From Bacteroidaceae bacterium (lineage in GTDB: Bacteria > Bacteroidota > Bacteroidia > Bacteroidales > Bacteroidaceae), in the NCBI GenBank assembly GCA_017416805.1, contig JAFQBB010000050.1:1-64000 (forward strand): a stretch of 64,000 bases of DNA. The letters are read 5' to 3'. Under the pieces are notes generated by a model that worked only from the letters and a program-made list of their open reading frames with translations, had not been told where the DNA came from and ran no database searches. How positions within the stretch are numbered: the first letter of the stretch is position 1; every line of letters starts with the position of its first letter. A program made the translations under genes and the position numbers. Below are positions 1 to 64,000 of this stretch, piece by piece.

Positions 1-156
1 CTGTCCCATCTGACAGAAGTGTCAAGCCGAACAGTAGGGAATAGGAGAAAACGTAAACATCTCCAGTATGGCAAGAAGAAAGGTGTAAACCTTTTTAGCT
101 AATGAAACAAAAAAACGTCTACTGAAATCAGGAAAAGACAGCCTATTACTCTTTTT

Positions 157-264
157 CCAAAATGCGCCTTGCATTTTTTCAAATGCGGCTCGCAGTTGGT
201 GGAAATGCGCCTTGCTTTTCGAAAAATGTAAGGCGCATTTTGGAAAAAGCAAGGCGCATTTTGG
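157..264. repeat. Inverted-repeat cluster downstream of the DUF4248 gene
   Basis: CCAAAATGCGCCTTGC at 157-172 is matched exactly in inverse by GCAAGGCGCATTTTGG at 249-264. Two shorter copies lie between them (about 201-215 forward, 228-243 inverted). Transcribed from the minus strand just after the DUF4248 stop codon, this would fold into a large hairpin with alternative pairings. There is no clear T-run, so it is not a simple intrinsic terminator. It may stabilise the 3' end of the mRNA or be a dispersed palindromic element. The remaining sequence at 1-156 shows no gene I can support. Confidence 0.7.
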
Positions 265-280
265 GAAGTTGGGTGCCCTC

Positions 281-484
281 TCACGGCTCGCCCAACTGTT
301 CGTAGATGAGGGCGAGCTGGCGGGGTGTGAAGCGGAACGAGCGGTGGCGGTAGGGCATCGATGCAAACTCGGCCGTAAGGGTGGGGTTGGCCTGGATGAG
401 GCGTTGCATCTGCTTGCGTGCCCACACGGCGGAGTAGTCGCCAAAGTAGAGGTTGGCCAGTTCGGAGAAGGTGATGGGTTTCAT
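281..484 (-). CDS. DUF4248 family small protein
   Basis: A 67-residue basic protein beginning MKPITFSELA. The phrases LANLYFGDYS and FTPRQLALIYEQLG are typical of DUF4248 proteins, which in Bacteroides usually lie beside DUF4373 proteins and a peptidoglycan amidase. Its ATG overlaps the stop codon of the DUF4373 gene as ATGA at 481-484, which fixes the start and implies translational coupling. A longer frame open to 598 is only the DUF4373 gene read in another frame. The composition suggests a small nucleic-acid-binding helical domain, but no biochemical function is established that I know of. Family call is fairly secure; role is unknown. Confidence 0.75.
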   Translation of the reverse strand: MKPITFSELANLYFGDYSAVWARKQMQRLIQANPTLTAEFASMPYRHRSFRFTPRQLALIYEQLGEP

Positions 485-1371
485 ACTGGTACACCTCCTT
501 TCTGATGACGTGCTTTCTGGATGACGCTGTAGATGTACTTCACGGGTTGGCGGAAGGTGCCGGCCGGTGCATTGTTCAGGGCGTAGAGTGCCTGCCATAC
601 GGGGTCGCCAATCTCACCGAAGTTGCTCAGCTTGAGGATGGCGTTGATGTCCTTCACCTCGACATGCAGGCGCTGCAGGGCCTCTACCAGTCCGGTGTAG
701 TTGCGGCCTTCGCCCAACGGACAGGGTGTGCCGGGGTTGGGGAGAATCTCTTTTTCTTCCATCAGAGGAGTCTCCTCCTCCGTCATCATCCCTTTCCCGT
801 TTTCGGGAGAGGGAATAAAAGGGAGAGGTTTCATTTCATTTCTTTTCATTTCGTTTCTTTTCATATGTGTACTTATGGAAGGACAATGGAAGGACATGTC
901 TGTCTGTGGACTTGCGGCATCTGTGCTTGCAACAGGCTCTTCGCCAATGGTTTGGGGCTTGTTCCGCACGTAGGCTTTCGGCTTTTCAATCAGCAGATGT
1001 TCGGGCTTTATCGTTATCTCCAGGCGGCGCAACTTGTAGCAGATGTCGGCATACCGTTCCTGCAGTTCTGTGGAGGTGAGCACATGGCATTGCTCAAAGA
1101 TGTGTTTGTTGAAAAGCTCTTCGTTGCAGCAGATGGTGATGATTTTCTCCACCTCCTCTTCGGTGAGGTAGAAGTATTCGGCCACATCCAGCACCAGTTC
1201 TGCATCCAGCAGTACGCCATACCCCATCGTGCGGTAGGCTTCGGTCAGGAGGTAGAAGTAAACCAATAGTCCGTTGTTCCTGCACTTGCGGCGCAGACGC
1301 TTGATACGCAGGTCGTGAAACGTATCGGTGAGGAAACAGTAGTAGTCGAGACCTTTTTTGATTCTTGGCAT
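481..1371 (-). CDS. DUF4373 (Lin1244/Lin1753-like) domain protein
   Basis: A 296-residue protein. Its N-terminal 130 residues (starting PRIKKGLDYYCFLTDTF, with GLLVYFYLLTEAYR following) match the DUF4373/Lin1244-Lin1753 domain seen in phage-like and conjugative-element replication or primosome proteins. The middle (about 170-215) is low complexity, with MKRNEMKRNEMK encoded by a short tandem DNA repeat and then proline/glutamate-rich text. The C-terminal 80 residues (about 220-290) form a second small domain ending in the ATGA overlap with DUF4248. The usual genomic partners (DUF4248 and amidase) are present. DNA binding in replication of a mobile element is a family-level guess. The central region contains palindromic GC-rich DNA resembling this genome's dispersed repeats. 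Confidence 0.75.
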   Translation of the reverse strand: MPRIKKGLDYYCFLTDTFHDLRIKRLRRKCRNNGLLVYFYLLTEAYRTMGYGVLLDAELVLDVAEYFYLTEEEVEKIITICCNEELFNKHIFEQCHVLTSTELQERYADICYKLRRLEITIKPEHLLIEKPKAYVRNKPQTIGEEPVASTDAASPQTDMSFHCPSISTHMKRNEMKRNEMKPLPFIPSPENGKGMMTEEETPLMEEKEILPNPGTPCPLGEGRNYTGLVEALQRLHVEVKDINAILKLSNFGEIGDPVWQALYALNNAPAGTFRQPVKYIYSVIQKARHQKGGVPV

Positions 1372-1431
1372 GGTGGTTGGGGGGGAATGGTTAGTTGAAT
1401 GGTTGGTTGATTGTTTCGGGTTCTGGGAGGG

Positions 1432-1587
1432 GGCTGAAAGGAGTTAGAGGAGTTATCGCTTCGCTAAGGAGTTATCACTCCGCTTTGCTTCGTTAGGAGT
1501 TAAAGCCAATAGTATTGTTTGTATGCTTGCACGACATTTGGCTTTAACTCCTAAGTTCGAAAGAGCTGATAACTCCCTTTATCTCCT
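1432..1587. repeat. Low-complexity 'GGAGTTA' repeats with a 15-bp inverted repeat
   Basis: The gap between the DUF4373 and amidase genes is filled with imperfect copies of GGAGTTA/TAACTCC. AGGAGTTAAAGCCAA (about 1495-1509) is repeated in inverse as TTGGCTTTAACTCCT (about 1538-1552) with a roughly 28-nt loop. The last codons of the amidase (Ser-Leu-Arg-Ser-stop) are themselves encoded by this repeat. Similar repeats recur at 8341-8373, 22371-22391, 57845-57880, 61100-61260 and 62687-62790. Confidence 0.65.
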
Positions 1588-2331
1588 TTAACTCCTTAAA
1601 GAAGAATATTCTCCTGCCGCATCAAAGCACGGACAGGCTTTGCGGGCTACATCGCGATGCCCCAGGATGCGCACCAGACCGGGGTGTTCCTTCTTCAAGC
1701 GGAGAATCAGGGCCTTCAGGGCTTCGCGTTGCTGGATTGTGCGGGTGTCGCAGGGGCGCTTGCGGTTGTCGAGCCCGCCGATGTAGCAGATTCCTACAGC
1801 CCGCTTGTTCCAGCCCAAGGCATGGGCGCCTTCGCGGTGGTAGGGGCGTCCCTCTTCGATGGTCCCGTCGAGGCGGACGACGTAGTGGTACCCGATGCCG
1901 TCGAATCCGCGCTGGCGGTGCCAACGGTCGATTTCGGCTGCTCCCACATCCTGTCCGGGAAAGGTGGCCGAGCAATGGATGATGATGGTGTCCTTCGGGT
2001 CCTTCGGAGTCTTAAGGACTTTAAGGTTTTGGTCCTTTGTAACTTCGTAGAGGATGCTATCGGTGCGGAGTGTGGTCCAGCGGCGGCGGTCCATGTCGAA
2101 CAGGGGCAGGAAGGTCTGACGCGGCACATAGTGGTAGGGGTGGCCGAAGTCGTGCCAATAGCCGATGAGGGTTCCGCGCACGGACTCATCCTGTCTGCTA
2201 ATCTCTGAATGGTAGCGGATGGTGAGCACGTCGTGTTTCAGCTTGCTGATGAGTTTCTCTAACGAGGGGTTGAAGGGGTAAATCTCCTGATTCTCAACTT
2301 CGGGGCGGGGGTTGGTTGGCTGTTTCATCAT
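1588..2331 (-). CDS. N-acetylmuramoyl-L-alanine amidase with N-terminal SH3-like (DUF2693-type) extension
   Basis: A 247-residue fusion. Residues 115-240 are an amidase_2 (T7-lysozyme-like) domain that would cut the MurNAc-L-Ala bond of peptidoglycan. Zn ligands are likely His119 (IIIHCSAT), His225 (GHRDV) and Cys233 or Cys235 (ACPCFD); GYHYVVR and Lys231 fit the catalytic set. Residues 30-97 (LTIRYHSE...GTLIGYW...PLFDMDRRRWTTLRTDSIL) resemble the SH3-barrel DUF2693 proteins of Bacteroides, normally encoded separately. The linker, residues about 99-114, is encoded by a low-complexity repeat shared with 24304-24382. No signal peptide is visible, so export would need a holin or lysis. Context (DUF4373/DUF4248) is that of prophage-like or element-borne modules. 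Confidence 0.8.
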   Translation of the reverse strand: MMKQPTNPRPEVENQEIYPFNPSLEKLISKLKHDVLTIRYHSEISRQDESVRGTLIGYWHDFGHPYHYVPRQTFLPLFDMDRRRWTTLRTDSILYEVTKDQNLKVLKTPKDPKDTIIIHCSATFPGQDVGAAEIDRWHRQRGFDGIGYHYVVRLDGTIEEGRPYHREGAHALGWNKRAVGICYIGGLDNRKRPCDTRTIQQREALKALILRLKKEHPGLVRILGHRDVARKACPCFDAAGEYSSLRS

Positions 2332-2384
2332 AATGTGTAATTTTTAGCAGTTAATGAAGTCATTTTTTTATCTTTTTCGCACTG

Positions 2385-2392
2385 CAAAATTA
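2385..2392 (-). promoter_or_regulatory. Candidate -7 box for the amidase/DUF4373/DUF4248 operon
   Basis: The minus strand reads TAATTTTG, a match to the Bacteroides -7 consensus TAnnTTTG, about 54 bp upstream of the amidase ATG. No good TTTG -33 element is seen at the usual spacing, so this is moderate evidence only. Confidence 0.4.
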
Positions 2393-2478
2393 AGGCACTG
2401 TCCTCTCTCTTAAAATACCCTCGGAAAAAACAATTCTATTTGCCGGAAATGAAAAGGGAGGCCCGAATGGAGGTCTCC

Positions 2479-3137
2479 CTATGTGTTAGTATGTTTATTT
2501 TCAGCATGTTCCAAAGATCTTTTAAATTCTTTGTAAAACTGTTCCAGATTCGAAAAGAAGTCCGTGTACCGAAATTTCTTTTTCAGATACCGGAAATAGC
2601 AGAAGTCCGGATTCCTTTCATAATCCTTGGGGTGCTTCACTGCCTCGTCCAACATTTTGAGTTCGGTCACACGGTTGTTGAATGTCCGCACATTCTGATT
2701 CAAACCGTAGAATACCTTCTTTTGGACGAACTGATAGAAACTGGTCTGATTGAAGTTGTCGCTTATAATGAACGAATCCTTGAGAAGGTAATAGAGGAAG
2801 GTAGAGAACTGCAGCTTGTCGTACACGTTCTGGCCGAACCTCGCACAGTTGACATACATCCCATAGAAGCACTCAGCAATCTCTTCCTCATCCAACACGG
2901 GTTTGAAGAGGTGGATTTTCTCCCTTACCCCGACCGGTATAGAGGATGCAACAAGAAACCTTTTGAGAAAATTCTTGAAATACCCCTTGAGAAAATTCTT
3001 GAGAAACTTTTTGACAGCCTCTGAAATGTCCTCTGCTAACTCGTCAAGCAAGTTAATTGCCAAAGGGCACTCATGCTGTTCGTCTTCTCGGACAGGGAGT
3101 CGATGCTTCGTTTTGTCGTTATAGGGTCCTTTGGCAT
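2479..3137 (-). pseudogene. Conserved-looking hypothetical protein, apparently broken by a one-base frameshift
   Basis: A frame of about 190 residues from 3063 down to 2479 has no ATG start, only TTG. An ATG at 3137 opens another frame (MPKDPITTKRSIDSLSEKT...) that ends after 33 codons. Adding one T to the run at 3062-3064 (AAA on the plus strand) joins the two as ...MSALLAINLLDELAED..., giving about 220 residues. The N-terminal third of the joined product has amphipathic, Lys/Phe-rich helices (VKKFLKNFLKGYFKNFLKRF). The rest is rich in aromatic residues. I do not recognise the family, and no signal peptide or membrane segment is visible. It could be a real pseudogene or a base-calling error in a homopolymer. 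Confidence 0.5.
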
Positions 3138-3179
3138 TATAAGTTTTTAGAGGTTAACAAAATTGGTGCAAAACCGGGC

Positions 3180-3418
3180 AAATGTAAGCAAAGAATTTGT
3201 AACTTCCAAAGAAAAAGCAGAAATTATTTTCTATAATGAATTTTCCCCGGCTCTCATGATACGATTTGACAGCCTGCCAATGGAGCAGGAGGGAGTGGGT
3301 GCATAGAACTGCGTGTTGCAGAAAATTATGCAAAAGAAAATGGAATGTGGTTGCCTATAAGCGAAAAGACAACGACGGTGATATGTATGTAATAGATGTA
3401 GAAATACGTAAACTGTAG
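3180..3418 (+). pseudogene. Decayed gene fragment, unidentified
   Basis: Protein-like text is spread over shifting frames: KEFVTSKEKAEIIFYNEF up to a stop near 3315, then IELRVAENYAKENGMWLPIS in a second frame, then DNDGDMYVIDVEIRKL ending at TAG 3416-3418. This looks like the C-terminal part of a gene with at least two frameshifts. I do not recognise the family. With the short signal-peptide frame at 3441-3635, it suggests this interval is a graveyard of lost genes beside the glycosidase operon. Confidence 0.35.
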
Positions 3419-3440
3419 AATCTATAACTTTTTATTGTTT

Positions 3441-3635
3441 TTAGCGGACAACAATAATTATTAATTGATTGGGTGTCATGGGTTGTGCATGAGTTATCTG
3501 TCGTTTTAGGTTCACTTCCTTCCATTCATCTCCGACGGGTTCTTCGATGAGGGAGGTCAACGGGGTGAGTGATTGTGCTTGGCCATAAATTGCCAACAGT
3601 ATGGTACAGATGGAGAAAAATACTTGCTGTTTCAT
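3441..3635 (-). CDS. Short exported peptide or N-terminal remnant
   Basis: A 64-codon frame beginning MKQQVFFSICTILLAIYGQAQ, a convincing signal peptide with a cleavage site after about residue 20. Only about 44 residues follow (SLTPLTSLIEEPVGDEWKEV...), too short for a known enzyme. It lies downstream of the GH2 gene on the same strand, separated by the hairpin at 3657-3715. The simplest reading is the surviving start of a longer secreted protein whose remainder was lost. A genuine small secreted protein cannot be excluded. Confidence 0.4.
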   Translation of the reverse strand: MKQQVFFSICTILLAIYGQAQSLTPLTSLIEEPVGDEWKEVNLKRQITHAQPMTPNQLIIIVVR

Positions 3636-3656
3636 TTTTTTTGTTGAAGATATAAA

Positions 3657-3715
3657 TTTAGGCGCGGATTACGTGGGCAAAATCAGTAAAACTGAAATAT
3701 AAATCCGCGCCTAAA
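3657..3715. repeat. Hairpin of the GCGCGGATT type
   Basis: TTTAGGCGCGGATT (3657-3670) is perfectly repeated in inverse as AATCCGCGCCTAAA (3702-3715), with a smaller hairpin (CAGT/ACTG) in the loop. It sits just past the last gene of the glycosidase operon. A related hairpin with the same GCGCGGAT core lies at 50833-50894. It is probably a dispersed palindromic element and may act in 3'-end formation. Confidence 0.7.
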
Positions 3716-3761
3716 TATTATGGTGTCATTGGGATCCACCTCTTGTCTGCCGCTTCTGCTA

Positions 3762-6212
3762 TCAGAGCTTTTTTGCCTTGATGGTGATGGTGCTGCTGCC
3801 CAATCCCGGCGAAGTGGCGTGTAGGGTGATGTTGCCCCCTTTCTTGTTTGCTTTGATGATGACCATGGCGCGGCCTTTCCATGCTTTGCGGGTGAGGGAG
3901 GTGTAGGGAGTGGGGTCCTTCAGCAGGGCATTGTCCACGGCGATAATCTCTCCGGCACCTTTGAGGGAGAAAGTCAGTTCGTTTTCGGCATTCGGACAAC
4001 GGCGGCCTTCGCTGTCGGTCAGCTCCACGGTGACGTAGCAGAGGTCCTGCCCTGTGCTCTGAAGCACGGTGCGGTCGGCGGTCAGTCTGATCTGCTCGGC
4101 CTCACCTGCGGTGCTGAGTGTGGCGCTCTCCATCTCCTGTCCGTTCTCCACACCAACGACCTTCAGTGTGCCCGGTTGGTAGGAGATTGGGATGATGGCC
4201 TTGAACTCCTCCTTGCGTGTGGTGGGACGCTCGGCTACAAGCTCGTTGTCCAGGTAGAGACGGATGCGCGGATAGCGTGAGTAGATCTCCACTTCGATAG
4301 TCTTCCCCTCGTGTCCCGGCCAGTTCCAGCTTTCCCAGGTAGGCCATACGCTCCACTGTGTCTCCTTGATTTCGCCCCAATAGCCGTTCGGCTCGCGCAC
4401 GGCCATATAGAGTTTCTCGTTGCCCGTGTGCAGAAGGTTGCGGTAGTGCGAGATGGGTTTGCGCCATCCCGTCAGGTCAATGTCGCCACAGTAGGCTCCG
4501 TGCCAGGGGTAGTGGTCGCGGTGGTAGTGCTCGCCCTCTGTCTCGCCTTTGTAGTAATAGCGCCCGATGCCCGATTCGCCGAGGTAGTCGATGGAGGTCC
4601 ATACGAAGTCGCCGATGACGTAGGGGTGGTCGGCCACTTTGGCCCAGTTGTTGAAAGCATCGCGCGGATAAGACTCTGTCTGCCACATTACCCGTTGGGG
4701 CACGCGGGCATGGTCGCTCTCAGCCTTGTGAATCATGTAGTTGTAGCCCACAATGTCGTGTACGGCAGCCAGCGGGTCGTAGATTTCCCAGTCGCTGTCC
4801 CAAGCGGCCAGGGCGGAGGTGACGGGACGTGTCGGGTCGTTCAGACGGACGCGGTCGGCCAGTTTTTGAGCCGTGGTCACCACCTCCAGCTTCTTCCGTT
4901 CGATCACCTCGTTGCCGATGCTCCAGCAGATGATGCTCGGGTGGTTGCGGTCGCGCAGCACCATGGCATCCACGTCGCGTGCCCACCACTTGTCAAACAG
5001 CGTAGAGTAATCGTGCGGCGTCTTGCTGTCGCGCCATCCGTCGAAACTCTCGTCGATGATCAGCATTCCCAAGCGGTCGCAAGCATCGAGAAAGGCGGGC
5101 GAGGGAGGATTGTGGGCCGTGCGTGCCGCATTGAATCCAGCAGCCTTCATCAGTTCCACTTTGCGTTCCTCGGCACGGTCGTACGAGGCCGCACCCAAGG
5201 GACCGTTGTCGTGGTGCAGACAGCCGCCGTTCAGCTCGATGGGCTTGCCATTGAGCAGCAGTCCTTTCTCGGCGCTGTATTCCACCTTGCGGATGCCGAA
5301 GGTCTGGGTGATGGCATCTGCCTGTCGGTTGTTTTCCCTGATGGTGAGTTCGGCTTGGTGCAGGGCAGGGGATTCGGGGCTCCACAGTTTGGCATTGAAC
5401 ACCTTGAATGACTTAGATACCACTTTCTCCTCGTTGGGTTTCAAACGGACAGTCCAACCATGTTCGTGGCCATAGGAACCTTCGTCAGCCGTCTTTCCTC
5501 CGATGCCTACAATCACGTCCAGGATGCGCTCGCTGTCGCTATGGTTCACCACCACCGTCTGCACGTTCACCGTACTGGTGTCTCCCACCACGACCTCGGG
5601 CGTAGTGATAAAGGTTCCCCAATGCTTGAAGTGTACGGGGTTCTTCGCTGTCAGCCACACATGGCGGTAGATGCCCGAACCGGTGTACCAGCGGCAGTTT
5701 TTCTGACCGGAATTGTCCACGCGCACGGCCACGGTGTTCCGTCCTTCCTTGTTCAGATAGGGGGTAATGTCGTAGTGGAACGACGAGTAGCCGTAGGGGT
5801 ATTTCCCCACCAACTGGCCGTTGACATAGACCTCGGAGTTCATATAGACTCCCTCGAAGTAGAGGCCGATGAGCTTGTCGCGGTCGGCCTTGTCGAGCTT
5901 GAAGCTCTTGCGGTACCACCCGATGCCGGTGGGGAAGTAGCCGCCATCGTTGCCCGAAGGTTCTTCGGCACGGGTGACACCTTCGACACTCCAGTCGTGG
6001 GGCAGGTCGAGCTTCCGCCATGCCTTGTCATCAAAGTCGGGCGCTGCCGCCTCGGGATGGTCGCCAAGGGCAAACGTCCACCCTTCATCGAACAAGGTTG
6101 GGGCGTTTGCTCTTTTGTCAAATTTTTCCAAACTGAGGCTGAATGTACTGAGGCTGACGACTGTCAGCAGAAACGTCGCAGTGAGGACTCTTTTCAACTT
6201 GTTCATAGTCAT
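3762..6212 (-). CDS. Exported glycoside hydrolase family 2, beta-galactosidase-like
   Basis: An 816-residue enzyme with an N-terminal export signal (KRVLTATFLLTVVSLSTF). The GH2 order is visible: sugar-binding jelly roll about 40-190 (GWYRKSF, YVNGQLVG), Ig-like domain about 190-305, TIM barrel about 315-620, and two C-terminal sandwich domains to the end. The acid/base is Glu435 (CWSIGNE) and the nucleophile Glu513 (MWQTES), both present. AFLDACDRLGMLIIDESFDGW is the classic barrel signature. It is last in a five-gene operon, 31 bp after the GH43 gene. Family members are mostly exo-beta-galactosidases acting on oligosaccharides in the periplasm. The exact sugar cannot be told from sequence alone, but the neighbours suggest pectin or arabinogalactan side chains. 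Confidence 0.9.
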   Translation of the reverse strand: MTMNKLKRVLTATFLLTVVSLSTFSLSLEKFDKRANAPTLFDEGWTFALGDHPEAAAPDFDDKAWRKLDLPHDWSVEGVTRAEEPSGNDGGYFPTGIGWYRKSFKLDKADRDKLIGLYFEGVYMNSEVYVNGQLVGKYPYGYSSFHYDITPYLNKEGRNTVAVRVDNSGQKNCRWYTGSGIYRHVWLTAKNPVHFKHWGTFITTPEVVVGDTSTVNVQTVVVNHSDSERILDVIVGIGGKTADEGSYGHEHGWTVRLKPNEEKVVSKSFKVFNAKLWSPESPALHQAELTIRENNRQADAITQTFGIRKVEYSAEKGLLLNGKPIELNGGCLHHDNGPLGAASYDRAEERKVELMKAAGFNAARTAHNPPSPAFLDACDRLGMLIIDESFDGWRDSKTPHDYSTLFDKWWARDVDAMVLRDRNHPSIICWSIGNEVIERKKLEVVTTAQKLADRVRLNDPTRPVTSALAAWDSDWEIYDPLAAVHDIVGYNYMIHKAESDHARVPQRVMWQTESYPRDAFNNWAKVADHPYVIGDFVWTSIDYLGESGIGRYYYKGETEGEHYHRDHYPWHGAYCGDIDLTGWRKPISHYRNLLHTGNEKLYMAVREPNGYWGEIKETQWSVWPTWESWNWPGHEGKTIEVEIYSRYPRIRLYLDNELVAERPTTRKEEFKAIIPISYQPGTLKVVGVENGQEMESATLSTAGEAEQIRLTADRTVLQSTGQDLCYVTVELTDSEGRRCPNAENELTFSLKGAGEIIAVDNALLKDPTPYTSLTRKAWKGRAMVIIKANKKGGNITLHATSPGLGSSTITIKAKKL

Positions 6213-6243
6213 GCTTTATTTGATTTATATACATAAGGGGCTG

Positions 6244-7581
6244 TCAATACACTCTGACCTCCTCCACCGTAACCCAGTCTTCGCGACTGCCGAAGTAGTC
6301 GCCCCGCTTGTTGCTCCAATGAGGATGTTCGCCGGCACATTCGACCACAAGGGTATAACGGCCGCGCGGGAGCAGGGGGCTGACATAGCGCAGGCCGTGG
6401 TCATCGACCTTGCTGTAGAAATCGATGAGGTTGGTGTGCACCGTTCCTCCTTGGCTGTCTATGATGCTGATGCGGCCATATCCGCCGTTGTTGAACGTAT
6501 GTCCGATGACGGCTATGCGTGTGCCTTCAAAAGGAAGTTCCAGTTTGGCACCTTTCGTGGCGGTCTTGAAATTGACGGGGATGACTGTGCCGCCCAAATC
6601 CCTGACAGGCTGCATCGTTACGGGATTCCACACGGGCCAATACTCCGGGATGTTCACCTTGCCACCGTTCACCTGCATAGGCATCCAGACATAGGTGGCC
6701 GATGAGGCCTGATGCGGATACGACCAACGGTCGCCCATGTACATATATACGATAGAATCGCCCCGATGCAACGGCAGGATGAAGGTGGATTGCGAATTGT
6801 ACGTCAGTGTCCCTTCGGGGCAGAAGATGCCTTGCTTTGTCCATGGCCCCTCGATGCCGGGAGCTGTGTGGTAGAAATTGTCGTTGCGCTCCCAACTCGT
6901 CAGGTTTGAACCGAAGAGGTAGTAAGTGCCGTCTTTGTGCAGCATGGCCGGTGACTCGCCACCCTCTTTGATGCCGTCGGCCACCTTCTTCACCGCTTTG
7001 CGGTAGTCTTTGCTCAGCCGGTAGATGTCGCCGTGGTGCATCAGCAGGTAGCCCGTACCATCGTGGTCCTGGAAGGTACCCATGTCCCACCGCTTGATGG
7101 GTTTGCCCTTGTAGAGCAACGGGCCGATAAAGGTGTAAGGCCCTGTAATCTCCTTGGCTACGGCCAGTCCCACCTGTGGGTCCTTGTAGCGCATGTCGTC
7201 CGTATGGGCCAGCATGATGTATTCGCCCGTTTTGGGACAACGCATCACTTTGGGGCGTTCACCCACGCGGTTTGGACCTAACAGGCCATCTTTCTGCAAG
7301 GGGAGAGCTACCCGCTCAAACTTCCAGTTCACCAAATCGGTGCTGCTATAACAGGCAAATCCGGGAAACGCGTTCGTCGTGTCGCTTTTCCATTCGCCAA
7401 AGAGGTAGTATTTCCCATTCTCCTCCACGATGCAAGCACCGTGGGCATTTACCGGTTTGCCGTGGTCGTCCGTCCAGGGTACGCCATTGACGATGGATGT
7501 CAGAAATGGGTCGGCCGTTTGGGCAACCATAGTTATCGTAGCTATGATAGCTAAAGTGGTCAATAAAAGTTTTTTCATCAT
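6244..7581 (-). CDS. Exported GH43-family enzyme, exo-galactanase-like
   Basis: A 445-residue protein with a signal peptide (KKLLLTTLAIIATITMVAQ). The beta-propeller text NAHGACIVEENGKYYLFGEW, STDLVNWKFE, GERPKVMRCPKTGEYIMLAH and MGTFQDHDGTGYLL is that of GH43 enzymes related to exo-beta-1,3-galactanases (subfamily 24 or similar). A C-terminal beta-sandwich (about 345-445, GTRIAVIGHTFNNGGYGRISI) resembles the carbohydrate-binding module often attached to these. It starts 3 bp after the GH106 stop, so the two are co-transcribed and probably coupled. Likely periplasmic trimming of galactan or arabinogalactan. The GH43 fold is secure; the substrate is inferred. Confidence 0.82.
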   Translation of the reverse strand: MMKKLLLTTLAIIATITMVAQTADPFLTSIVNGVPWTDDHGKPVNAHGACIVEENGKYYLFGEWKSDTTNAFPGFACYSSTDLVNWKFERVALPLQKDGLLGPNRVGERPKVMRCPKTGEYIMLAHTDDMRYKDPQVGLAVAKEITGPYTFIGPLLYKGKPIKRWDMGTFQDHDGTGYLLMHHGDIYRLSKDYRKAVKKVADGIKEGGESPAMLHKDGTYYLFGSNLTSWERNDNFYHTAPGIEGPWTKQGIFCPEGTLTYNSQSTFILPLHRGDSIVYMYMGDRWSYPHQASSATYVWMPMQVNGGKVNIPEYWPVWNPVTMQPVRDLGGTVIPVNFKTATKGAKLELPFEGTRIAVIGHTFNNGGYGRISIIDSQGGTVHTNLIDFYSKVDDHGLRYVSPLLPRGRYTLVVECAGEHPHWSNKRGDYFGSREDWVTVEEVRVY

Positions 7582-7584
7582 GGC

Positions 7585-10068
7585 CTATTTGTCTTTAATT
7601 GCTTTCATACATTTGATATGTACCGGTCCGAACAACCCGGAGGGGAGCAGGGGGGAGTCGGCGCGGAAGAACTTGAAGGCATAGAACGACTTGCGGCCTT
7701 GCGAAGGACGAGGCTTTCCTTGGAGGAGCCAGTCGGGGAGCTTGGCCATATATTGGCCGGCAACGGGGCTGCCGGGGGCGTATTCATACTTCAGTGTCTC
7801 GCCCCATTCCACGTCGTCCGGTTCCTGCTCGTCGCCAATCATGCGGTTGGGCCACAGGTTCGTCACCTCCACCTCGATGCGGTTGTTGCCTTTCGCCAAA
7901 GCCTCGGTGATGTCGCACTCGAAGGGGGCTTTCCACAGTATGGGGAAGGCGGTGCCGTTGACCGTCACCCGTGCCATATTCTTCAGCTCGCCGAGGGAGA
8001 GGATGTAGCGGGCCTCCTTGTCCTTCAACTGTTTCTTCTTCAGCGGCAGGTCGATGCGGTAGGTGGCGGTGCCGGAGAAGTACTTAATCTCCTTCTCTGC
8101 CTGGTCGGTCCATGAAGTGAGGGAGTCCAGAGTCAGTGTCTTTCCTTCTTGAGCGAACTCTACTGTCCAATTGCCAGTGACGGGGATACTGTTCACTGTG
8201 CTGTATTCCGTAGCCGCCGGTTTGTCGGTCGTACCCGGCCGCAGGATGATGAAACGTGAGCCGTAGGGTTCGATGGTCAGGGAGATAGGGGACCCTCCCT
8301 CTGCCCCTCCACAAGGGAGGGGAGTAGAATGTCTTGCTATACTATCGTCTGAACTCCTGAACTCCTGAACTCCCAGCAGACTCATCTCCTTTGTATAGGG
8401 GTTCCAAATCTCTGCCGAACGCCCGGCGATGGGGAGGGTCAACATGTCAGTCTCGGCCTGTGCCGTGGGGTTGCAGATGAAGTAGATGTCCGTGTCGCCA
8501 TCCGTGCGGCGGTAGGTCTTGAAGTGGGGCAATGCGGGCAACTGCTCCTTGGCCGGCACTCCGCGCTGGAGTAATGACTGGCAACGGGCCATGTAGCCGA
8601 ACAGTTCCTTGGCTCCGCCCGCCTTCCACCAGGTCTGCTTGGGGACGAACTGGGTGCCCCAGATGCCGAACGACATGCCCGGCTCTACGTCGAGCCACGG
8701 ATTGGCGGCTCCGGCATGGAGCATCATGCGGTTCACACCTGTACAGAAGGCGCGGTCGCACACGGATTTCAGCGACTGCGGGTCGTCCTGCCAAGCCTTC
8801 AGCGGCCAACAGGTAAAGGCTTCGGCGTAGAGGATGGGGCGCTGCAGGTTGCGCATGACCTTCTCATGCTGGCCCATGTCCTTCCATCCCCAGTTGGGGT
8901 AGGTCCAGAACTCGGTGGCTACAACGGCTCCTTTGGCTGCGTCCAGTATCCGGTAGATGTCGAGCACGCGGAAGGGTCTCTGCCCACCCGTGCCGTAAGG
9001 CTCAATCAGCAGGGTCAGTCCCGGTGTCTGCTGTGCCAGTTCCGTCATGTAGCCGTAATAGTTTTCGGCAAACAGCTGCTGGATGGTCAACTGCCAGTCC
9101 TTCTTGAACTTGTCGGTCTGCCCTTTGCCGCCAATGCTCTTGCAACGGCCAACCATATAGGGCAGATAGGGCATGATGTCGTAGCCCCGGCGCTGCTTGA
9201 ACTCCGCGGGGAGCACACCGCTCCATGTCTGTCCGCCGGCTTCGTAGCTGTCTATCTCGAAGTGGGTGAAGGTCTTGCCTGCATGGTGACCGGCAATGTC
9301 GATAATCATCTGTGGGTAGGCCTGCCAGAACTTCAGCACCGCCTCGCGGCTCAGCTTGTCGCACTCCAGTCCGCGGCCCGACTCGGGCGACTGCGATTCG
9401 TTGGTCTTGCCGATGGTGGTCTGTCCGATGCGAAGCACCACATAGTCCGATGGCAGTCCCTTAGGCAATTGCAAGGTTTCCGTCTCCTTGTCGTAGCAGG
9501 CCGTCAGGTCCATTACCTCGCCTGTCTCTTCAGCCACCGAATCGGCAGGGACGGCCATCACGGCCACATCCTCGTAGTAGTTCCACACCGTATCCACCTC
9601 GGGACGGGGCAGGTGTATCGCCTTCGTGCGCTTATCCGCCGGCACAGGCACTTCGCTATAGACCAGTTGCAGCATGGAGTAGCGCGGCTCCACCGTGGGA
9701 TAGGCACTCGACGACCATCCCGGACAGTTGTGTGTGCCGAAGGTCAGTCCGAGGCGCTCGCACTCGTCCATGGCCCAACGCATCAGGCCCTTCCACTTTT
9801 CACTGCCAATGGCGTTCGTGGTGTCGCTCACCTGTATCTGGCGCGGTCCGCCAATCTGGAAGTTCTGCACACCGGCCAACCCTGCCTCCTTAAAGGCTTC
9901 AAGGTCAGCCGTAATGCCCTCGCGGGTCACCAGTCCGTCCATCCATTGCCAGATGATGATGGGCTTATGTTCGTCCTTCGGGTTCAGGAACTCATGTTCC
10001 AAATAATTCTGTGCGGCCATACTTATTGTCGCCACCGTCGCCAACCATGTCAGCAGAAGTCTTTTCAT
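7585..10068 (-). CDS. Exported GH106-type alpha-L-rhamnosidase
   Basis: An 827-residue protein with a signal peptide (MKRLLLTWLATVATISMAAQ). The start of the mature part (PIIIWQWMDGLVTREGITADLEAFKEAGLAGVQNF) is the GH106 signature, followed by FGTHNCPGWSSSAYP and, in the barrel, RPILYAEAFTCWP and GVNRMMLHAGAANPW. A C-terminal galactose-binding-like domain (about 660-800) ends it. The family removes L-rhamnose from rhamnogalacturonan or arabinogalactan. It is shorter than the roughly 1000-1100 residues common for GH106. Residues about 566-595 (GVQEFRSSDDSIARH...GGSP) are encoded by a dispersed intergenic repeat inserted in frame, probably a surface loop. It sits 4 bp downstream of a GH43 lipoprotein gene. 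Confidence 0.82.
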   Translation of the reverse strand: MKRLLLTWLATVATISMAAQNYLEHEFLNPKDEHKPIIIWQWMDGLVTREGITADLEAFKEAGLAGVQNFQIGGPRQIQVSDTTNAIGSEKWKGLMRWAMDECERLGLTFGTHNCPGWSSSAYPTVEPRYSMLQLVYSEVPVPADKRTKAIHLPRPEVDTVWNYYEDVAVMAVPADSVAEETGEVMDLTACYDKETETLQLPKGLPSDYVVLRIGQTTIGKTNESQSPESGRGLECDKLSREAVLKFWQAYPQMIIDIAGHHAGKTFTHFEIDSYEAGGQTWSGVLPAEFKQRRGYDIMPYLPYMVGRCKSIGGKGQTDKFKKDWQLTIQQLFAENYYGYMTELAQQTPGLTLLIEPYGTGGQRPFRVLDIYRILDAAKGAVVATEFWTYPNWGWKDMGQHEKVMRNLQRPILYAEAFTCWPLKAWQDDPQSLKSVCDRAFCTGVNRMMLHAGAANPWLDVEPGMSFGIWGTQFVPKQTWWKAGGAKELFGYMARCQSLLQRGVPAKEQLPALPHFKTYRRTDGDTDIYFICNPTAQAETDMLTLPIAGRSAEIWNPYTKEMSLLGVQEFRSSDDSIARHSTPLPCGGAEGGSPISLTIEPYGSRFIILRPGTTDKPAATEYSTVNSIPVTGNWTVEFAQEGKTLTLDSLTSWTDQAEKEIKYFSGTATYRIDLPLKKKQLKDKEARYILSLGELKNMARVTVNGTAFPILWKAPFECDITEALAKGNNRIEVEVTNLWPNRMIGDEQEPDDVEWGETLKYEYAPGSPVAGQYMAKLPDWLLQGKPRPSQGRKSFYAFKFFRADSPLLPSGLFGPVHIKCMKAIKDK
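8291..8373. repeat. Dispersed repeat lying inside the GH106 reading frame
   Basis: Two repeat types lie side by side inside a coding region. CCCCTCCACAAGGGAGGG at 8304-8321 also occurs exactly at 21659-21676, between genes. ACTATCGTCTG at 8341-8351, followed by three AACTCCTG-type units, recurs between genes at 61205-61215, 62687-62697 and 63990-64000. The reading frame is kept open through both. Confidence 0.85.
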
Positions 10069-10072
10069 GTGT

Positions 10073-11089
10073 TCAGTTATAGTAGTTTGTCAATCGTTCA
10101 TACTCTCTTGTCGTAATGGGCAGGATACTTCCATGTCGGGGGGTAAAGTTCCCTTCTGTTTTCGTCTCGCGCACTAACGTGAAATGGGTGAGGTCGGTGG
10201 AGGTGCAGAAGTGGAACACTCCATCGGCATAACAATCGTAGGCCAACACCCAGGCACTACCGTCGTTCAACGGATAAGCCGACGAACCTTCGGACTTCAT
10301 GGTCACTCCTTCGGGCTTCATCAGCCCTTCGGCCAATGTCCATGTGGCAGTATCCGTCAGTTCGGTAGCGGTGAATTTTCGTCTTCCCGTACCTTGCAAT
10401 CCTCCGCCCCATGTGTTGAAGAATATATGATAGAGGCCTGCTTCGTCGCGTACGATATCGGTATCAATGCTTGGACCATCGTAACGGAACAGTCGTTTGG
10501 GAGAACCTTCGAGGTCCGTGAATGAGGGGTTGGCATACGCATAGAATACGGCATCTTGCGGGAAGGGACCGTCTTTCGGAGAGTGCAGCGAGAAATAGAC
10601 CATATATTTCTGTGCCGTGGGGTCGTAGATAGTCTGTGGTGCCCATACGGCATCGGCCAGGGCAAACTCTTCACCCTTGAACCGCTCCGGGAAATGTACG
10701 GTACTGTGTTGCCAATGGATAAGGTCGTCGCTCTTCATCAGGACAATTCCCCGGCATGTCCATTTGCCTAACTGCCAATCCATGTCGGTGAGCGAAAGCA
10801 AGATGCTTCCATCTTCGGCTCTCAGCAGATGCGGGTCGCGCACACCACCCGAACGGCTGATGGTATCAGACGCTATTACGGGGCGTCCTCCGTTAATCGG
10901 AGTGAAATCCAGTCCATTTTCACTTACCGCATAGCAGACTTGTTGACCCGTGGTCTCATTACTGGTAAAATAGGCAAAGAGGTAGTGGGTCAATGGCTCT
11001 CCCTCCGTCTTTTTCTTCGGTTGACACGAGATGGCCGTTAAAGCTATTATCAAAAAGGACAACCAGTTTTTCTGTCTTTCTCTTTTCAT
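10073..11089 (-). CDS. GH43-like glycosidase, lipoprotein
   Basis: A 338-residue protein with a lipoprotein signal (SFLIIALTAISC, Cys at about 22), so it is anchored in a membrane, possibly facing outward. The five-blade propeller text AYFTSNETTGQQVCYAVSENGLDFTP, GGVRDPHLLRAEDGSILLS and DAVWAPQTIYDPTAQKYMVYFS is typical of GH43 arabinofuranosidase/xylosidase-like enzymes. The general acid is probably the Glu in MKSEGSSAY. It sits between a GH2 lipoprotein (14 bp upstream) and the GH106 gene (4 bp downstream). It most likely removes arabinose or a related pentose or galactose; the subfamily cannot be fixed here. Confidence 0.78.
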   Translation of the reverse strand: MKRERQKNWLSFLIIALTAISCQPKKKTEGEPLTHYLFAYFTSNETTGQQVCYAVSENGLDFTPINGGRPVIASDTISRSGGVRDPHLLRAEDGSILLSLTDMDWQLGKWTCRGIVLMKSDDLIHWQHSTVHFPERFKGEEFALADAVWAPQTIYDPTAQKYMVYFSLHSPKDGPFPQDAVFYAYANPSFTDLEGSPKRLFRYDGPSIDTDIVRDEAGLYHIFFNTWGGGLQGTGRRKFTATELTDTATWTLAEGLMKPEGVTMKSEGSSAYPLNDGSAWVLAYDCYADGVFHFCTSTDLTHFTLVRETKTEGNFTPRHGSILPITTREYERLTNYYN

Positions 11090-11103
11090 AATACTGAAAT
11101 GTC

Positions 11104-13662
11104 TTAATTATACTCCTCCGCATTGTAGGGCGAGATGTTGTTCAGCGTGCCAATCTGGCCCTCCACCACGGGGGTGGTCAGCAGGCTGTTCAGGTCGGCA
11201 GGTGTGATTCTTGTCTTCGGGGCGAAGTGCTCAGAGGTCATGTAGCGGAGCACACTCTGGTAGAAGTGCTTGCCCTCGAGGTTTTCAGCAGCTTTGTCCA
11301 AATCGGCCATGACGACGAGCAACTTGCCTTTGCCCACGGCAAATTCAAAGACGAGGCCCAGCTTGTGGTTGCGCTCGATGTTGTCGATGACTTGCACGAT
11401 GGGGCGATAGCCGGTGGCCGTGTTGTCCAGCTTGAAGGGGTTGCTGGCCTTGATGACGGGGAACCATTGCCAGTTGGTGTGCGCGTCGGTGGGGAAGCTG
11501 TTGAAGAGCGGATGCGCCGGATCGGTCAGGATGCCGAGCGTACCGGGCGACACATGGCGGTTGTTGTTCTCCGAGATGGTCTTGAACATACGGTAGTTCC
11601 AGTAGTCGGTCTGGAAGAGTCCGCCCACCGTCAGCTCCGACTCACCGGGCATGAGCAATACCGACTCGCCCTCTTCCAGGCGCTTGGCCACATCAGCGGT
11701 CAGTGTGTGGGCTATGGTCACTCTCTCCTTCAGCGCCTCCAGATTGTCTTCTGCCGGGTAAACCCACAGCTCGTAGGTGTTCGGCTCAGCCTTTCCTTCG
11801 ATGGTGAGGGTCAAGTTCAGTTTTGCGGCATTATGGTAATGGCTCAGGTCGATGTCCAGTGCTCCGGCATCGATGAGTCCGTAACCTTCGTCGGCGATGG
11901 TCATTTCGCCCTGCTTGTCGCCCAATGTCCAGGTGATGCGCTTGCCGGAAAGGCTCTCCTCACCGTAGTTGGCCACCTTCACTTGGGCATGGATGCCCTC
12001 GGTGTTGCTGAAGCAGAATTTGTCGGCAATGAGCAGAGGCACCACGGGTGCGCAGAATCCGCGCCACTCCTCGGCACTGCACATGCCCTTCGAGTCGAGG
12101 AAGGCATCGAGGATACCCACGTAGGCGCTGCCCTGTCCGGGATAGTCCTGCAGGTCGAGCAACTGGAAACCGGCCATGTTCGGGGTGCGGAGGTCCATCT
12201 CAATGTCCTGCTTGTAGAGGCGCAGGCTCCACTGTCCGCTGGCCTGGTGGAAAGCCTTGGCTTGGTCGGCCATGCCCGCCTTTTCGAGGCGGTCGCGGAA
12301 GACCTCCATGTTGTAGGGGTAGAGCGCACCGGTGTATTTCGCTATCTCGTCATAGTCCGGGTAGGTCTGGAATTGGGCCGTCTCGTGCGAGATGACGGGC
12401 ACGTTGGCCAGTGAGCATCCCTCCTCGAAGTTCATCCGTGTGTTGGGGTAGAAATGGTTGATCATACCACCGTCGGCCGCATCGGCAAAGGAGAACGAGC
12501 CGCGCGTGTGGGTGTTGTAACCTCCCCAACCCTCACCGCCTACGCGGCAGGTGACGAAGTAGTCCATACCGGGTTTCACACCCTGGTATCCCAAATAATA
12601 GTTGGTACCAAGTGTGTATATCTTGTCGGGCGCCATGGCACGGAAGTGCTCAATCAGTTCGGTCATCTTGGGGATGCTTCCGCGCAGTTCATTGCCAAGG
12701 GCAAACATGCGGAACGAGGGGTGATGGCCGAACTCGCGCATGACGGCCTCGCCTTCAGCCAGCAGAAACTCCATCAGCACGGTGTCTTTGGGATTGATGT
12801 CTCCCCAGAAGGGCAACTCGGGTTGCAGGTAAATACCGCATTCGTCCGCTGCTACAAAAGCAGCTTCGGGCGGACACCATGAATGGAAGCGCACGTGATT
12901 GAGGCCGTACTCCTGACAGATTTTGAAGTAGTGACGCCACGAGTCAACATCCATCGCCGAATGACCCGTCAGTGGCCACACGCAGGCATCATTCCGTCCG
13001 CGCAGGTAGATGGGATGTCCGTTGGCGAAAAATTGTTGCCCTTCGATGTGGAAATCCTTGAAGGCCGGGTGAACGGGTATCTCCCTCTTCCCGGGCAGTG
13101 AGGTGCTGAGGGTGATGTCACCGATGATACCGTTCCAGTTGGTCTGCGTACTCTCGGTGTAGGCATGGCTGCTTTCATAAACTTGTTCGGGCACACCGCT
13201 GCTGTTGTCCACCATGATGGCCAGTTCGTGTGTGCCGGGTGTCAGACTCTCCGTGAGGTCGAAGCGCTGGGGAGTGGAGATAAGCGTGCCTTTTCCTACC
13301 AACGTGCCATCCACATACACCTCTGTGGGCTTGGTGCGCTCCAGGGTGAGAAGGACGGGCTTTCCTGTCCAACTTTCGGGAATCTCTACCGTGCGGCGGT
13401 ACCAGGCACGCCCCTTGTAAGAGAATGGGCGCGACAGGTGGGTCGTCTCTCCTTTCCACTGGATGGAGTCACCCTTGCGGTTGGTGTCGGTCGTGCCCGG
13501 CAGCATCACCGTCTCGGGCATCTCGTCCGTAGGTTTCACACTCCCCTCGCGGTCGAGGGCAAACTGCCACGTCCCACTCAGGTCAATGGTTTGCTTGTCG
13601 CCTGTACATGCTTGAAACAAAAGGGTAACGAGGGCAAATAAAAGAGCAAAATTCTTTTTCAT
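11104..13662 (-). CDS. GH2-family glycosidase, lipoprotein
   Basis: An 852-residue protein with lipobox LLFQAC (Cys19). The N-terminal jelly roll (28-190) and the barrel (about 205-560) are GH2-like. Glu325 in FALGNELRG is the likely acid/base and Glu427 in VISHETAQF the likely nucleophile, both present. The sugar-binding domain carries GRAWYRRTVEIPESW and VYVDGTLVG. The C-terminal 250 residues are beta-rich and end in a flavodoxin- or ThuA-like segment (KLLVVMADLDKAAENL). It is the first gene of the five-gene operon and thus nearest the promoter. It may be a beta-galactosidase, beta-glucuronidase or exo-acting relative. The GH2 assignment is firm; the substrate is open. Confidence 0.83.
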   Translation of the reverse strand: MKKNFALLFALVTLLFQACTGDKQTIDLSGTWQFALDREGSVKPTDEMPETVMLPGTTDTNRKGDSIQWKGETTHLSRPFSYKGRAWYRRTVEIPESWTGKPVLLTLERTKPTEVYVDGTLVGKGTLISTPQRFDLTESLTPGTHELAIMVDNSSGVPEQVYESSHAYTESTQTNWNGIIGDITLSTSLPGKREIPVHPAFKDFHIEGQQFFANGHPIYLRGRNDACVWPLTGHSAMDVDSWRHYFKICQEYGLNHVRFHSWCPPEAAFVAADECGIYLQPELPFWGDINPKDTVLMEFLLAEGEAVMREFGHHPSFRMFALGNELRGSIPKMTELIEHFRAMAPDKIYTLGTNYYLGYQGVKPGMDYFVTCRVGGEGWGGYNTHTRGSFSFADAADGGMINHFYPNTRMNFEEGCSLANVPVISHETAQFQTYPDYDEIAKYTGALYPYNMEVFRDRLEKAGMADQAKAFHQASGQWSLRLYKQDIEMDLRTPNMAGFQLLDLQDYPGQGSAYVGILDAFLDSKGMCSAEEWRGFCAPVVPLLIADKFCFSNTEGIHAQVKVANYGEESLSGKRITWTLGDKQGEMTIADEGYGLIDAGALDIDLSHYHNAAKLNLTLTIEGKAEPNTYELWVYPAEDNLEALKERVTIAHTLTADVAKRLEEGESVLLMPGESELTVGGLFQTDYWNYRMFKTISENNNRHVSPGTLGILTDPAHPLFNSFPTDAHTNWQWFPVIKASNPFKLDNTATGYRPIVQVIDNIERNHKLGLVFEFAVGKGKLLVVMADLDKAAENLEGKHFYQSVLRYMTSEHFAPKTRITPADLNSLLTTPVVEGQIGTLNNISPYNAEEYN

Positions 13663-13702
13663 GATATGTAATGATATATAGTTTTGTCTGGTTGTTGGTT
13701 TT

Positions 13703-13750
13703 AAGGTGGGAATTTATAGAATCCACCTCGACATCTTGGGGACAAAGATA
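13703..13750 (-). promoter_or_regulatory. Promoter and 5'-leader hairpin of the glycosidase operon
   Basis: The minus strand has TATCTTTG at 13750-13743, an exact TAnnTTTG box about 80 bp upstream of the GH2 ATG. No clear -33 TTTG is seen at the standard distance. The leader contains a hairpin at 13703-13728 (AGGTGG/CCACCT arms). A very similar hairpin lies at 50904-50930, just past the pectinesterase stop codon. Confidence 0.5.
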
Positions 13751-13856
13751 CAATAAAGAAACGAAAGAGTATGCGAAATAGAGAAAGAATATTGTCCGTT
13801 AACTCCTTACCCTCCGCAATGGATTCACTTCAGCGGTACTTTTTTTCTTTTTTTAG

Positions 13857-13939
13857 GACAAGTGTCTTATACTGCTATAGGTAGACACATTTTAATTGTT
13901 AGTAAATGTGTCTACCTATAGCAGTATAAGACAGTTGTC
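13857..13939. repeat. Near-perfect 36-bp inverted repeat with 11-nt loop
   Basis: The arm at 13857-13892 is matched in inverse by 13904-13939 with a single mismatch near the outer end; the loop is 13893-13903. There is no T-run after either arm, so it does not fit an intrinsic terminator. It abuts the broken 5' edge of the gene remnant at 13940-14197. It could be the end of a small mobile element, a cruciform recombination scar or a small hairpin RNA. The gap between the operon start (13662) and this hairpin is otherwise A/T-rich, with only the promoter noted. Confidence 0.85.
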
Positions 13940-14197
13940 ATTTGGCGAGCAGACAACGAAGGAAGCGTTCCAAAGCGTTCCAATGATGATCCAACAGCGT
14001 TCCAAAGCGTTCCAACGGACGAAGAGAAACTATTGGAGGCAATAAAGGAAACTCCGTCAATTTCAAGAGCAGAACTTTCTAAAAGATTAAAAATCAGTGA
14101 ACGTCAAATTAGAAAGATAACAGACCAATTGCGAAAAAAAGGCATATTGATTCGTGAAGGCGGAAACTCTGGAAAATGGATTATTAATAAGATATAG
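13940..14197 (+). pseudogene. C-terminal remnant of an AlbA_2/AAA_4-type ATPase-DNA-binding protein
   Basis: Reading to TAG at 14195-14197 gives VVIWRADNEG, a run of repeats encoded by four GCGTTCCAA units, then a winged-helix domain (EEKLLEAIKETPSISRAELS, LKISERQIRKITDQLRKKG, REGGNSGKWII). This is the usual tail of the 'ATP-binding/AlbA_2, RecG-like helicase C' proteins. The frame closes at a TAG in the hairpin immediately upstream, so the catalytic and ATPase parts are gone. There is no start codon or promoter of its own. I read it as a truncated gene. Confidence 0.65.
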
Positions 14198-14215
14198 TTA
14201 AAAAAGTAGCCTTAG

Positions 14216-14995
14216 TCATTGCTTTTCCGTCATATATGCCCAATAGCGGACGGGCATGTCCTTGCGATGCTTGCGGGGGTTGAGGCGCTCTTTGATACAG
14301 ACGGCTTTGAAATAGGTGCGCCAGAGGTCTTGGAAAAGTTGCTCGTCTTGGGCAAGCAATTCCTTATCCAACTTGCCTGTGCGCGGGTCGAAGGTGCGGC
14401 CGTCGTCGGTGAAGGTGATTTCCGTCACTTCATGCCCATTGTAGTGGCAACCGTAGTTGCGGCGGACGTCGTAGATAATCCATGGCTGGTCGGCAAAGCG
14501 GTCCTCGAAGTGAGGGATGATGAGGGGGATGACGTTGTAGTCGGGACGGATAATGGCAAAGTAGGTGCCGTCTTTCGCCTTTTGGAAACGGACGAACTGC
14601 ATCATGCGTAGCCGTTCGTAGCGCACACGGCGGAAGGCATCGGTCACGTAGCGCACATCTTCGTCGGTGAAGAAGGTCTCTATGCTCTTTTCGGCCTTGA
14701 CCGCCTTGCAGATATAGTTGAAAAGGTGGATGTCCAGCTCTGGTTCCTCGGCCAGATAGCTCACCGTCAGCATGGTCAGCGCCTGTTTGGACAGCTTTTT
14801 CTCCAGTGCCCGCCACACTCGGGCGGACTTCTCCTCGTCGGTCACCACGGTGAAGACCTCATCGTGAAACAGAGGCAATGGCTCGCCTTCCCCCAGCAGG
14901 ACGCTAGGGAACTGTTTGCGCACAAAGGCATCGAACACGGCGGTCAGCAGGCCGTCGAAGGTGCGGTCGTAGAGGAAAAGTCCGGATGAGGCCAT
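14216..14995 (-). CDS. TIGR03915/DUF4130 family putative DNA repair protein
   Basis: A 259-residue protein. FLYDRTFDGLLTAVFDAF at the N-terminus, LTMLTVSYLAEEPELD, MMQFVRFQKAKDGTYFAIIRPDYNVIPLI and WIIYDVRRNYGCHYNG are hallmarks of the TIGR03915 family (DUF4130). Members are usually encoded beside a radical-SAM protein (TIGR03916) and proposed to act in DNA repair or modification. That partner is not seen next to this gene. Instead it follows an exported alpha/beta hydrolase gene by 10 bp, in the same direction. The C-terminus (LWRTYFKAVCIKERLNPRKHRKDMPVRYW) is the conserved basic end. Cytosolic; activity unproven for the family. Confidence 0.82.
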   Translation of the reverse strand: MASSGLFLYDRTFDGLLTAVFDAFVRKQFPSVLLGEGEPLPLFHDEVFTVVTDEEKSARVWRALEKKLSKQALTMLTVSYLAEEPELDIHLFNYICKAVKAEKSIETFFTDEDVRYVTDAFRRVRYERLRMMQFVRFQKAKDGTYFAIIRPDYNVIPLIIPHFEDRFADQPWIIYDVRRNYGCHYNGHEVTEITFTDDGRTFDPRTGKLDKELLAQDEQLFQDLWRTYFKAVCIKERLNPRKHRKDMPVRYWAYMTEKQ

Positions 14996-15005
14996 GGGGC
15001 GAGAG

Positions 15006-15878
15006 CTATTTGGCGGCTTCCCGATTCAAGAACAATTTTATCTGCTCCAATGACTCCTTGAATTCGTGTGGACGGAATCCGTGTCCGGCCTCGGGGATAA
15101 CGTGCAGGCGGGCATCTTTGTAGAGTTTGACGGCACGGCGCGAATCTTCCATCGAGACAATCCGGTCGGCATCGCCTTGGATGATGATGACAGGCTTCTG
15201 GTAGCGACCTATCAGTTCAAACGCATCCATGTCGTGTATCTCGGCAAAGAACCGGCGCCCCATCGGTACATTCCATAAGCGGGTCGTGTCGGGGATGTTT
15301 TCCACTTGCGGATAACTTTTCCGCCAATTGTCGGGGATGCAGAGAGCCGGGTAGATGAGCACCAACTCACTGACCTCTTCAGGCAGGTTGGCCGCGGTAA
15401 GGGCGGAGACCAGTCCACCCTGACTCTCTCCGATAAGCACGATGCGCGATGCATCCACGTCGGGGCACGACTTGAAATAGCGGACAATGGCTTCGAGGTC
15501 GCTCTGCTCGTCGAGGATGGACATCTCCATCGTGTTTGCATCGCTCTGGCTCTTGATGGAGCCACACGGGAAGTCGAACGTGTAGCAAAGGAATCCCATA
15601 TCGTTCAGCATGTCAAAATAGTTCCGTCCGAAATGGTGCGTACCATTGAACCCATGGGCAATGATGGCTATGGGGCTCTTAGCCTGCGGCTTCTCCGGGC
15701 GGCTCAGCAGGCCATAGATGCTTCGGGTGCCGTTCTTGATCCACAACTCTTGTGGTGCATCAGCTACGGCATCTTTTTCCGTCTGTACTTGTACAGCTGT
15801 TTCGTTCTCAGACTCAGCCTGAATGAGATTGGAAGTCAGGCAAAAAGCAAGCGTCAATAGGATAGTCCTTCTTTTCAT
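15006..15878 (-). CDS. Exported alpha/beta-hydrolase (esterase/acyl-hydrolase type)
   Basis: A 290-residue protein with signal peptide KRRTILLTLAFCLTSNLIQA. The hydrolase core starts near residue 45. The oxyanion region is IAIIAHGFNGTHHFG and the nucleophile elbow GESQGG supplies the Ser. An Asp in IIIQGDADRIV and His in IPEAGHGF complete the triad. The length and HGFNGTHHFG motif fit dienelactone-hydrolase-like or cinnamoyl-esterase-like gut enzymes that cut feruloyl or acetyl esters, but the substrate is a guess. It is first of a two-gene unit with the putative DNA repair gene. The 269-bp region upstream to 16147 carries the divergent thioesterase promoter. Confidence 0.75.
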   Translation of the reverse strand: MKRRTILLTLAFCLTSNLIQAESENETAVQVQTEKDAVADAPQELWIKNGTRSIYGLLSRPEKPQAKSPIAIIAHGFNGTHHFGRNYFDMLNDMGFLCYTFDFPCGSIKSQSDANTMEMSILDEQSDLEAIVRYFKSCPDVDASRIVLIGESQGGLVSALTAANLPEEVSELVLIYPALCIPDNWRKSYPQVENIPDTTRLWNVPMGRRFFAEIHDMDAFELIGRYQKPVIIIQGDADRIVSMEDSRRAVKLYKDARLHVIPEAGHGFRPHEFKESLEQIKLFLNREAAK

Positions 15879-16105
15879 GCGATATAACGGTTTAGATTTC
15901 CCGACAAATATAATGAGTTTTTTCTGAACAGAAATCCTTTGCAGGAAGAAATTTCAGATAAGGGACTCTTCAGTCATTCCTGGCAATAGCGATTCCATCG
16001 CCGGAGAATGGGTAAAAGTCCATTTCCCTGTAACTATTTTGGCCAGTCAAGGGCATTGCATTGCACATTTATTTGTTTTAAATGAAGACTTTTACAAAAA
16101 TCAGT

Positions 16106-16113
16106 TAATTTTG
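16106..16113 (+). promoter_or_regulatory. Candidate -7 box for the thioesterase gene
   Basis: TAATTTTG matches TAnnTTTG, 35 bp upstream of the ATG at 16148. The nearest upstream TTTG is at 16072-16075, farther than the usual spacing, so the -33 element is uncertain. Confidence 0.4.
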
Positions 16114-16147
16114 CACGCATGACAAGAAGATAAAAATTAATTCTACC

Positions 16148-16531
16148 ATGGATATCAAAGAATTTTTGAAGAACGACCGCTTTGCGGTAAATGCCGGCAT
16201 CGAGCTGGTGGAAGTGGGCAACGGACGAGCCAAAGCCCGTATGGTGGTGACCAAAGAGCATCTGAATGCCGGTGGCGTGTGCCAAGGGGGAGCACTCTTC
16301 ACTCTGGCCGACCTGGCTTGCGCGGCGGTGGCGAACAGCCACGGCCAGTTGACCTTCTCCATCACGGCCAACATCACCTTCATCCGTTCGGCCAAGGAGG
16401 GGGAGACTGTTTACGCGGAAGCAACGGAGGTGGTGAACCACCCGCGCGTACCTTATATAAATGTAGAGCTGATAAACGAAAAAGGCGACCTGCTGGCCGC
16501 CTTTACATCCTCGGGGTATAGGAAGAATTAG
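16148..16531 (+). CDS. PaaI-family hot-dog acyl-CoA thioesterase
   Basis: A 127-residue single hot-dog domain. LNAGGVCQGGALFTLADLACAAVAN holds the conserved Gly-rich turn and catalytic Asp of PaaI-like thioesterases, and ITFIRSAKEGETVYAEA is the usual second strand pair. It would hydrolyse acyl-CoA in the cytosol, working as a tetramer in known relatives. It is a single-gene unit converging on waaA. The acyl substrate is unknown. Confidence 0.85.
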   Translation: MDIKEFLKNDRFAVNAGIELVEVGNGRAKARMVVTKEHLNAGGVCQGGALFTLADLACAAVANSHGQLTFSITANITFIRSAKEGETVYAEATEVVNHPRVPYINVELINEKGDLLAAFTSSGYRKN

Positions 16532-16540
16532 GAGTTACTC

Positions 16541-17761
16541 CTAAAAAGCAATCGCTTCTAATATTGCATCGGCCGCACCGGCATTCTCCTTGACGTAGCG
16601 ACCGGCACGTTCACCACTCTGGGCAAGGAAGGTCTCATCGGTGAGCAGGCGATCCATCGTTGCATTGAACTCCGCGGCATCGTGAATCTCGAAGCCGCCA
16701 CCCTCGGCCAGCAACTGGCGGGCTTCGCGGAAGCGTTGGTTATTGGGGCCGAACAGCACCGGGATACCATAGACGGCAGCCTCCAGCACATTGTGGATTC
16801 CTACACCGAAGCCACCACCCACATATGAGATTTCACCATAACGGTAGATGGACGAAAGGAGGCCATAGCAATCGATGATGAGGCAATCGGCCCTTGAAAG
16901 ATCTGCGCCCAAAGCACGAGTGTAGCGCATAGAGGGACGATTGAGCCTGCTCTCAATCCAAGCCAAATGATTTTCATCCACCACATGGGGAGCTATGATG
17001 AGTTTCATCTCGGGATGACGATTGAAATAGTCGATGAAGAGTTCCTCATCGGGTTGCCATGAACTACCGGCCACAAAGACCTTGCTACAATCACCCTTGA
17101 AACGCTCGACCAAGGGAAGTTGCTTGGCTGCCTGATGAATCTCCAACACACGGTCGAAGCGGGTATCGCCCACTACGGTGGCATTGGTGATGCCGCGCGA
17201 AGCCAACAGGCGAACAGACTCTTCATTTTGTACAAAGAAATGGGTGATGCGGGTAAGCACCTTGTAATACTGTCCGCCATACCAACGGAAGAATACCTGA
17301 TTGGGACGGAAGATGGAAGAGACGCTATAAGTGGGGATACCCCGGCGTTGGAGTCCCTTCATATAGTTCTGCCAAAACTCGTACTTGATGAAAAAGGCCA
17401 TGGACGGACGGGCCAAGTCGAGGAAACGACGCACATTGCGCGGTGTGTCGAAAGGCAGGTAGCAGATGACATCGGCCCCTTCGTAATTCTTGCGCACCTC
17501 GTATCCCGATGGGGAGAAGAAGGTGAGCAGAATCTTGTATTGGGGATGTGCCTTGCGGATACGCTCCATCAGCGGGCGTCCCTGCTCGAACTCGCCCAAC
17601 GAGGCGGCATGAAACCACAGGTACTGGCTATCCTTGTCGATGCCCTGGCGCAAGATGTCGAAAACCTGTTTGTGCCCCTTACGCATCAGCTTGACCTTCT
17701 TGCTGAAGAGGCCAACGAACTTGACGGCCAGCAGGTATAGATAAATGGCTAAGTTGTACAT
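16541..17761 (-). CDS. waaA: 3-deoxy-D-manno-octulosonic acid transferase (Kdo transferase, GT30)
   Basis: A 406-residue enzyme of normal length for WaaA/KdtA. An N-terminal membrane anchor (YNLAIYLYLLAVKFVGLFS) is followed by FHAASLGEFEQGRPLMERI, where the Glu is the catalytic base of the family. The second Rossmann half has VAGSSWQPDEELFIDYFN and SYVGGGFGVGIHNVLEAAVYGIPVLFGPNNQRF, the nucleotide-sugar-binding signature. It transfers Kdo from CMP-Kdo to lipid A precursor on the inner face of the cytoplasmic membrane. It lies 99 bp downstream of gltX on the same strand, separated by a 15-bp inverted repeat. Confidence 0.93.
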   Translation of the reverse strand: MYNLAIYLYLLAVKFVGLFSKKVKLMRKGHKQVFDILRQGIDKDSQYLWFHAASLGEFEQGRPLMERIRKAHPQYKILLTFFSPSGYEVRKNYEGADVICYLPFDTPRNVRRFLDLARPSMAFFIKYEFWQNYMKGLQRRGIPTYSVSSIFRPNQVFFRWYGGQYYKVLTRITHFFVQNEESVRLLASRGITNATVVGDTRFDRVLEIHQAAKQLPLVERFKGDCSKVFVAGSSWQPDEELFIDYFNRHPEMKLIIAPHVVDENHLAWIESRLNRPSMRYTRALGADLSRADCLIIDCYGLLSSIYRYGEISYVGGGFGVGIHNVLEAAVYGIPVLFGPNNQRFREARQLLAEGGGFEIHDAAEFNATMDRLLTDETFLAQSGERAGRYVKENAGAADAILEAIAF

Positions 17762-17781
17762 AACTTCAATTCTAAATTATG

Positions 17782-17862
17782 GATTATGAATTATGAGTAA
17801 AACTCTGTATTTCCAAGAAGTCCCACACACAATTCATAATTCAAAATTCATAATTCATAATC
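17782..17862. repeat. AATTATGA-type inverted repeat between gltX and waaA
   Basis: GATTATGAATTATGA (17782-17796) and TCATAATTCATAATC (17848-17862) form a perfect 15-bp inverted repeat. The right arm reaches into the gltX stop codon. Further ATTCATAATT units lie between the arms. The A/T-rich stem has no T-run, so a terminator role is doubtful; it is one of several low-complexity repeat families in this window. Confidence 0.7.
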
Positions 17863-19423
17863 AAGCAAGTATTGCTACGGCTTTGCGCATACGGCTGACG
17901 GTCTCCTCCTTGCCGAGGAAAGCAGCCAGTTCATACATATCGGGACCCTGACCGGTGCCTACGAGGCATACGCGCCAAGGATTCCAAGGCTTCTTCTCGC
18001 CAGCCTCTGCCCAAGTATCTACGGCCTGCTTCAATGACTCCACGGAGAAGTCAGTCAAGCCTTCGAGCAGATCGGCCAGCTCGGTCATTTCGGCGGCCGT
18101 TCCCTCTTTCCAATTCTTGCGGATGAACTTGTCACCCTCTTTATCATAGGCCTGAGGAGCGAGGAAGAAGAAGTCGCAAAGCGGCCATAGGTCGCTGACG
18201 AAGCTGACGTTGCGTTTCTTCTTGTTGCCCAACTTGTCGGTATATTCCACCACCTTCTGCTTCATCATGGCCACCACCTGTGCCTCGCGCTCGGGAGTGG
18301 ATTCGATACCGTTGGCACGGAGAATCTTGTCGAACTCAGGTGTCCAGTCCATATCGGCCTGACGGAGCAGGTACTGATGATTGAACCAGATGCCCTTGAC
18401 ATAGTCGAAACGGGCACCGCTCTTGGAGCACTTGCTGAGGTCGAAGAGGCTGACCATCTCGTCAAGCGACATGATTTCCTGATCGTTGCCGGGATTCCAT
18501 CCGAGCAGTGCCAAGAAATTGATGACAGCTTCGGGCAGATAACCTGTCTCGCGGTAACCCGAAGAGACTTCACCGGTCTTGGGGTCGTGCCACTCAAGAG
18601 GGAAGACAGGGAAACCGAGCTTGTCGCCATCACGCTTGGAGAGTTTGCCGTTACCCTCTGGCTTGAGCAGAAGGGGCAGGTGGGCAAAACGGGGCATGGT
18701 GTCCTCCCAACCGAAAGCACGGTAGAGAAGCACATGCAGAGGAGCCGAAGGAAGCCACTCTTCACCACGGATAACGTGAGAAACCTCCATCAAGTGGTCA
18801 TCGACAATGTTGGCCAAATGGTAGGTGGGCAGTTCGTCGGCAGACTTATAAAGCACCTTGTCATCAAGGATGGACGAGTTGATGACCACATCGCCACGGA
18901 TAAGGTCATCCACATGCACCTCCTCGCCCGGCTGGATAAGGAAGCGCACCACATACTGATGTCCCTCAGCCAAGAGGCGATCAACTTCCTCCTTAGGCAA
19001 GGCCAGGGAGTTGCGCATCGACATACGGGTAGAAGCGTCGTACTGGAAATTCTGCACCTCGGCACGCTTGGCATCCAACTCCTCAGGAGTATCAAAAGCC
19101 ATGTATGCCTTGCCTGCATCGAGAAGCACCTTCACGTACTGCTTATAGATATCGCGTCGTTCGCTCTGACGGTAAGGACCATAGTTGCCACCGAAGCTGA
19201 CACCTTCGTCGAACTTGATGCCAAGCCATTTGAATGATTCGATGATATATTCCTCGGCACCGGGGACAAAACGGTTGGAGTCGGTATCCTCGATACGGAA
19301 AATGAATTCGCCACCATGCTGACGGGCGAACAAATAGTTATATAACGCTGTGCGCACACCTCCAATATGCAACGCACCGGTAGGGCTCGGGGCAAAGCGC
19401 ACCCTCACTTTTCTGTCTGTCAT
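17861..19423 (-). CDS. gltX: Glutamyl-tRNA synthetase
   Basis: A 520-residue class I aminoacyl-tRNA synthetase that charges tRNA-Glu in the cytosol. The HIGH motif is [12 protein letters not shown] (residues 11-22). The KMSKS equivalent is KLSKRD (260-265). The Glu-binding IEDTDSNRF (44-52) is present. A C-terminal anticodon-binding helical region (about 350-520) completes the usual length. The start at 19423 ([15 protein letters not shown]) fits the family, whose members begin 10 residues before PSPTG. Single housekeeping gene, divergent from the HD-domain gene at 19577. Confidence 0.97.
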
Positions 19424-19576
19424 ATTTTAAATAATGTATAAAATTTCGGCAAAAATACGCTTTTTCCAGAACTACAGCAAAAAAAAACGATAGAACTCTC
19501 CGTTTCGGGGGCAAAAAGGGGGGCTCTATTGTTTTTTTTTGTACTTTAGCCCCGTTATTTACAAAAATGGTACATT

Positions 19577-21637
19577 ATGAACAGATATAACAGCCCCCAC
19601 CCCCTGACACGTGCAGGCCTATTATATAGAATAGGTATAGCGCTAAGTGCTATTGTCATTATTGTCTATTTTCTTCCACGCGAACAGAATTACACTTACC
19701 AGTTCGAGTTGAACCATCCATGGCGATACGGCCAATTGATAGCCTCGTTTGACTTCCCTATCTACAAAGACGAAGCCACCGTAAAACAAGAACAAGATAG
19801 TGTACTGAAGCAATTCCACCCCTACTTCTACAAGGAAGACCAAATTGGAGACGAACAATTGGCCAAACTGAAGAAGGATTATACAGAAGGTTCCCTAAAA
19901 CAGCGATTGAAGGAGAACTCATACTACAACCACGTATTACAGGCATTACAAAAGATTTACAACCAAGGTATTATCTCTGCCAATGAACTGAAACAGCTGC
20001 ACGCTGACAGCATTCATTCAATCATGATGGTAGAGAACAATCTGGCACATACGGTGGCAACAACTTCCTTACTGACCGAAAAGGAAGCATACGAAAAGCT
20101 AATCTATGCCGACACGGCCCGTTATAAACTCCACATCCTGCAACAATGTGACTTGCACGATTACCTTGTACCCAATATCACTTATGACAAAGAGAAGTCC
20201 GATGCCGCCCGCACAGAGTTGCTTGCTTCTATTCCATGGAGCAGCGGTATGGTTATAAATGGCACCAAGATTATTGACCGGGGAGAAATCATTGACCAAC
20301 GAACCTATGAGATACTGCAATCACTAAGCAAAGAACTGAACAAACGTAGTGAAACACTTGCACAAAAACGGCTCACGTTGGCCGGACAGATTCTGTTTGT
20401 TGTAGTCTTCATCACCTGCTTCATCCTATACCTTGACCTCTTTCGTAGGGATTATTACGACCGGAACCGCACCATCTTACTCTTAGCAGGATTGTTAGTA
20501 ATTTTTCCTGTCATTACATCGTTGATGGTGACATACAACATTTTCAATGTGTATATTATCCCCTTTGCCATGCTTCCTATTATAGTACGCGTATTCATGG
20601 ATTCACGTACAGCTTTCACTATGCATGTCATGATGCTGTTGCTTTGCTCCATCTCTTTACGCTATCCCTACGAATTCATTCTGGTACAGTTCATCGGTGG
20701 TTTGGTAGGCATTTATAGCCTTCGCGAGCTGTCACAACGTTCACAATTGCTGCGTGCAGCCTTGTTGACAACCCTTTCAATGATGCTGATTTACTTTGCC
20801 TATGAGCTCATCCACACCGATGACTTGACAAAGTTGGACACAAGCATGTACATATCGTTGGCCATCAACGGCATCTTACTGTTGTTCACATACCCCTTAT
20901 TATTCATGTTGGAAAAAGCATTCGGCTTTACCAGCAACGTCACGTTAGTGGAATTATCCAATATCAACACAACGCTGCTCCGAAAAATGTCGGAAATAGC
21001 ACCCGGTACTTTCCAACACTCATTGCAAGTGGCAAACTTAGCTGCTGATGCAGCCCGCGCCACAGGAGCAAACAGCCAGTTAGTAAGAACAGGAGCCCTC
21101 TATCACGACATCGGCAAGATTGAAAACCCCGTATTCTTCACAGAGAATCAGTCAGGTGTGAATCCGCACACGGCATTGGAGTTTGCCGAGAGTGCCCACA
21201 TCATCATCAACCATGTGACAGACGGTCTGAGGTTGGCCGACAAGCACAATCTGCCCAAGGTGATACGTAACTTTATCTGCAGCCATCACGGAGTGGGCAT
21301 GACCAAATACTTCTACATCTCCGAACAGAATGCCCATCCCGATGCAGAAGTGGACAAAACTCTTTTCACCTACCCGGGGCCTAACCCTGCTACGCAAGAA
21401 GAGGCCATCCTGATGATGGCAGATGCTGTGGAAGCGGCATCGCGCAGCCTGCCTGAATACACCGAGGAGAGCATCAGCAATCTGGTGGACAAACTGATAG
21501 ACGGCCAAGTGGCAGAGGGTGCTTTCCGCCAATGCCCCATCACCTTCCGCGACATAGAAACCATAAAGGGAGTATTCAAGGAAAAGCTTAAAACTGTCTA
21601 TCACACCCGTATCAGTTATCCGGAGTTGAAAAAGTAA
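19577..21637 (+). CDS. 7TM-HD (PgpH/YqfF-type) phosphohydrolase, probable c-di-AMP phosphodiesterase
   Basis: A 686-residue membrane protein. One TM helix near residues 13-33 is followed by an extracytoplasmic domain to about 270 (many Lys/Glu helices, DYTEGSLKQRLKE, YDKEKSDAARTELLASIPWS). Six or seven TM helices lie at about 275-460. A cytosolic HD domain follows: TFQHSLQVANLAADAARA, then GALYHDIGKIENP with the HD pair near 510, then ICSHHGVGMTKYFY and EAILMMADAVEAASRSL. This order is that of PgpH, which breaks cyclic-di-AMP. The metal ligands look intact. It stands alone ahead of priA. Confidence 0.9.
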   Translation: MNRYNSPHPLTRAGLLYRIGIALSAIVIIVYFLPREQNYTYQFELNHPWRYGQLIASFDFPIYKDEATVKQEQDSVLKQFHPYFYKEDQIGDEQLAKLKKDYTEGSLKQRLKENSYYNHVLQALQKIYNQGIISANELKQLHADSIHSIMMVENNLAHTVATTSLLTEKEAYEKLIYADTARYKLHILQQCDLHDYLVPNITYDKEKSDAARTELLASIPWSSGMVINGTKIIDRGEIIDQRTYEILQSLSKELNKRSETLAQKRLTLAGQILFVVVFITCFILYLDLFRRDYYDRNRTILLLAGLLVIFPVITSLMVTYNIFNVYIIPFAMLPIIVRVFMDSRTAFTMHVMMLLLCSISLRYPYEFILVQFIGGLVGIYSLRELSQRSQLLRAALLTTLSMMLIYFAYELIHTDDLTKLDTSMYISLAINGILLLFTYPLLFMLEKAFGFTSNVTLVELSNINTTLLRKMSEIAPGTFQHSLQVANLAADAARATGANSQLVRTGALYHDIGKIENPVFFTENQSGVNPHTALEFAESAHIIINHVTDGLRLADKHNLPKVIRNFICSHHGVGMTKYFYISEQNAHPDAEVDKTLFTYPGPNPATQEEAILMMADAVEAASRSLPEYTEESISNLVDKLIDGQVAEGAFRQCPITFRDIETIKGVFKEKLKTVYHTRISYPELKK

Positions 21638-21642
21638 GGGAG

Positions 21643-21676
21643 GACCCCCTCCCCCTTACCCCTCCACAAGGGAGGG
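21643..21676. repeat. Palindromic CCCTCC/GGAGGG dispersed repeat
   Basis: Lies between the HD gene and priA. CCCCTCCACAAGGGAGGG at 21659-21676 is identical to 8304-8321 inside the GH106 gene. Related palindromes occur at 58360-58379 and 62530-62560. Arms CCCTCC and GGAGGG can form a short GC hairpin. Confidence 0.7.
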
Positions 21677-21695
21677 ATGTAAAAACCCTTACTAC

Positions 21696-24254
21696 ATGAA
21701 CAATCCAAACATTCCCTTCCCCTCCTTTGGGCAATTGCAAACTGGCATAGCAATCGGGGAGCCCCAGCAACGGATGACAGATAAAGGAGAGAAGCCTTCC
21801 CTCTTTGCCGATGTCATCGTCCCACTCCCTTTAGCCAACAGTTATACTTACCGCCTGCCTGCCAACATGGCCGAGATGGTACAGGTGGGAAGCCGTGTAA
21901 TCGTACCTTTCGGACAGAAACGATTCTACACGGCCATCGTCATCTGCCTGCACAATACACCTCCCTATGGAGACTACGAAGTGAAGTCCATCACTGAAGT
22001 GTTGGACCCCTACCCTATTGTCCTTCCCGAGCAGTTGAAGCTATGGCAGTGGGTGGCAGAATATTACCTATGTACTTTGGGCGATGTCTATAAAGCTGCA
22101 CTTCCTTCGGGCATGAGGCTGGAAAGCGAAACTCATGTGGAGATCAACTCTGACTTCATGGCCGAAGAGAGGTTTACTCCTAACGAAGAGAAGATATACC
22201 AACTGTTGACAGATGGCAAGGTACGTACCGTAAGTGTCATTGAAAAAGAGACAGGCATAAAGAATGCTCTCCCGACTATCAGTAACCTGTTGCACAAGGA
22301 AGCTATCTTTGTGAAAGAAGAGGTGAAACGTACTTATAAGCCAAAGACGGAGGTATGCATACGGCTCAATTCAGGAGTTAAGGAGTTAGGAAACTCATGC
22401 CACCCTGAGTACCTCCACCATTTGATTGACTCCCTCAAACGTGCCCCCAAGCAGCAACAGCTACTGATGGACTTCATCAGCATGGAAACTGAATCAGTAA
22501 CGAAGAAAGAGCTCTTGAGCATATCCGGAGCCTCATCGGCAACTCTTGCCCAACTGATAGAGAAAGGTATCTTACAACAATATATCCGCGAGGTAGGCAG
22601 GCTGGAAAAGAGGCAGGCAACTGCCACCCCACTGAACAAGCTGAACAGCCATCAGCAAGAAGCCTTTGAAAAGATTACCGAAAGTTTCACCACACGGAAT
22701 GTGTGTCTGCTACATGGAGTCACCTCCAGTGGAAAGACAGAGATATACATTCACCTTATAAGCAAAGCCTTGGACGAGGGGAAACAGGTGTTGTACCTGC
22801 TGCCCGAGATAGCCTTGACAACCCAAATAACAGAACGCCTGCAACGTGTGTTTGGTAACAGGATGGGGGTCTATCATTCCAAGTTTTCCGACGAAGAGCG
22901 CGTTGAAATCTGGCAGAAACAGCTCTCCCCCACTCCCTACGACATCATACTGGGTGTGCGTTCGTCCGTATTCCTCCCTTTTCAGAATTTAGGGTTGGTC
23001 ATTGTGGACGAGGAGCACGAGAGTACCTACAAGCAACAAGAACCTTCACCACGCTATCATGCCCGCAGCGCAGCCACCGTATTGGCTTCTATGGCAGGAG
23101 CCAAAGTCCTGTTGGGCACTGCCACACCGAGTATAGAGAGTTATTACAACGCACTGACGGGGAAATACGGACTCGTTGCCCTTACCCACCGCCACCAATC
23201 CATCCAACTGCCTGAAATAGAAGTGGTAGATATAGCCGAACTGCGCCACAAGCGCCGCATGACCGGCCCCTTCTCGCCTGCCCTATTGGGGCACATCCGC
23301 GGAGCATTGGAACGGGGCGAGCAGGTCATCCTTTTCCAGAACCGTCGCGGTTTTGCCCCCATGATAGAGTGCCATACCTGCGGTTGGGTACCAAAGTGCA
23401 AGAATTGTGATGTGAGCCTGACCTACCACCGTGGCATGAACCAACTGACCTGTCACTACTGCGGCTACACTTACCAGATACCAACCTCATGTCCTGCTTG
23501 CGAAGGTGAAGAGCTCCGCCATCGGGGCTACGGCACCGAACGGATTGAGAAGAGCATCAAGGAGGTATTTCCTACTGCCCGGGTGGCACGCATGGACTTG
23601 GACACTACCCGCACGCGCCATGCCCACGAACGCATTATCCACAACTTCCAAAGCGGACAGACGGACATCCTTATCGGCACACAGATGGTGTCGAAGGGAT
23701 TGGACTTTGAACATGTCAGTGTGGTAGGAATCCTTGATGCAGACACCATGATGAATTTTCCCGACTTCCGTTCGCACGAACGGGCCTTCCAGCTGATGGC
23801 CCAAGTGGCCGGACGCGCAGGACGCAAGCATCATCGGGGATTAGTGGTACTGCAGACACGCAGCAAAGAGGTGCCTGTCATTCATCAAGTGGTGACCAAT
23901 GACTATCAGGGGCTATATGATGACCAACTGGCCGAACGGTTGCTGTTCCGCTATCCGCCCTACTACCGCCTCACTTACATCTACCTGAAGCACCGGCAGG
24001 CCGACCTGGTGGAGATACTGGCACGCGAGATGGCCACCCAGCTGCGTGCCATCTTTGGCGACCGCATTCTTGGTCCTGATACACCACCCGTAGCTCGTGT
24101 GCAGACCTTCTACATCCGCAAGTTCATACTCAAGATGGAGACATCAGCCTCACTCCCCAAGGTGCGTCAGCAGCTCAACCTTGTCCGCGACCGGATGCTG
24201 GCCGACGCCCGGTTCCGTTCGTGTGTAATCTATTTTGATGTGGATCCTTGTTAA
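21696..24254 (+). CDS. priA: Primosomal protein N' (PriA helicase)
   Basis: An 852-residue replication-restart helicase. DNA-binding domain FADVIVPLPLANSYTYRLP opens the conserved part. Walker A is VTSSGKTEIY (near 345), the DEEH box VIVDEEHEST (near 437), and eight Cys in CHTCGWVPKCKNCD...CHYCGYTY...CPACEG bind two Zn (about 560-605). Helicase motifs V and VI (GTQMVSKGLDF, QVAGRAGR) are intact. Homologues start near 'ADVIVPLPL', so the ATG at 21774 (MTDKGEKPSLFADV) may be the true start. The loop NSGVKELGNS (about 226-235) is encoded by the AGGAGTTA repeat of this genome. Confidence 0.95.
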   Translation: MNNPNIPFPSFGQLQTGIAIGEPQQRMTDKGEKPSLFADVIVPLPLANSYTYRLPANMAEMVQVGSRVIVPFGQKRFYTAIVICLHNTPPYGDYEVKSITEVLDPYPIVLPEQLKLWQWVAEYYLCTLGDVYKAALPSGMRLESETHVEINSDFMAEERFTPNEEKIYQLLTDGKVRTVSVIEKETGIKNALPTISNLLHKEAIFVKEEVKRTYKPKTEVCIRLNSGVKELGNSCHPEYLHHLIDSLKRAPKQQQLLMDFISMETESVTKKELLSISGASSATLAQLIEKGILQQYIREVGRLEKRQATATPLNKLNSHQQEAFEKITESFTTRNVCLLHGVTSSGKTEIYIHLISKALDEGKQVLYLLPEIALTTQITERLQRVFGNRMGVYHSKFSDEERVEIWQKQLSPTPYDIILGVRSSVFLPFQNLGLVIVDEEHESTYKQQEPSPRYHARSAATVLASMAGAKVLLGTATPSIESYYNALTGKYGLVALTHRHQSIQLPEIEVVDIAELRHKRRMTGPFSPALLGHIRGALERGEQVILFQNRRGFAPMIECHTCGWVPKCKNCDVSLTYHRGMNQLTCHYCGYTYQIPTSCPACEGEELRHRGYGTERIEKSIKEVFPTARVARMDLDTTRTRHAHERIIHNFQSGQTDILIGTQMVSKGLDFEHVSVVGILDADTMMNFPDFRSHERAFQLMAQVAGRAGRKHHRGLVVLQTRSKEVPVIHQVVTNDYQGLYDDQLAERLLFRYPPYYRLTYIYLKHRQADLVEILAREMATQLRAIFGDRILGPDTPPVARVQTFYIRKFILKMETSASLPKVRQQLNLVRDRMLADARFRSCVIYFDVDPC

Positions 24255-24303
24255 GAGGGGCAAAGGGCAAGGTCAGTTACTATTTATTCCCCTCACTCGG
24301 GAG

Positions 24304-24382
24304 CTTAAAGACTGTAAAGACTGTAAGGACCTTAGGGACTTTAAGGACTTTGGGGACTTTAAGGACTTTAAGGTCTTTGGGA
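24304..24382. repeat. 'AAGGACTTT' tandem low-complexity repeat
   Basis: About eight imperfect 9-11-bp units of the form AAGGACTTT or GGGGACTTT run through the gap between the convergent priA and PAP2 genes. The inverse contains ACCTTAAAGTCCTTAA, also found exactly in the linker-coding part of the amidase gene near 2008-2028. No gene or terminator is evident here. Confidence 0.75.
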
Positions 24383-24412
24383 AGGATATGGGAGCCTTCC
24401 TTTTCGAGAGGT

Positions 24413-25375
24413 TCAGAAGGGGCTCCAAACCTTATAAAGGCGGGTTGAAATCCAATAGACAGGCAGGGCTGAGAGGAGTCCGGCCAGGGCATCTATAAGG
24501 TAATGGGCCTGAATATAGACCGTAGCCCCACACAGCAGCAGGTAGAAGGGAGCAATGCAGAGAGTCAGCCGGCGGTTGGCCTGCCAAAGGAGCATCATCA
24601 TGATGGTGGAAATGCCTACGTGCGAACTGGGAAATGCAGCTGTGGGCCGCTCGCCAGAGGCCTGGGTGCTCTCCACCATGCGGTAGAAGAACCCGTCTAT
24701 GCCGTTGGTATTGGGCATCAGTTCGGAATGATTCAGGAAGTAGTCGCCCACATCGGGGAAACATCCGGCAGCTGCCTGTATCGGGCTGATGGCCTGAAAG
24801 TAATACTGCGGCCCGGTGACGGGCAGAAACAGGTAGATGAGGTAGTAGAGGAAGAAGGAACAGAGCAGTACGAACGCCGCGCGCATGAAGCCCTCGTAGC
24901 GGGCAAAGAAGTAGTAGAAGACCACAAGGAACATCATGGGGTAATAGGTCCAGTAACCCAGGTTGAAGGCTTCGCTCCACCAGACGGTGTTGCACACCTC
25001 GCTGAACACAAGGGCCGGCTGGCAGCCGAAGAGAAGCTGTTCCCACGAAGCAAAGAGATGGTCAAGGTTGGGAAACAGACGGTTGAACTCATACGTGTCC
25101 GGATACCAGTATGCCAGCAGGAAGAGCTGTGCCACCACCCTGACCATGATGGTGAGGCGGCAGGGATAACGGCGATAGACGGTATAGAGCACGAGAGTCA
25201 TGCCCACAATGCAGATGCGCCCCACGAGTTGCTCACCGGGATGGTCCATCCTCATGTAGAAGAAGAGGATGAGCAAGGTGGTGAGGGCACTGTATGCCAA
25301 GCTGATGACCTCTACGCCAAAGAGGCCGTTCTTTCGTGGGGTGGGTGTGATGAGTCGCTGTATGTTCAAAGCCAT
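24413..25375 (-). CDS. PAP2-superfamily membrane phosphatase/phosphotransferase
   Basis: A 320-residue integral membrane protein with about eight hydrophobic segments. PAP2 motif 2 is visible as AAFPSSHVGIS and motif 3 as IQAHYLIDALAGLL, with the catalytic His pair. The first motif (K...RP) is not clear; GERPTAAFPSSH contains the RP. Relatives act on lipid phosphates such as undecaprenyl-PP or phosphatidylglycerol-P, or transfer inositol phosphate to ceramide. Bacteroides make sphingolipids, so the last is possible, but nothing here proves it. Its start overlaps the epimerase gene end by 10 bp, implying co-translation. Confidence 0.75.
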   Translation of the reverse strand: MALNIQRLITPTPRKNGLFGVEVISLAYSALTTLLILFFYMRMDHPGEQLVGRICIVGMTLVLYTVYRRYPCRLTIMVRVVAQLFLLAYWYPDTYEFNRLFPNLDHLFASWEQLLFGCQPALVFSEVCNTVWWSEAFNLGYWTYYPMMFLVVFYYFFARYEGFMRAAFVLLCSFFLYYLIYLFLPVTGPQYYFQAISPIQAAAGCFPDVGDYFLNHSELMPNTNGIDGFFYRMVESTQASGERPTAAFPSSHVGISTIMMMLLWQANRRLTLCIAPFYLLLCGATVYIQAHYLIDALAGLLSALPVYWISTRLYKVWSPF

Positions 25376-26409
25376 TTTTCTTTCTTGTACCAGGCAATGG
25401 TCTCGGCCACTCCCCTGCTGAGGTCATACTCCGGCTCGAAGCCAAGTTCCTGCCTCAGGGGATTGATGTCGCACTGCCAGTTGCGTTGTTTCATTATCTG
25501 ATATTTGTCTCTGTTCAGGGTCGAGGTCTTACCCATCAGGCCTGCTGCCCATCCGGCCACATACGAAATGCCCTTGAGCAACCACAGGGGGCTCTTGATA
25601 CGCAACAGCCAGGGATTGCCCAGCTCGTGGCGGATAAGGTCGCTGAAGGTGCGGCTCTCATAGACTCCGCCATCGCTGACAAAGTAGGCCCGCCCTGTCA
25701 CCCCCTTCGCTACGGCCAGATAGATGGCGCGCACCAAGTCCTTCACATAAATGAAGGTTATCTCCTGACGGCGATACCCTACGGAGAAGTCCGTATGCGC
25801 CTTGATGCTTTTGGCCATGAGGAAGTAGTCCCTTTCGCGCGGTCCATACACTCCCGTGGGGCGGAAGATGACGGTGGGCAGCTGCCCGGCCAGTCCCTGC
25901 AGATACTGTTCGGCCCGGAGTTTGCTCTGTCCGTAGGCAGTATTCGGTTGAGGCACATCGGCCTCGGTGATAGGGGCATAGAGGTATGGCGAGGCATGAG
26001 GAAAGCCGGCATGTGCCACCTCCTCACGGATAGGGCCGAACACACTGAGCGAACTGAGATAGACGAACTGGCGGGGTGTGATACCCTCGGCCATCAGCCC
26101 CTCGGCCAGGTGGCGGGTATAGGTATAGTTGCCCCTGTCAAAGTCTTCCTTGCGCGGACATTTTGTGACTCCTGCACAGTGGATGACCACGTCCCACCCG
26201 CCATGTTCCCTATGATGGGTGGCCAGCTGGGCGGCCAACTTGTCGGGGTGGGCAAAGTCCAGTTCGGCAAACTGCAAAGCCGGATGTTGCAGGTAACGAC
26301 GGCTGCTGCCGGTGCGCACGCCTGCCCATACCTGATGGCCTTGACGCAGCCCCTCCTCGCAGAGGAAACTGCCTATGAATCCGCTGGCTCCTGTTATCAG
26401 TATCTTCAT
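25366..26409 (-). CDS. NAD-dependent epimerase/dehydratase (extended SDR)
   Basis: A 347-residue Rossmann enzyme. The dinucleotide site ITGASGFIGSFL is at residues 4-15, the active-site Tyr-x3-Lys in NTAYGQSKLRAEQYL, and the following substrate loop in FRPTGVYGPRERDYF. The sequence is closest in feel to the 3-beta-hydroxysteroid-dehydrogenase/isomerase-like and nucleotide-sugar epimerase subgroups of SDRs. It is paired with the PAP2 gene. The substrate may be a sugar or lipid intermediate; unknown. Confidence 0.8.
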   Translation of the reverse strand: MKILITGASGFIGSFLCEEGLRQGHQVWAGVRTGSSRRYLQHPALQFAELDFAHPDKLAAQLATHHREHGGWDVVIHCAGVTKCPRKEDFDRGNYTYTRHLAEGLMAEGITPRQFVYLSSLSVFGPIREEVAHAGFPHASPYLYAPITEADVPQPNTAYGQSKLRAEQYLQGLAGQLPTVIFRPTGVYGPRERDYFLMAKSIKAHTDFSVGYRRQEITFIYVKDLVRAIYLAVAKGVTGRAYFVSDGGVYESRTFSDLIRHELGNPWLLRIKSPLWLLKGISYVAGWAAGLMGKTSTLNRDKYQIMKQRNWQCDINPLRQELGFEPEYDLSRGVAETIAWYKKEKWL

Positions 26410-26509
26410 ATTTCTTAGTTATGAGTGATGAGCTACAAGCTACGAGTGACGGGTTATGAGTTATTAGCAACGAGTGGACCATGCAGTACCCATTTCTCCT
26501 TTCGCGGCG

Positions 26510-26544
26510 CGAAGATACTACATTTATTATAAATAACTGTCAAA
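26510..26544 (-). promoter_or_regulatory. Candidate promoter of the epimerase/PAP2 unit
   Basis: The minus strand reads TATCTTCG at 26517-26510, the same -7 form as the helicase promoter, with TTTG at 26544-26541, a 23-bp spacer. The spacer is longer than the usual 19-21, so this is a moderate match. Confidence 0.35.
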
Positions 26545-26563
26545 AAAACATCCAACTGACTGA

Positions 26564-26571
26564 TATTTTTG
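26564..26571 (+). promoter_or_regulatory. Candidate -7 box for rnr
   Basis: TATTTTTG, an exact TAnnTTTG, lies 65 bp upstream of the RNase R start codon. No TTTG -33 element is seen at the normal spacing. Confidence 0.4.
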
Positions 26572-26635
26572 TTTCCTTTGTTGAGAAATACGGAGGAAAC
26601 ACCTCTATGCAACACCCTGTAAGAACTGAAAGACT

Positions 26636-28903
26636 ATGGCAAAGTTTGAAAAGAAAGCTGGCAAGCACCTCAACAAGAGGACGTTGACCGATATGCTGGT
26701 GGACCTCTTCCGCCAGAATCCCGATTGGGAGTTCACCCTGAAACAGATTTATGCCGACCTGGCATTGAAGACCCACCCCCTGAAGATGCTCTGCATGGAT
26801 ATCCTCTCCGACCTCGTCCTCGACGAGTACGTCAGGGAGGTTTCGCGCGGGCGATTCAAGCTATGCAACCAGGGACAGACACTGGAGGGGACCTTCCAGC
26901 GCAAGAGCAACGGACGCAACACCTTCGTGCCCGACGATGGCAGCGAGCCGGTGAGCATTGCCGAACGGAATGCGGCACATGCCCTTGACGGAGACCGTGT
27001 GAAGGTGGCTCTCTTTGCCAAAAGGCGCGGACAGGGCAAAGAGGGTGAGGTGATAGAAATCATAGAGCGCACCAGAGACACCTTTGTGGGAACTCTGTGT
27101 GTGGAACGCAACTATGCCTTCCTCGTCACCGAAGGGGGCACGTTGGGACACGACATATTCATCCCCCGCAGCAAACTGAAGAACGGAAAGGACGGCGACA
27201 AGGCCGTGGTGAAGATAGTGGAATGGCCGGCACAGGCCAACAATCCCGTGGGGACAGTCATTGACATCCTGGGCCGCACGGGCGAGAACAATGCCGAGAT
27301 GCATGCCATCCTGGCCGAGTACGGGCTGCCCTACAAGTATCCCGAGGCAGTGGAGCGGGCTGCAGACCTGATTCCGGGCGACATACCCCAGCAGGAGTTG
27401 GAGTCGCGCCTGGACATGCGCGGAGTGACAACCTTCACCATCGACCCGGCCGACGCCAAAGACTTTGACGACGCACTGAGCATCAGACCCCTGAAGGAGG
27501 GACTCTGGGAGGTGGGTGTACACATTGCCGACGTGACCCACTACGTGGCCGAAGGAAACATCATTGACAAGGAGGCTTACCGCCGTGCCACCTCGGTCTA
27601 TCTGGTGGACCGCACCATACCCATGTTGCCCGAACGCCTGTGCAACGACCTCTGCTCGCTGCGTCCCGACGAGGACAAGCTGGCCTACTCCGTCATCTTC
27701 CACCTCAATGACCGGGCCGAGGTGAAGAAGCACCGCATAGTGCGCACCATCATACGCAGCCAGCGCCGGTTCACCTACGAGGAGGCACAGGAGATAATAG
27801 AGAAAGGCGGAGACCGGACCACCCAGCCCCAAGGGGAAGACCTGTTGGCCGAAGCCATCCTCACCCTGAACCATCTGGCCAAACAACTCACCGAGAAGCG
27901 ATTTGCCGCCGGAGCCATCAACTTTGACCGCATAGAGGTACGCTTCAACATTGACGAACAGGGCAAACCCACGGGGGTATATTTCAAAGAGTCCAAGGAA
28001 GCCAACAAACTCATCGAGGAATTCATGCTGCTGGCCAACCGGACAGTGGCCGAAGAGATAGGCCGCGTGCCGAAGAACAAGAAGGCAAAGGTCTTCCCGT
28101 ACCGCATACACGACCTGCCCGACCCCGAGAAACTGGAAAACCTGAAGCACTTCATTGCACGGTTCGGATACAAGCTGCGCAGTGGCGGCACCAAGGGAGA
28201 ACTGAACCGGAGCATCAACAAACTGCTGACCGACGTACACGGACGGGCCGAACAGAACCTCATCGAGATGGTTTCGCTCAAAACCATGCAGAAGGCAAAA
28301 TACAGCACACACAACATCGGACACTACGGACTGGCTTTCGACTACTACACACACTTCACCTCGCCCATACGCCGCTATCCGGACATGATGGTACACCGCC
28401 TACTCACACGATACCTCGGCGGCGGACGCACCGTGCAGCAACAGAAGTACGAGGAGATGTGCGAGCACTCCTCGGCCATGGAGCAACTGGCTGCCAGTGC
28501 CGAACGGAGCAGCATCAAGTACAAGCAGGTGGAGTTCATGAGCGAACACATCGGGCAGGTGTTTGACGGAGTGGTGAGCGGAGTGACCGACTGGGGCCTC
28601 TATGTGGAGATTGAGGAAAACAAGTGCGAAGGGTTCGTCTCCCTGCGCGACCTGGGCGACGACTACTACGAGTTCGACGACCGCAACTACTGCCTCATAG
28701 GCCGCCGCACACACCGCCGCTACAGCTTGGGCGACAAGATGAAGGTGCGGGTGGCCAGTGCCAACCTGGAGAAGAAACAGCTCAACTATGTCCCGGCCGA
28801 CGAGAACGCACGACCCTACGGACCACGAGGAGGAAGCAGACACCTGCGCGGCGAAGAACCCGACTTCAGCGAAGAGGGATGGGCCACAAACCATAAGAAG
28901 TGA
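26636..28903 (+). CDS. rnr: Ribonuclease R (3'-5' exoribonuclease)
   Basis: A 755-residue RNase II/R family enzyme. Order: N-terminal winged helix (1-75), cold-shock domains (about 80-235), RNB catalytic domain (about 245-600) with TIDPADAKDFDDALS carrying the Mg-binding aspartates, S1 domain (about 640-715), then a basic and acidic tail. RNase R degrades structured RNA in the cytosol. The start at 26636 (AKFEKKAGKHLNKRTLTDML) fits. The last residues, GEEPDFSEEGWATNHKK, share GEEPDFSEEGWA with the end of the DEAD-box helicase encoded convergently, with near-identical codons. That tail is not part of the catalytic core and may dock both enzymes on a common partner. Confidence 0.95.
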   Translation: MAKFEKKAGKHLNKRTLTDMLVDLFRQNPDWEFTLKQIYADLALKTHPLKMLCMDILSDLVLDEYVREVSRGRFKLCNQGQTLEGTFQRKSNGRNTFVPDDGSEPVSIAERNAAHALDGDRVKVALFAKRRGQGKEGEVIEIIERTRDTFVGTLCVERNYAFLVTEGGTLGHDIFIPRSKLKNGKDGDKAVVKIVEWPAQANNPVGTVIDILGRTGENNAEMHAILAEYGLPYKYPEAVERAADLIPGDIPQQELESRLDMRGVTTFTIDPADAKDFDDALSIRPLKEGLWEVGVHIADVTHYVAEGNIIDKEAYRRATSVYLVDRTIPMLPERLCNDLCSLRPDEDKLAYSVIFHLNDRAEVKKHRIVRTIIRSQRRFTYEEAQEIIEKGGDRTTQPQGEDLLAEAILTLNHLAKQLTEKRFAAGAINFDRIEVRFNIDEQGKPTGVYFKESKEANKLIEEFMLLANRTVAEEIGRVPKNKKAKVFPYRIHDLPDPEKLENLKHFIARFGYKLRSGGTKGELNRSINKLLTDVHGRAEQNLIEMVSLKTMQKAKYSTHNIGHYGLAFDYYTHFTSPIRRYPDMMVHRLLTRYLGGGRTVQQQKYEEMCEHSSAMEQLAASAERSSIKYKQVEFMSEHIGQVFDGVVSGVTDWGLYVEIEENKCEGFVSLRDLGDDYYEFDDRNYCLIGRRTHRRYSLGDKMKVRVASANLEKKQLNYVPADENARPYGPRGGSRHLRGEEPDFSEEGWATNHKK

Positions 28904-29121
28904 TTAAGAAAAATACGGACACATAAGAACAAGGCGGACACCCGAATCAGAGGGTCTGTCCCACCCTGCGCAAACAGAGGCAACCACCCCCTCGGCCCTG
29001 TATGTCGAGATTGCAAGAGAGGCAGCAAAGTAAAATGGTAAAACACTCATATACAGAATGTTGCAAGAAACACTAAGAGATTGCTGACCCTATCCGGAAG
29101 ACCCACTTGTCTCCCTGCCGA

Positions 29122-29206
29122 AGACACAGGTGTGTCTCACCTCAAGACACAGGTATGTCTCACCCCGAGACACAGGTGGGTGTCAAGACAAGACACAGGT
29201 GTGTCT
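29122..29206. repeat. Four tandem 23-bp repeats with a 16-bp palindromic core
   Basis: Copies of AGACACAGGTGTGTCT or close variants begin at 29122, 29145, 29168 and 29191, exactly 23 bp apart. Each core is palindromic (AGACACA/TGTGTCT). The array lies between the convergent rnr and helicase genes, just before a strong bidirectional terminator. It could be a protein-binding array or a row of small RNA hairpins. The spacers are only 7 bp, so it is not CRISPR. The remaining sequence from 28904 to 29370 holds no supportable gene. Confidence 0.8.
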
Positions 29207-29230
29207 CTCCGACCCACCCAAGCAGGTCAC

Positions 29231-29271
29231 AAAAAGAGGCCATGGGAAGTAACCTCCCACGGCCTCTTTTT
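29231..29271. terminator. Bidirectional intrinsic terminator between rnr and the helicase
   Basis: AAAAAGAGGCCATGGGA (29231-29247) pairs with TCCCACGGCCTCTTTTT (29255-29271), one mismatch, 7-nt loop. A-run and T-run flank the stem on both sides, so it can end transcription in either direction. Confidence 0.85.
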
Positions 29272-29370
29272 GTGGTTATAAATGTTTACGAATCCAAACA
29301 CTCCGGGAGTTCAGCAAATCACCCCCTCTTTCATTCTTTCATCATTAATCATTCATTCTTCACCTGCCCG

Positions 29371-31407
29371 TCACCCTTTCTTCGGAGTGCGTCGTGCCCA
29401 CCCCTCTTCGCTGAAGTCGGGCTCTTCGCCCTGCAAGGGACGGTCATTGTGCTGGAAGAACTGCTTCCAGTCATCCTTCTTCTTAGGTCCCCGAGGGGCA
29501 GTGTATCCCCGCTCCTCGCGCGAAGGTTTGCGGCGCACCTCGGCCTGTTGGGCCTGCTGCCGTTTCTTCGACTTCTTCTGGAACTGCTCAAAGGGGTCGG
29601 CATCGCTCATAGCCTCCCTCTCCCACTTGGCAGCCCGGCTCTTCTTCGATGGCCTGGCCGCCTGTTGCAACGCCTCGCGGGCCGTAGTCCGACGGGCCTT
29701 CCCTGCAGAGGCATCACCCCCCTCATCGGCCACCTCGACCACCACCTTGCGGCCATTCACCTTCACACCTCGGTTCAACGCCTTCACCACCCGGGCCGCA
29801 TCCTCCTCGGCCACATCAAAGAAGGAGAAGTTCTTCATCAGGTCAATGCGCCCAATCTGCGGCTTGCCTTGCACGTGGCGGTTCACCAAGTCTATGACCT
29901 GCGCCGCAAAGAAGTTGTCCGTCTTTCCCAAATTCAGGAACAGGCGCGTATAGCCCTCCTCGGCCTTGCGGCCACCCTTGGCTCCACCCCTGCGGCCCGA
30001 AGCACCTTCGCCCTGAGCCTTACCCTCCTTGCGCGTACGCTCGGTGGGCACCTCAATGTCGGGCATCTTGCTGTAATAGTCAATGAAGCGGCTCATCTCG
30101 CGGCTCACAATGCGCTTCACCAGGTCCTCCTTCTCCAGCCACTCCAGCTTGCGGAGCACCTCATGCATGAATGGGGCAATCAGCTCCTCATTCACCTGCA
30201 CACGCTCAATGTCGTCAATCCCCTTATAGAGCTGCTTCTCGCATATCTGCTGTCCGGTAGGAATCTCACCCCGCAGGAACTGCTTCCCGATGATACGTTC
30301 AATGGCACGCATCTTCCCCTTTTCACGCACGTGGATGATGGCAATGCTGGTACCCGTCTTTCCGGCCCGTCCGGTACGCCCGCTGCGGTGAGTGTAGCTC
30401 TCGGTATCGTCAGGCAGACCGTAGTTGATGACGTGAGTCAGGTCATCCACATCCAGTCCGCGTGCGGCCACATCAGTAGCCACCAGCAACTGCGTACGCC
30501 GCTGGCGGAACTTCTGCATGGTCAGGTCGCGCTGCTGCTGGGACAACTCCCCATGAAGCGCATCAGCATTGTACCCATCCTGGATAAGCTTGTCTGCAAT
30601 CTCCTGCGTCTCCAACCGTGTGCGGCAGAAAATGATGGCATATATCTTGGGGTTATAGTCAGCAATGCGCTTCAGCGCCAAGTACTTGTCCTTGGCATGG
30701 ACAAGGTAATACAGATGGTTCACATTCTTGCTCCCCTCATTCTTGGTGCCAATGACTATCTCGCGGGCATCACGCAGGTAGTTCTTGCTGATACGCGAAA
30801 TCTCCGGACTCATCGTAGCCGAGAAGAGCAGCGTGTTCCTCTCCTCGGGCACACCTGCCAGAATCGTGTTGATGCTCTCCGTAAATCCCATGTTCAGCAT
30901 CTCGTCAGCCTCATCCATCACCACATTCTCAATGGCCTGCAGGCTCACCACACCACGCTCCATCAAGTCAATGAGCCTGCCGGGAGTGGCCACAATGACA
31001 TGCACCCCCCTGCGCAACGAACGTATCTGGCTCTCAATGGACGAGCCACCATACACCGGCAACACATGCAGGCCGTCAAGGTAACGGGAATAATCATTGA
31101 GATCGCCCGCAATCTGAAGGCACAACTCGCGCGTGGGGCAAAGAATCAGCGCTTGCGGCTCCACACGGCCCACATCGACCTTCTGCAGCAAAGGCAGACC
31201 GAAAGCCGCCGTCTTGCCCGTACCCGTCTGGGCCAAGGCCACCACATCATTACCATTCCCCAACAAATAGGGAATCACCTCCTCCTGAACCGGCATGGGA
31301 TTCTCATACCCCAACTCCTCTATGGCACGGCGTATCGGTTCACATACGCCCAGTTCCTCAAAAGTCTTCAATGTATTCCAATTAACTATTTGGGCGCGAA
31401 GATACAC
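29371..31407 (-). CDS. DEAD-box ATP-dependent RNA helicase (DeaD/CsdA type)
   Basis: A 678-residue helicase. Q motif (ELGYENPMPVQEEVIP, about 30-45), motif I AQTGTGKT, motif II DEAD (VVMDEADEMLN), motif III SAT, and motif VI HRSGRTGRAGKTG are intact. A DbpA/CsdA-type RNA-binding domain follows the helicase core (about 475-550, TRLFLNLGKTDNFFAAQVIDLVN). The C-terminal about 120 residues are Arg/Lys/Glu-rich and disordered, ending GEEPDFSEEGWARRTPKKG. It unwinds RNA in ribosome assembly or decay. The last 22 residues share a 12-residue block with RNase R, the neighbour across the terminator. The promoter is a full match at 31397-31428. Confidence 0.93.
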   Translation of the reverse strand: MYLRAQIVNWNTLKTFEELGVCEPIRRAIEELGYENPMPVQEEVIPYLLGNGNDVVALAQTGTGKTAAFGLPLLQKVDVGRVEPQALILCPTRELCLQIAGDLNDYSRYLDGLHVLPVYGGSSIESQIRSLRRGVHVIVATPGRLIDLMERGVVSLQAIENVVMDEADEMLNMGFTESINTILAGVPEERNTLLFSATMSPEISRISKNYLRDAREIVIGTKNEGSKNVNHLYYLVHAKDKYLALKRIADYNPKIYAIIFCRTRLETQEIADKLIQDGYNADALHGELSQQQRDLTMQKFRQRRTQLLVATDVAARGLDVDDLTHVINYGLPDDTESYTHRSGRTGRAGKTGTSIAIIHVREKGKMRAIERIIGKQFLRGEIPTGQQICEKQLYKGIDDIERVQVNEELIAPFMHEVLRKLEWLEKEDLVKRIVSREMSRFIDYYSKMPDIEVPTERTRKEGKAQGEGASGRRGGAKGGRKAEEGYTRLFLNLGKTDNFFAAQVIDLVNRHVQGKPQIGRIDLMKNFSFFDVAEEDAARVVKALNRGVKVNGRKVVVEVADEGGDASAGKARRTTAREALQQAARPSKKSRAAKWEREAMSDADPFEQFQKKSKKRQQAQQAEVRRKPSREERGYTAPRGPKKKDDWKQFFQHNDRPLQGEEPDFSEEGWARRTPKKG

Positions 31408-31428
31408 CCTTTTATAAGATTAGACAAA
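31397..31428 (-). promoter_or_regulatory. Promoter of the DEAD-box helicase gene
   Basis: On the minus strand TTTG (31428-31425), a 20-bp spacer, then TATCTTCG (31404-31397). Spacing and both elements fit the Bacteroides sigma-ABfr promoter. Transcription should start near 31390, and the start codon at 31407 would then lie upstream of it, so the true start may be a later codon such as the ATG used for NTLKTFEELG (NWNTLKTF, about residue 9 onward). Confidence 0.6.
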
Positions 31429-31532
31429 GGTTTTTAAAGAATATTCACCCATAACCCCCACCCAACTCTTGGCGGATTGGAAATTATTGTGTTCCTTTGC
31501 CACATGTTTCACGACATAAGAGAAAGAAAAGC

Positions 31533-32342
31533 ATGAAGCACATCATCATCATACCAATATATAAAATGCAACCCACAGAGGACGAATGCAATTCGTTGAG
31601 CCAATGTCTGCGCATCCTCAGCAAGCACGACATCTGCCTGATATGTTCACCAACATTGGACAGAACTGTATATGACAACATCTTCCGTCGGCACGAACTG
31701 ACCTACAAGGTGGAACACTTCGACAAGGAGTTCTTTGAAAGCTCAAGAGGCTACAACAAGCTGATGCTGACCCGTGACTTCTATCTGAGATTTCAGGAGT
31801 GGGACTATATGCTCATCTACCAACTAGACGCATACGTATTCGAGGACCAACTGGAAGAGTGGTGCAAGAAAGGATATGACTACATCGGTGCACCTTGGTG
31901 CAATCTGAAGCATCAAATAGATTGGAAGAACAGCGGAAACGGCGGATTCTCGTTAAGAAAAACGAAGTCCTTTATCCAACTATTCGACCACAAGGGAAAT
32001 GTGCTGAACCTGAGAGGACTGTGGAAATTCCACCGATACAGAGGCCCCCTTCACAAAACACCACTCGTCATAAAAGGCCTCTTCGGGAAACTGAACAAAC
32101 TCGACGACTACATCAACGGCAAAAGAGTGAATGAGGATCTGTTCTATGCCTGCCTCGACCATCGCACTTACAATCCATTCCGCATCCCGACTGCTAGCGA
32201 GGCTGCCCTCTTTGCTTTCGAGGAGAATCCGTCAGAACTGTTTGCCCACACCGGCAAACTACCCTTTGGATGCCATGCCTACAAAAAGAATGAATACGAA
32301 ACCTTCTACAAACCATTGATGGAGAAAAGACAAGACCAATGA
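31533..32342 (+). CDS. DUF5672 family protein, putative glycan-processing or glycosyltransferase-like
   Basis: About 269 residues from the ATG at 31533 (MKHIIIIPIYKMQPT); a frame open 12 codons further upstream is less likely. EEWCKKGYDYIGAPW, SGNGGFSLRKTK and NEDLFYACLDH are typical of DUF5672, which resembles GT-A glycosyltransferases; the Asp in IYQLDAYVF could be the metal-binding site. It opens a three-gene plus-strand operon with the flippase, whose ATG overlaps its stop (ATGA at 32339-32342). The role in sugar transfer to a surface glycan is inferred from neighbours. Confidence 0.8.
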   Translation: MKHIIIIPIYKMQPTEDECNSLSQCLRILSKHDICLICSPTLDRTVYDNIFRRHELTYKVEHFDKEFFESSRGYNKLMLTRDFYLRFQEWDYMLIYQLDAYVFEDQLEEWCKKGYDYIGAPWCNLKHQIDWKNSGNGGFSLRKTKSFIQLFDHKGNVLNLRGLWKFHRYRGPLHKTPLVIKGLFGKLNKLDDYINGKRVNEDLFYACLDHRTYNPFRIPTASEAALFAFEENPSELFAHTGKLPFGCHAYKKNEYETFYKPLMEKRQDQ

Positions 32343-33790
32343 GGAGCTCCCTAAAAGAAAAAACAGCACAAGGCCTACTGTGGGGCGGACTGAGCAATGG
32401 CGTGCAACAGGTACTGAACCTACTGTTCGGTATCTTCCTGGCCCGTATGCTCACACCAGACGACTACGGAATGGTCGGGATGCTGCTCATATTCTCACAA
32501 TTGGCCACAGCACTGCAAGAAAGCGGGTTCACTGCCGCATTGGTAAACCAAAAGGAAATATACCATGATGACTACAATGCCGTCTTCTGGTTCAGCATCT
32601 CCGTCAGCGTCGGGATGTATCTCATCCTATTCTTCTGTGCTCCACTGATAGCCAACTTCTACGATACACCCGAACTGGTATCACTGGCACGCTACCAATT
32701 CATAGGAATCGTATTGTCTGCACTAGGTATTGCACAAAGTGCCTTCCTTTTCAAAACTCTCCAAGTCAAGCAACGAGCTATCGCTCTGATGGTCGGTCAC
32801 GTGATCTCTGGCATAGTGGGAGTCTTCATGGCCTGGGCTGGGTTTGCCTACTGGGGTATAGCCACACAAAACCTAACATACATCGGTGTCATCACTGCCA
32901 TATACTGGTACTATTCTCCTTGGAGACCTACATTCCACATCAATCTTGCTCCCATAAAACGAATGATAGGATTCGGAGGCAAATTACTGATAACCAAGAT
33001 TCTCAATCGGGTCAATGACAACATCCTGACCGTCATATTGGGACGTTACTACACCACCAATGATGTAGGTTTTTACAACCAAGCCTACAAATGGAGCAGC
33101 ATGGGAGGATACATGATAACAGGTATGACTAGCAGTGTAGCCCAACCAGTGCTAGCCGAAGTGGCTAACGAAAAAGAAAGACAAAAACAGGTATTCAAGA
33201 AGATGTTGGGATTTGTAGCCTTCATCTCGTTTCCCGTAATGTTCGGATTGGGCTTCATAGCAGAAGAACTAATCTGTATCACCATCACCGACAAATGGCT
33301 TTCAAGTGTCCCTTTGATGCAGATGCTCTGTATCAGTGGGGCTTTTGTCCCCATGACGGTACTCTGTCAACAATTGTTCGTCAGCCGAGGAAAGGCCGAC
33401 ATCTACATGTGGAACATCATCTTGAGCGGAATAGCCATCACCATAGGTTGTCTGCTGGCATCACCCTATGGCATACATGGAATGGTATGTATATATGTAG
33501 GAATCTACATTGCTTGGTTTTTCATCTGGCTCAGTTTCGTTTGGAAAGAAATCAATCTTACATTAGCAAAAGCTTGTATAGAAATCTTTCCATTTGCCCT
33601 AACTGCCATTGTCGCAATGGAAGCAGTCCAACTGCTGACAAAAGACATTGATAACATCTACTACACCATCTGTTTGAAAATAACCCTGTCGGCAATACTA
33701 TATGTGGGCATCCTATGGATGACCAAAGCCACCATGTTGAGGGAAAGCATAAACTACCTACTGCATAAGAAAATAGAAAAGGATTCATGA
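32339..33790 (+). CDS. Polysaccharide flippase, MOP superfamily (Wzx/WzxC-like)
   Basis: A 483-residue membrane protein with 12-14 hydrophobic helices. The start SLKEKTAQGLLWGGLSNGVQQVLNLLFG, ARMLTPDDYGMVGML and ALVNQKEIYHDDYNAVFW are characteristic of WzxC-type oligosaccharide exporters. FGGKLLITKILNRVNDNILTVILGRYY marks the middle repeat. It would move lipid-linked repeat units across the cytoplasmic membrane. Its stop overlaps the next glycosyltransferase start (ATGA at 33787-33790). One flippase in a locus with pyruvyltransferase and aminotransferases fits an O-antigen-like or capsular glycan. Confidence 0.9.
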   Translation: MRSSLKEKTAQGLLWGGLSNGVQQVLNLLFGIFLARMLTPDDYGMVGMLLIFSQLATALQESGFTAALVNQKEIYHDDYNAVFWFSISVSVGMYLILFFCAPLIANFYDTPELVSLARYQFIGIVLSALGIAQSAFLFKTLQVKQRAIALMVGHVISGIVGVFMAWAGFAYWGIATQNLTYIGVITAIYWYYSPWRPTFHINLAPIKRMIGFGGKLLITKILNRVNDNILTVILGRYYTTNDVGFYNQAYKWSSMGGYMITGMTSSVAQPVLAEVANEKERQKQVFKKMLGFVAFISFPVMFGLGFIAEELICITITDKWLSSVPLMQMLCISGAFVPMTVLCQQLFVSRGKADIYMWNIILSGIAITIGCLLASPYGIHGMVCIYVGIYIAWFFIWLSFVWKEINLTLAKACIEIFPFALTAIVAMEAVQLLTKDIDNIYYTICLKITLSAILYVGILWMTKATMLRESINYLLHKKIEKDS

Positions 33791-34618
33791 AACATACACA
33801 GAAGAGAATTACATTAATACCCGTAGGAGGACTGGCAAACAGAATGATGGCTGTCGAATCAGCTATCGCATTAAGCAAGGAAACGAATATGCCACTGGAG
33901 ATTGTTTGGTTCAAGGATTGGGGACTAAACTCCCCTTTTCACAAATTGTTCGAAGAAATACCACTTCCCAATGTGACAATCCGAGAAGCAAAAAAAAAGG
34001 ATCTGCTAACAACCGACCGTCCCAGAAAGAAAAACCTGCTCATCCCACATCTGTTCCAACTATTCAAGTACCAACAACGCATGTACGAGACAGAAGTATT
34101 CGAACAGATGAAAAAAGGATTTGACTTTGCAAATTGGTGCAAGAACAGAGAATCATACATTGCGGCTTTCTGTCCTTTCTTCCCCGCAGAGACCCATTTC
34201 CAACACTTCCGGCCAACAACAGAACTGAGAGAAGAAGTACAACGAATCACAGCAAAATGGCACACACATCGTAGGAGTGCATATCCGAAGAACCGACAAT
34301 ATAGCCTCTATAGAGGGAAGTCCGACAGAAGCATTCGTCCGCTGTATGAACAAGGAACTAGATAAACACCCCGACACACACTTCTACTTGGCAACAGACT
34401 CAGAAGAAGAGAAAAAAAGAATGAAAGACATCTTCGGGGAACGCATTATTACATCTCACTTCAAAGCCGAACGAGGCTCTGTTGAAGGAATGCAACATGC
34501 CGTATTGGAAATGTACCTTCTTGCCTCAACCAATAAAATACTCGGGTCGGCAAAAAGTACTTATTCCGTCACAGCTGCAAAAATAAGTGATATACCCTAT
34601 GAGATTGTAACCAAGTAA
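33787..34618 (+). pseudogene. Fucosyltransferase-like glycosyltransferase, split by a frameshift in a CA run
   Basis: The first 160 residues (RITLIPVGGLANRMMAVESA, FKDWGLNSPFHKLFEEI) run in one frame. The rest (GVHIRRTDNIASIEGSP, HFYLATDSEEEKKRM, GSAKSTYSVTAAKIS) runs in another to 34618. The frames join if the (CA)4 run near 34262-34272 had five units, giving KWHTHIVGVHIRRTDN. HIRRTD is the donor-binding motif of alpha-1,2/1,6- and O-fucosyltransferase-type GT-B enzymes, so an intact product of about 277 residues would probably add fucose or a related sugar. As it stands, it yields a truncated, probably inactive protein. Phase variation, a fixed mutation or a sequencing slip are all possible. 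Confidence 0.7.
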
Positions 34619-34647
34619 TATACATAGAGATCATGGATCGCCTACCT

Positions 34648-35592
34648 CTACTTCCCGACAAGAAAGACTTTTAAGAAAATAAGACTATACTTTCCCAATA
34701 CCAACCAACCACGCAGAGTTTTGCGAGAAGGAAGATTCTGGAATATCATCCTGACACGGGGTACAGAAAGAGTCACTTCACAATCTGGTAGCTCATCAAA
34801 GTATTTGCAGTCAAGAATATCCACCGAAATAAATCGAGCATTATCAGTCACACAATGGATACCACTCCCATCGTTACCCCAATTCCGGACTAATGAAGTG
34901 TAGGGGCGTACTTGAAAAGTATCATTCATGCAATTGTAAGACTCACGCTTGACATCACCAAAACTAAGCCCCCGCTTAACCATACGATAAAGCATTACCC
35001 AACAACCTGGAGTTGTTGAGAAAAGTTTCCAAGACCTCCTCCTGTCATTAATAATTCCCTGATAATACTCATCTGGTGGAAAAGCTATATCCTTATGTTT
35101 CCAGACACCTGCTCCCCAAGCAGTATTGGAATAGGTAAATATAGTACCAGCCTGTTTGATTCCTTCAAACTCTTCGCCCAAGTAGGCTCCCACCGTACGC
35201 ACACGTTCTTCATCCCAGTATTTCACCAATGCCTTGTTCATGAAATCAAGGAAACAGGGAGAAAATTCATTATCATCTTCGGTGATGATGATACAGTCAT
35301 ATTTCTTTTCTATTTCACGACGGAGCGCCCAATAGTTTTCACGTGCTCCATAATTTCGTTCTCTTTCAAAAACATACACTTGTTTGAATCCAGTGATAGT
35401 ATAGACATATTCCTTGATTTTTCGATATCCCTCCCAATGGGATTCCTTCAGTGGATAATCCAGTCCTATGTAAAGTTCCGTCCGGTCGGCATACGTATTT
35501 CGTACCAACGACTCTATACAACGTTTGAAATGTTCATAACGGCAGAGTGTTGTTATCATGATGGGAGCAAATGTATCAGCCATATTCTTCAT
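34648..35592 (-). CDS. GT-A-fold glycosyltransferase
   Basis: A 314-residue protein. APIMITTLCRYEHFKRCIESLVRN opens a GT-A/GT2-like fold, and CIIITEDDNEFSPCFLDFMNKAL holds the EDD triad expected for metal and nucleotide-sugar binding. SNTAWGAGVWKHKD and GNDGSGIHC are acceptor-side segments. It is the last gene of the minus-strand glycan operon; its start (35592) overlaps the stop of the ATPase gene as ATGA. It converges on the disrupted glycosyltransferase across 29 bp. Donor and acceptor are unknown. Confidence 0.75.
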   Translation of the reverse strand: MKNMADTFAPIMITTLCRYEHFKRCIESLVRNTYADRTELYIGLDYPLKESHWEGYRKIKEYVYTITGFKQVYVFERERNYGARENYWALRREIEKKYDCIIITEDDNEFSPCFLDFMNKALVKYWDEERVRTVGAYLGEEFEGIKQAGTIFTYSNTAWGAGVWKHKDIAFPPDEYYQGIINDRRRSWKLFSTTPGCWVMLYRMVKRGLSFGDVKRESYNCMNDTFQVRPYTSLVRNWGNDGSGIHCVTDNARFISVDILDCKYFDELPDCEVTLSVPRVRMIFQNLPSRKTLRGWLVLGKYSLIFLKVFLVGK

Positions 35593-37007
35593 AGAGTGCT
35601 ATTCTCCAAATTGACAGTTAACAAATCCATGTCAATATCCGGTATTATCACATCGGCAAGCTTATCTTTAACAAGGAATCCCATGTAAAGTGGAATCGTA
35701 AGTACTTCTCCCACACGCCCTACATTGTATTTCCCAAGTTTGACGGCATTATTGACATGATAAACATTTTTGTTTCTCAAAACAGTTGTCAGACTTTTAG
35801 CCTTGCCAGACTTTGATTTGACCTCAAGTATGACACATTCACCCTTATAACGCACAAGGAAGTCCAACTCAAGACCGCTATCTTTATGAAAATAGTACAG
35901 CTTCTGTCCGGACTTGCATAGGAAATCCGCCACAAGATTTTCAAATATGGCCCCCTTGTATCCTAAAAGGTTACCTTTGAGGATATCCGCTTGAGTGCCA
36001 TAGTCAAGCATCGCTACGAGAAGGCCAATATCTGTGGTGTACAACTTGAAGCAATCTTTGATGGAATTTCCCTCAAGTGGCAATTCTGTAATTTGTGTAT
36101 TATAACATCTCTGAACTAATCCAGCATCTTCAAGCCATTGGATACTACCGATGTATTGTGATGATCTTCCTCCCTTACGCACCATTGAATATTGGAATTT
36201 CTTATTTTCCTTCGCCAATTGTTTTGGAATAGATTCAAAACATTCGCGAATACGGGATTTGTCAGTATCGTCTGCATACTTAACCATATCTTCCTCATAT
36301 TCAGCAATGAGTTTTCGTTGAACATTATATACCTGTTCAATATTCTTAGTTTCAAGAAACTTATTCACAACTTCCGGCAACCCTCCAACAACAACATATC
36401 TGTGCAGAAGTTCCATCATTACCTTGTGAACCCCATCAGGAACTACATTTTCATTATCAAAGCATGACTTTACGGCATCAATAACCGAATCGTTTATTCC
36501 ATTTGCCCACAAGAACTCCTCAAAATCCAGTGGATACATATTAACTACAGTCTCATACCCAACAGGGACAGAATCCTGCCCTTCCTCTGACCTCCTCTGG
36601 CTTTTACCATATCCTTTTACGCCCAAAAGAGAACCAGTGGCAATGATGTCAAAACGACGATCCATTTGAAATGATTTCAAAGCTGTCCGAGCCTCCTTAC
36701 ATTCTTGGATCTCATCAAAAATAATACAAGTCTTCCCCTTAACGAATCGACTGCCTGGAATTAAAGCTGATAAGTTAAGAATAATAGTATCAACATCCAC
36801 ATTTCCAGTAAAAGCAGACTTTTTGTCCGGCTCAAGAATGAAGTTCATATAAACTACGTTCTCATAATTCTCTCTTGCGAATTTCCGGACAATGTATGTC
36901 TTTCCACACTGACGAATACCTTTTATCACAAGTGGTTTTTTGCCTTCCGACTTCTTCCATTCGGCTAGGATTGTCTCTATTTTCCTTTTAAGCATTGTGG
37001 CTTTCAT
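35589..37007 (-). CDS. AAA_14/DUF4143 ATPase
   Basis: A 472-residue protein. Walker A is KGIRQCGKTYIVRKF (about 29-43), Walker B TCIIFDEIQECKEAR (about 92-105), sensor-like IIATGSLLG. The C-terminal DUF4143 nuclease-like domain has FDVLVRYKGECVILEVKSKSGKAKS in the form LELDFLVRYKGE...LEVKSKSG, a PD-(D/E)XK-like ELDFLV...LEVKS pattern (about 390-420). Such proteins are widespread in Bacteroidetes with unproven roles, perhaps defence or toxin-like. Its place inside a glycan operon, coupled by ATGA to the glycosyltransferase, is odd. The coding text is A/T-rich compared with the housekeeping genes, suggesting transfer. Confidence 0.82.
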   Translation of the reverse strand: MKATMLKRKIETILAEWKKSEGKKPLVIKGIRQCGKTYIVRKFARENYENVVYMNFILEPDKKSAFTGNVDVDTIILNLSALIPGSRFVKGKTCIIFDEIQECKEARTALKSFQMDRRFDIIATGSLLGVKGYGKSQRRSEEGQDSVPVGYETVVNMYPLDFEEFLWANGINDSVIDAVKSCFDNENVVPDGVHKVMMELLHRYVVVGGLPEVVNKFLETKNIEQVYNVQRKLIAEYEEDMVKYADDTDKSRIRECFESIPKQLAKENKKFQYSMVRKGGRSSQYIGSIQWLEDAGLVQRCYNTQITELPLEGNSIKDCFKLYTTDIGLLVAMLDYGTQADILKGNLLGYKGAIFENLVADFLCKSGQKLYYFHKDSGLELDFLVRYKGECVILEVKSKSGKAKSLTTVLRNKNVYHVNNAVKLGKYNVGRVGEVLTIPLYMGFLVKDKLADVIIPDIDMDLLTVNLENSTL

Positions 37008-37056
37008 TTTATTCCGATGGCAAAATTACATTTTTCAAACGAATAAACAAGGTCAT

Positions 37057-38214
37057 CTAACACTTTTTCGAACGAATAATAGAGTTTGGGTACATTTTCC
37101 CAAACGAGGCTAAACTACTTGCTACACTATCGCGATTGGTGGTATAGAGCTGTTCATCGTAACCTTCGGTCATGGCATTGGATATGAGTGTGGTTAAATA
37201 TCCATTATCGCTTTGCAAAAGATTAATATCTAAGCATCTCTCTGGACAGCCGATGTTAGCATAAAAAGCCTGTATCTTGTCGTCCCATGAAAAAGCTACA
37301 GTAGGAATTTTCAATGAATAGGAGCAAATGGAAGTGTGAAGTCTGCTACTGACGATAAAAGACATGCAAGATAGTAGTGTGACGAATGAACTTCCTTTCA
37401 TGGTGTTCGAGGGATAAAGCACGCAATCCTCAGCAGATAGATTCAGTCTTTTTAATATTTCCTTTACTGTCAGCATATCACGTAGTACTCCATTAGTAAA
37501 GAATTTACATTCATATCCTTTTGAACTGATAGCTTTGTAAATAGTAACATATACATCAATAGGGTCAACAGTCTCTTTATAATAAGGAATGAGAGATTTT
37601 TCTGATATTACATTGATGCCAACAACTTCAGACTTCTCATTGCGTTTTATGTTGTAACAATCGCTACACCATACAGCCGTATCACTTACCCATGTTGCCT
37701 TGCAGAACGAATCCTTGGAGATCAAGAATTGATTGATGTCTGAAACTCTTTCTCGCGCAGTAATTGATATTACTTGTTGAGATGAGAGAGCATACTTCAA
37801 ATATTCTCCTTTTTGGCCATCATAAGCATTACCCGCCAGTCCTACAGCATTGTATGCTATGGGAATTCTCATTTGCTCGGCAATTTTTGTTATTCTGTAG
37901 ATGTTTTGACTGCAATTACTGATGGCCATATTAATGATTTGGCCGCCTGCAAACAAAATGAGGTCTTTACCTCTAAATGATGACTCGAAGTAACCGTTAA
38001 TAGTTTCTTCTGTATCCCTTCTTATAAAGTACGGAACAATCTTTCTTTCAATCTTTCCGCATATACCTGAATATTTGAAGGCATAACGTGCATCAATATC
38101 TACAACAGACGGATGATGCCCATTCTTTTTCAGCATCCAACAAACGGTATCAGTCAATATTTTATCACCAATATTGGTTACAGCATAGAAAGATACAACG
38201 GCTATTTTCATCAT
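37057..38214 (-). CDS. Polysaccharide pyruvyltransferase family protein
   Basis: A 385-residue protein. MKIAVVSFYAVTNIGDKILTDTV and SFIVSSRLHTSICSYSLKIPTVAFSWDDKIQAFYANI are the signatures of the PS_pyruv_trans family (CsaB/WcaK-like); the His of SSRLHTS is the usual catalytic residue. It would transfer pyruvate from PEP to form a ketal on a sugar, placing a negative charge on the glycan. It is 16 bp downstream of the CitE-like gene and 49 bp upstream of the DUF4143 ATPase. Cytosolic, acting on lipid- or nucleotide-linked sugar. Confidence 0.88.
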   Translation of the reverse strand: MMKIAVVSFYAVTNIGDKILTDTVCWMLKKNGHHPSVVDIDARYAFKYSGICGKIERKIVPYFIRRDTEETINGYFESSFRGKDLILFAGGQIINMAISNCSQNIYRITKIAEQMRIPIAYNAVGLAGNAYDGQKGEYLKYALSSQQVISITARERVSDINQFLISKDSFCKATWVSDTAVWCSDCYNIKRNEKSEVVGINVISEKSLIPYYKETVDPIDVYVTIYKAISSKGYECKFFTNGVLRDMLTVKEILKRLNLSAEDCVLYPSNTMKGSSFVTLLSCMSFIVSSRLHTSICSYSLKIPTVAFSWDDKIQAFYANIGCPERCLDINLLQSDNGYLTTLISNAMTEGYDEQLYTTNRDSVASSLASFGKMYPNSIIRSKKC

Positions 38215-38230
38215 TCATTATCCTCTTTTA

Positions 38231-39130
38231 TCAATTCGCTACAGCATTTTTCTGGGCTATCATAGCCTGTTTCCTCAGTATGTTTTCTGCCATCTTGACC
38301 ATGGGAGGTCCTATGAACTTTCCATCTTTGACTGCAACACCTTTCCCTTCGCGTTTAGCTTCTTCTGCCAATTGAATCATCTCTTTTGCCCAAATAACTT
38401 CTTCTTCTGTAGGGGAATAATACAGATGAACTAAAGGTAATTCTTTCGGATTAAGAACCAACATACCTTCAAAACCTAATGTCTTGCTCAATTTGAGATT
38501 CTTCTCCAAATCTTCAAGGTCATGAACACGGATGTGGACGGTATCAATAGGTAGAACATTGCAACTACGGGCTGCCGCACTAATCATGTTACGTGCCATC
38601 ATGATACTGACACCTTCAAGGTCATGCTTCCCTTGAAGATCGGTCACATAATCCTCGCAACCGAAAGCTACAGCAACCACCCTGGTACAAGCACTGCATA
38701 TCTCCTTGATGTTTACCACAGCACCGGTAGTCTCTATCAAAGGTATAATTTTGAATGTACCTATCGGATACCCCTTTTCATATTCAATAGTCTCAAGCAG
38801 TTTGCCGAAGAAATAGACATCTTCAGCTTTGGTGGATTTGGGATACATGAATCCTGCTATACCATCGATGGTCAACTGATACACATCTTTCAACAATTCC
38901 CCACTCTCACGGTCGTTGACGCGAGGGAAAAGCAGTTTCCCATTCAAGTCGGTACGCTGAGCAAAGGCTTTGATATTATCACGTGAACGTTGCTTGTCGG
39001 GATAAGGGACAGAGTCTTCTATATCCAGCAAAAGGACATCTGCATCCCTACGAACGGCACTTTCCAACAATTTCTCATTATGCGCAGGCACAAACATCAG
39101 GCTGCGCATCAGGTATGTTTCATTCATCAT
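38231..39130 (-). CDS. HpcH/HpaI (CitE-like) CoA-ester lyase, malyl-CoA-lyase type
   Basis: A 299-residue TIM-barrel protein. RSLMFVPAHNEKLLESAVRRDADVLLLDIEDSVP is the start of CitE-like lyases. Metal ligands are likely the Glu in IPLIETTGAV and the Asp in GCEDYVTDL. FEGMLVLNPKELPLVH follows the usual pattern. Relatives join or split acetyl- or propionyl-CoA with glyoxylate (malyl-CoA, methylmalyl-CoA) or cut citramalyl-CoA. Its ATG overlaps the MaoC gene stop (39127-39130), so the two are made together. Finding the pair inside a glycan operon suggests it makes an acyl group for a sugar. No citrate lyase subunits are nearby. Confidence 0.85.
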   Translation of the reverse strand: MMNETYLMRSLMFVPAHNEKLLESAVRRDADVLLLDIEDSVPYPDKQRSRDNIKAFAQRTDLNGKLLFPRVNDRESGELLKDVYQLTIDGIAGFMYPKSTKAEDVYFFGKLLETIEYEKGYPIGTFKIIPLIETTGAVVNIKEICSACTRVVAVAFGCEDYVTDLQGKHDLEGVSIMMARNMISAAARSCNVLPIDTVHIRVHDLEDLEKNLKLSKTLGFEGMLVLNPKELPLVHLYYSPTEEEVIWAKEMIQLAEEAKREGKGVAVKDGKFIGPPMVKMAENILRKQAMIAQKNAVAN

Positions 39131-39588
39131 AAATCCCTCTTTTTGACCAGTACATGACGTCGGAATGAGAGTACATCCACCCCATTCTGATTATATGCAA
39201 TCGATTCTACATAAACGACCCCTCTGTCCTGCTTCGATTTTGATTCACGCTTATCCAATATTTTTGTACGCACATAGATGGTATCGTTGACAAAAACAGG
39301 ATTCAGATGTTTTACCTCTTCATATCCCAAATTGGCAATGGCTTTTCCACTTATATCAGGTACGGTAATACCTACAGCCAAAGAAAAAACGAGTGTCCCC
39401 ACAACCAATATCTTTCCATGCTGGTTCTTTCCTGCATAATCGATATTGGTATGTACAGGATGATGATTCATTGTCATCAGACTGAAAAAGTTGTTATCAC
39501 TTTCAAAGATTGTTTTTGATAGTGAATGTTTGATTTCTGAACCTACTTCAAATTCTTCAAAATAAAGCCCTAATACGGATTGAGTCAT
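39127..39588 (-). CDS. MaoC-like hydratase, mesaconyl-CoA-hydratase-like subgroup
   Basis: A 153-residue hot-dog protein. FEEFEVGSEIKHSLSKTIFESDNNFFSLMTMNHHPVHTNIDYA holds the active-site His. The usual MaoC Asp (D-x4-H) is replaced by Asn in LMTMNHHPVH, a form I associate with MaoC proteins paired with CitE-like lyases. ANLGYEEVKHLNPVFVNDTIYVRTKILDKRESKSKQDRG is also typical of that subgroup. It would hydrate or dehydrate a branched C4-C5 acyl-CoA such as mesaconyl-/methylmalyl-CoA. It is coupled to the lyase gene by ATGA and lies 5 bp from the NeuD-like gene. Confidence 0.83.
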   Translation of the reverse strand: MTQSVLGLYFEEFEVGSEIKHSLSKTIFESDNNFFSLMTMNHHPVHTNIDYAGKNQHGKILVVGTLVFSLAVGITVPDISGKAIANLGYEEVKHLNPVFVNDTIYVRTKILDKRESKSKQDRGVVYVESIAYNQNGVDVLSFRRHVLVKKRDL

Positions 39589-39593
39589 CTTTT

Positions 39594-40283
39594 CTATCTC
39601 TTATTTGATGTAAAGACAAGCTTGTTTTCTATCTCCTCTTCACTATATTGTTTAATAATTATATTGTCAGAAGGAACTATGTATTTTGAGAAATCGGGCA
39701 TATTCCTCTTTACAGCAGTACAAGCTCCAATAATACACTTACGACCTATATGAGTGTCATCAAATACAGTCGAATGTAGTCCTACAAATGATTGTTCACC
39801 AATCGTACAGCCACCTGCTAAAATAGAGTGGGCTCCAAAAAAGCAATGTGAACCCACTATACAACTTGCCCCAATAAGAGTTCCTTGCATAATGGCTATA
39901 TTAGAACCCATTACCGTATCATTCTGAATAACCACATGATCATGAATCCAAATATTATCTCCCGTTATTTCACTTCTAACCACAGCTAAAGGTGAAATAA
40001 GATTAGCCATTCTGAATCCTCGCCCCTTACAATATTCGTAAAGGTTCTTACGATCGCGGTTCAAATGATTCCATAGCAAGGATATGAAAAGGCTGAATTC
40101 TTTTCCACAAACTTCCTGCCCAAGTTCCTCCAATACATAAACGGGTAACCCCAAAAAAATCTCTTCTTTCTTATATGCTTTGTTGACCGCAAAACCGAGG
40201 ACATTGAACAAATCATGAGATTTTATGAATGAATAAGCTAAACGTGCATTGGCACCCGTACCCACAATAATCACATTTTTCAT
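39594..40283 (-). CDS. NeuD/PglD-like sugar O- or N-acyltransferase
   Basis: A 229-residue protein. The N-terminal Rossmann-like part (KNVIIVGTGANARLAYSFI) is followed by a left-handed beta-helix from about 95 with hexapeptide repeats (ITGDNIWIHDHVVIQNDTVMGSNIAI, CTIGEQSFVG, HIGRKCIIG). The likely catalytic His lies in WIHDHVVI. This domain order is that of NeuD and PglD, which acylate sialic acid or amino sugars from acyl-CoA. Here the acyl-CoA could come from the MaoC/CitE pair in the same operon. Substrate is inferred from context only. Confidence 0.82.
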   Translation of the reverse strand: MKNVIIVGTGANARLAYSFIKSHDLFNVLGFAVNKAYKKEEIFLGLPVYVLEELGQEVCGKEFSLFISLLWNHLNRDRKNLYEYCKGRGFRMANLISPLAVVRSEITGDNIWIHDHVVIQNDTVMGSNIAIMQGTLIGASCIVGSHCFFGAHSILAGGCTIGEQSFVGLHSTVFDDTHIGRKCIIGACTAVKRNMPDFSKYIVPSDNIIIKQYSEEEIENKLVFTSNKR

Positions 40284-40298
40284 ATCCTTATTATTATA

Positions 40299-41498
40299 TC
40301 ATTCGACTACTATTTTAACAAAATTGTCCATCTCTGCTATGACGTGGAACATTTGTTCCATATCATCATACTTCAAGATGAATTCACCTATACAGTCTTG
40401 TGCATCACGGAATCTGTGGACACTATCTCCCATCTTTATATCAGTCACCCACTCCACCAAGTGTTTGTTCTTGAATTCCTCATCAAATTCTATGCGTACA
40501 AAACGACCAGTTTCATTGGAATGTACCATATAATTGGACCAAAATCCTGTAGGAAGCACTTGTTTCAGGTCGGAACAGTCCTCGCCCATAGCTGCTTTTA
40601 TGACATAAGTAACCATGTTGACACCTGTTGCATATTCTGTCACCTGAGGTATAAGACTACCTCCCGAACGGGCACCCAATTCAAGCAGATAAACTTTATC
40701 ATCTTGACCAACGATGGCTTCCACATTGTATGCATTGCTTTTCATCTTCAACAATGTCATCAACCGTTGAAGTTGTTGTTCAAGGTCTTCAATGTATCTG
40801 TAATCCATCTGAAATGGCCAACATTCACCAAGAGGAGCAAAGTCCTTTTCACATGTGGAATCGTAAAACTCATTTCCCAAACAATGGAATACTAATTTTC
40901 CATCCACAGAGAAAGCATCTCCGGATATCTGATGACCTTTCTTTACGATAAACTCTTCTATCAAGAAACGTTTGCCACGGGAATAATGCAGGGCATCTTC
41001 AACGAAAACTCTCAGTTGAGATTTGTTCGTCATTTTGTTGATTCCCTTACTTCCCGAAGAGTCCACAGGCTTGACCATCACAGGAAGACGAAACTCATCT
41101 ATATGCTCCAATGCCTCCTCGTACGTGATGAATCCCATCGCCTTGGGAGAATTGAAACCATGCTTCTGCAAGAAGTCACGGAAGAGGTCCTTGTTGGAAA
41201 GTATCTCCACCGACTTGTACGGAGAGGTGGGCAGACCCAATTTCTCGCACACATAGGCCGCTGTGGGTGCGGCAGGATCCGAAGCATAAGCCACAACCCC
41301 ATCCACTTGCAGTTCACGAGCCAATGACAACACAGCTTCCTTGTCCGTGGTACTCACATTGTGGTATTCATGGGCATACCGATGGCCGGGATTCTCGGGC
41401 AGATAATCACACGTAATCACATAGTAGCCCAATCTCACCGCCTCCTTGATCGCATATACCTGATAGAGCGAACCGCCCAACATCAATATCTTTTTCAT
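40299..41498 (-). CDS. ATP-grasp ligase
   Basis: A 399-residue ATP-grasp enzyme. KKILMLGGSLYQVYAIKEAVRLGYYVITCDY is the preATP-grasp Rossmann part. LPVMVKPVDSSGSKGINKM is the ATP-binding loop, KRFLIEEFIVKKGHQISGDAF and YLLELGARSGGSLIP carry the metal-binding acidic residues. Such enzymes join a carboxylate to an amine. In glycan loci they often attach amino acids or other acids to amino sugars. Its stop overlaps nothing, but its ATG overlaps the preceding aminotransferase stop at 41495-41498 (ATGA). Confidence 0.83.
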   Translation of the reverse strand: MKKILMLGGSLYQVYAIKEAVRLGYYVITCDYLPENPGHRYAHEYHNVSTTDKEAVLSLARELQVDGVVAYASDPAAPTAAYVCEKLGLPTSPYKSVEILSNKDLFRDFLQKHGFNSPKAMGFITYEEALEHIDEFRLPVMVKPVDSSGSKGINKMTNKSQLRVFVEDALHYSRGKRFLIEEFIVKKGHQISGDAFSVDGKLVFHCLGNEFYDSTCEKDFAPLGECWPFQMDYRYIEDLEQQLQRLMTLLKMKSNAYNVEAIVGQDDKVYLLELGARSGGSLIPQVTEYATGVNMVTYVIKAAMGEDCSDLKQVLPTGFWSNYMVHSNETGRFVRIEFDEEFKNKHLVEWVTDIKMGDSVHRFRDAQDCIGEFILKYDDMEQMFHVIAEMDNFVKIVVE

Positions 41499-42655
41499 CG
41501 CTGCAATGTTTTGACAAATAAACCTATCCGACGGATACCTTCCTCTATTTTTGTTTCATCTAAAGTGAATGCCATGCGCACATAGTCATCACACACTTTT
41601 CCGTAACTGATACCGGGTACCACCGCCACGTGTGCGTGTTGCAGCAGGCTGACGGCAAATTCCTCCGACTTCATTCCTGTAGCTGAAATATTTACCATTA
41701 GGTAAAATGTAGCTTCGGGAGTAGAACAGGACAATAGGGGGATGCTGCTTATGCCTTCAACCAATACATCTCGTCGTTTATTGAAAATGGAAAGCATATT
41801 TTTTGTATATTCCTTTCCACCTTTGAGTGCTTCGATAGCAGCATACTGTGAAGGAAGAGGAGTACAAGCCGCTACATTCTCTTGAAGTTTGGTCATGGCT
41901 GACACCAGTTCCGAAGGAGCAAGTACATATCCCACACGCCACCCAGTCATACAAAATTCTTTGGAAAGACTGTTTATCAACACTGTGCGTTCGCGCATAC
42001 CTTCTATGGATACAATACTACGAAATTCCTTGCCGTCATATATTAAGCATTTATAAACTTCATCGGATATGATCACCAAATTGTGTTTCTTGGCCAATGC
42101 AGCCAATAACTCTACTTTATGCCAAGGTATAATCTTACCGGAAGGATTGGATGGGGTATTGATGATAATGGCTTTGGTCTTAGGAGTAATGGCACTCTCA
42201 ATATCTTTCACATCAAATGATAAATCCGCAGAGCTTTCGACTATAACGGGTACACCCTGACACATACTCACCATTTGGACGTAATTGACATAATATGGGG
42301 CAGGGATAATCACCTCATCGCCCGGATTCAACAGGCAAAGCAGGCTTAGGTAAAGTCCCTCCATGGCGCCCACCGTCACAATGATTTCATCTTGTGGATT
42401 ATAGGCATACCCCTCTGTCTCAAGGTAGTAATGACTGATGGTCTCACGTAATTCAAGAAGTCCAGCATTTTGCGAATACCGGGTTCTTCCTTCCTGTATG
42501 GCACGGCAACCAGCATCCTTGATTGCTTGGTGAGGATGCACATCGGGATCGCCCAACGTGAAGTCTATTACATCACTGTATTCTTTGGCCATATTGAACA
42601 ACTTTCTTGTGAGCGAAGGTTGTATGGCCTGTGTTGTCTGTGAGAGTGTTATCAT
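41495..42655 (-). CDS. Class I/II PLP-dependent aminotransferase (aspartate-aminotransferase fold)
   Basis: A 386-residue enzyme. VIDFTLGDPDVHPHQAIKDA, IIINTPSNPSGKIIPWHKVE and the PLP lysine in INSLSKEFCMTGWRVGYVLAP (Lys near 234) are the fold I signatures. The Arg in DDYVRMAF binds the substrate carboxylate. It transfers an amino group to a keto acid. Inside this operon it may supply an unusual amino acid to the ATP-grasp ligase, whose ATG overlaps its stop. It lies 9 bp downstream of the DegT gene. Confidence 0.87.
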   Translation of the reverse strand: MITLSQTTQAIQPSLTRKLFNMAKEYSDVIDFTLGDPDVHPHQAIKDAGCRAIQEGRTRYSQNAGLLELRETISHYYLETEGYAYNPQDEIIVTVGAMEGLYLSLLCLLNPGDEVIIPAPYYVNYVQMVSMCQGVPVIVESSADLSFDVKDIESAITPKTKAIIINTPSNPSGKIIPWHKVELLAALAKKHNLVIISDEVYKCLIYDGKEFRSIVSIEGMRERTVLINSLSKEFCMTGWRVGYVLAPSELVSAMTKLQENVAACTPLPSQYAAIEALKGGKEYTKNMLSIFNKRRDVLVEGISSIPLLSCSTPEATFYLMVNISATGMKSEEFAVSLLQHAHVAVVPGISYGKVCDDYVRMAFTLDETKIEEGIRRIGLFVKTLQR

Positions 42656-42664
42656 ATATACTCC

Positions 42665-43771
42665 TTATTTCACAATCAAATTCAAAATTCTCTCCACATC
42701 CTCTCTACTCAGTTCGTGGTGCATAGGAAGACAGATAACGCTATCCGCAAGTTTGTGCGCATTAGGCAAGTTTTCGGGACAGGCACTCTTCAATCCACGA
42801 TAAGTGGTGAATGTACTTATCAGCGGATAAAAATACCGACGGCCAAGTACACCCTGCTCCTTCATCTTGAAATAGAGTTCATCGCGGGTCATACCATACA
42901 ACTTCTCATCCACGAAAATAGGGAAGTAGGCATAATTATGCCTTACTCCAGAAATGTCATCCATAAAACGAATACCGAGTACATCTCTCAAGGTTTCGCG
43001 GTACTGTAAAGCGACCTGACGACGTGACTCGATGGCGGCATCCACTTGACGGAGATTAAGGAGGCCGTAAGCAGCACGCATCTCGTCCATCTTACTGTTG
43101 ATACCAGGAGCCACAACCTCTGTCTCTCCAGCAAAGCCGAAGTTTTTCAGGTAGTCAATATGCTTCTTGGTCTGTTCGTCATGCATCACTAAGGCACCAC
43201 CCTCGATGGTGTTATAGACTTTGGTGGCATGAAAACTCAAAGTGGACATCTCACCCTCAGTAAGTATGCTTTTCCCTTTAATGTCCACTCCAAAAGCGTG
43301 CGCCGCATCATACACAACCTTCAAGCCATACTTGTCTGCTATCTTCTGAATGCGACGAGTATCACACGGAGTGCCATAGACATGTACGGGCATGATAGCG
43401 GTGGTACGAGGGGTGATGGCTGCTTCTATTTTTTCTGGGTCGATGTTTCCAGTTGCGAGGTCGACATCCACAAAGACGGGCTTGATACCGTTCCACCAAA
43501 GTGAGTGCGTAGTAGCCACAAAACTGTAAGGAGTAGTGATTACTTCACCCGTGATATGAAGTGCTTGAAGAGCTGTTATCAAGGGCAGAGTCCCATTGGT
43601 AAACAGGCTGATAAACGGCACTTTCAGATAAGTTGCCAATTCCTTCTCTAATTGTTTGTGGAAACTTCCGTTGTTGGTAATCCATTTGCTATCCCATATC
43701 TCTTGGAGCAACGTGTGAAATTCTTCCAAATTAGGAAGCAAAGGCGAGGTAACTGTTATTCTTTTCGTATC
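42665..43771 (-). CDS. DegT/DnrJ/EryC1/StrS sugar aminotransferase
   Basis: About 368 residues from the ATG at 43771 (DTKRITVTSPLLPNLEEF). A frame open from 43804 is excluded by the promoter at 43802-43833, which would start transcription near 43795. SLFTNGTLPLITALQAL, PVHVYGTPCDTRRIQKIADKYGLKVVYDAAHAFG and the PLP lysine in SFHATKVYNTIEGGALV are the family hallmarks. It aminates a keto-sugar nucleotide; the required dehydratase is not in this window. As first gene of the nine-gene operon it probably sets the identity of the sugar being decorated. Confidence 0.9.
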   Translation of the reverse strand, partial: DTKRITVTSPLLPNLEEFHTLLQEIWDSKWITNNGSFHKQLEKELATYLKVPFISLFTNGTLPLITALQALHITGEVITTPYSFVATTHSLWWNGIKPVFVDVDLATGNIDPEKIEAAITPRTTAIMPVHVYGTPCDTRRIQKIADKYGLKVVYDAAHAFGVDIKGKSILTEGEMSTLSFHATKVYNTIEGGALVMHDEQTKKHIDYLKNFGFAGETEVVAPGINSKMDEMRAAYGLLNLRQVDAAIESRRQVALQYRETLRDVLGIRFMDDISGVRHNYAYFPIFVDEKLYGMTRDELYFKMKEQGVLGRRYFYPLISTFTTYRGLKSACPENLPNAHKLADSVICLPMHHELSREDVERILNLIVK

Positions 43772-43801
43772 CATTTCAGTGGAATGATTTTTAATAGCTT
43801 G

Positions 43802-43833
43802 CAAAAGTACAATTATTCAATGAATTATACAAA
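43802..43833 (-). promoter_or_regulatory. Promoter of the minus-strand glycan operon
   Basis: On the minus strand TTTG (43833-43830), a 20-bp spacer, then TACTTTTG (43809-43802): both elements and spacing match the Bacteroides consensus. It decides the DegT start codon. No UpxY/UpxZ-type antitermination gene or invertible promoter repeats are seen here. Confidence 0.75.
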
Positions 43834-43898
43834 CAATCAGGAGAGTTGTAATCACATCATATTCTCTCTTACTATACTCATTCTGTACTGTATTCTTC

Positions 43899-45071
43899 TT
43901 ACAACACCTTATCCAACCAATCGGCAACTTCCTTTTGTATCTCCTTGCTACAAAAATGAGGAAGATTCCAAAGTTTGGTTACCAAATTGTTGGAAACACC
44001 TTGACTTTCATAAACTGAACGCATTTGGCTGTATGCCCTTTCCACTGAAATTACAGGAAATAATTTGTCTTGACGTCCGTTGAAGAAAAGCATTGGCTTC
44101 GGACAAGCAATAGAGGCGATATGCGGATAATCCATATATTGACGAATCATAGGGAGAGTATTAGCAAAATCAGAGCCACCCTTTCCTTTACGATAATCCC
44201 AATGAAGCTGGTAATCGGTGGTTACCATCCAACAAATTGCAGCACCTGCTTTCACACGATCTGTCAGTGCCGTGAGCATCCATGTCCGATAGGCTCCCAT
44301 AGAAAAGCCCATTGCCCCTATACGGTCTGCATCCACTTCAGGAAGTGTTGCCAAAAACTCTGCCGAATAAGCATCCTCAAAAGTGGTGGATCCACTCCAT
44401 GAACGACCAAGCATTTCGTACACACAGGCTATTACCTGCTGACCCTCATAATCAGCCCCCTCTTTACGTCCGCGTTCTCCCCAAAAGAGTGCATCAAGCG
44501 TAAGAACCACATAACCCCGACTGGCCAAATAATCGCCCACATACTGGTCGTCATAACATCCATGTGCCCATTGGTCTGCGTCCTGAAGTACAAGGGAATC
44601 AACTCCGAAAGGACGAACCATCTTCTCCTTACCAATGGTAAAATGCGCTCCATGATCGTGCATCAATACAACAGCAGGATGAGGTCCCTCACCATCAGGC
44701 ACACACAGGTATGCCGGAACGCGAGAATAAGCAGTGAGATTAAACTTTATTTTTTTTACCTTATACCCCTCACGTTGTTCGGTGGCCACAACCTCCATGT
44801 CCCACTTCTCTGAAGGGCGAGGCGGTGTCATCATACACTCCTGCAACTTGGCACGTGCCGCTTTACGCCATTTCTTGAAACTCATACCACTGTTTTCCCA
44901 TGCCAAAGGATAAGTAAGTTCCTCTTTCAACTGATCCAAGAATACAGGCATGTCATTTTTCAATTCATACACTGCATTTGGCCGTGGTTTAGCTTTCTTC
45001 TTTTGCGCAATAACAGGGATTGTCACACTACACAATAACACAACAACTACAAAACGAAGCATTTTTCTCAT
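43899..45071 (-). CDS. Exported alpha/beta-hydrolase esterase (dienelactone-hydrolase/acetyl-xylan-esterase-like)
   Basis: About 390 residues from the ATG at 45071, chosen because MRKMLRFVVVVLLCSVTIPVIAQ is a clean signal peptide (a frame open to 45098 only adds nine polar residues). The nucleophile elbow is GAMGFSMGAYR. HPAVVLMHDHGAHF supplies the oxyanion region. An acid in FNGRQDKLFP and His in LWNLPHFCS complete the triad. Relatives are secreted carbohydrate or glucuronoyl esterases of Bacteroidetes. It converges on the glycan operon start region and is preceded by three operator-like palindromes (45105-45158). Confidence 0.75.
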   Translation of the reverse strand: MRKMLRFVVVVLLCSVTIPVIAQKKKAKPRPNAVYELKNDMPVFLDQLKEELTYPLAWENSGMSFKKWRKAARAKLQECMMTPPRPSEKWDMEVVATEQREGYKVKKIKFNLTAYSRVPAYLCVPDGEGPHPAVVLMHDHGAHFTIGKEKMVRPFGVDSLVLQDADQWAHGCYDDQYVGDYLASRGYVVLTLDALFWGERGRKEGADYEGQQVIACVYEMLGRSWSGSTTFEDAYSAEFLATLPEVDADRIGAMGFSMGAYRTWMLTALTDRVKAGAAICWMVTTDYQLHWDYRKGKGGSDFANTLPMIRQYMDYPHIASIACPKPMLFFNGRQDKLFPVISVERAYSQMRSVYESQGVSNNLVTKLWNLPHFCSKEIQKEVADWLDKVL

Positions 45072-45104
45072 TGCAATATTCCTATTTAGGTTCGACAACC
45101 AAAT

Positions 45105-45158
45105 ATCTTAAGATACTTGAGGATTTATCTTAAGATACTTGGACATTTATCTTAAGAT
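45105..45158. promoter_or_regulatory. Three ATCTTAAGAT palindromes at exact 22-bp spacing
   Basis: Perfect 10-bp palindromes start at 45105, 45127 and 45149, each followed by ACTT. The 22-bp period is about two helical turns, so bound proteins would line up on one face. The copy nearest the esterase lies about 34 bp before its ATG, overlapping a weak -7-like GATATTTG on the minus strand. This looks like an operator array for the esterase gene; the regulator is unknown. Confidence 0.65.
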
Positions 45159-45349
45159 ACTTTCTTATTGCAATTAACATACAATTACAGCATCCTAAAA
45201 TTAATGTGGGTCAAAGGTAAATAAAACCTTTGTAGAAGAAAAGAATATTGTCTATTTTTAACTGTTTGCAAGAAAATAACCTTTCTACAAGATTGTTAAT
45301 TCTTATTAAACTATTAGTACTATGTTATACAAAGTACCTAAGTATTACA

Positions 45350-45357
45350 TATATTTG
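45350..45357 (+). promoter_or_regulatory. -7 box of the padR-pspC operon
   Basis: TATATTTG, an exact TAnnTTTG, predicts a start near 45364 and a 120-nt leader before the padR ATG at 45485. A CAAAG lies upstream but no TTTG at the usual distance. Confidence 0.55.
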
Positions 45358-45367
45358 CATCGTCGAT

Positions 45368-45471
45368 GGAACTTGAAGGGGTGGTTCGTCCGACTTGCAA
45401 GGTCCCTTCAATGGCCATAAGTTCCTGAAGACAAGGTAATTTAGGAGATAATCAGCTTTTATCTCCCTAAA
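45368..45471 (+). ncRNA. Structured 5' leader of the padR-pspC operon
   Basis: GGAACTTGAAGGG (45368-45380) pairs with CCCTTC (404-409) and AAGTTCC (419-425), a two-part stem. A second hairpin pairs TTTAGGAGATAA (45440-45451) with TTATCTCCCTAAA (45459-45471), ending 13 nt before the padR ATG. There is no T-run, so it is not a standard attenuator; it may control translation. I do not recognise it as a known riboswitch class. Confidence 0.45.
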
Positions 45472-45484
45472 AGATTAAAGACGT

Positions 45485-45838
45485 ATGAATGTAGATAACG
45501 CAAAATCGCAGATGCGGAAAGGGATGTTGGAGTATTGCGTGATGTTGCTCCTCCGAAAGGAGCCATCGTATGCCTCTGACATCATTGTCCGTTTGAAGGA
45601 TGCCGAGCTGATTGTGGTCGAGGGAACCCTTTACCCTTTGCTCACCCGCTTGAAGAACGATGGTCTGCTCAGCTACGAATGGCGCGAATCGACCCAAGGG
45701 CCACCGCGCAAGTACTATGCCCTCACCACCGAGGGGGAACTCTTTCTGGCCGGCCTCGACTGTGCTTGGAATGAATTGGCTACCACCGTGGGACACCTCA
45801 AGGCGGAAAGCCCTATCCGATTGGAAGTTAAAAATTAA
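45485..45838 (+). CDS. PadR-family transcriptional regulator
   Basis: A 117-residue winged-helix protein. MLEYCVMLLLRKEPSYASDIIVRL, VVEGTLYPLLTRLKNDGLLSYEWRES and GPPRKYYALTTEGELFL are textbook PadR. The C-terminal dimerisation helix is short, as in subgroup-2 PadR proteins, which often sit upstream of a PspC or DUF1700-like membrane protein, as here. It likely represses its own operon. Between it and pspC lie AAAGATT and GTCAACT-type low-complexity repeats. Confidence 0.92.
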   Translation: MNVDNAKSQMRKGMLEYCVMLLLRKEPSYASDIIVRLKDAELIVVEGTLYPLLTRLKNDGLLSYEWRESTQGPPRKYYALTTEGELFLAGLDCAWNELATTVGHLKAESPIRLEVKN

Positions 45839-45904
45839 AGATTTAAAAATTAAAAGTTTCGGGTTCAAGGGGTAAGATTTAAAGTTTAAGGTTCAAAGTT
45901 CAAG

Positions 45905-45956
45905 CCTTCAGCTCATCAACCTTGTCAACTCGTCAACTGGTTAACTTGTCAACTAA
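45905..45956. repeat. 'TTGTCAACT' low-complexity repeat before pspC
   Basis: Five imperfect units of (C/A)TTGTCAACT end just before the ATG at 45963. TTAACTTGTCAACTAAAAA recurs at 47608-47626, again just before the second pspC ATG. The A-rich end after each copy could serve as the ribosome-entry region in this phylum, where Shine-Dalgarno sites are rare. Confidence 0.6.
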
Positions 45957-45962
45957 AAAACA

Positions 45963-47606
45963 ATGAAAAAGAATATCACCATCAACTTCTTTGGCACCCT
46001 GTATGCCATTGATGAAGACGCCTATGAGTTGCTCAACCGCTACTTGGGCGACATGAAGAGATACTTCTCCCGTAAGGAGGGAGGCGAAGAGATTGCCGAC
46101 GACATCGAACACCGTGTGGCCGAACTGATGTTGGAGTTGAAGAACGACGGTCGCGAGCCGATAGACATCGCATTGGTAAAGGAAATCATAGGCCGCATAG
46201 GCAATCCCGAAGAGTTGGACGAAGCTTCCGGCGAGGGAGAAAGTGGCTCTGCCACCGGACATCGCGGACGTGAATGGTTCAGCGAACAGGTGTCGAAGAA
46301 GCGCCTCTATTGCAACCCCGATGACAAATTGTTGTGCGGTGTGCTGTCCGGCATTGCCTGCTATCTCGGCATCGACCCCGTATGGGTACGCCTTATTGTT
46401 GTGGCACTGGCCATACTCCCTATACCTTTTATATATATATCCTTCTGGACGGTGCTGATTATCTATTTCGTCCTTGCTTTGATTATTCCCGAGGCCAAGA
46501 CTCCCGAAGAGCGCCTGCGTATGCATGGCAAGCCCGTGACGATGGAGAATCTGAACGAGGAGATTGTCAACAGGACCGATGGGACTGAGCGTCCGGCCGA
46601 CAAGCATAGTGGTTTTGTGCAGGTACTGATTGTGCTCATCAAGGCCATCCTTATCTTTATGTTGGCTTCCATCGCCTTTGGTGGTTTCGCTTTGTTGCTG
46701 ATGGTGTTGTTCGGCGCCAGCTTTTTGGGTTTTGTCTTCAACGGTGGTGTGGCGCGACATGCATTCGGCATGGGAAATCATGACCTGATGATGGTTGATG
46801 CCATCGCCAACAACGGACTCACTTGGGTTTCCGGCATTGCTCTCTTTGTGGCCGCATTGGTACTGGTGATTCTGATAGTCCATGCCATCATGCGTGTGTT
46901 GGGCAAAGGCAAGTCCCTTGGCCGTATGTTGTGGATCTACTTGGCCATCTTTTTCGTATCGCTGATTGTGGGTATTTCGTCGTTGGTCGGCTTTGGCGTG
47001 GAGATGGATTATACTTCAAAACAGATGCGCCAAGAGTATAACGAACAGCGCGAAGAGCGTCGCAACCAGGAGGAGATTGATTGGCTTACCGACCGTGGTT
47101 GGGAAGTCATCGCTCACGACCATACCTATAACTATATGAAGAGTTCCGAGCACTATAGCGGCGACCGCTCGAAGGAGTACATCGACGGATTCTCCGAGCA
47201 TCCCAACATGCTCTATACCGTTGAGCGCACCGTGCGCATCACTCCGGGTATCTATAGTCTCGAAGCTGCTGTGCGCACCAATGGCGAAGGTCCCGAAGTG
47301 TATGCTTTCAACAGCAAGGGCGAGCGCCTCTCTGCTCCCTTCCCCGTCTATGCCAATAGTGGTGGTGAGATTTGGCAGGAAGCTATGGTCCGTATGGAGA
47401 ACGACAGCACCCTGACGGGTGAAGTGAAGCGTATCGCCGAAGCCAACCGCAAGCGCGGACATGGATGGAGCCGTGTACATATCAACAACATCGAAGTGAC
47501 CGACAGCATCATCCGCTACGGTGTGACCAACCGCAACGGTGCCACTGGCTATTGGAATGGTACCTGGTTCTCCGCCACCGACTTCAAGTTGAAGAAGGTG
47601 AAATAA
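45963..47606 (+). CDS. PspC-domain membrane protein, long form
   Basis: A 547-residue protein. The N-terminal 110 residues (NITINFFGTLYAIDEDAYELLNRYL, DDIEHRVAELMLEL) are a cytosolic helical domain. A PspC domain follows at about 115-185 (KRLYCNPDDKLLCGVLSGIACYLGIDP plus two TM). Two more TM pairs lie near 220-255 and 285-355. The C-terminal 190 residues form a beta-rich extracytoplasmic domain. PspC proteins sense envelope stress; in this phylum the long form usually follows a PadR regulator. The operon order padR-pspC-pspC supports a shared role. Confidence 0.88.
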   Translation: MKKNITINFFGTLYAIDEDAYELLNRYLGDMKRYFSRKEGGEEIADDIEHRVAELMLELKNDGREPIDIALVKEIIGRIGNPEELDEASGEGESGSATGHRGREWFSEQVSKKRLYCNPDDKLLCGVLSGIACYLGIDPVWVRLIVVALAILPIPFIYISFWTVLIIYFVLALIIPEAKTPEERLRMHGKPVTMENLNEEIVNRTDGTERPADKHSGFVQVLIVLIKAILIFMLASIAFGGFALLLMVLFGASFLGFVFNGGVARHAFGMGNHDLMMVDAIANNGLTWVSGIALFVAALVLVILIVHAIMRVLGKGKSLGRMLWIYLAIFFVSLIVGISSLVGFGVEMDYTSKQMRQEYNEQREERRNQEEIDWLTDRGWEVIAHDHTYNYMKSSEHYSGDRSKEYIDGFSEHPNMLYTVERTVRITPGIYSLEAAVRTNGEGPEVYAFNSKGERLSAPFPVYANSGGEIWQEAMVRMENDSTLTGEVKRIAEANRKRGHGWSRVHINNIEVTDSIIRYGVTNRNGATGYWNGTWFSATDFKLKKVK

Positions 47607-47636
47607 GTTAACTTGTCAACTAAAAATAAAAAAATT

Positions 47637-47843
47637 ATGGAAAAAAGACTCAGACGTTCAACAAGAGATTGCAAAATTGCAGGTGTATGTGGCGGATTGG
47701 CCGAATACCTCGACATCGATGCCACCGTAGTGCGTATTGCCTACATTCTTCTGGCCTTCATCTCGGCGGCCTTCCCCGGTGTCATACTCTACATCATCAT
47801 GATGTTGGTCATGCCGAAAGATAATCTGCTTGAGCAGAAGTGA
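47637..47843 (+). CDS. PspC-domain protein, short form
   Basis: A 68-residue protein from the ATG at 47637. RLRRSTRDCKIAGVCGGLAEYLDIDATVVRIAYILLAF is almost all PspC domain, with two TM helices. A frame open 24 bp further upstream adds only Lys/Asn text from the leader. It is 30 bp downstream of the long pspC gene and preceded by the same GTCAACTAAAAA sequence, which suggests matched translation. Probably acts with the long form at the cytoplasmic membrane. Confidence 0.9.
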   Translation: MEKRLRRSTRDCKIAGVCGGLAEYLDIDATVVRIAYILLAFISAAFPGVILYIIMMLVMPKDNLLEQK

Positions 47844-47866
47844 GTTTTTCAGAATACCTTCTTTCT

Positions 47867-47914
47867 ATGGGAAGAATGCTAATCCTGAGCGCTTAAGATT
47901 AGTTTTCTTCCCAT
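47867..47914. repeat. Long hairpin between pspC and the lipoprotein gene
   Basis: ATGGGAAGA (47867-47875) pairs with TCTTCCCAT (47906-47914) and, inside it, CTAATC (47879-47884) with GATTAG (47897-47902). No T-run follows, so it is not a clear terminator. It lies 25 bp before the lipoprotein ATG and may control transcription or translation between the two genes. Confidence 0.6.
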
Positions 47915-47938
47915 GAAGGGAAAACATCAATAAACGTT

Positions 47939-49357
47939 ATGAAAAAGAAATATTGTTGGTTGGCCGCTGTGCTTGTTGCGGTCAGCTTGGGGTCTTGCAC
48001 CCTTTCAGATACAGCGACCCTTGTAGTAAAAACAGATGCAGGCCGTATTATCGGTCATCAAGGTGTGGGCTATGGTTACATAATGGACTACAGCCTGAGT
48101 GAGAAAGACACGGTGGGGAGCGATGGATGCTATATTTATCAGATTGACCTTGATGCTCCCCGAACCATGTTGCTACATGTTGAAGGGGGAGGAAGTGCTT
48201 TCCTTCATTTGTCACCGGGCAGTTGCGATACGGTGACTGTCGTAGGTGATAAAGTAGAGTTCGCGGGAAACAATTCTGCGTACAACCGTTGTTTGCAGGC
48301 GGTGGACGAATATCAGCAATATGGTGAAGCCATGCTCCGTGGACGCCATGAATTGGCAAATGCTTCTACACTTGAACGTTTTGAACAAATACGTCGTCCG
48401 CATGAAGAAACAGTTTTGGCTGTATTGCATTCAGCCGATGTAGATAACTCTTTTCGTCGGGAGCAGTTGGCGCATGTTGAGATTATTTCGCGACTGATTT
48501 ACATCCATGCTGCTTCGTTGTTGGAAGATGAATTGAGTGATGAATGGAAGAAAACTGTGGAAGAGCAGCTTTCCCAGCCTTGGGAATCGGCTTACCTGAA
48601 TAGTTATCGTGGCCTGCATCACGTTGAGGATGTGGCGACGGTCAAGTTCTTGACGTAGGAAGGCGGGAATCCGCAGGATATTATGGATCCTCATGCTTTC
48701 ATCTTTCATGAGTATGAGAAGTTGATGGATGGCGAAGGTTTGGAGGCTACATGGGCACACTTCCTTTATAAGGATATTATGAACAAGCGTATGACCGAGG
48801 CTATGTTCCCGCTATACGATGTCTTCAAACAACGTTTCCCTAATAGTCCTTATTTGTCTTTCTTGGAGGGAGGCATGCAGGAATCCCGCCGTTTCCATCA
48901 AGGCAAGTTGGATGAAACGGTGTACCATATCTTGCCTTGCGACTCTGCTATGACTTCCATTGCCGATGCCGTAAAGCCTTTCCGTGGCAAGGTGGTGTAT
49001 GTGGATGTATGGGCTACGTGGTGTGGACCATGTAAAGAGATGTTCAAACATTTGCCTGCACTAAAGGAAAAGAGTAAGAATTTGGATATAGTTTATCTTT
49101 ACCTCTCCATCGACCGTCCTCAGCAAGCTGATATGTGGCGTAAGTCTATTGCTTACTACGATTTGAAAGGACATCATATCTTGGCCGGTAAGGAATTGGC
49201 GCAGGGCATATATAAGGAGTTGGGTAACGAACGTGGTGTGCTCACCATTCCCCGTTTCTTGCTTATTGACCGTGATGGGCAGATTGTTCAATCCCATGCT
49301 GCTTCTCCCGAAGAACTTGATAAATTGTTGGAGCAGATAGAGAATATAAGTGATTGA
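47939..49357 (+). pseudogene. TlpA-like thioredoxin lipoprotein with one in-frame amber codon
   Basis: Two frames in the same register, 47939-48658 and the text after it to 49357, are divided only by TAG at 48656-48658 (VKFLT-stop-EGGNPQDI). Without it, the product is 472 residues. The first half has lipobox VSLGSC and a DUF4369-like beta domain (about 20-110) then helices. The second half ends in a thioredoxin fold with YVDVWATWCGPCKEMFKHLPAL and GVLTIPRFLLID (cis-Pro). The family acts in periplasmic disulfide or redox work. CAG to TAG is the simplest cause. It may be a true pseudogene, a suppressed stop or a base error. Confidence 0.8.
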
Positions 49358-49410
49358 CCCAAAGAATTTTCATAAGAAGCGTTTAAAATTAAAGTTAACG
49401 TATGCGCGCA

Positions 49411-49452
49411 AAAGAGCCAAGGCACGTCGGGATGACGCTCCTTGGCTTTTTG
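49411..49452. terminator. Bidirectional terminator
   Basis: AGAGCCAAGG near 49413-49422 pairs with CCTTGGCTTTTT near 49440-49451, with A-run and T-run on the flanks. It serves the convergent thioredoxin gene and the DUF4143 ATPase gene. Confidence 0.8.
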
Positions 49453-49454
49453 TA

Positions 49455-50654
49455 TCAATAAATCAACCCAACCATCCATAAGGGGAGTTTGTGACCGACG
49501 GGGTACTCCATATTGTCGGCAAGAACGTAAGAATTAGGGATGTCTGCTATTTGCGAAAAGTCCTTGTCGGCTCCTCCCACTTCGAAGGTGTATTTTCTAT
49601 CCACCACAAAATCACCATTTTTTTTACCGTATTCCACTTCGTGTTTGACCGACAATTGGTTGATGACGAAAGTTTCGCGTGCAGTGCCTGTCTGAACTCG
49701 CTCGGAAGCCAATACGTATAGCAAATTGGGGTTTTGGATATAGATTTTGTCAGGTTTCTGCATTTTCTTGACTGAATAGAGGTCGGAATACAAGAGTTTC
49801 AATAATTCGGCTCTTTCCATATTGGCGAGATAAGCCAGCAAGGAGTTACGACTCAATCCGATGACTGTAGCCAGTTTCGTTGTGTCCACTTCGTAGGGTA
49901 CAGATGAGGCCAACACACTCAACAAAGCCTTCAGTTTGCGCACATAGGCGGGATCGATACCGCATAACAGCGGCATTTCCTGTTCCAGTATCAGATTCAC
50001 TACATTTTCTATATTGATGTAGTAATCATCTTTGTTGCCATTGTAAAAAGGATAATATCCCTGACGAAGATATTCATTGAACATTTGCACGGGACGGCAT
50101 TTCTCGTTTACTTCCCGACATATTTCTGTGGGATGTGACAATACTTCCTCTAACGTATGGATGGGTATGCAGATGTTTTTGTAGAACATTAGGTATTCAC
50201 GGAACGAAAGCCCGTAAAGATTGTAGGGCAGACAACGTCGTGATAGGTCTGCATCGGCATTCAGTATGTTCAGTAGCGATGAACCGCTGAACACGACTTT
50301 CAATGTCGGATACAAGTCATATATCTCTTTCACCTCTTTACTCCACGTGGGATATTTATGCACCTCGTCTAAAAACAGGTGTTTTCCTCCCATCATATAG
50401 AATTTGTCGGCCAAATCCAACAACGTGTGGTTACTGAAATAAATGGAGTCCAACGAACAATAGAGTACTTCTCTGCAGCCTGGCGGATAGTGTTTTTTGA
50501 TGTACTGGAGCAGCAGGGTAGTCTTCCCCACACCTCGTGATCCGCGGATGGCGATCAGTTGGTTATCCCAATGCACTTGGTGCATCAAGTCGCGTATAAT
50601 GTCGGTACTTGTTTGGGACAACAGTCTTTCTTGTTTCGTAAACAGTCTTTCCAT
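49455..50654 (-). CDS. AAA_14/DUF4143-like ATPase, second copy
   Basis: About 399 residues from the ATG at 50654 (MERLFTKQERLLSQT). Walker A is AIRGSRGVGKTTLLLQYI, Walker B GGKHLFLDEVHKYPTWS, sensor VVFSGSSLLN. The winged-helix part (TTKLATVIGLSRNSLLAYLANMERAELL) and the end (KNGDFVVDRKYTFEVGG) are those of the DUF4143 nuclease-like domain. It shares architecture, not close sequence, with the copy at 35589. It is a single gene with three GTTCAGAG-type operator-like sites 79-159 bp upstream of its start. Role unknown; relatives have been linked to defence or plasmid-like elements only by context. Confidence 0.82.
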   Translation of the reverse strand: MERLFTKQERLLSQTSTDIIRDLMHQVHWDNQLIAIRGSRGVGKTTLLLQYIKKHYPPGCREVLYCSLDSIYFSNHTLLDLADKFYMMGGKHLFLDEVHKYPTWSKEVKEIYDLYPTLKVVFSGSSLLNILNADADLSRRCLPYNLYGLSFREYLMFYKNICIPIHTLEEVLSHPTEICREVNEKCRPVQMFNEYLRQGYYPFYNGNKDDYYINIENVVNLILEQEMPLLCGIDPAYVRKLKALLSVLASSVPYEVDTTKLATVIGLSRNSLLAYLANMERAELLKLLYSDLYSVKKMQKPDKIYIQNPNLLYVLASERVQTGTARETFVINQLSVKHEVEYGKKNGDFVVDRKYTFEVGGADKDFSQIADIPNSYVLADNMEYPVGHKLPLWMVGLIY

Positions 50655-50732
50655 ACTCTTTTCTTCATTTGATTCATTACTGCTGCAAAGATAACTGTTT
50701 CTTGGCAAATTGCATCATCTTTCATTGAAAAT

Positions 50733-50813
50733 GTTCAGAGTGGTTAACAGTTTTTGTCGCAATTTGTTCAGAGTAGTTAACAAATTGCACAAAAATCGTT
50801 CAGAGCCGTGAAC
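50733..50813. promoter_or_regulatory. Three 16-bp imperfect palindromes upstream of the DUF4143 ATPase gene
   Basis: GTTCAGAGTGGTTAAC (50733-50748), GTTCAGAGTAGTTAAC (50766-50781) and GTTCAGAGCCGTGAAC (50798-50813) are spaced 33 and 32 bp, about three helical turns. The last is GTTCA-N6-TGAAC, a perfect palindrome at its arms. They look like operators for a dimeric regulator. Confidence 0.65.
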
Positions 50814-50832
50814 ACTACTTCCCCTAAACATT

Positions 50833-50894
50833 AAGCGCGGATAACGGGAGATACACGATAAGAACCATTCGTGTAATCCGCGTTATCCGCGCTT
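50833..50894. repeat. Hairpin of the GCGCGGAT type, second copy
   Basis: AAGCGCGGATAACG (50833-50846) and CGTTATCCGCGCTT (50881-50894) form a perfect 14-bp stem with an inner ACACGA/TCGTGT stem. It resembles 3657-3715. It is followed at 50904-50930 by a small hairpin like that in the glycosidase operon leader. Confidence 0.7.
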
Positions 50895-50943
50895 GGTGTG
50901 TTTGAGGTGGGAAATTATGGAACCCACCTTAAGCAACAGTTTG

Positions 50944-53900
50944 TTACTTCATTACCTTACGGACAATGATGTTGCCTTGTGCATCCTGCATGGTCACAAT
51001 GTTGAGACCCGGTTGGAGAGCCTTCAGTTGTACACCGTTGACAGTATGGATGGCAACAATCTGTGCTTCAGCCGCTACGGCAGACTGTATGCCGGTAGCA
51101 TTGGGGTCGCATCCTGCGCTGAGGCCGCCCTGCTCGTTGGCTGCATACACCATGTAGGTAGCTCCGGCTTCGGCACTGATGGTTGTTTCGGTAGTGAACT
51201 CAATGTCCTTGCCGTTCTTCACGATGACGTAGCAGATAGCGTAGGGCACAGCTTCCCATGACAGGGTGCTCTTGTCATCGTTCCAGGTGGCTACGGGTGC
51301 TGCGCATGATTCGGTGATGATGGCAGGTTGCCAGTTGTCCTTGCCGCTCAACACATTCTTCACGGTGTATTGGGCTGCCTCTTCAGCGGTCAGGTAGTTC
51401 TTGGCAGTGCCATAGGTCTTGCTACCGTCGCTGTTAGTATAGTAATAGGTATCCTCGCGTTGGCTCAGGTCAACGGGATTGCCGTTGCCGTCCATCGTGT
51501 TGTAGTCGGCCCACAGTACGGGCAGACCTCCCATGGTGGGATACCAACCCTTGGCGGGGATGGTCACCTCGGCAATGGTGTTGATGAAGACTGTCTTCGG
51601 GCTGTTGTGCCAGGGACGGCCCAACCATACGTCAGTTTCAGAAGGTACACCCGGTGCAGTGATGCGGCAGTTCATGAAGACGTATCCCCATTCTACGTCA
51701 GCACCGTGTGAGGGAGCCACGATGTAGCCACCGCTCTTGCGGTTGATGTAGAGGGTCGTGTTGTCGATGTAGATGTTACCACTGTTGTAGATGAAATCCA
51801 CAGCACCTTCGATGAAGCAGTCCTTAGCGTAAGCGCGGTAGTTTGATGTCGAAGGTGTAATCCAAGTATCCTGGTATGAGAGCATAGCCACGTTCTTGAA
51901 GACCGTGCGGTCGCCGCTGGTGTTCAGTGCCAATGCTTGCGGACCAGCCTGCTTGTCGTGTCCCCATGAGTTCTCCAGTGTGAGGTTATCGAAGTAGCAG
52001 TCGTTGGAATTTACCACTACGGTAGCACCCACGCTCACGTGTACGGCATTGTCGCCACCACAAAGACGGTCATCAGTGATGATTACCTTGTCGCGTTCCT
52101 GACCGATGAAGTGCAGGTAGGGCTTGTTCTTGGGCACGTCCACATGTCCCTTGTATTCACCATTCTTGATGAAGATGAGCCAAGGAATGGCGCGTCCTTC
52201 GGGAGCAGCGTCGATGGCCTCCTGTACAGTCAGGTAGTCACCGCTTCCGTCAGCAGCCACCACTGCATCGTAGAGACGGGCAACGGGCTGTGTGCGCTCC
52301 ATGGTAGTGAACTGGATGGTCAAACCCTCGTAAGCATTGCCGCTACGGTCGGTGATGACACCGGCAGGCAGTGTGAAGCTGTAGGCGGTGTTATAGTCCA
52401 ATCCGGAGTATTGGAACACGGCAGTCTTTCCGTTTACATTCGGAGCGATGGCTTCACCGTTCAGTGTGGCTGTGCCCGTTCCGGCCTTGATACGTTCGTT
52501 GAAGGTCAGTACGATGCTTCCTGTGGCCGATGCACCTGTCGCGTTGTTCTCAGGATTGCTGCCCACGAGTACGGGAGCCACCTGGTCGTTGGCCTGTTCG
52601 CTTTCGCCCATGACAAAGATGTCACCGATAGAGAGTCCGTCATAGTCGGTTTCGTTACCTACGAGTTCTTCTGAGCCCGGCATCCAGCGGATCCATACAC
52701 GGTTTTGGTTGTTTGCCTCGGCAGGCAGGGTAAACTCACCGTCAACCCATCCGCGTGTGGGGATGTCGTAAGTTCCCACTTCGGTAAAGTTGGTTCCATC
52801 TACAGAGTATTCGGCCTTCATCACGGCGTAGGTGTTGTACGAGTGTCCGAAACCGTTGGAGAAGGTGATGTTGCTGTATCCCTTGGTAGAGAAAGAGATT
52901 TCCCAATACCAGCCTTCAGAGCGCAGTTTCCAGATACGGGCACCCCAACGGCCCTCTTCGGCACCGTTGTTCACACCGCGTGTGAGCCATCCGGCAGTAG
53001 TACCGTCAGCCTTGCGCAGTGACAGCAGACCTGCATTTTCGGGATTGCTCTTGTAGTCGGCTGCACGCTCGCTGCCCGGTTGGTCCTGATAGAGGTCCCA
53101 AGCTACGATGTAGTCGGCCACTGCATAGTTCACAGTCAGGTTCTTCTCACCGTCCATGTTGATGATGCGCTCGGCATTGGTGCTCTTGTCTTCCCATCCG
53201 GTGAAGCTGAGAATCTTGTTGTTGTTTACGGTCAGTTTCACGTCGGTACCCTCTTCGTAGTGGTGTACACCGTTGATGATGTTTCCGTCAGGAACAATGG
53301 TCACCAGATTGGCGTTGCCATAGGTGTTCTCCATATCGTCGATAACCTTCAGGTTGAGGGCATAGACATTCTTTTGGGTATAAGTAGCCTTCAGGTCGGT
53401 ATTGGCGCTGATGGCAAAGGTGTAGGGATTTTCAGTTGATACGGTTTCACCTTCTGCATTTACCCATGCGGCAAAGTGGTAACCGAAGTTCTCTGTGGCA
53501 ATCAGTGTCACCTCATCACCTTCAGCAAAGGTCGGTGCATTGGGCTTCACAGTCACTTCACCGGCAGCATCGGACTCGATGCCTACGTTTAAGGTGTATT
53601 GGGCCACGTCTTCGGTAGTTCCGTTTACAATACCTTCAATCACGATGTTTCCGAAACCTACCTGCTTGTTGTCACCTAATTTGTAGAGGTTCAGACGCAG
53701 ACCACAGACACCGCTGCTGGCTGCAGCACCAGAAACCTCTTTACTGAATGCGGTTACGTCGTTATTGCGGGCAGGAACAATGCCTGTTTCGATGCTGACG
53801 GTCGTACCGTCGGAGTTCACCCATGAAGCATCTACCAATCCGCCGTTAGTACCGTAGCGGGTTGTATTGAACGAAACCTTGGTCGGGGTGAAGGTAAGTC

Positions 53901-55476
53901 CGTTCTTCGGGATGATGTAGAAGTTGATTTGGTTGTCCTCGTTGGCACTTCCTTCGTTAGAGATTGAGGGCTGGAACTTGGTCTGGTTCAGCGATACACC
54001 GTTGATGGCCAGTGTTGCGCCGTATTCAGTGTAGTTGCTCTTGAACCATCCTTCACTTTCGGCATTATAGACACCTGTCTGTCCGTCCACACCTTGGTCG
54101 AAGGCATAGGTAATGGTGGCCGTCTGGTTCTCCACAGTTTCGGGAACAAAAGCAGCCTTGCCAGTGAATTTGATGTTATTCAGATTACCCGTCGTACCGT
54201 TTCCACCCACACTGTTGAAGGTGATGGTCATGGTGTACTTGCCTTTGGCCAGTGCGCTGGTGCGGAGTGAATAGGGCTTGTATTCGTTCCAATTGTTGTT
54301 GTTGTCAATGTCTTGTGTACCGCTCCATACCGTTTCGCCTGCTTCGTTGGCCAAAGCGAAAGTGATACTCACTTCTGGTTGGGTGGTTCCTACACCAAAG
54401 TCAATGTCGTAGTACTGTGCATCAATGGTGTTGTTCAGTTTGTAGATGGCATAGTCACCGTTGTTCATCCAGTCGATGTGGTTGTCACTGCCGAAGCTGG
54501 CACGACTGCCGTGCAGTTCGCCGTATCGCATGTTGAAGACATTTGCCTCATCGTTGGGGATGCTGTTGATGATTTCCACCTCTTCGTAGTTGGCAGTGAT
54601 GCTTGTATTCTCGGTGATGGAGAATTTGTAGCTGGCATCAGTACCTAACACATTGCCGGCAGCATCGGTCCAGTTGAGGAACGTGTAGCCGATGTTGGTG
54701 GTTTGTGTCAGTGTGATTTCTGTCCCCTGTTCGTAGCGGTCGCTCATAGGTGAAGCAAGCACGGTGCCGGCTCCGGCAGGGTTCACTTTGGTAGTCAAGC
54801 TCATCATGTTGCTGACATCGCCAGTGAACTCCTCACCTGTGAGGGTGATGTAGTCCATGTTCCAGTTGCTGGAGAATCCGTTTCCGAAGATCAGGCGTAC
54901 AATCACCTTCTCACAATCCGTGGCAGGGATAGAGAGGGTGTTGGGATTATAGGTCCACCAAGTTCCAGCAGTGGTAGCTGTTTCGCCCACAGTCCAGGTG
55001 GTACCGCCATCGGTACTGATGACAGATTGCAGGGTTGCTTCAGCATTGCCTCCATAGGCATTGGCCAAAGTCATCTTGATGTTGGTGTATCCCTTGGTGG
55101 GGAACTGCACTTCGTAATAGTTGGCATGTTGGGCTGCATCGGTGTAGTCGGTGATGTTGTTGCTCTCTGTGTCGTTCACTACGCGGAACACATGGTTGTC
55201 CCATCCGCTACAGAGTTCCCAATAGCGCGCTGTGGATGCTGTGACCATGTAGTCCGCTGCATTGCCCACTGCACTGTTGGGCAGGAATGATGGTGCACCG
55301 GCATTGAACCACTGTGCACCGACAGCAGTCCATTCACTCTCATTCGGTGTATAGACACCGTCGGCCACGTCATACCCTGTCTCGAAGGTCCAGTTTGCCA
55401 ATTCGGTTTGAGCCATGGCATTGACTGACATTCCGAAACCCAAAAGCATGAGGCCTAAAGATTTCAAACTTTTCAT
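50944..55476 (-). CDS. Large secreted pectin methylesterase (CE8) with Ig-like and InlB-type repeats
   Basis: A 1510-residue exported protein with a short signal peptide (LKSLGLMLLGFGMSVNAMA). The first 1080 residues are beta-rich modules: divergent InlB-type repeats (AGTVLASPMSDRYEQGTEITL, VTVKPNAPTFAEGDEVTLIAT), Ig-like units and a bacterial-Ig/SbsA-like domain (GSNPENNATGASATGSIVLTFNERI). The pectinesterase is at about 1090-1400: GPQALALNTSGDR, SYQDTWITPS (catalytic Asp), AVDFIYNSGNIYID (second Asp), DVWLGRPWHN (Arg). The last 50 residues (ILQPGLNIVT form LQPGLNIVTMQD...IVRKVMK) resemble a type IX-like C-terminal signal. It removes methyl esters from homogalacturonan at or outside the cell surface. 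Confidence 0.9.
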   Translation of the reverse strand: MKSLKSLGLMLLGFGMSVNAMAQTELANWTFETGYDVADGVYTPNESEWTAVGAQWFNAGAPSFLPNSAVGNAADYMVTASTARYWELCSGWDNHVFRVVNDTESNNITDYTDAAQHANYYEVQFPTKGYTNIKMTLANAYGGNAEATLQSVISTDGGTTWTVGETATTAGTWWTYNPNTLSIPATDCEKVIVRLIFGNGFSSNWNMDYITLTGEEFTGDVSNMMSLTTKVNPAGAGTVLASPMSDRYEQGTEITLTQTTNIGYTFLNWTDAAGNVLGTDASYKFSITENTSITANYEEVEIINSIPNDEANVFNMRYGELHGSRASFGSDNHIDWMNNGDYAIYKLNNTIDAQYYDIDFGVGTTQPEVSITFALANEAGETVWSGTQDIDNNNNWNEYKPYSLRTSALAKGKYTMTITFNSVGGNGTTGNLNNIKFTGKAAFVPETVENQTATITYAFDQGVDGQTGVYNAESEGWFKSNYTEYGATLAINGVSLNQTKFQPSISNEGSANEDNQINFYIIPKNGLTFTPTKVSFNTTRYGTNGGLVDASWVNSDGTTVSIETGIVPARNNDVTAFSKEVSGAAASSGVCGLRLNLYKLGDNKQVGFGNIVIEGIVNGTTEDVAQYTLNVGIESDAAGEVTVKPNAPTFAEGDEVTLIATENFGYHFAAWVNAEGETVSTENPYTFAISANTDLKATYTQKNVYALNLKVIDDMENTYGNANLVTIVPDGNIINGVHHYEEGTDVKLTVNNNKILSFTGWEDKSTNAERIINMDGEKNLTVNYAVADYIVAWDLYQDQPGSERAADYKSNPENAGLLSLRKADGTTAGWLTRGVNNGAEEGRWGARIWKLRSEGWYWEISFSTKGYSNITFSNGFGHSYNTYAVMKAEYSVDGTNFTEVGTYDIPTRGWVDGEFTLPAEANNQNRVWIRWMPGSEELVGNETDYDGLSIGDIFVMGESEQANDQVAPVLVGSNPENNATGASATGSIVLTFNERIKAGTGTATLNGEAIAPNVNGKTAVFQYSGLDYNTAYSFTLPAGVITDRSGNAYEGLTIQFTTMERTQPVARLYDAVVAADGSGDYLTVQEAIDAAPEGRAIPWLIFIKNGEYKGHVDVPKNKPYLHFIGQERDKVIITDDRLCGGDNAVHVSVGATVVVNSNDCYFDNLTLENSWGHDKQAGPQALALNTSGDRTVFKNVAMLSYQDTWITPSTSNYRAYAKDCFIEGAVDFIYNSGNIYIDNTTLYINRKSGGYIVAPSHGADVEWGYVFMNCRITAPGVPSETDVWLGRPWHNSPKTVFINTIAEVTIPAKGWYPTMGGLPVLWADYNTMDGNGNPVDLSQREDTYYYTNSDGSKTYGTAKNYLTAEEAAQYTVKNVLSGKDNWQPAIITESCAAPVATWNDDKSTLSWEAVPYAICYVIVKNGKDIEFTTETTISAEAGATYMVYAANEQGGLSAGCDPNATGIQSAVAAEAQIVAIHTVNGVQLKALQPGLNIVTMQDAQGNIIVRKVMK

Positions 55477-55616
55477 GATAGTTTTTTTTGTTTTAATTGA
55501 ATGATATAATAATTGTTTTTGTGTGTTTCTTGAGTTACTGGCAACCAGTTACTAGTGGTTTGGTTCTTTGTTTTTTTTACGTGAGTTTGATATAAGGAGC
55601 GGAGTAACTATCACTC

Positions 55617-55740
55617 CTCCACTAAGTTAGGGGAGGTGGCCTTTAGGCCGGAGGAGTGTGTGAAAATGCGTTTTTTATGACAGACTCCCTCCCCCCTGTG
55701 GGGACTCCCTCTAACTTAGAGGGAGAGTTGTAGTTACTTC
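55617..55740. repeat. Composite repeat, left copy
   Basis: CTTTAGGCCGGAGGAGTGTG (55641-55660) and CTCCCTCTAACTTAGAGGGA (55705-55724, extending to 55739) recur in inverse and in the same order at 58292-58320 and 58134-58167. The two copies thus flank the GDSL esterase gene as an inverted pair. The rest of the gap 55477-55814 holds low-complexity GTTACTGGCAAC-type repeats and no gene I can support. Confidence 0.7.
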
Positions 55741-55814
55741 TATTCGTCATGTATCTAGATCAAACTCATGTTATTTACAACCGGCCACTAGCAACTGGTC
55801 ATTCGTAGCTTTTA

Positions 55815-57689
55815 CTACTTCCTTACAATCTTTTTCCCCTTCATTACGTATATACACCCCTTTTTCGGAGTCTTCACCAGACGTCCCATCAGGTCATACA
55901 TTTCATTCATACTCCCATCTGGGGTCACTGCTGTGATGCCTGTGGCATCCGAAGCCATACCGTGGATATAGACATCGCTCAGGCAGATGGTTTTTCCTGT
56001 TGCTTCACTCTTGTACCAGGGATAGACGCGCAGGTACAGGCTCTGGCCGTCGCTGATGCTCACCACGGGGATGCTCTCTATGGCATACACGGTGTTGCCG
56101 GCCATGTTGGACATTTCCTGAATCAGAGTCGCATTGGAGAAGTCGGCATCTGTGGCATAGTAAATCTTGCAGCGCATACCACTGCCTCCGGCTCCTGCCA
56201 CGAAGAGGCTTATCTTGTCTATGTCAATCTTTGTGTTGGCTGGGGCGGTCATGCCGAATTGGATGTAACGGGTAGAAACCTCATCGATTTCACCGGCAGG
56301 CCAAGTTTCTCCCTCGATGAGGTTACGTTGTGTCTTGTACGAGGCATCGCGTCCGGTTTCTGCAGGCCATACGGCGGCTTTGTTTATGTTGGTGTATTTC
56401 TGCACGAACATGCCACTCCAACTTTCCTCTACAGCCATGCAGGGACCAGTGACTACGGCATTGGCATTGGTCGTCAGCGGATAGAGGACCGACACCTCTT
56501 CACCACCGCTCAGGTCAATGCATTCGGCTGTAAGGGGAAGGTCGCGGTTCACATTCCCATCCGTGGCGGTGAGTGTGCCGGTGAATGTGCCGGGGTTGTT
56601 CAGAGTAGTACGGATATAGACCGAAGTGATGAGATTTCCGCCTGTATAGTTGGCCGTCACACTCTGTGCATAGTTGTTCTTGTCAGTTGACACTTCAAAT
56701 CCTTCGGATACGGTGAACGTGAATGTTCCTGTTGGGTTGCTCAGTCCGAAGGCCGAGATATTGAACTCCTTCACCAGTGTCTGTCCGGCATAAGCCTTTC
56801 CGAAGTCGCCCGTTGTGGGGCTGAAGGTAATGTCTGTACCCACAATGATGTGTTCGGCCAGGATTCCTTGCTCTTTCATTGCTTGTGCAAAGAGGCGGGC
56901 AATGAGTGTGGCACCCATCTTCTTGGGATGTGTGCTGTCATCTGTGCAGAAGAGGTTGGCCGTGCAGTAGCTTTCGCCGTAGCTCAGGTAGAGGTCGCGT
57001 GTCATCAGTGTCAGGTCAATGACGGGGACATCCTCATACTCGGCTGCTACGTCGCGCAGTGCCTGTGCATAGTCGTAGGTGTTGTCACTTTCGGGCACAC
57101 TGCCTTTGTTGCTGCTGCCCAGGATGCTGAACGAGTCTCCCAGGTCGTGCATACCGTTGCGGCGGATGGTGTTCCCGCTGAAGTATTTGCGGCAGATGGG
57201 AGTGACGATGACGGGTTTGCCACCCTTCGCCTTGGTCTCTTCTATATACGCGCGTATATACTTCTTGAAAGTGCCGCTGGCAGTAGTTCCACGGTAGTCG
57301 ATGTCGGCCGTGCTTTGGCCATTCTCTTTGGCATGGGCGATGACTTCGTCACCGTCCAGTCCGCCGTTCTTCTCATCATTGTGTGCGAATTGGTTAAGTA
57401 CATAGTCACCTTCGTTCACATTGGCAATGACAGTCTTCCAATAGGCAGCCTCCAGATAGAACGATTTGGATGAGGCACCGCTCTTTCCGCGGTTATTGAT
57501 GATTACTTCATCGGCATTGAAAAATTGCTGGAGCATCTGGCACCAGCCGCGTTTGTCTGTGGAGTTCTCATCATAGTTCGCCATGGTGGAGTCACCGATA
57601 GTGTGTACTTTGATAGCGGCCGTAGCAGTGAGGGCACTCAGCATGAGTGCAGCGAGGGTGAGATACCAATGTTTGCAATTTCTTTTCAT
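55815..57689 (-). CDS. Secreted GDSL/SGNH esterase, rhamnogalacturonan-acetylesterase-like (CE12), with C-terminal beta domains
   Basis: A 624-residue protein with signal peptide (ALMLSALTATAA). The SGNH domain is at 25-280: nucleophile Ser34 in HTIGDSTMANYDENS, Gly/Asn blocks GKSGASSKS and NQFAHND, and the Asp-His pair in CTDDSTHPKKMGA. This block pattern is that of rhamnogalacturonan acetylesterase. A tail of beta domains (about 285-590, GKAYAGQTLVKEFNISAFG) and a C-terminal signal-like end (LMGRLVKTPKKGCIYVMKGKKIVRK) follow. It would remove acetyl groups from rhamnogalacturonan outside the cell or in the periplasm. It lies between the pectinesterase and the AraC-type sensor gene, flanked by inverted repeats. 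Confidence 0.85.
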   Translation of the reverse strand: MKRNCKHWYLTLAALMLSALTATAAIKVHTIGDSTMANYDENSTDKRGWCQMLQQFFNADEVIINNRGKSGASSKSFYLEAAYWKTVIANVNEGDYVLNQFAHNDEKNGGLDGDEVIAHAKENGQSTADIDYRGTTASGTFKKYIRAYIEETKAKGGKPVIVTPICRKYFSGNTIRRNGMHDLGDSFSILGSSNKGSVPESDNTYDYAQALRDVAAEYEDVPVIDLTLMTRDLYLSYGESYCTANLFCTDDSTHPKKMGATLIARLFAQAMKEQGILAEHIIVGTDITFSPTTGDFGKAYAGQTLVKEFNISAFGLSNPTGTFTFTVSEGFEVSTDKNNYAQSVTANYTGGNLITSVYIRTTLNNPGTFTGTLTATDGNVNRDLPLTAECIDLSGGEEVSVLYPLTTNANAVVTGPCMAVEESWSGMFVQKYTNINKAAVWPAETGRDASYKTQRNLIEGETWPAGEIDEVSTRYIQFGMTAPANTKIDIDKISLFVAGAGGSGMRCKIYYATDADFSNATLIQEMSNMAGNTVYAIESIPVVSISDGQSLYLRVYPWYKSEATGKTICLSDVYIHGMASDATGITAVTPDGSMNEMYDLMGRLVKTPKKGCIYVMKGKKIVRK

Positions 57690-57733
57690 TTGCAGCAGTA
57701 TTAAAAGTGTAGTTAATAAATCAATTCACGCTG

Positions 57734-57741
57734 CAAAAATA
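57734..57741 (-). promoter_or_regulatory. Candidate -7 box of the GDSL esterase gene
   Basis: The minus strand reads TATTTTTG, an exact TAnnTTTG, about 45 bp upstream of the ATG. No TTTG is found at the -33 position. Confidence 0.4.
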
Positions 57742-57921
57742 GTACGAATAATCCGCTTGGAGGGGGAAAAAAGCGTCAAAGAGGGGGAGAAATGTGGAAA
57801 AAGTGAAGAATGAAGAGTGCTAGGTTTATTTTAGGAGGGGAGTTTATTAGGAGTGCAAGAGTTCAGGAGTTCAGAAGTGCAGACGAATGTGCTGCTTGCA
57901 TGGGGACTTTGTTTTCGCCCT

Positions 57922-58000
57922 CTGTAGGGGCATCCCTTGTGGATGCCCGATGATTGATGTGGCACGTTTCATTGGGTACCCACAAGGGGCACCCCTACAG
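57922..58000. repeat. 21-bp inverted repeat CTGTAGGGGCATCCCTTGTGG type
   Basis: The arm at 57922-57942 matches, in inverse, 57980-58000 (CCACAAGGGG...CCCTACAG), with a few mismatches. The region 57690-58348 has no supportable gene. It is made of this element, AGTTCAGGAGTTCAG-type repeats (57845-57880) and the right composite repeat. Confidence 0.65.
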
Positions 58001-58133
58001 CACACGTTCACAGCTCCTTCGGTGCCCTCAGGATGACAGAGACGGAATGAACCTTGAACCTTAAACCTAGGTTGTCCAATTTGATGTACCCTGTTTTTTG
58101 TTCTAATTTAACGTGTAAGTCTATGAGATTCAG

Positions 58134-58320
58134 TAGTAACCACAACTCTCCCTCTAAGTTAGAGGGCGTAGCAAGGTCTATAGGAGGATGAATTAAATAT
58201 CCATCCGTGCCGTAGCGAGGGGAGCACAGTGCTCTGTGCGACGGAGACCGTAGGTTCCCCGTAGGGGGAGGGCGTGTGTCTATAAAGTCTTCATTTTCGC
58301 ACACTCCTCCGGCCTAAAGG
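58134..58320. repeat. Composite repeat, right copy (inverted)
   Basis: The stretch 58134-58167 (ending ...CTAAGTTAGAGGGC) and ACACTCCTCCGGCCTAAAGG (58301-58320) are the inverse of the two halves of the left copy at 55641-55739. The internal spacing differs (about 124 against 35 bp), so the copies have diverged by insertion. Confidence 0.7.
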
Positions 58321-58348
58321 ATACCCTTCGGGCCACCATCGCACCCGT

Positions 58349-60934
58349 TCACAGATTCTCCCCTCCATGCAGGGAGGGGTAGGGGTGGGTCTCCTTGTAT
58401 TCCGTAGGCGACACTCCCATAGTCTGCTTGAAACAGCGGCTGAAATATTTCGGGTCAGCGAATCCGCAGCGGTAAGCCACTTCGGAAACATTCAGTTCTC
58501 CACCTTCCAACAGTTGGCAGGCGCGTTTGATGCGTGCTTCACGCAAGAGGTCAAGTGGAGTTACACCCAATGTCGATTTCAATTTGCGGTTCAGTCCCGA
58601 ACGGCTGGTATGTACGGCATCGGCCATATCACCGATGTTGATGTCAGCATCAGCCAGGTGTTCCTCTATGAATGTCATGATGCGGTGCATGAACAGTTCG
58701 TCTTCCTTGTTCATCTCCTGCTTCTTCTCCGTCTTGTGCAGCTCGTTGATGGGGGCCACTTTTTCGTCGGGCTTGTTCAGCAGTGCCAGATATGCCTCCA
58801 GAGTCTCCCGTTTTTGTCGGTTTATCCTCTTTATATATATATAGGTATATAGGGCGATGCCGATGATTGTCATTCCTATGAGGATATACAGCAGTATAGC
58901 CCAGCCCGTTTCCCAGAAAGTAGGTACGACTATCAGTGTGATGGTACGGTTGTTTTCTACCCAGATGGCATCAGCATTTGTCGAGCAGATGTCCAGCGTG
59001 TAGTTTCCGGGCTTTATATCCAGGAATGTTGCCGATCTGCTTTTCCCTATGTTTGTCCAAGGAGCCTTTTCTCCTTTGCTGAGTCTGAAGGAGTAGTTGA
59101 TGCGTTCGGCATTGGTGTAGTCAATGGCTGCAAAGTGTACAGTCAGGTTGCGCTCGTGTGGTTGTAGAATTAACGTGTCAGCGTTGCAAGCTTTCATCTC
59201 CAGCTCCTTATTCTGTACAGATATGGCAGTAATAATCACAGGGGGGACATAGTCACTCTTCCTCATCTTTCCGGGTTCCATGGTAAAAGCCCCGTCGTGT
59301 AGGCCGAACAGCCATCGTCCGTCAGGAAGTCTGAGTGGGCGTGCTTCCGAGAATCTGTAAGTCCGTTGGAAAAAGTTTGCGTCAAAGCTATGGTTTATCT
59401 CCTCATAAGGGTTGAGAATACAAATCTGGTTGACACACACCACCCACAGGCTCCCCTCATGTTCTGTCATTGCCAGGACCACATCAGAACCGAGACCGTT
59501 TTTTGAGTCGAAGTGCTTGAACTTTAAGGAATCAGCCAACAGATTCTCCGTTATTATCTGGTTTACCCCTCCGTTTTCGGTACTGATGAAGATGTGTCCG
59601 TATGAATCTTGCAGAATATCCATGGTGGCACTGCAACTGATACTGCCTGCTTGTCGGGCTTGCTTCACGTGGTGCCGGAAAGTCATTTTCTGGAAATCTT
59701 CCCCTTCTTTTAGTTTTGTAACCAGAAGTCCTTCAGTCGTAGCAGCCAGCATGATGCTTTCATTGGTGATGTGCAGGTGTCTGACCTTTTTGCAGAGTTC
59801 TGCCGGATAGCCATTCAACCGATTTCCGTTGTGTACAAATTGGGGATTCTCGCTTTCAGGGTCAGGTATGCAGTTGATTCCTCCTCCCAGTGTGGCAATC
59901 CACAGTCGGCTCCAGCTGTCTTCTTTGATGTCATACACATCATTGTGGCTCAACGAGTGGTTGTCTTGTGGGTCGTGCACATAATGGCTGATGCGGAACG
60001 TTCCATCCTTTTGCTCCTCCAGTCGGAAGAGTCCTCCGGGTTTGCTTCCCATCCAGATGGTTCCTTTAGTACTCTGGGTAATGCAGTATATGGGTGCATG
60101 GAAAAGCGTATATTCTTTGTGCAGCCTGCCGTCAGTGCCCAAGTATCCCAACAAGTCACCCGTTGCATGATAGATGCGTATGGTCGCCTTGTCTCGTCCC
60201 GTGACCCAATATCTTCGTTGGTTATCCGTAAACGTGCATCTTACGTGTGTTCCTTCCTCTTCGGGCAGATGCGTGATGGAGTTGTCAGTGAAGGTGAATT
60301 TATAGACACCTCCCGTAAAGATAATCCACAGGTTCCCCTGCTTGTCCGAGAACCCGAACCTCAAATCCTTCATTGGCACCTCCAGCGGATAGGGTATGGT
60401 TTCTCCCGTTGTGTTGTCCGTATAGAACATCTTTCCGTCATGAGTCACTGTCCAGGTATATCCGTTGGCATCACGATGGTGCAGATCCCCGTTTGCCAGG
60501 TTGTCCAGCCAGAATCCTTTGTATTTGGTCAGCAACTTCTGGTACAGCGTTTCGTCATCTTCGTCCGTGATATCATGAAAGGTGTAAGTCTTGGTATCGA
60601 AGTAGTAATATCCTTGGTCGCATTTGCAATAGATGTTCCCCTCTTCGGACAACCAGATGTTCCTTATTCGGTCATCAGTTTTGGTACATTCATCCTTTGG
60701 TCCTATCTTGAAGCATTTGAATTCATATCCGTCAAATCTGTTCAGTCCATTCCATGTGGCCATCCAAATGACACCGTTGTAGTCCTGCAGCATCTGTGTC
60801 ACTCTCCATTGCGACAGTCCGTTGTTTTCGTCATATCGGGTCACCCTGCATGTGGGGGCGGCATTGGCAGCCATCCCATGCAACCACATCATGGTGGCAA
60901 TCATCAGTATTTTGAGTATTACGGTAGTTTTCAT
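58349..60934 (-). CDS. Transmembrane sensor-regulator: reg-prop propeller, Y_Y_Y, TM, AraC (no kinase)
   Basis: An 861-residue protein. Signal helix (ILKILMIATMMWLHGMAANA), then 14 or so reg-prop propeller repeats (GLSQWRVTQMLQDYNGVIWMATWNGLNRFDG, SLSHNDVYDIKEDSWSRLWIATLGGG), a Y_Y_Y domain (NYSFRLSKGEKAPWTNI, YTLDICSTNADA), one TM helix (WAILLYILIGMTIIGIALYTYIY, about 675-700) and an AraC DNA-binding domain (MADAVHTSRSGLNRKLKSTLG, VAYRCGFADPKYFSRCFKQTMGVSPTEY). The histidine kinase and receiver of the usual hybrid two-component sensors are absent. It probably reads a pectin fragment in the periplasm and controls the adjacent pectin genes. The last 12 residues come from a dispersed repeat. 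Confidence 0.88.
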   Translation of the reverse strand: MKTTVILKILMIATMMWLHGMAANAAPTCRVTRYDENNGLSQWRVTQMLQDYNGVIWMATWNGLNRFDGYEFKCFKIGPKDECTKTDDRIRNIWLSEEGNIYCKCDQGYYYFDTKTYTFHDITDEDDETLYQKLLTKYKGFWLDNLANGDLHHRDANGYTWTVTHDGKMFYTDNTTGETIPYPLEVPMKDLRFGFSDKQGNLWIIFTGGVYKFTFTDNSITHLPEEEGTHVRCTFTDNQRRYWVTGRDKATIRIYHATGDLLGYLGTDGRLHKEYTLFHAPIYCITQSTKGTIWMGSKPGGLFRLEEQKDGTFRISHYVHDPQDNHSLSHNDVYDIKEDSWSRLWIATLGGGINCIPDPESENPQFVHNGNRLNGYPAELCKKVRHLHITNESIMLAATTEGLLVTKLKEGEDFQKMTFRHHVKQARQAGSISCSATMDILQDSYGHIFISTENGGVNQIITENLLADSLKFKHFDSKNGLGSDVVLAMTEHEGSLWVVCVNQICILNPYEEINHSFDANFFQRTYRFSEARPLRLPDGRWLFGLHDGAFTMEPGKMRKSDYVPPVIITAISVQNKELEMKACNADTLILQPHERNLTVHFAAIDYTNAERINYSFRLSKGEKAPWTNIGKSRSATFLDIKPGNYTLDICSTNADAIWVENNRTITLIVVPTFWETGWAILLYILIGMTIIGIALYTYIYIKRINRQKRETLEAYLALLNKPDEKVAPINELHKTEKKQEMNKEDELFMHRIMTFIEEHLADADINIGDMADAVHTSRSGLNRKLKSTLGVTPLDLLREARIKRACQLLEGGELNVSEVAYRCGFADPKYFSRCFKQTMGVSPTEYKETHPYPSLHGGENL

Positions 60935-60968
60935 TGGTCGTTTTTGCTTTTCTGTGGATTACTTGCGA

Positions 60969-61000
60969 CAAAAATACAACCATTTCGGGGGTGAACCAAA
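60969..61000 (-). promoter_or_regulatory. Promoter of the sensor-regulator gene
   Basis: On the minus strand TTTG (61000-60997), a 20-bp spacer, then TATTTTTG (60976-60969). Full match to the Bacteroides consensus, 35 bp upstream of the ATG. Confidence 0.75.
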
Positions 61001-61051
61001 CATTTTGTTCTTTTTCTACCTAAAAAAGTGGACGATTCAATCTTTTTGCAC

Positions 61052-61059
61052 TACTTTTG
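61052..61059 (+). promoter_or_regulatory. Candidate -7 box of the DUF5103 gene
   Basis: TACTTTTG matches TAnnTTTG, but it lies over 200 bp upstream of the DUF5103 ATG (61273) and lacks a -33 TTTG at the usual spacing. The leader between holds an inverted pair of CAGACGATAG (61151-61160) and CTATCGTCTG (61206-61215), part of the dispersed repeat family. Confidence 0.4.
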
Positions 61060-61272
61060 CGTTGTGGAATTATAAATAAATGGTTCAACTCTCGCAAGTA
61101 AAGGAGTTGTGAAGTTCAGGAGTTGCAGAAGTTCAGGAGTTGCAGAAGTTCAGACGATAGCTCCGACTATGATACTCTTATATAAAGCACACCATGCAAG
61201 CAGCACTATCGTCTGTACTTCTAAGCGAAGCGTCACTCCTACACTCCTACACTCCTGAGGGTTGTTAAATAA

Positions 61273-62529
61273 ATGATTAGTATGAATAGAATGTTTCAGT
61301 TTCTGCTCTGTCTGTTTGCCCCAGTTTTTCTGCTGGCCCAGCAGACACGTGTCAATGTTCCACATATCAGGACATTGCGTGTCATTGCCAATGACAATTG
61401 GCAGGCATATCCCATTATCCGGCTCAATACTCCGGATTTGGTGGAGATTTCCTTTGATGAACTGACTCACGAGTATCACCGATATACCTATAAGATAACA
61501 CATTGCAATGCCGATTGGACTCCCAGCGGACTGTTTGACACGGATTATCTGCAGGGGTTCAATGATAATGTTATCGAGGATTATCAGAACTCTCTGAACA
61601 CCACCATGCTATATACCCATTATCGTTTTACGTTGCCTAACGATGAAGTACAGTTGTTGCTGCCGGGTAATTATATGGTGGGTATCTATGGTGAGGACAG
61701 CGACGACACTCCTGTGGCACAAGCCTGTTTTTCGGTGATACAGCCCAAGGTAGGAGTTTCGGCCGAGGTCACCAGCAATACCGACATTGATACGAATGAC
61801 AGTCACCAGCAAGTCAGCTTTACGGTCAATTATGCCGGGATGAATGTGACTTCCCCCCAAACGGAATTCAAAGTACGGGTGTATCAGAACTTGCGTACCG
61901 ACAATTGTGTCACAGACGTGCAGCCCACCTATCTGCGCCCCGGACAGATGCAGTTTGTCCATAACCGTAAGTTGATTTTCCCTGCGGGCAATGAGTACCG
62001 CCGTTTTGAGATTGTCAATATGCACTATGGCTATCAGGATGTGGAACAGGTGCAGTTCTTCAATCCCTATTACCATGCAACCCTTTATCCTGACCAGCCT
62101 CGTGTCAATTACAGCTATGACGAGGATCAGGACGGACGTTATTTCATCCGTTATGATATGGCTCAGGACAATGCCACGGAGGCAGACTACCTGTTTGTGC
62201 ATTTCACTTTGCAGACCGACAAGCCGTTGGCGGGTGGTCAGATATACCTCAGTGGAGAATTTACGTATAACCAGTTTACTCCGGAATATGCCCTTACCTA
62301 TAACGGACAGGATGGTGTGTATGAAGGAGTGCAGTTGCTGAAGATGGGGAGCTATAACTGGCTCTATCTCTTTGTCCCTGATGGGACTTCCGAAGGCCAG
62401 ACCGCTCCCATTGCGGGAAACTTCTACGAGACAGAGAATGAATACCTTGTTTTGGTCTATCATCGCCCATTTGGGGGCAGATATGACAGCCTGGTGGGGA
62501 TGCAGACGGTCAGGTTCTCGCAGGAGTGA
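61273..62529 (+). CDS. DUF5103 family exported protein (type IX secretion 'plug'-like)
   Basis: A 418-residue beta-rich protein with signal peptide (FLLCLFAPVFLLAQ). TLRVIANDNWQAYPIIRLNTPDLVEISFDEL, YKITHCNADWTPSGL and LLLPGNYMVGIYGEDS are the DUF5103 signature, with a tail (YLVLVYHRPFGGRYDSLVGMQTV) also typical. The family includes a plug protein of the type IX translocon in other Bacteroidetes. No type IX core genes are in this window, and Bacteroides proper often lack them, so function here is open. It is a single gene, oriented away from the sensor gene. Confidence 0.82.
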   Translation: MISMNRMFQFLLCLFAPVFLLAQQTRVNVPHIRTLRVIANDNWQAYPIIRLNTPDLVEISFDELTHEYHRYTYKITHCNADWTPSGLFDTDYLQGFNDNVIEDYQNSLNTTMLYTHYRFTLPNDEVQLLLPGNYMVGIYGEDSDDTPVAQACFSVIQPKVGVSAEVTSNTDIDTNDSHQQVSFTVNYAGMNVTSPQTEFKVRVYQNLRTDNCVTDVQPTYLRPGQMQFVHNRKLIFPAGNEYRRFEIVNMHYGYQDVEQVQFFNPYYHATLYPDQPRVNYSYDEDQDGRYFIRYDMAQDNATEADYLFVHFTLQTDKPLAGGQIYLSGEFTYNQFTPEYALTYNGQDGVYEGVQLLKMGSYNWLYLFVPDGTSEGQTAPIAGNFYETENEYLVLVYHRPFGGRYDSLVGMQTVRFSQE

Positions 62530-62790
62530 GGCCCCTCCCTGACCCTCCCCGAAGGAGAGGGAACTGAAAAATACTTCGCCTTTGCTCTCTCCCCCTTTGG
62601 GGAAGTTGGTGATTTAGTGAGTTAGTATTTAAAGTGAGTTAGTGAGTTGGTGAGTTAGTAAGTTTGTGATTTTGTGATTTAGCAAAACTATCGTCTGCAC
62701 TCCTGCACTCCTGTACTCCTGAACTCCAGTTTTCTACACTCCTAAGCGTAGCGTCACTCCTACACTCCTGTACTCCTGAAAGTTGTACAT
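62527..62790. repeat. Mixed dispersed repeats upstream of engB
   Basis: Contains a CCCTCCC/GGAGAGGG palindrome (62530-62560), a run of GTGAGTTAGT units (62609-62680), and ACTATCGTCTG plus (C/A)ACTCCTG units (62687-62790). The stretch from about 62609 to 62697 is repeated nearly exactly at 63929-64000. The 283-bp interval has no gene of its own. Confidence 0.7.
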
Positions 62791-62812
62791 ACGAAACTTA
62801 AATAACAGAAAT

Positions 62813-63412
62813 ATGGAAATAACAAGCGCAAAATTTGTAATTAGTAACACGCAATTGAGTAAATGTCCCCAGGATGGGAAACCCGAGTATGCTTTTATCG
62901 GGCGTTCCAATGTGGGCAAGAGTAGCCTTATTAATATGCTTGCCCGAAACAAGAAACTGGCGATGACCAGTGCCACACCCGGAAAGACCCTGCTGATCAA
63001 TCATTTCCTCTTCAACGAACAATGGTATTTGGTTGACCTCCCTGGCTATGGCTATGCACAGCGTGGCAAGAAACAGCAGGAGAAAATCACCCAAATCATA
63101 GAGACCTATATCTTGGAGCGCGAACAGATGACCTGTCTTTTTGTATTGCTTGACTGTCGTCATGAGCCTCAAAAGATAGACCTTGAATTTATGGAGTGGT
63201 TGGGCGAGAATGGTGTCCCCTTCGCCATTGTCTTTACCAAAACGGACAAATTGAGTGGTGGCAAGTTGAAAATGAACATCGACACTTACAAAAAAGTCTT
63301 GTCCGAACAGTGGGAAGAGCTCCCTCCTATATTCACAACATCATCAGAAAAGAACCTAGGCCGGAAAGAATTGCTCGACTATATTGATGAGATTAACAAA
63401 AACCTGCAATGA
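62813..63412 (+). CDS. engB: Ribosome biogenesis GTPase EngB (YihA/YsxC)
   Basis: A 199-residue GTPase from the ATG at 62813 ([12 protein letters not shown]), the length of the family; an upstream ATG in frame adds ten residues. G1 is [13 protein letters not shown]2 TPGKT, G3 DLPGYG, G4 FTKTDKL, G5 [17 protein letters not shown] and [13 protein letters not shown] are EngB-specific. It helps large-subunit ribosome assembly in the cytosol. Single gene between two repeat-rich gaps. Confidence 0.96.
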
Positions 63413-63414
63413 AA

Positions 63415-63560
63415 GGAGAAAAAAGTGAAGAGTGAAGAACGAAGAGTGAAGAATCATAATGTATAAGCTATTGGACTCTTCGTTCTTCACTCTTTGTTCT
63501 TCACTTAGTATTGGATTCTTCACTCTTCACTCTTCGTTCTTCACTTACTATTGGACTCTT
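63415..63560. repeat. 'GAAGAGTGAAGAA' low-complexity repeats
   Basis: AGTGAAGAACGAAGAGTGAAG (63423-63443 region) and several inverse copies TTCTTCACTCTTCG/TTCACTTAGTATTGGA follow the engB stop. Arms could pair into a long imperfect hairpin. Together with the CTCTGCGTCTTTGCGTCTCTGCG run near 63605-63630 they fill the gap before the candidate RNA; no coding sequence is evident. Confidence 0.65.
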
Positions 63561-63718
63561 CCCTCTTCACTTAGTATTGATACCCTCTGTCGAGTGGAAG
63601 GATTCTCTGCGTCTTTGCGTCTCTGCGTTTTTTATAATAAAAGTCTTTTGCAGAATATTTTTTTATTTGCATGATGTGTTAATAAAAAAAAAAAAACGGT
63701 AAAATCCGTGAAAATACT

Positions 63719-63726
63719 TATCTTTG
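63719..63726 (+). promoter_or_regulatory. -7 box of the candidate non-coding RNA
   Basis: TATCTTTG, an exact TAnnTTTG, downstream of an A-run. It predicts a transcript starting near 63731-63735. Confidence 0.6.
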
Positions 63727-63730
63727 CGCT

Positions 63731-63927
63731 GTCAAAACCCTTTCTGGGTTGAAACAACTAACCTTTCTGTATGTGCTTTATGGTCGCTACACGAACAGGT
63801 CTTAGGAGCGTAAACCTCCGAACTTTAAGCAACGACTCTTGTAACTGCTTGAATCGCAAATCTATAAGCGTTTAAGCAGGATTGATAAGAATGTCCCTAT
63901 CCTAAAACTTGCTTCCGAGACAGGCTG
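63731..63927 (+). ncRNA. Candidate structured non-coding RNA of about 195 nt
   Basis: There is no open frame, yet the sequence is unlike the low-complexity repeats on both sides and follows a good -7 box. Visible pairings: CTGTC (63729-63733) with GACAG (63919-63923) closing the ends; AACCC/GGGTT (63736-63750); GGAG/CTCC (63805-63819); and CTGCTTGAATCGC (63845-63857) with GCGTTTAAGCAG (63868-63879). TGCTTGAA (63846-63853) can instead pair with an earlier TTTAAGCA (63824-63831), so two folds compete. Candidates include a 6S-like RNA or the Bacteroidales-1 type RNA, which I name only for comparison. The 3' end lacks a clear T-run. Confidence 0.5.
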
Positions 63928-63928
63928 A

Positions 63929-64000
63929 TTATTTAGTGAGTTAGTATTTAAAGTGAGTTAGTGAGTTGGTGAGTTAGTGAGTTGGCAAAACTATCGTCTG
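63929..64000. repeat. Second copy of the GTGAGTTAGT / ACTATCGTCTG repeat
   Basis: Nearly identical to 62609-62697: runs of GTGAGTTAGT, then AAAACTATCGTCTG at the window edge. Direct repeats about 1.3 kb apart flank engB and the candidate RNA. Confidence 0.75.

Follow-up and report, generated by a model that had tools for sequence, protein, structure and literature searches.

What could lead two enzymes with unrelated folds to end in the same peptide? The question is raised by two convergent genes in the window analyzed here, a stretch of 64,000 nucleotides from contig JAFQBB010000050.1 of a Bacteroidaceae bacterium. The gene on the forward strand (26636–28903) encodes an RNase R of 755 amino acids with the domain order CSD-RNB-S1 (TIGR02063, PF00773, PF00575); its TIGR02063 score of 777 bits exceeds the cut-off of 598 and places it within the RNase R family. 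The gene on the reverse strand (29371–31407) encodes a DEAD-box RNA helicase of 678 amino acids with a DbpA RNA-binding domain (PF00270, PF00271, PF03880). The best-scoring NCBIfam model for this helicase is CshA (NF053631), named degradosome RNA helicase, yet its 455 bits fall below the cut-off of 646; against the DbpA equivalog PRK11776, the protein reaches 405.5 bits, which is likewise below the cut-off (524). The start of the helicase is uncertain: the listed codon is a GTG at 31407, and in nearly all rows the matches of relatives begin between residues 2 and 15.

The C-terminal ends of the RNase R and of this DbpA/CshA-like helicase have GEEPDFSEEGWA in common, and each of them reads as an earlier note on this DNA had claimed. 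The tail acquired by RNase R, SRHLRGEEPDFSEEGWATNHKK, occupies 28835–28900 on the forward strand, with the core PDFSEEGW at 28859–28882; the helicase tail, DRPLQGEEPDFSEEGWARRTPKKG, occupies 29374–29445 on the reverse strand, with the same core at 29398–29421. Both tails lie outside the catalytic cores, also as previously described, and are conserved. The PDFSEEGW core is invariant in the tail alignment, whose rows were chosen by a pattern requiring exactly those residues. The helicase tail contains another block, SREERGYTAPRGPKKKDDWKQFFQHN (29446–29523, reverse strand), which was tallied on helicase C-termini with loose patterns and has the form SREERGY..PRG..DDWKQFF. The DDWKQFF part of this block is missing from RNase R, which therefore holds at most part of the helicase tail.

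Chance is excluded as an explanation for the likeness of the two tails at the protein level. Within the organism's own genome – a draft of 3.16 Mb that is 91% complete – the coded motif occurs at two places, and a tail profile yields two matches (1.8e-16 and 6.5e-14), followed only by two at E 1.1; this profile contained both window tails, which makes its two E-values partly circular. An independent profile was built from 32 helicase tails and zero RNase R rows and run with a search space of 12,000. It detects the RNase R tail in all six members of the clade described below (E 1.2e-9 to 2e-7) and gives no match in the tail-less RNase Rs that were included (G221, G077, G008 and rows from L070–L149). 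The motif and profile searches of the draft genome revealed no other protein with the tail, and it is absent from the two paralogous DEAD helicases found at E <= 1e-20, whose ends differ.

Judged from its distribution in the family, the tail belongs to one DEAD-box helicase. The pattern PDFxEEGW was observed at 84 places in 79 of 251 family genomes, and all 84 could be assigned: 78 to the helicase and six to RNase R. These assignments are based on reading frames for 83 places and, for G010, on a helicase match covering the place; the RNase R identity for G123 and G207 comes from the RNase R search of the genus genomes. When 301 genomes of the family were scanned with a profile, 124 matches were obtained in 117 genomes from 12 of 30 genera, namely 116 in the helicase, six in RNase R, one in a frame of 21 amino acids (L269) and one in a non-gene frame of 36 amino acids. 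Two strong matches in one genome occur solely where RNase R is tailed, in six cases. Apart from the two short frames, no unrelated protein with the tail emerged from the family scans. Hence, the search that the earlier note had proposed places the tail, within what was searched, on no unrelated protein.

Helicase orthologues do not systematically retain the tail. In 61 genomes 54 helicases were found, and 53 of these (G010 was left out) entered the survey: 21 end in PDF/PNFxEEGW, and elsewhere the motif is missing or decayed, so that, whatever the role of the tail, much of the family can do without it. The DDWxxFF-like block just upstream, scored with a loose pattern, is commoner (39 of 53), and an SREERGY-like block, likewise scored loosely, is present in 24 of 53. 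Beyond the family, a scan of 395 genomes of the phylum matched four, all of them among the five belonging to the window's own family; among the 390 from elsewhere in the phylum, there was no match to the exact DNA pattern, which variants would escape. No relative of the helicase was detected in viral contigs and no relative of the peptide in solved structures (one match, E 0.26), and a literature search for the peptide letters returned zero papers.

On RNase R, the distribution of the tail is far narrower. RNase R was found in 13 of the 15 genus genomes (not in G109 and G193). Six of the 13 proteins carry the tail (the window, G123, G137, G151, G165 and G207), and seven are tail-less (G008, G036, G058, G077, G094, G179 and G221). 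With the exception of G221, which has a longer basic end, the tail-less proteins end five to eight residues past the LEKKQL of the S1 domain. Among further Bacteroidales, the tail occurs in none of 79 RNase R frames from the best 80 named loci; the named RNase R relatives among the matches listed are Bacteroidales. In the RNase R tree of 22 rows – from which G207 and G179 were left out, being in pieces, and to which Phocaeicola L070 contributed no row – the tailed proteins available at full length, five in number, group as a single clade with a support of 100/100, corresponding to one change. A single tailed clade among otherwise tail-less RNase Rs demonstrates one gain of the tail, in the ancestor of one clade inside the window's genus. 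Of the absence from orthologues of both enzymes that would have refuted the earlier note, half is observed: the tail is absent from the RNase R orthologues read outside the clade, but present on helicase orthologues in 12 of 30 genera.

Once gained, the tail was kept. Over its 13 codons in six sequences, a small sample for an estimate of constraint, the RNase R tail has a pS of 0.65, a pN of 0.065 and a pN/pS of 0.10. This ratio is close to that of a 72-codon stretch of the S1 domain (0.084), whereas the 19-codon linker before the tail has a higher one (0.24). As far as codon comparison can tell, these values show that selection at the peptide level has kept the RNase R tail, with synonymous sites that are widely diverged.

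At the DNA level, direct comparison confirms that positions 28850–28884 and the inverse of 29396–29430 agree at 33 of 35 bases, within a 40-nt inverted repeat at 90%. The earlier note took the agreement at third-codon bases to make recent duplication or gene conversion likely. If such an event involving the neighbouring 3' ends were the explanation, the likeness would have little functional meaning. Several observations point in this direction: under the codon usage of the window, two independent copies of the peptide are expected to agree at a mean of 28.3 of 35 bases (33 or more at P = 0.0099); in the window, the two genes lie next to each other and converge; within the 35 nt, the window RNase R tail agrees with its own helicase at 33 bases and with other RNase R tails at no more than 31 (G123); only the window RNase R reads GWA after the core, the other RNase R tails having GWQ-stop; and the synonymous difference of the own pair (0.50) is smaller than the cross-genome mean (0.75, 25 pairs). 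However, three helicases of genus g3 (L008, L009 and L011) match the window RNase R stretch at 34 of 35 bases and thus beat its own helicase, and when the comparison is extended to 42 nt, the window tail agrees better with the RNase R of G123 (37) than with its own helicase (36). The tails have also diverged within genomes (mean synonymous difference 0.63, five pairs). Furthermore, the other five clade members possess a tailed RNase R with no helicase in at least 8.9 kb downstream; the adjacency invoked for a recent conversion is thus not found in them. A recent exchange was therefore not established; we regard it as very improbable, and in view of these comparisons it does not seem to be needed to explain the likeness. 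As a side observation, the window RNase R continues after GW with ATNHKK (28883–28903), and the five other clade members have Q, then stop.

Among clade members, RNase R and the helicase adjoin only in the window. The two genes 5' of RNase R – a putative epimerase and a PAP2-type protein, by our reading of the sequence – are kept across the clade and in G221. Because these 5' genes are kept while the five other members have no helicase downstream, the RNase R/helicase junction of the window represents a derived rearrangement or, since a repeat in the gap recurs on four other contigs, possibly an assembly join. Against the flanking sequences retrieved from relatives, this gap between the genes (28904–29370) has no clear match (best E 1.0). 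The repeat (29098–29231) consists of five tandem imperfect palindromes of the type GACACAGGTGTGTCTC with a spacing of 23 bp, and its unit has nine matches in the genome overall. A hairpin at 29228–29274 has arms of 23 bp (91%) and an A/T run at either end, and may terminate transcription of the two convergent genes; the terminator scan does not list it. In Prevotella brunnea (L111, 2310–8308), RNase R and the helicase are also convergent, about 1.8 kb apart, and the tail is on the helicase only. Nearness of the genes as the cause of the shared tail was rejected, given that the RNase R of this pair is tail-less.

If the likeness is not recent, it could have arisen either by old copying or by independent evolution of a docking motif on RNase R, in which no helicase DNA was copied. 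The second explanation would account for the wide divergence of synonymous sites and for the lack of a DNA trace of copying beyond about 40 nt. Nevertheless, the likeness covers about 15 residues (RPLRGEEPDFSEEGW) and includes RPLRG, which is itself variable among helicases; in our judgement, a motif of this length seldom arises twice. The linker of RNase R contains an element, Y..PRG, that is likewise similar to the helicase tail (shuffling P 0.006–0.033); this is weak evidence, from an element chosen post hoc. We consider convergence unlikely. The most probable source of the tail is an old event at the origin of the clade in which coding DNA of the helicase was copied onto RNase R, based on the extent of the likeness, with the linker element as a weakly suggestive addition.

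What might the tail do? We propose, as the best functional reading but an evenly balanced judgement from comparison of sequences, that the helicase and RNase R tails dock on a common partner. The tail would be a short linear binding motif, PDFxEEGW, in a charged and probably flexible C-terminus, and in the ancestor of the clade RNase R would have gained a copy of the helicase motif at its own C-terminus. The Phe and Trp together with the acidic residues of the peptide may enter a pocket on the partner, which in turn could bring both enzymes to the same RNA substrates or into the same complex. There, the helicase would open structure and RNase R would degrade in the 3'-5' direction; the partner itself might act in RNA decay or ribosome assembly. 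This reading is suggested by the invariant core, its charged surroundings and its presence on two unrelated folds in one process, and by the fact that the motif was gained as a unit and lost elsewhere. The docking idea put forward in the earlier note hence appears to fit the evolution of the tail, and the interpretation given there is, on the whole, partly supported.

Alternatively, a conserved terminal peptide could act inside its own protein, on stability or on RNA. In that case the tail would shield or expose the C-terminus, tune RNA binding or affect stability, separately for each enzyme. A precedent is the lysine-rich C-terminal domain known from E. coli RNase R, as presented in the cited parts of PMC3949413, and the tail occupies the same position. 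On the other hand, P-D-F-x-E-E-G-W is constrained on both of the unrelated folds more specifically than charge or disorder would need, and the short ends of six of the seven tail-less genus RNase Rs leave no K-rich region that the tail could have replaced. We therefore find an action in cis doubtful.

Returning to the proposed docking on a common partner, the own genome contains one match to RNase E/G, an open frame of 556 amino acids in which 405 of 415 model positions are matched; it therefore has no long scaffold arm. The PNPase of this genome matches above the cut-off. We tentatively suggest – with somewhat less confidence than for docking as such – that PDFxEEGW serves as a tag for docking on a previously undescribed assembly of RNA decay or ribosome maturation, in a Bacteroidales family without an RNase E scaffold, that a partner bears the pocket, and that RNase R was recruited in one clade by gaining the tag. 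If this is true, the RNase R tail represents a natural gain-of-docking event. A portable conserved peptide on the helicase and on the RNase R of one clade would be a direct bait for seeking the complex, and tail-bearing and tail-less sister genomes would provide a natural experiment.

Three known systems invite comparison, each considered as far as the cited portions of the sources describe it. E. coli RNase R is brought to ribosomes rescued by tmRNA through a flexible C-terminal K-rich domain, which has also been connected with the stability of the enzyme (PMC3949413). The tail described here is likewise a C-terminal extension after S1, probably flexible, that would recruit RNase R to a partner; its character, however, is acidic-aromatic, a helicase shares it, and among RNase Rs it is confined to one clade. 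A K-rich domain as such was rejected for the window RNase R, which has two lysines after LEKKQL, both of them its last residues. The GWW motif of Caulobacter RNase E (EKPRRGWWRR) binds PNPase, and replacing either Trp with Ala severely disrupts the binding (PMC3376730). Like that motif, the tail is C-terminal and combines Gly-Trp with basic residues; however, Gly-Trp is followed by Ala in most aligned tails and by Gln in the other RNase Rs, and the acidic PDFxEE part has no counterpart in the Caulobacter motif as given there. Identity with the PNPase-binding motif was rejected: it needs two adjacent Trp, and both window tails read GWA. In RNase E degradosomes, RNases and a DEAD-box helicase are gathered by short linear motifs of disordered C-termini (PMC11964227), and a complex of RNase R with a helicase, RNase E-RNase R-RhlE, was purified from Pseudomonas syringae Lz4W (PMC3071783). 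For Bacteroidetes/Chlorobi, the latter source gives RNase E/G lengths of 503–570 amino acids and, in the portion cited, no complex predicted or verified as of 2011; no degradosome of this group is named in literature titles among the matches listed. An RNase E-scaffold degradosome was rejected as the identity of the present system, which does not have the long C-terminal arm on RNase E. The likeness to the RNase E-scaffold degradosomes of E. coli, P. aeruginosa and Lz4W, as far as these sources go, consists in short C-terminal motifs that concern RNases and a helicase; the difference is that the motif sits there on RNase E, but here on the helicase and RNase R themselves.
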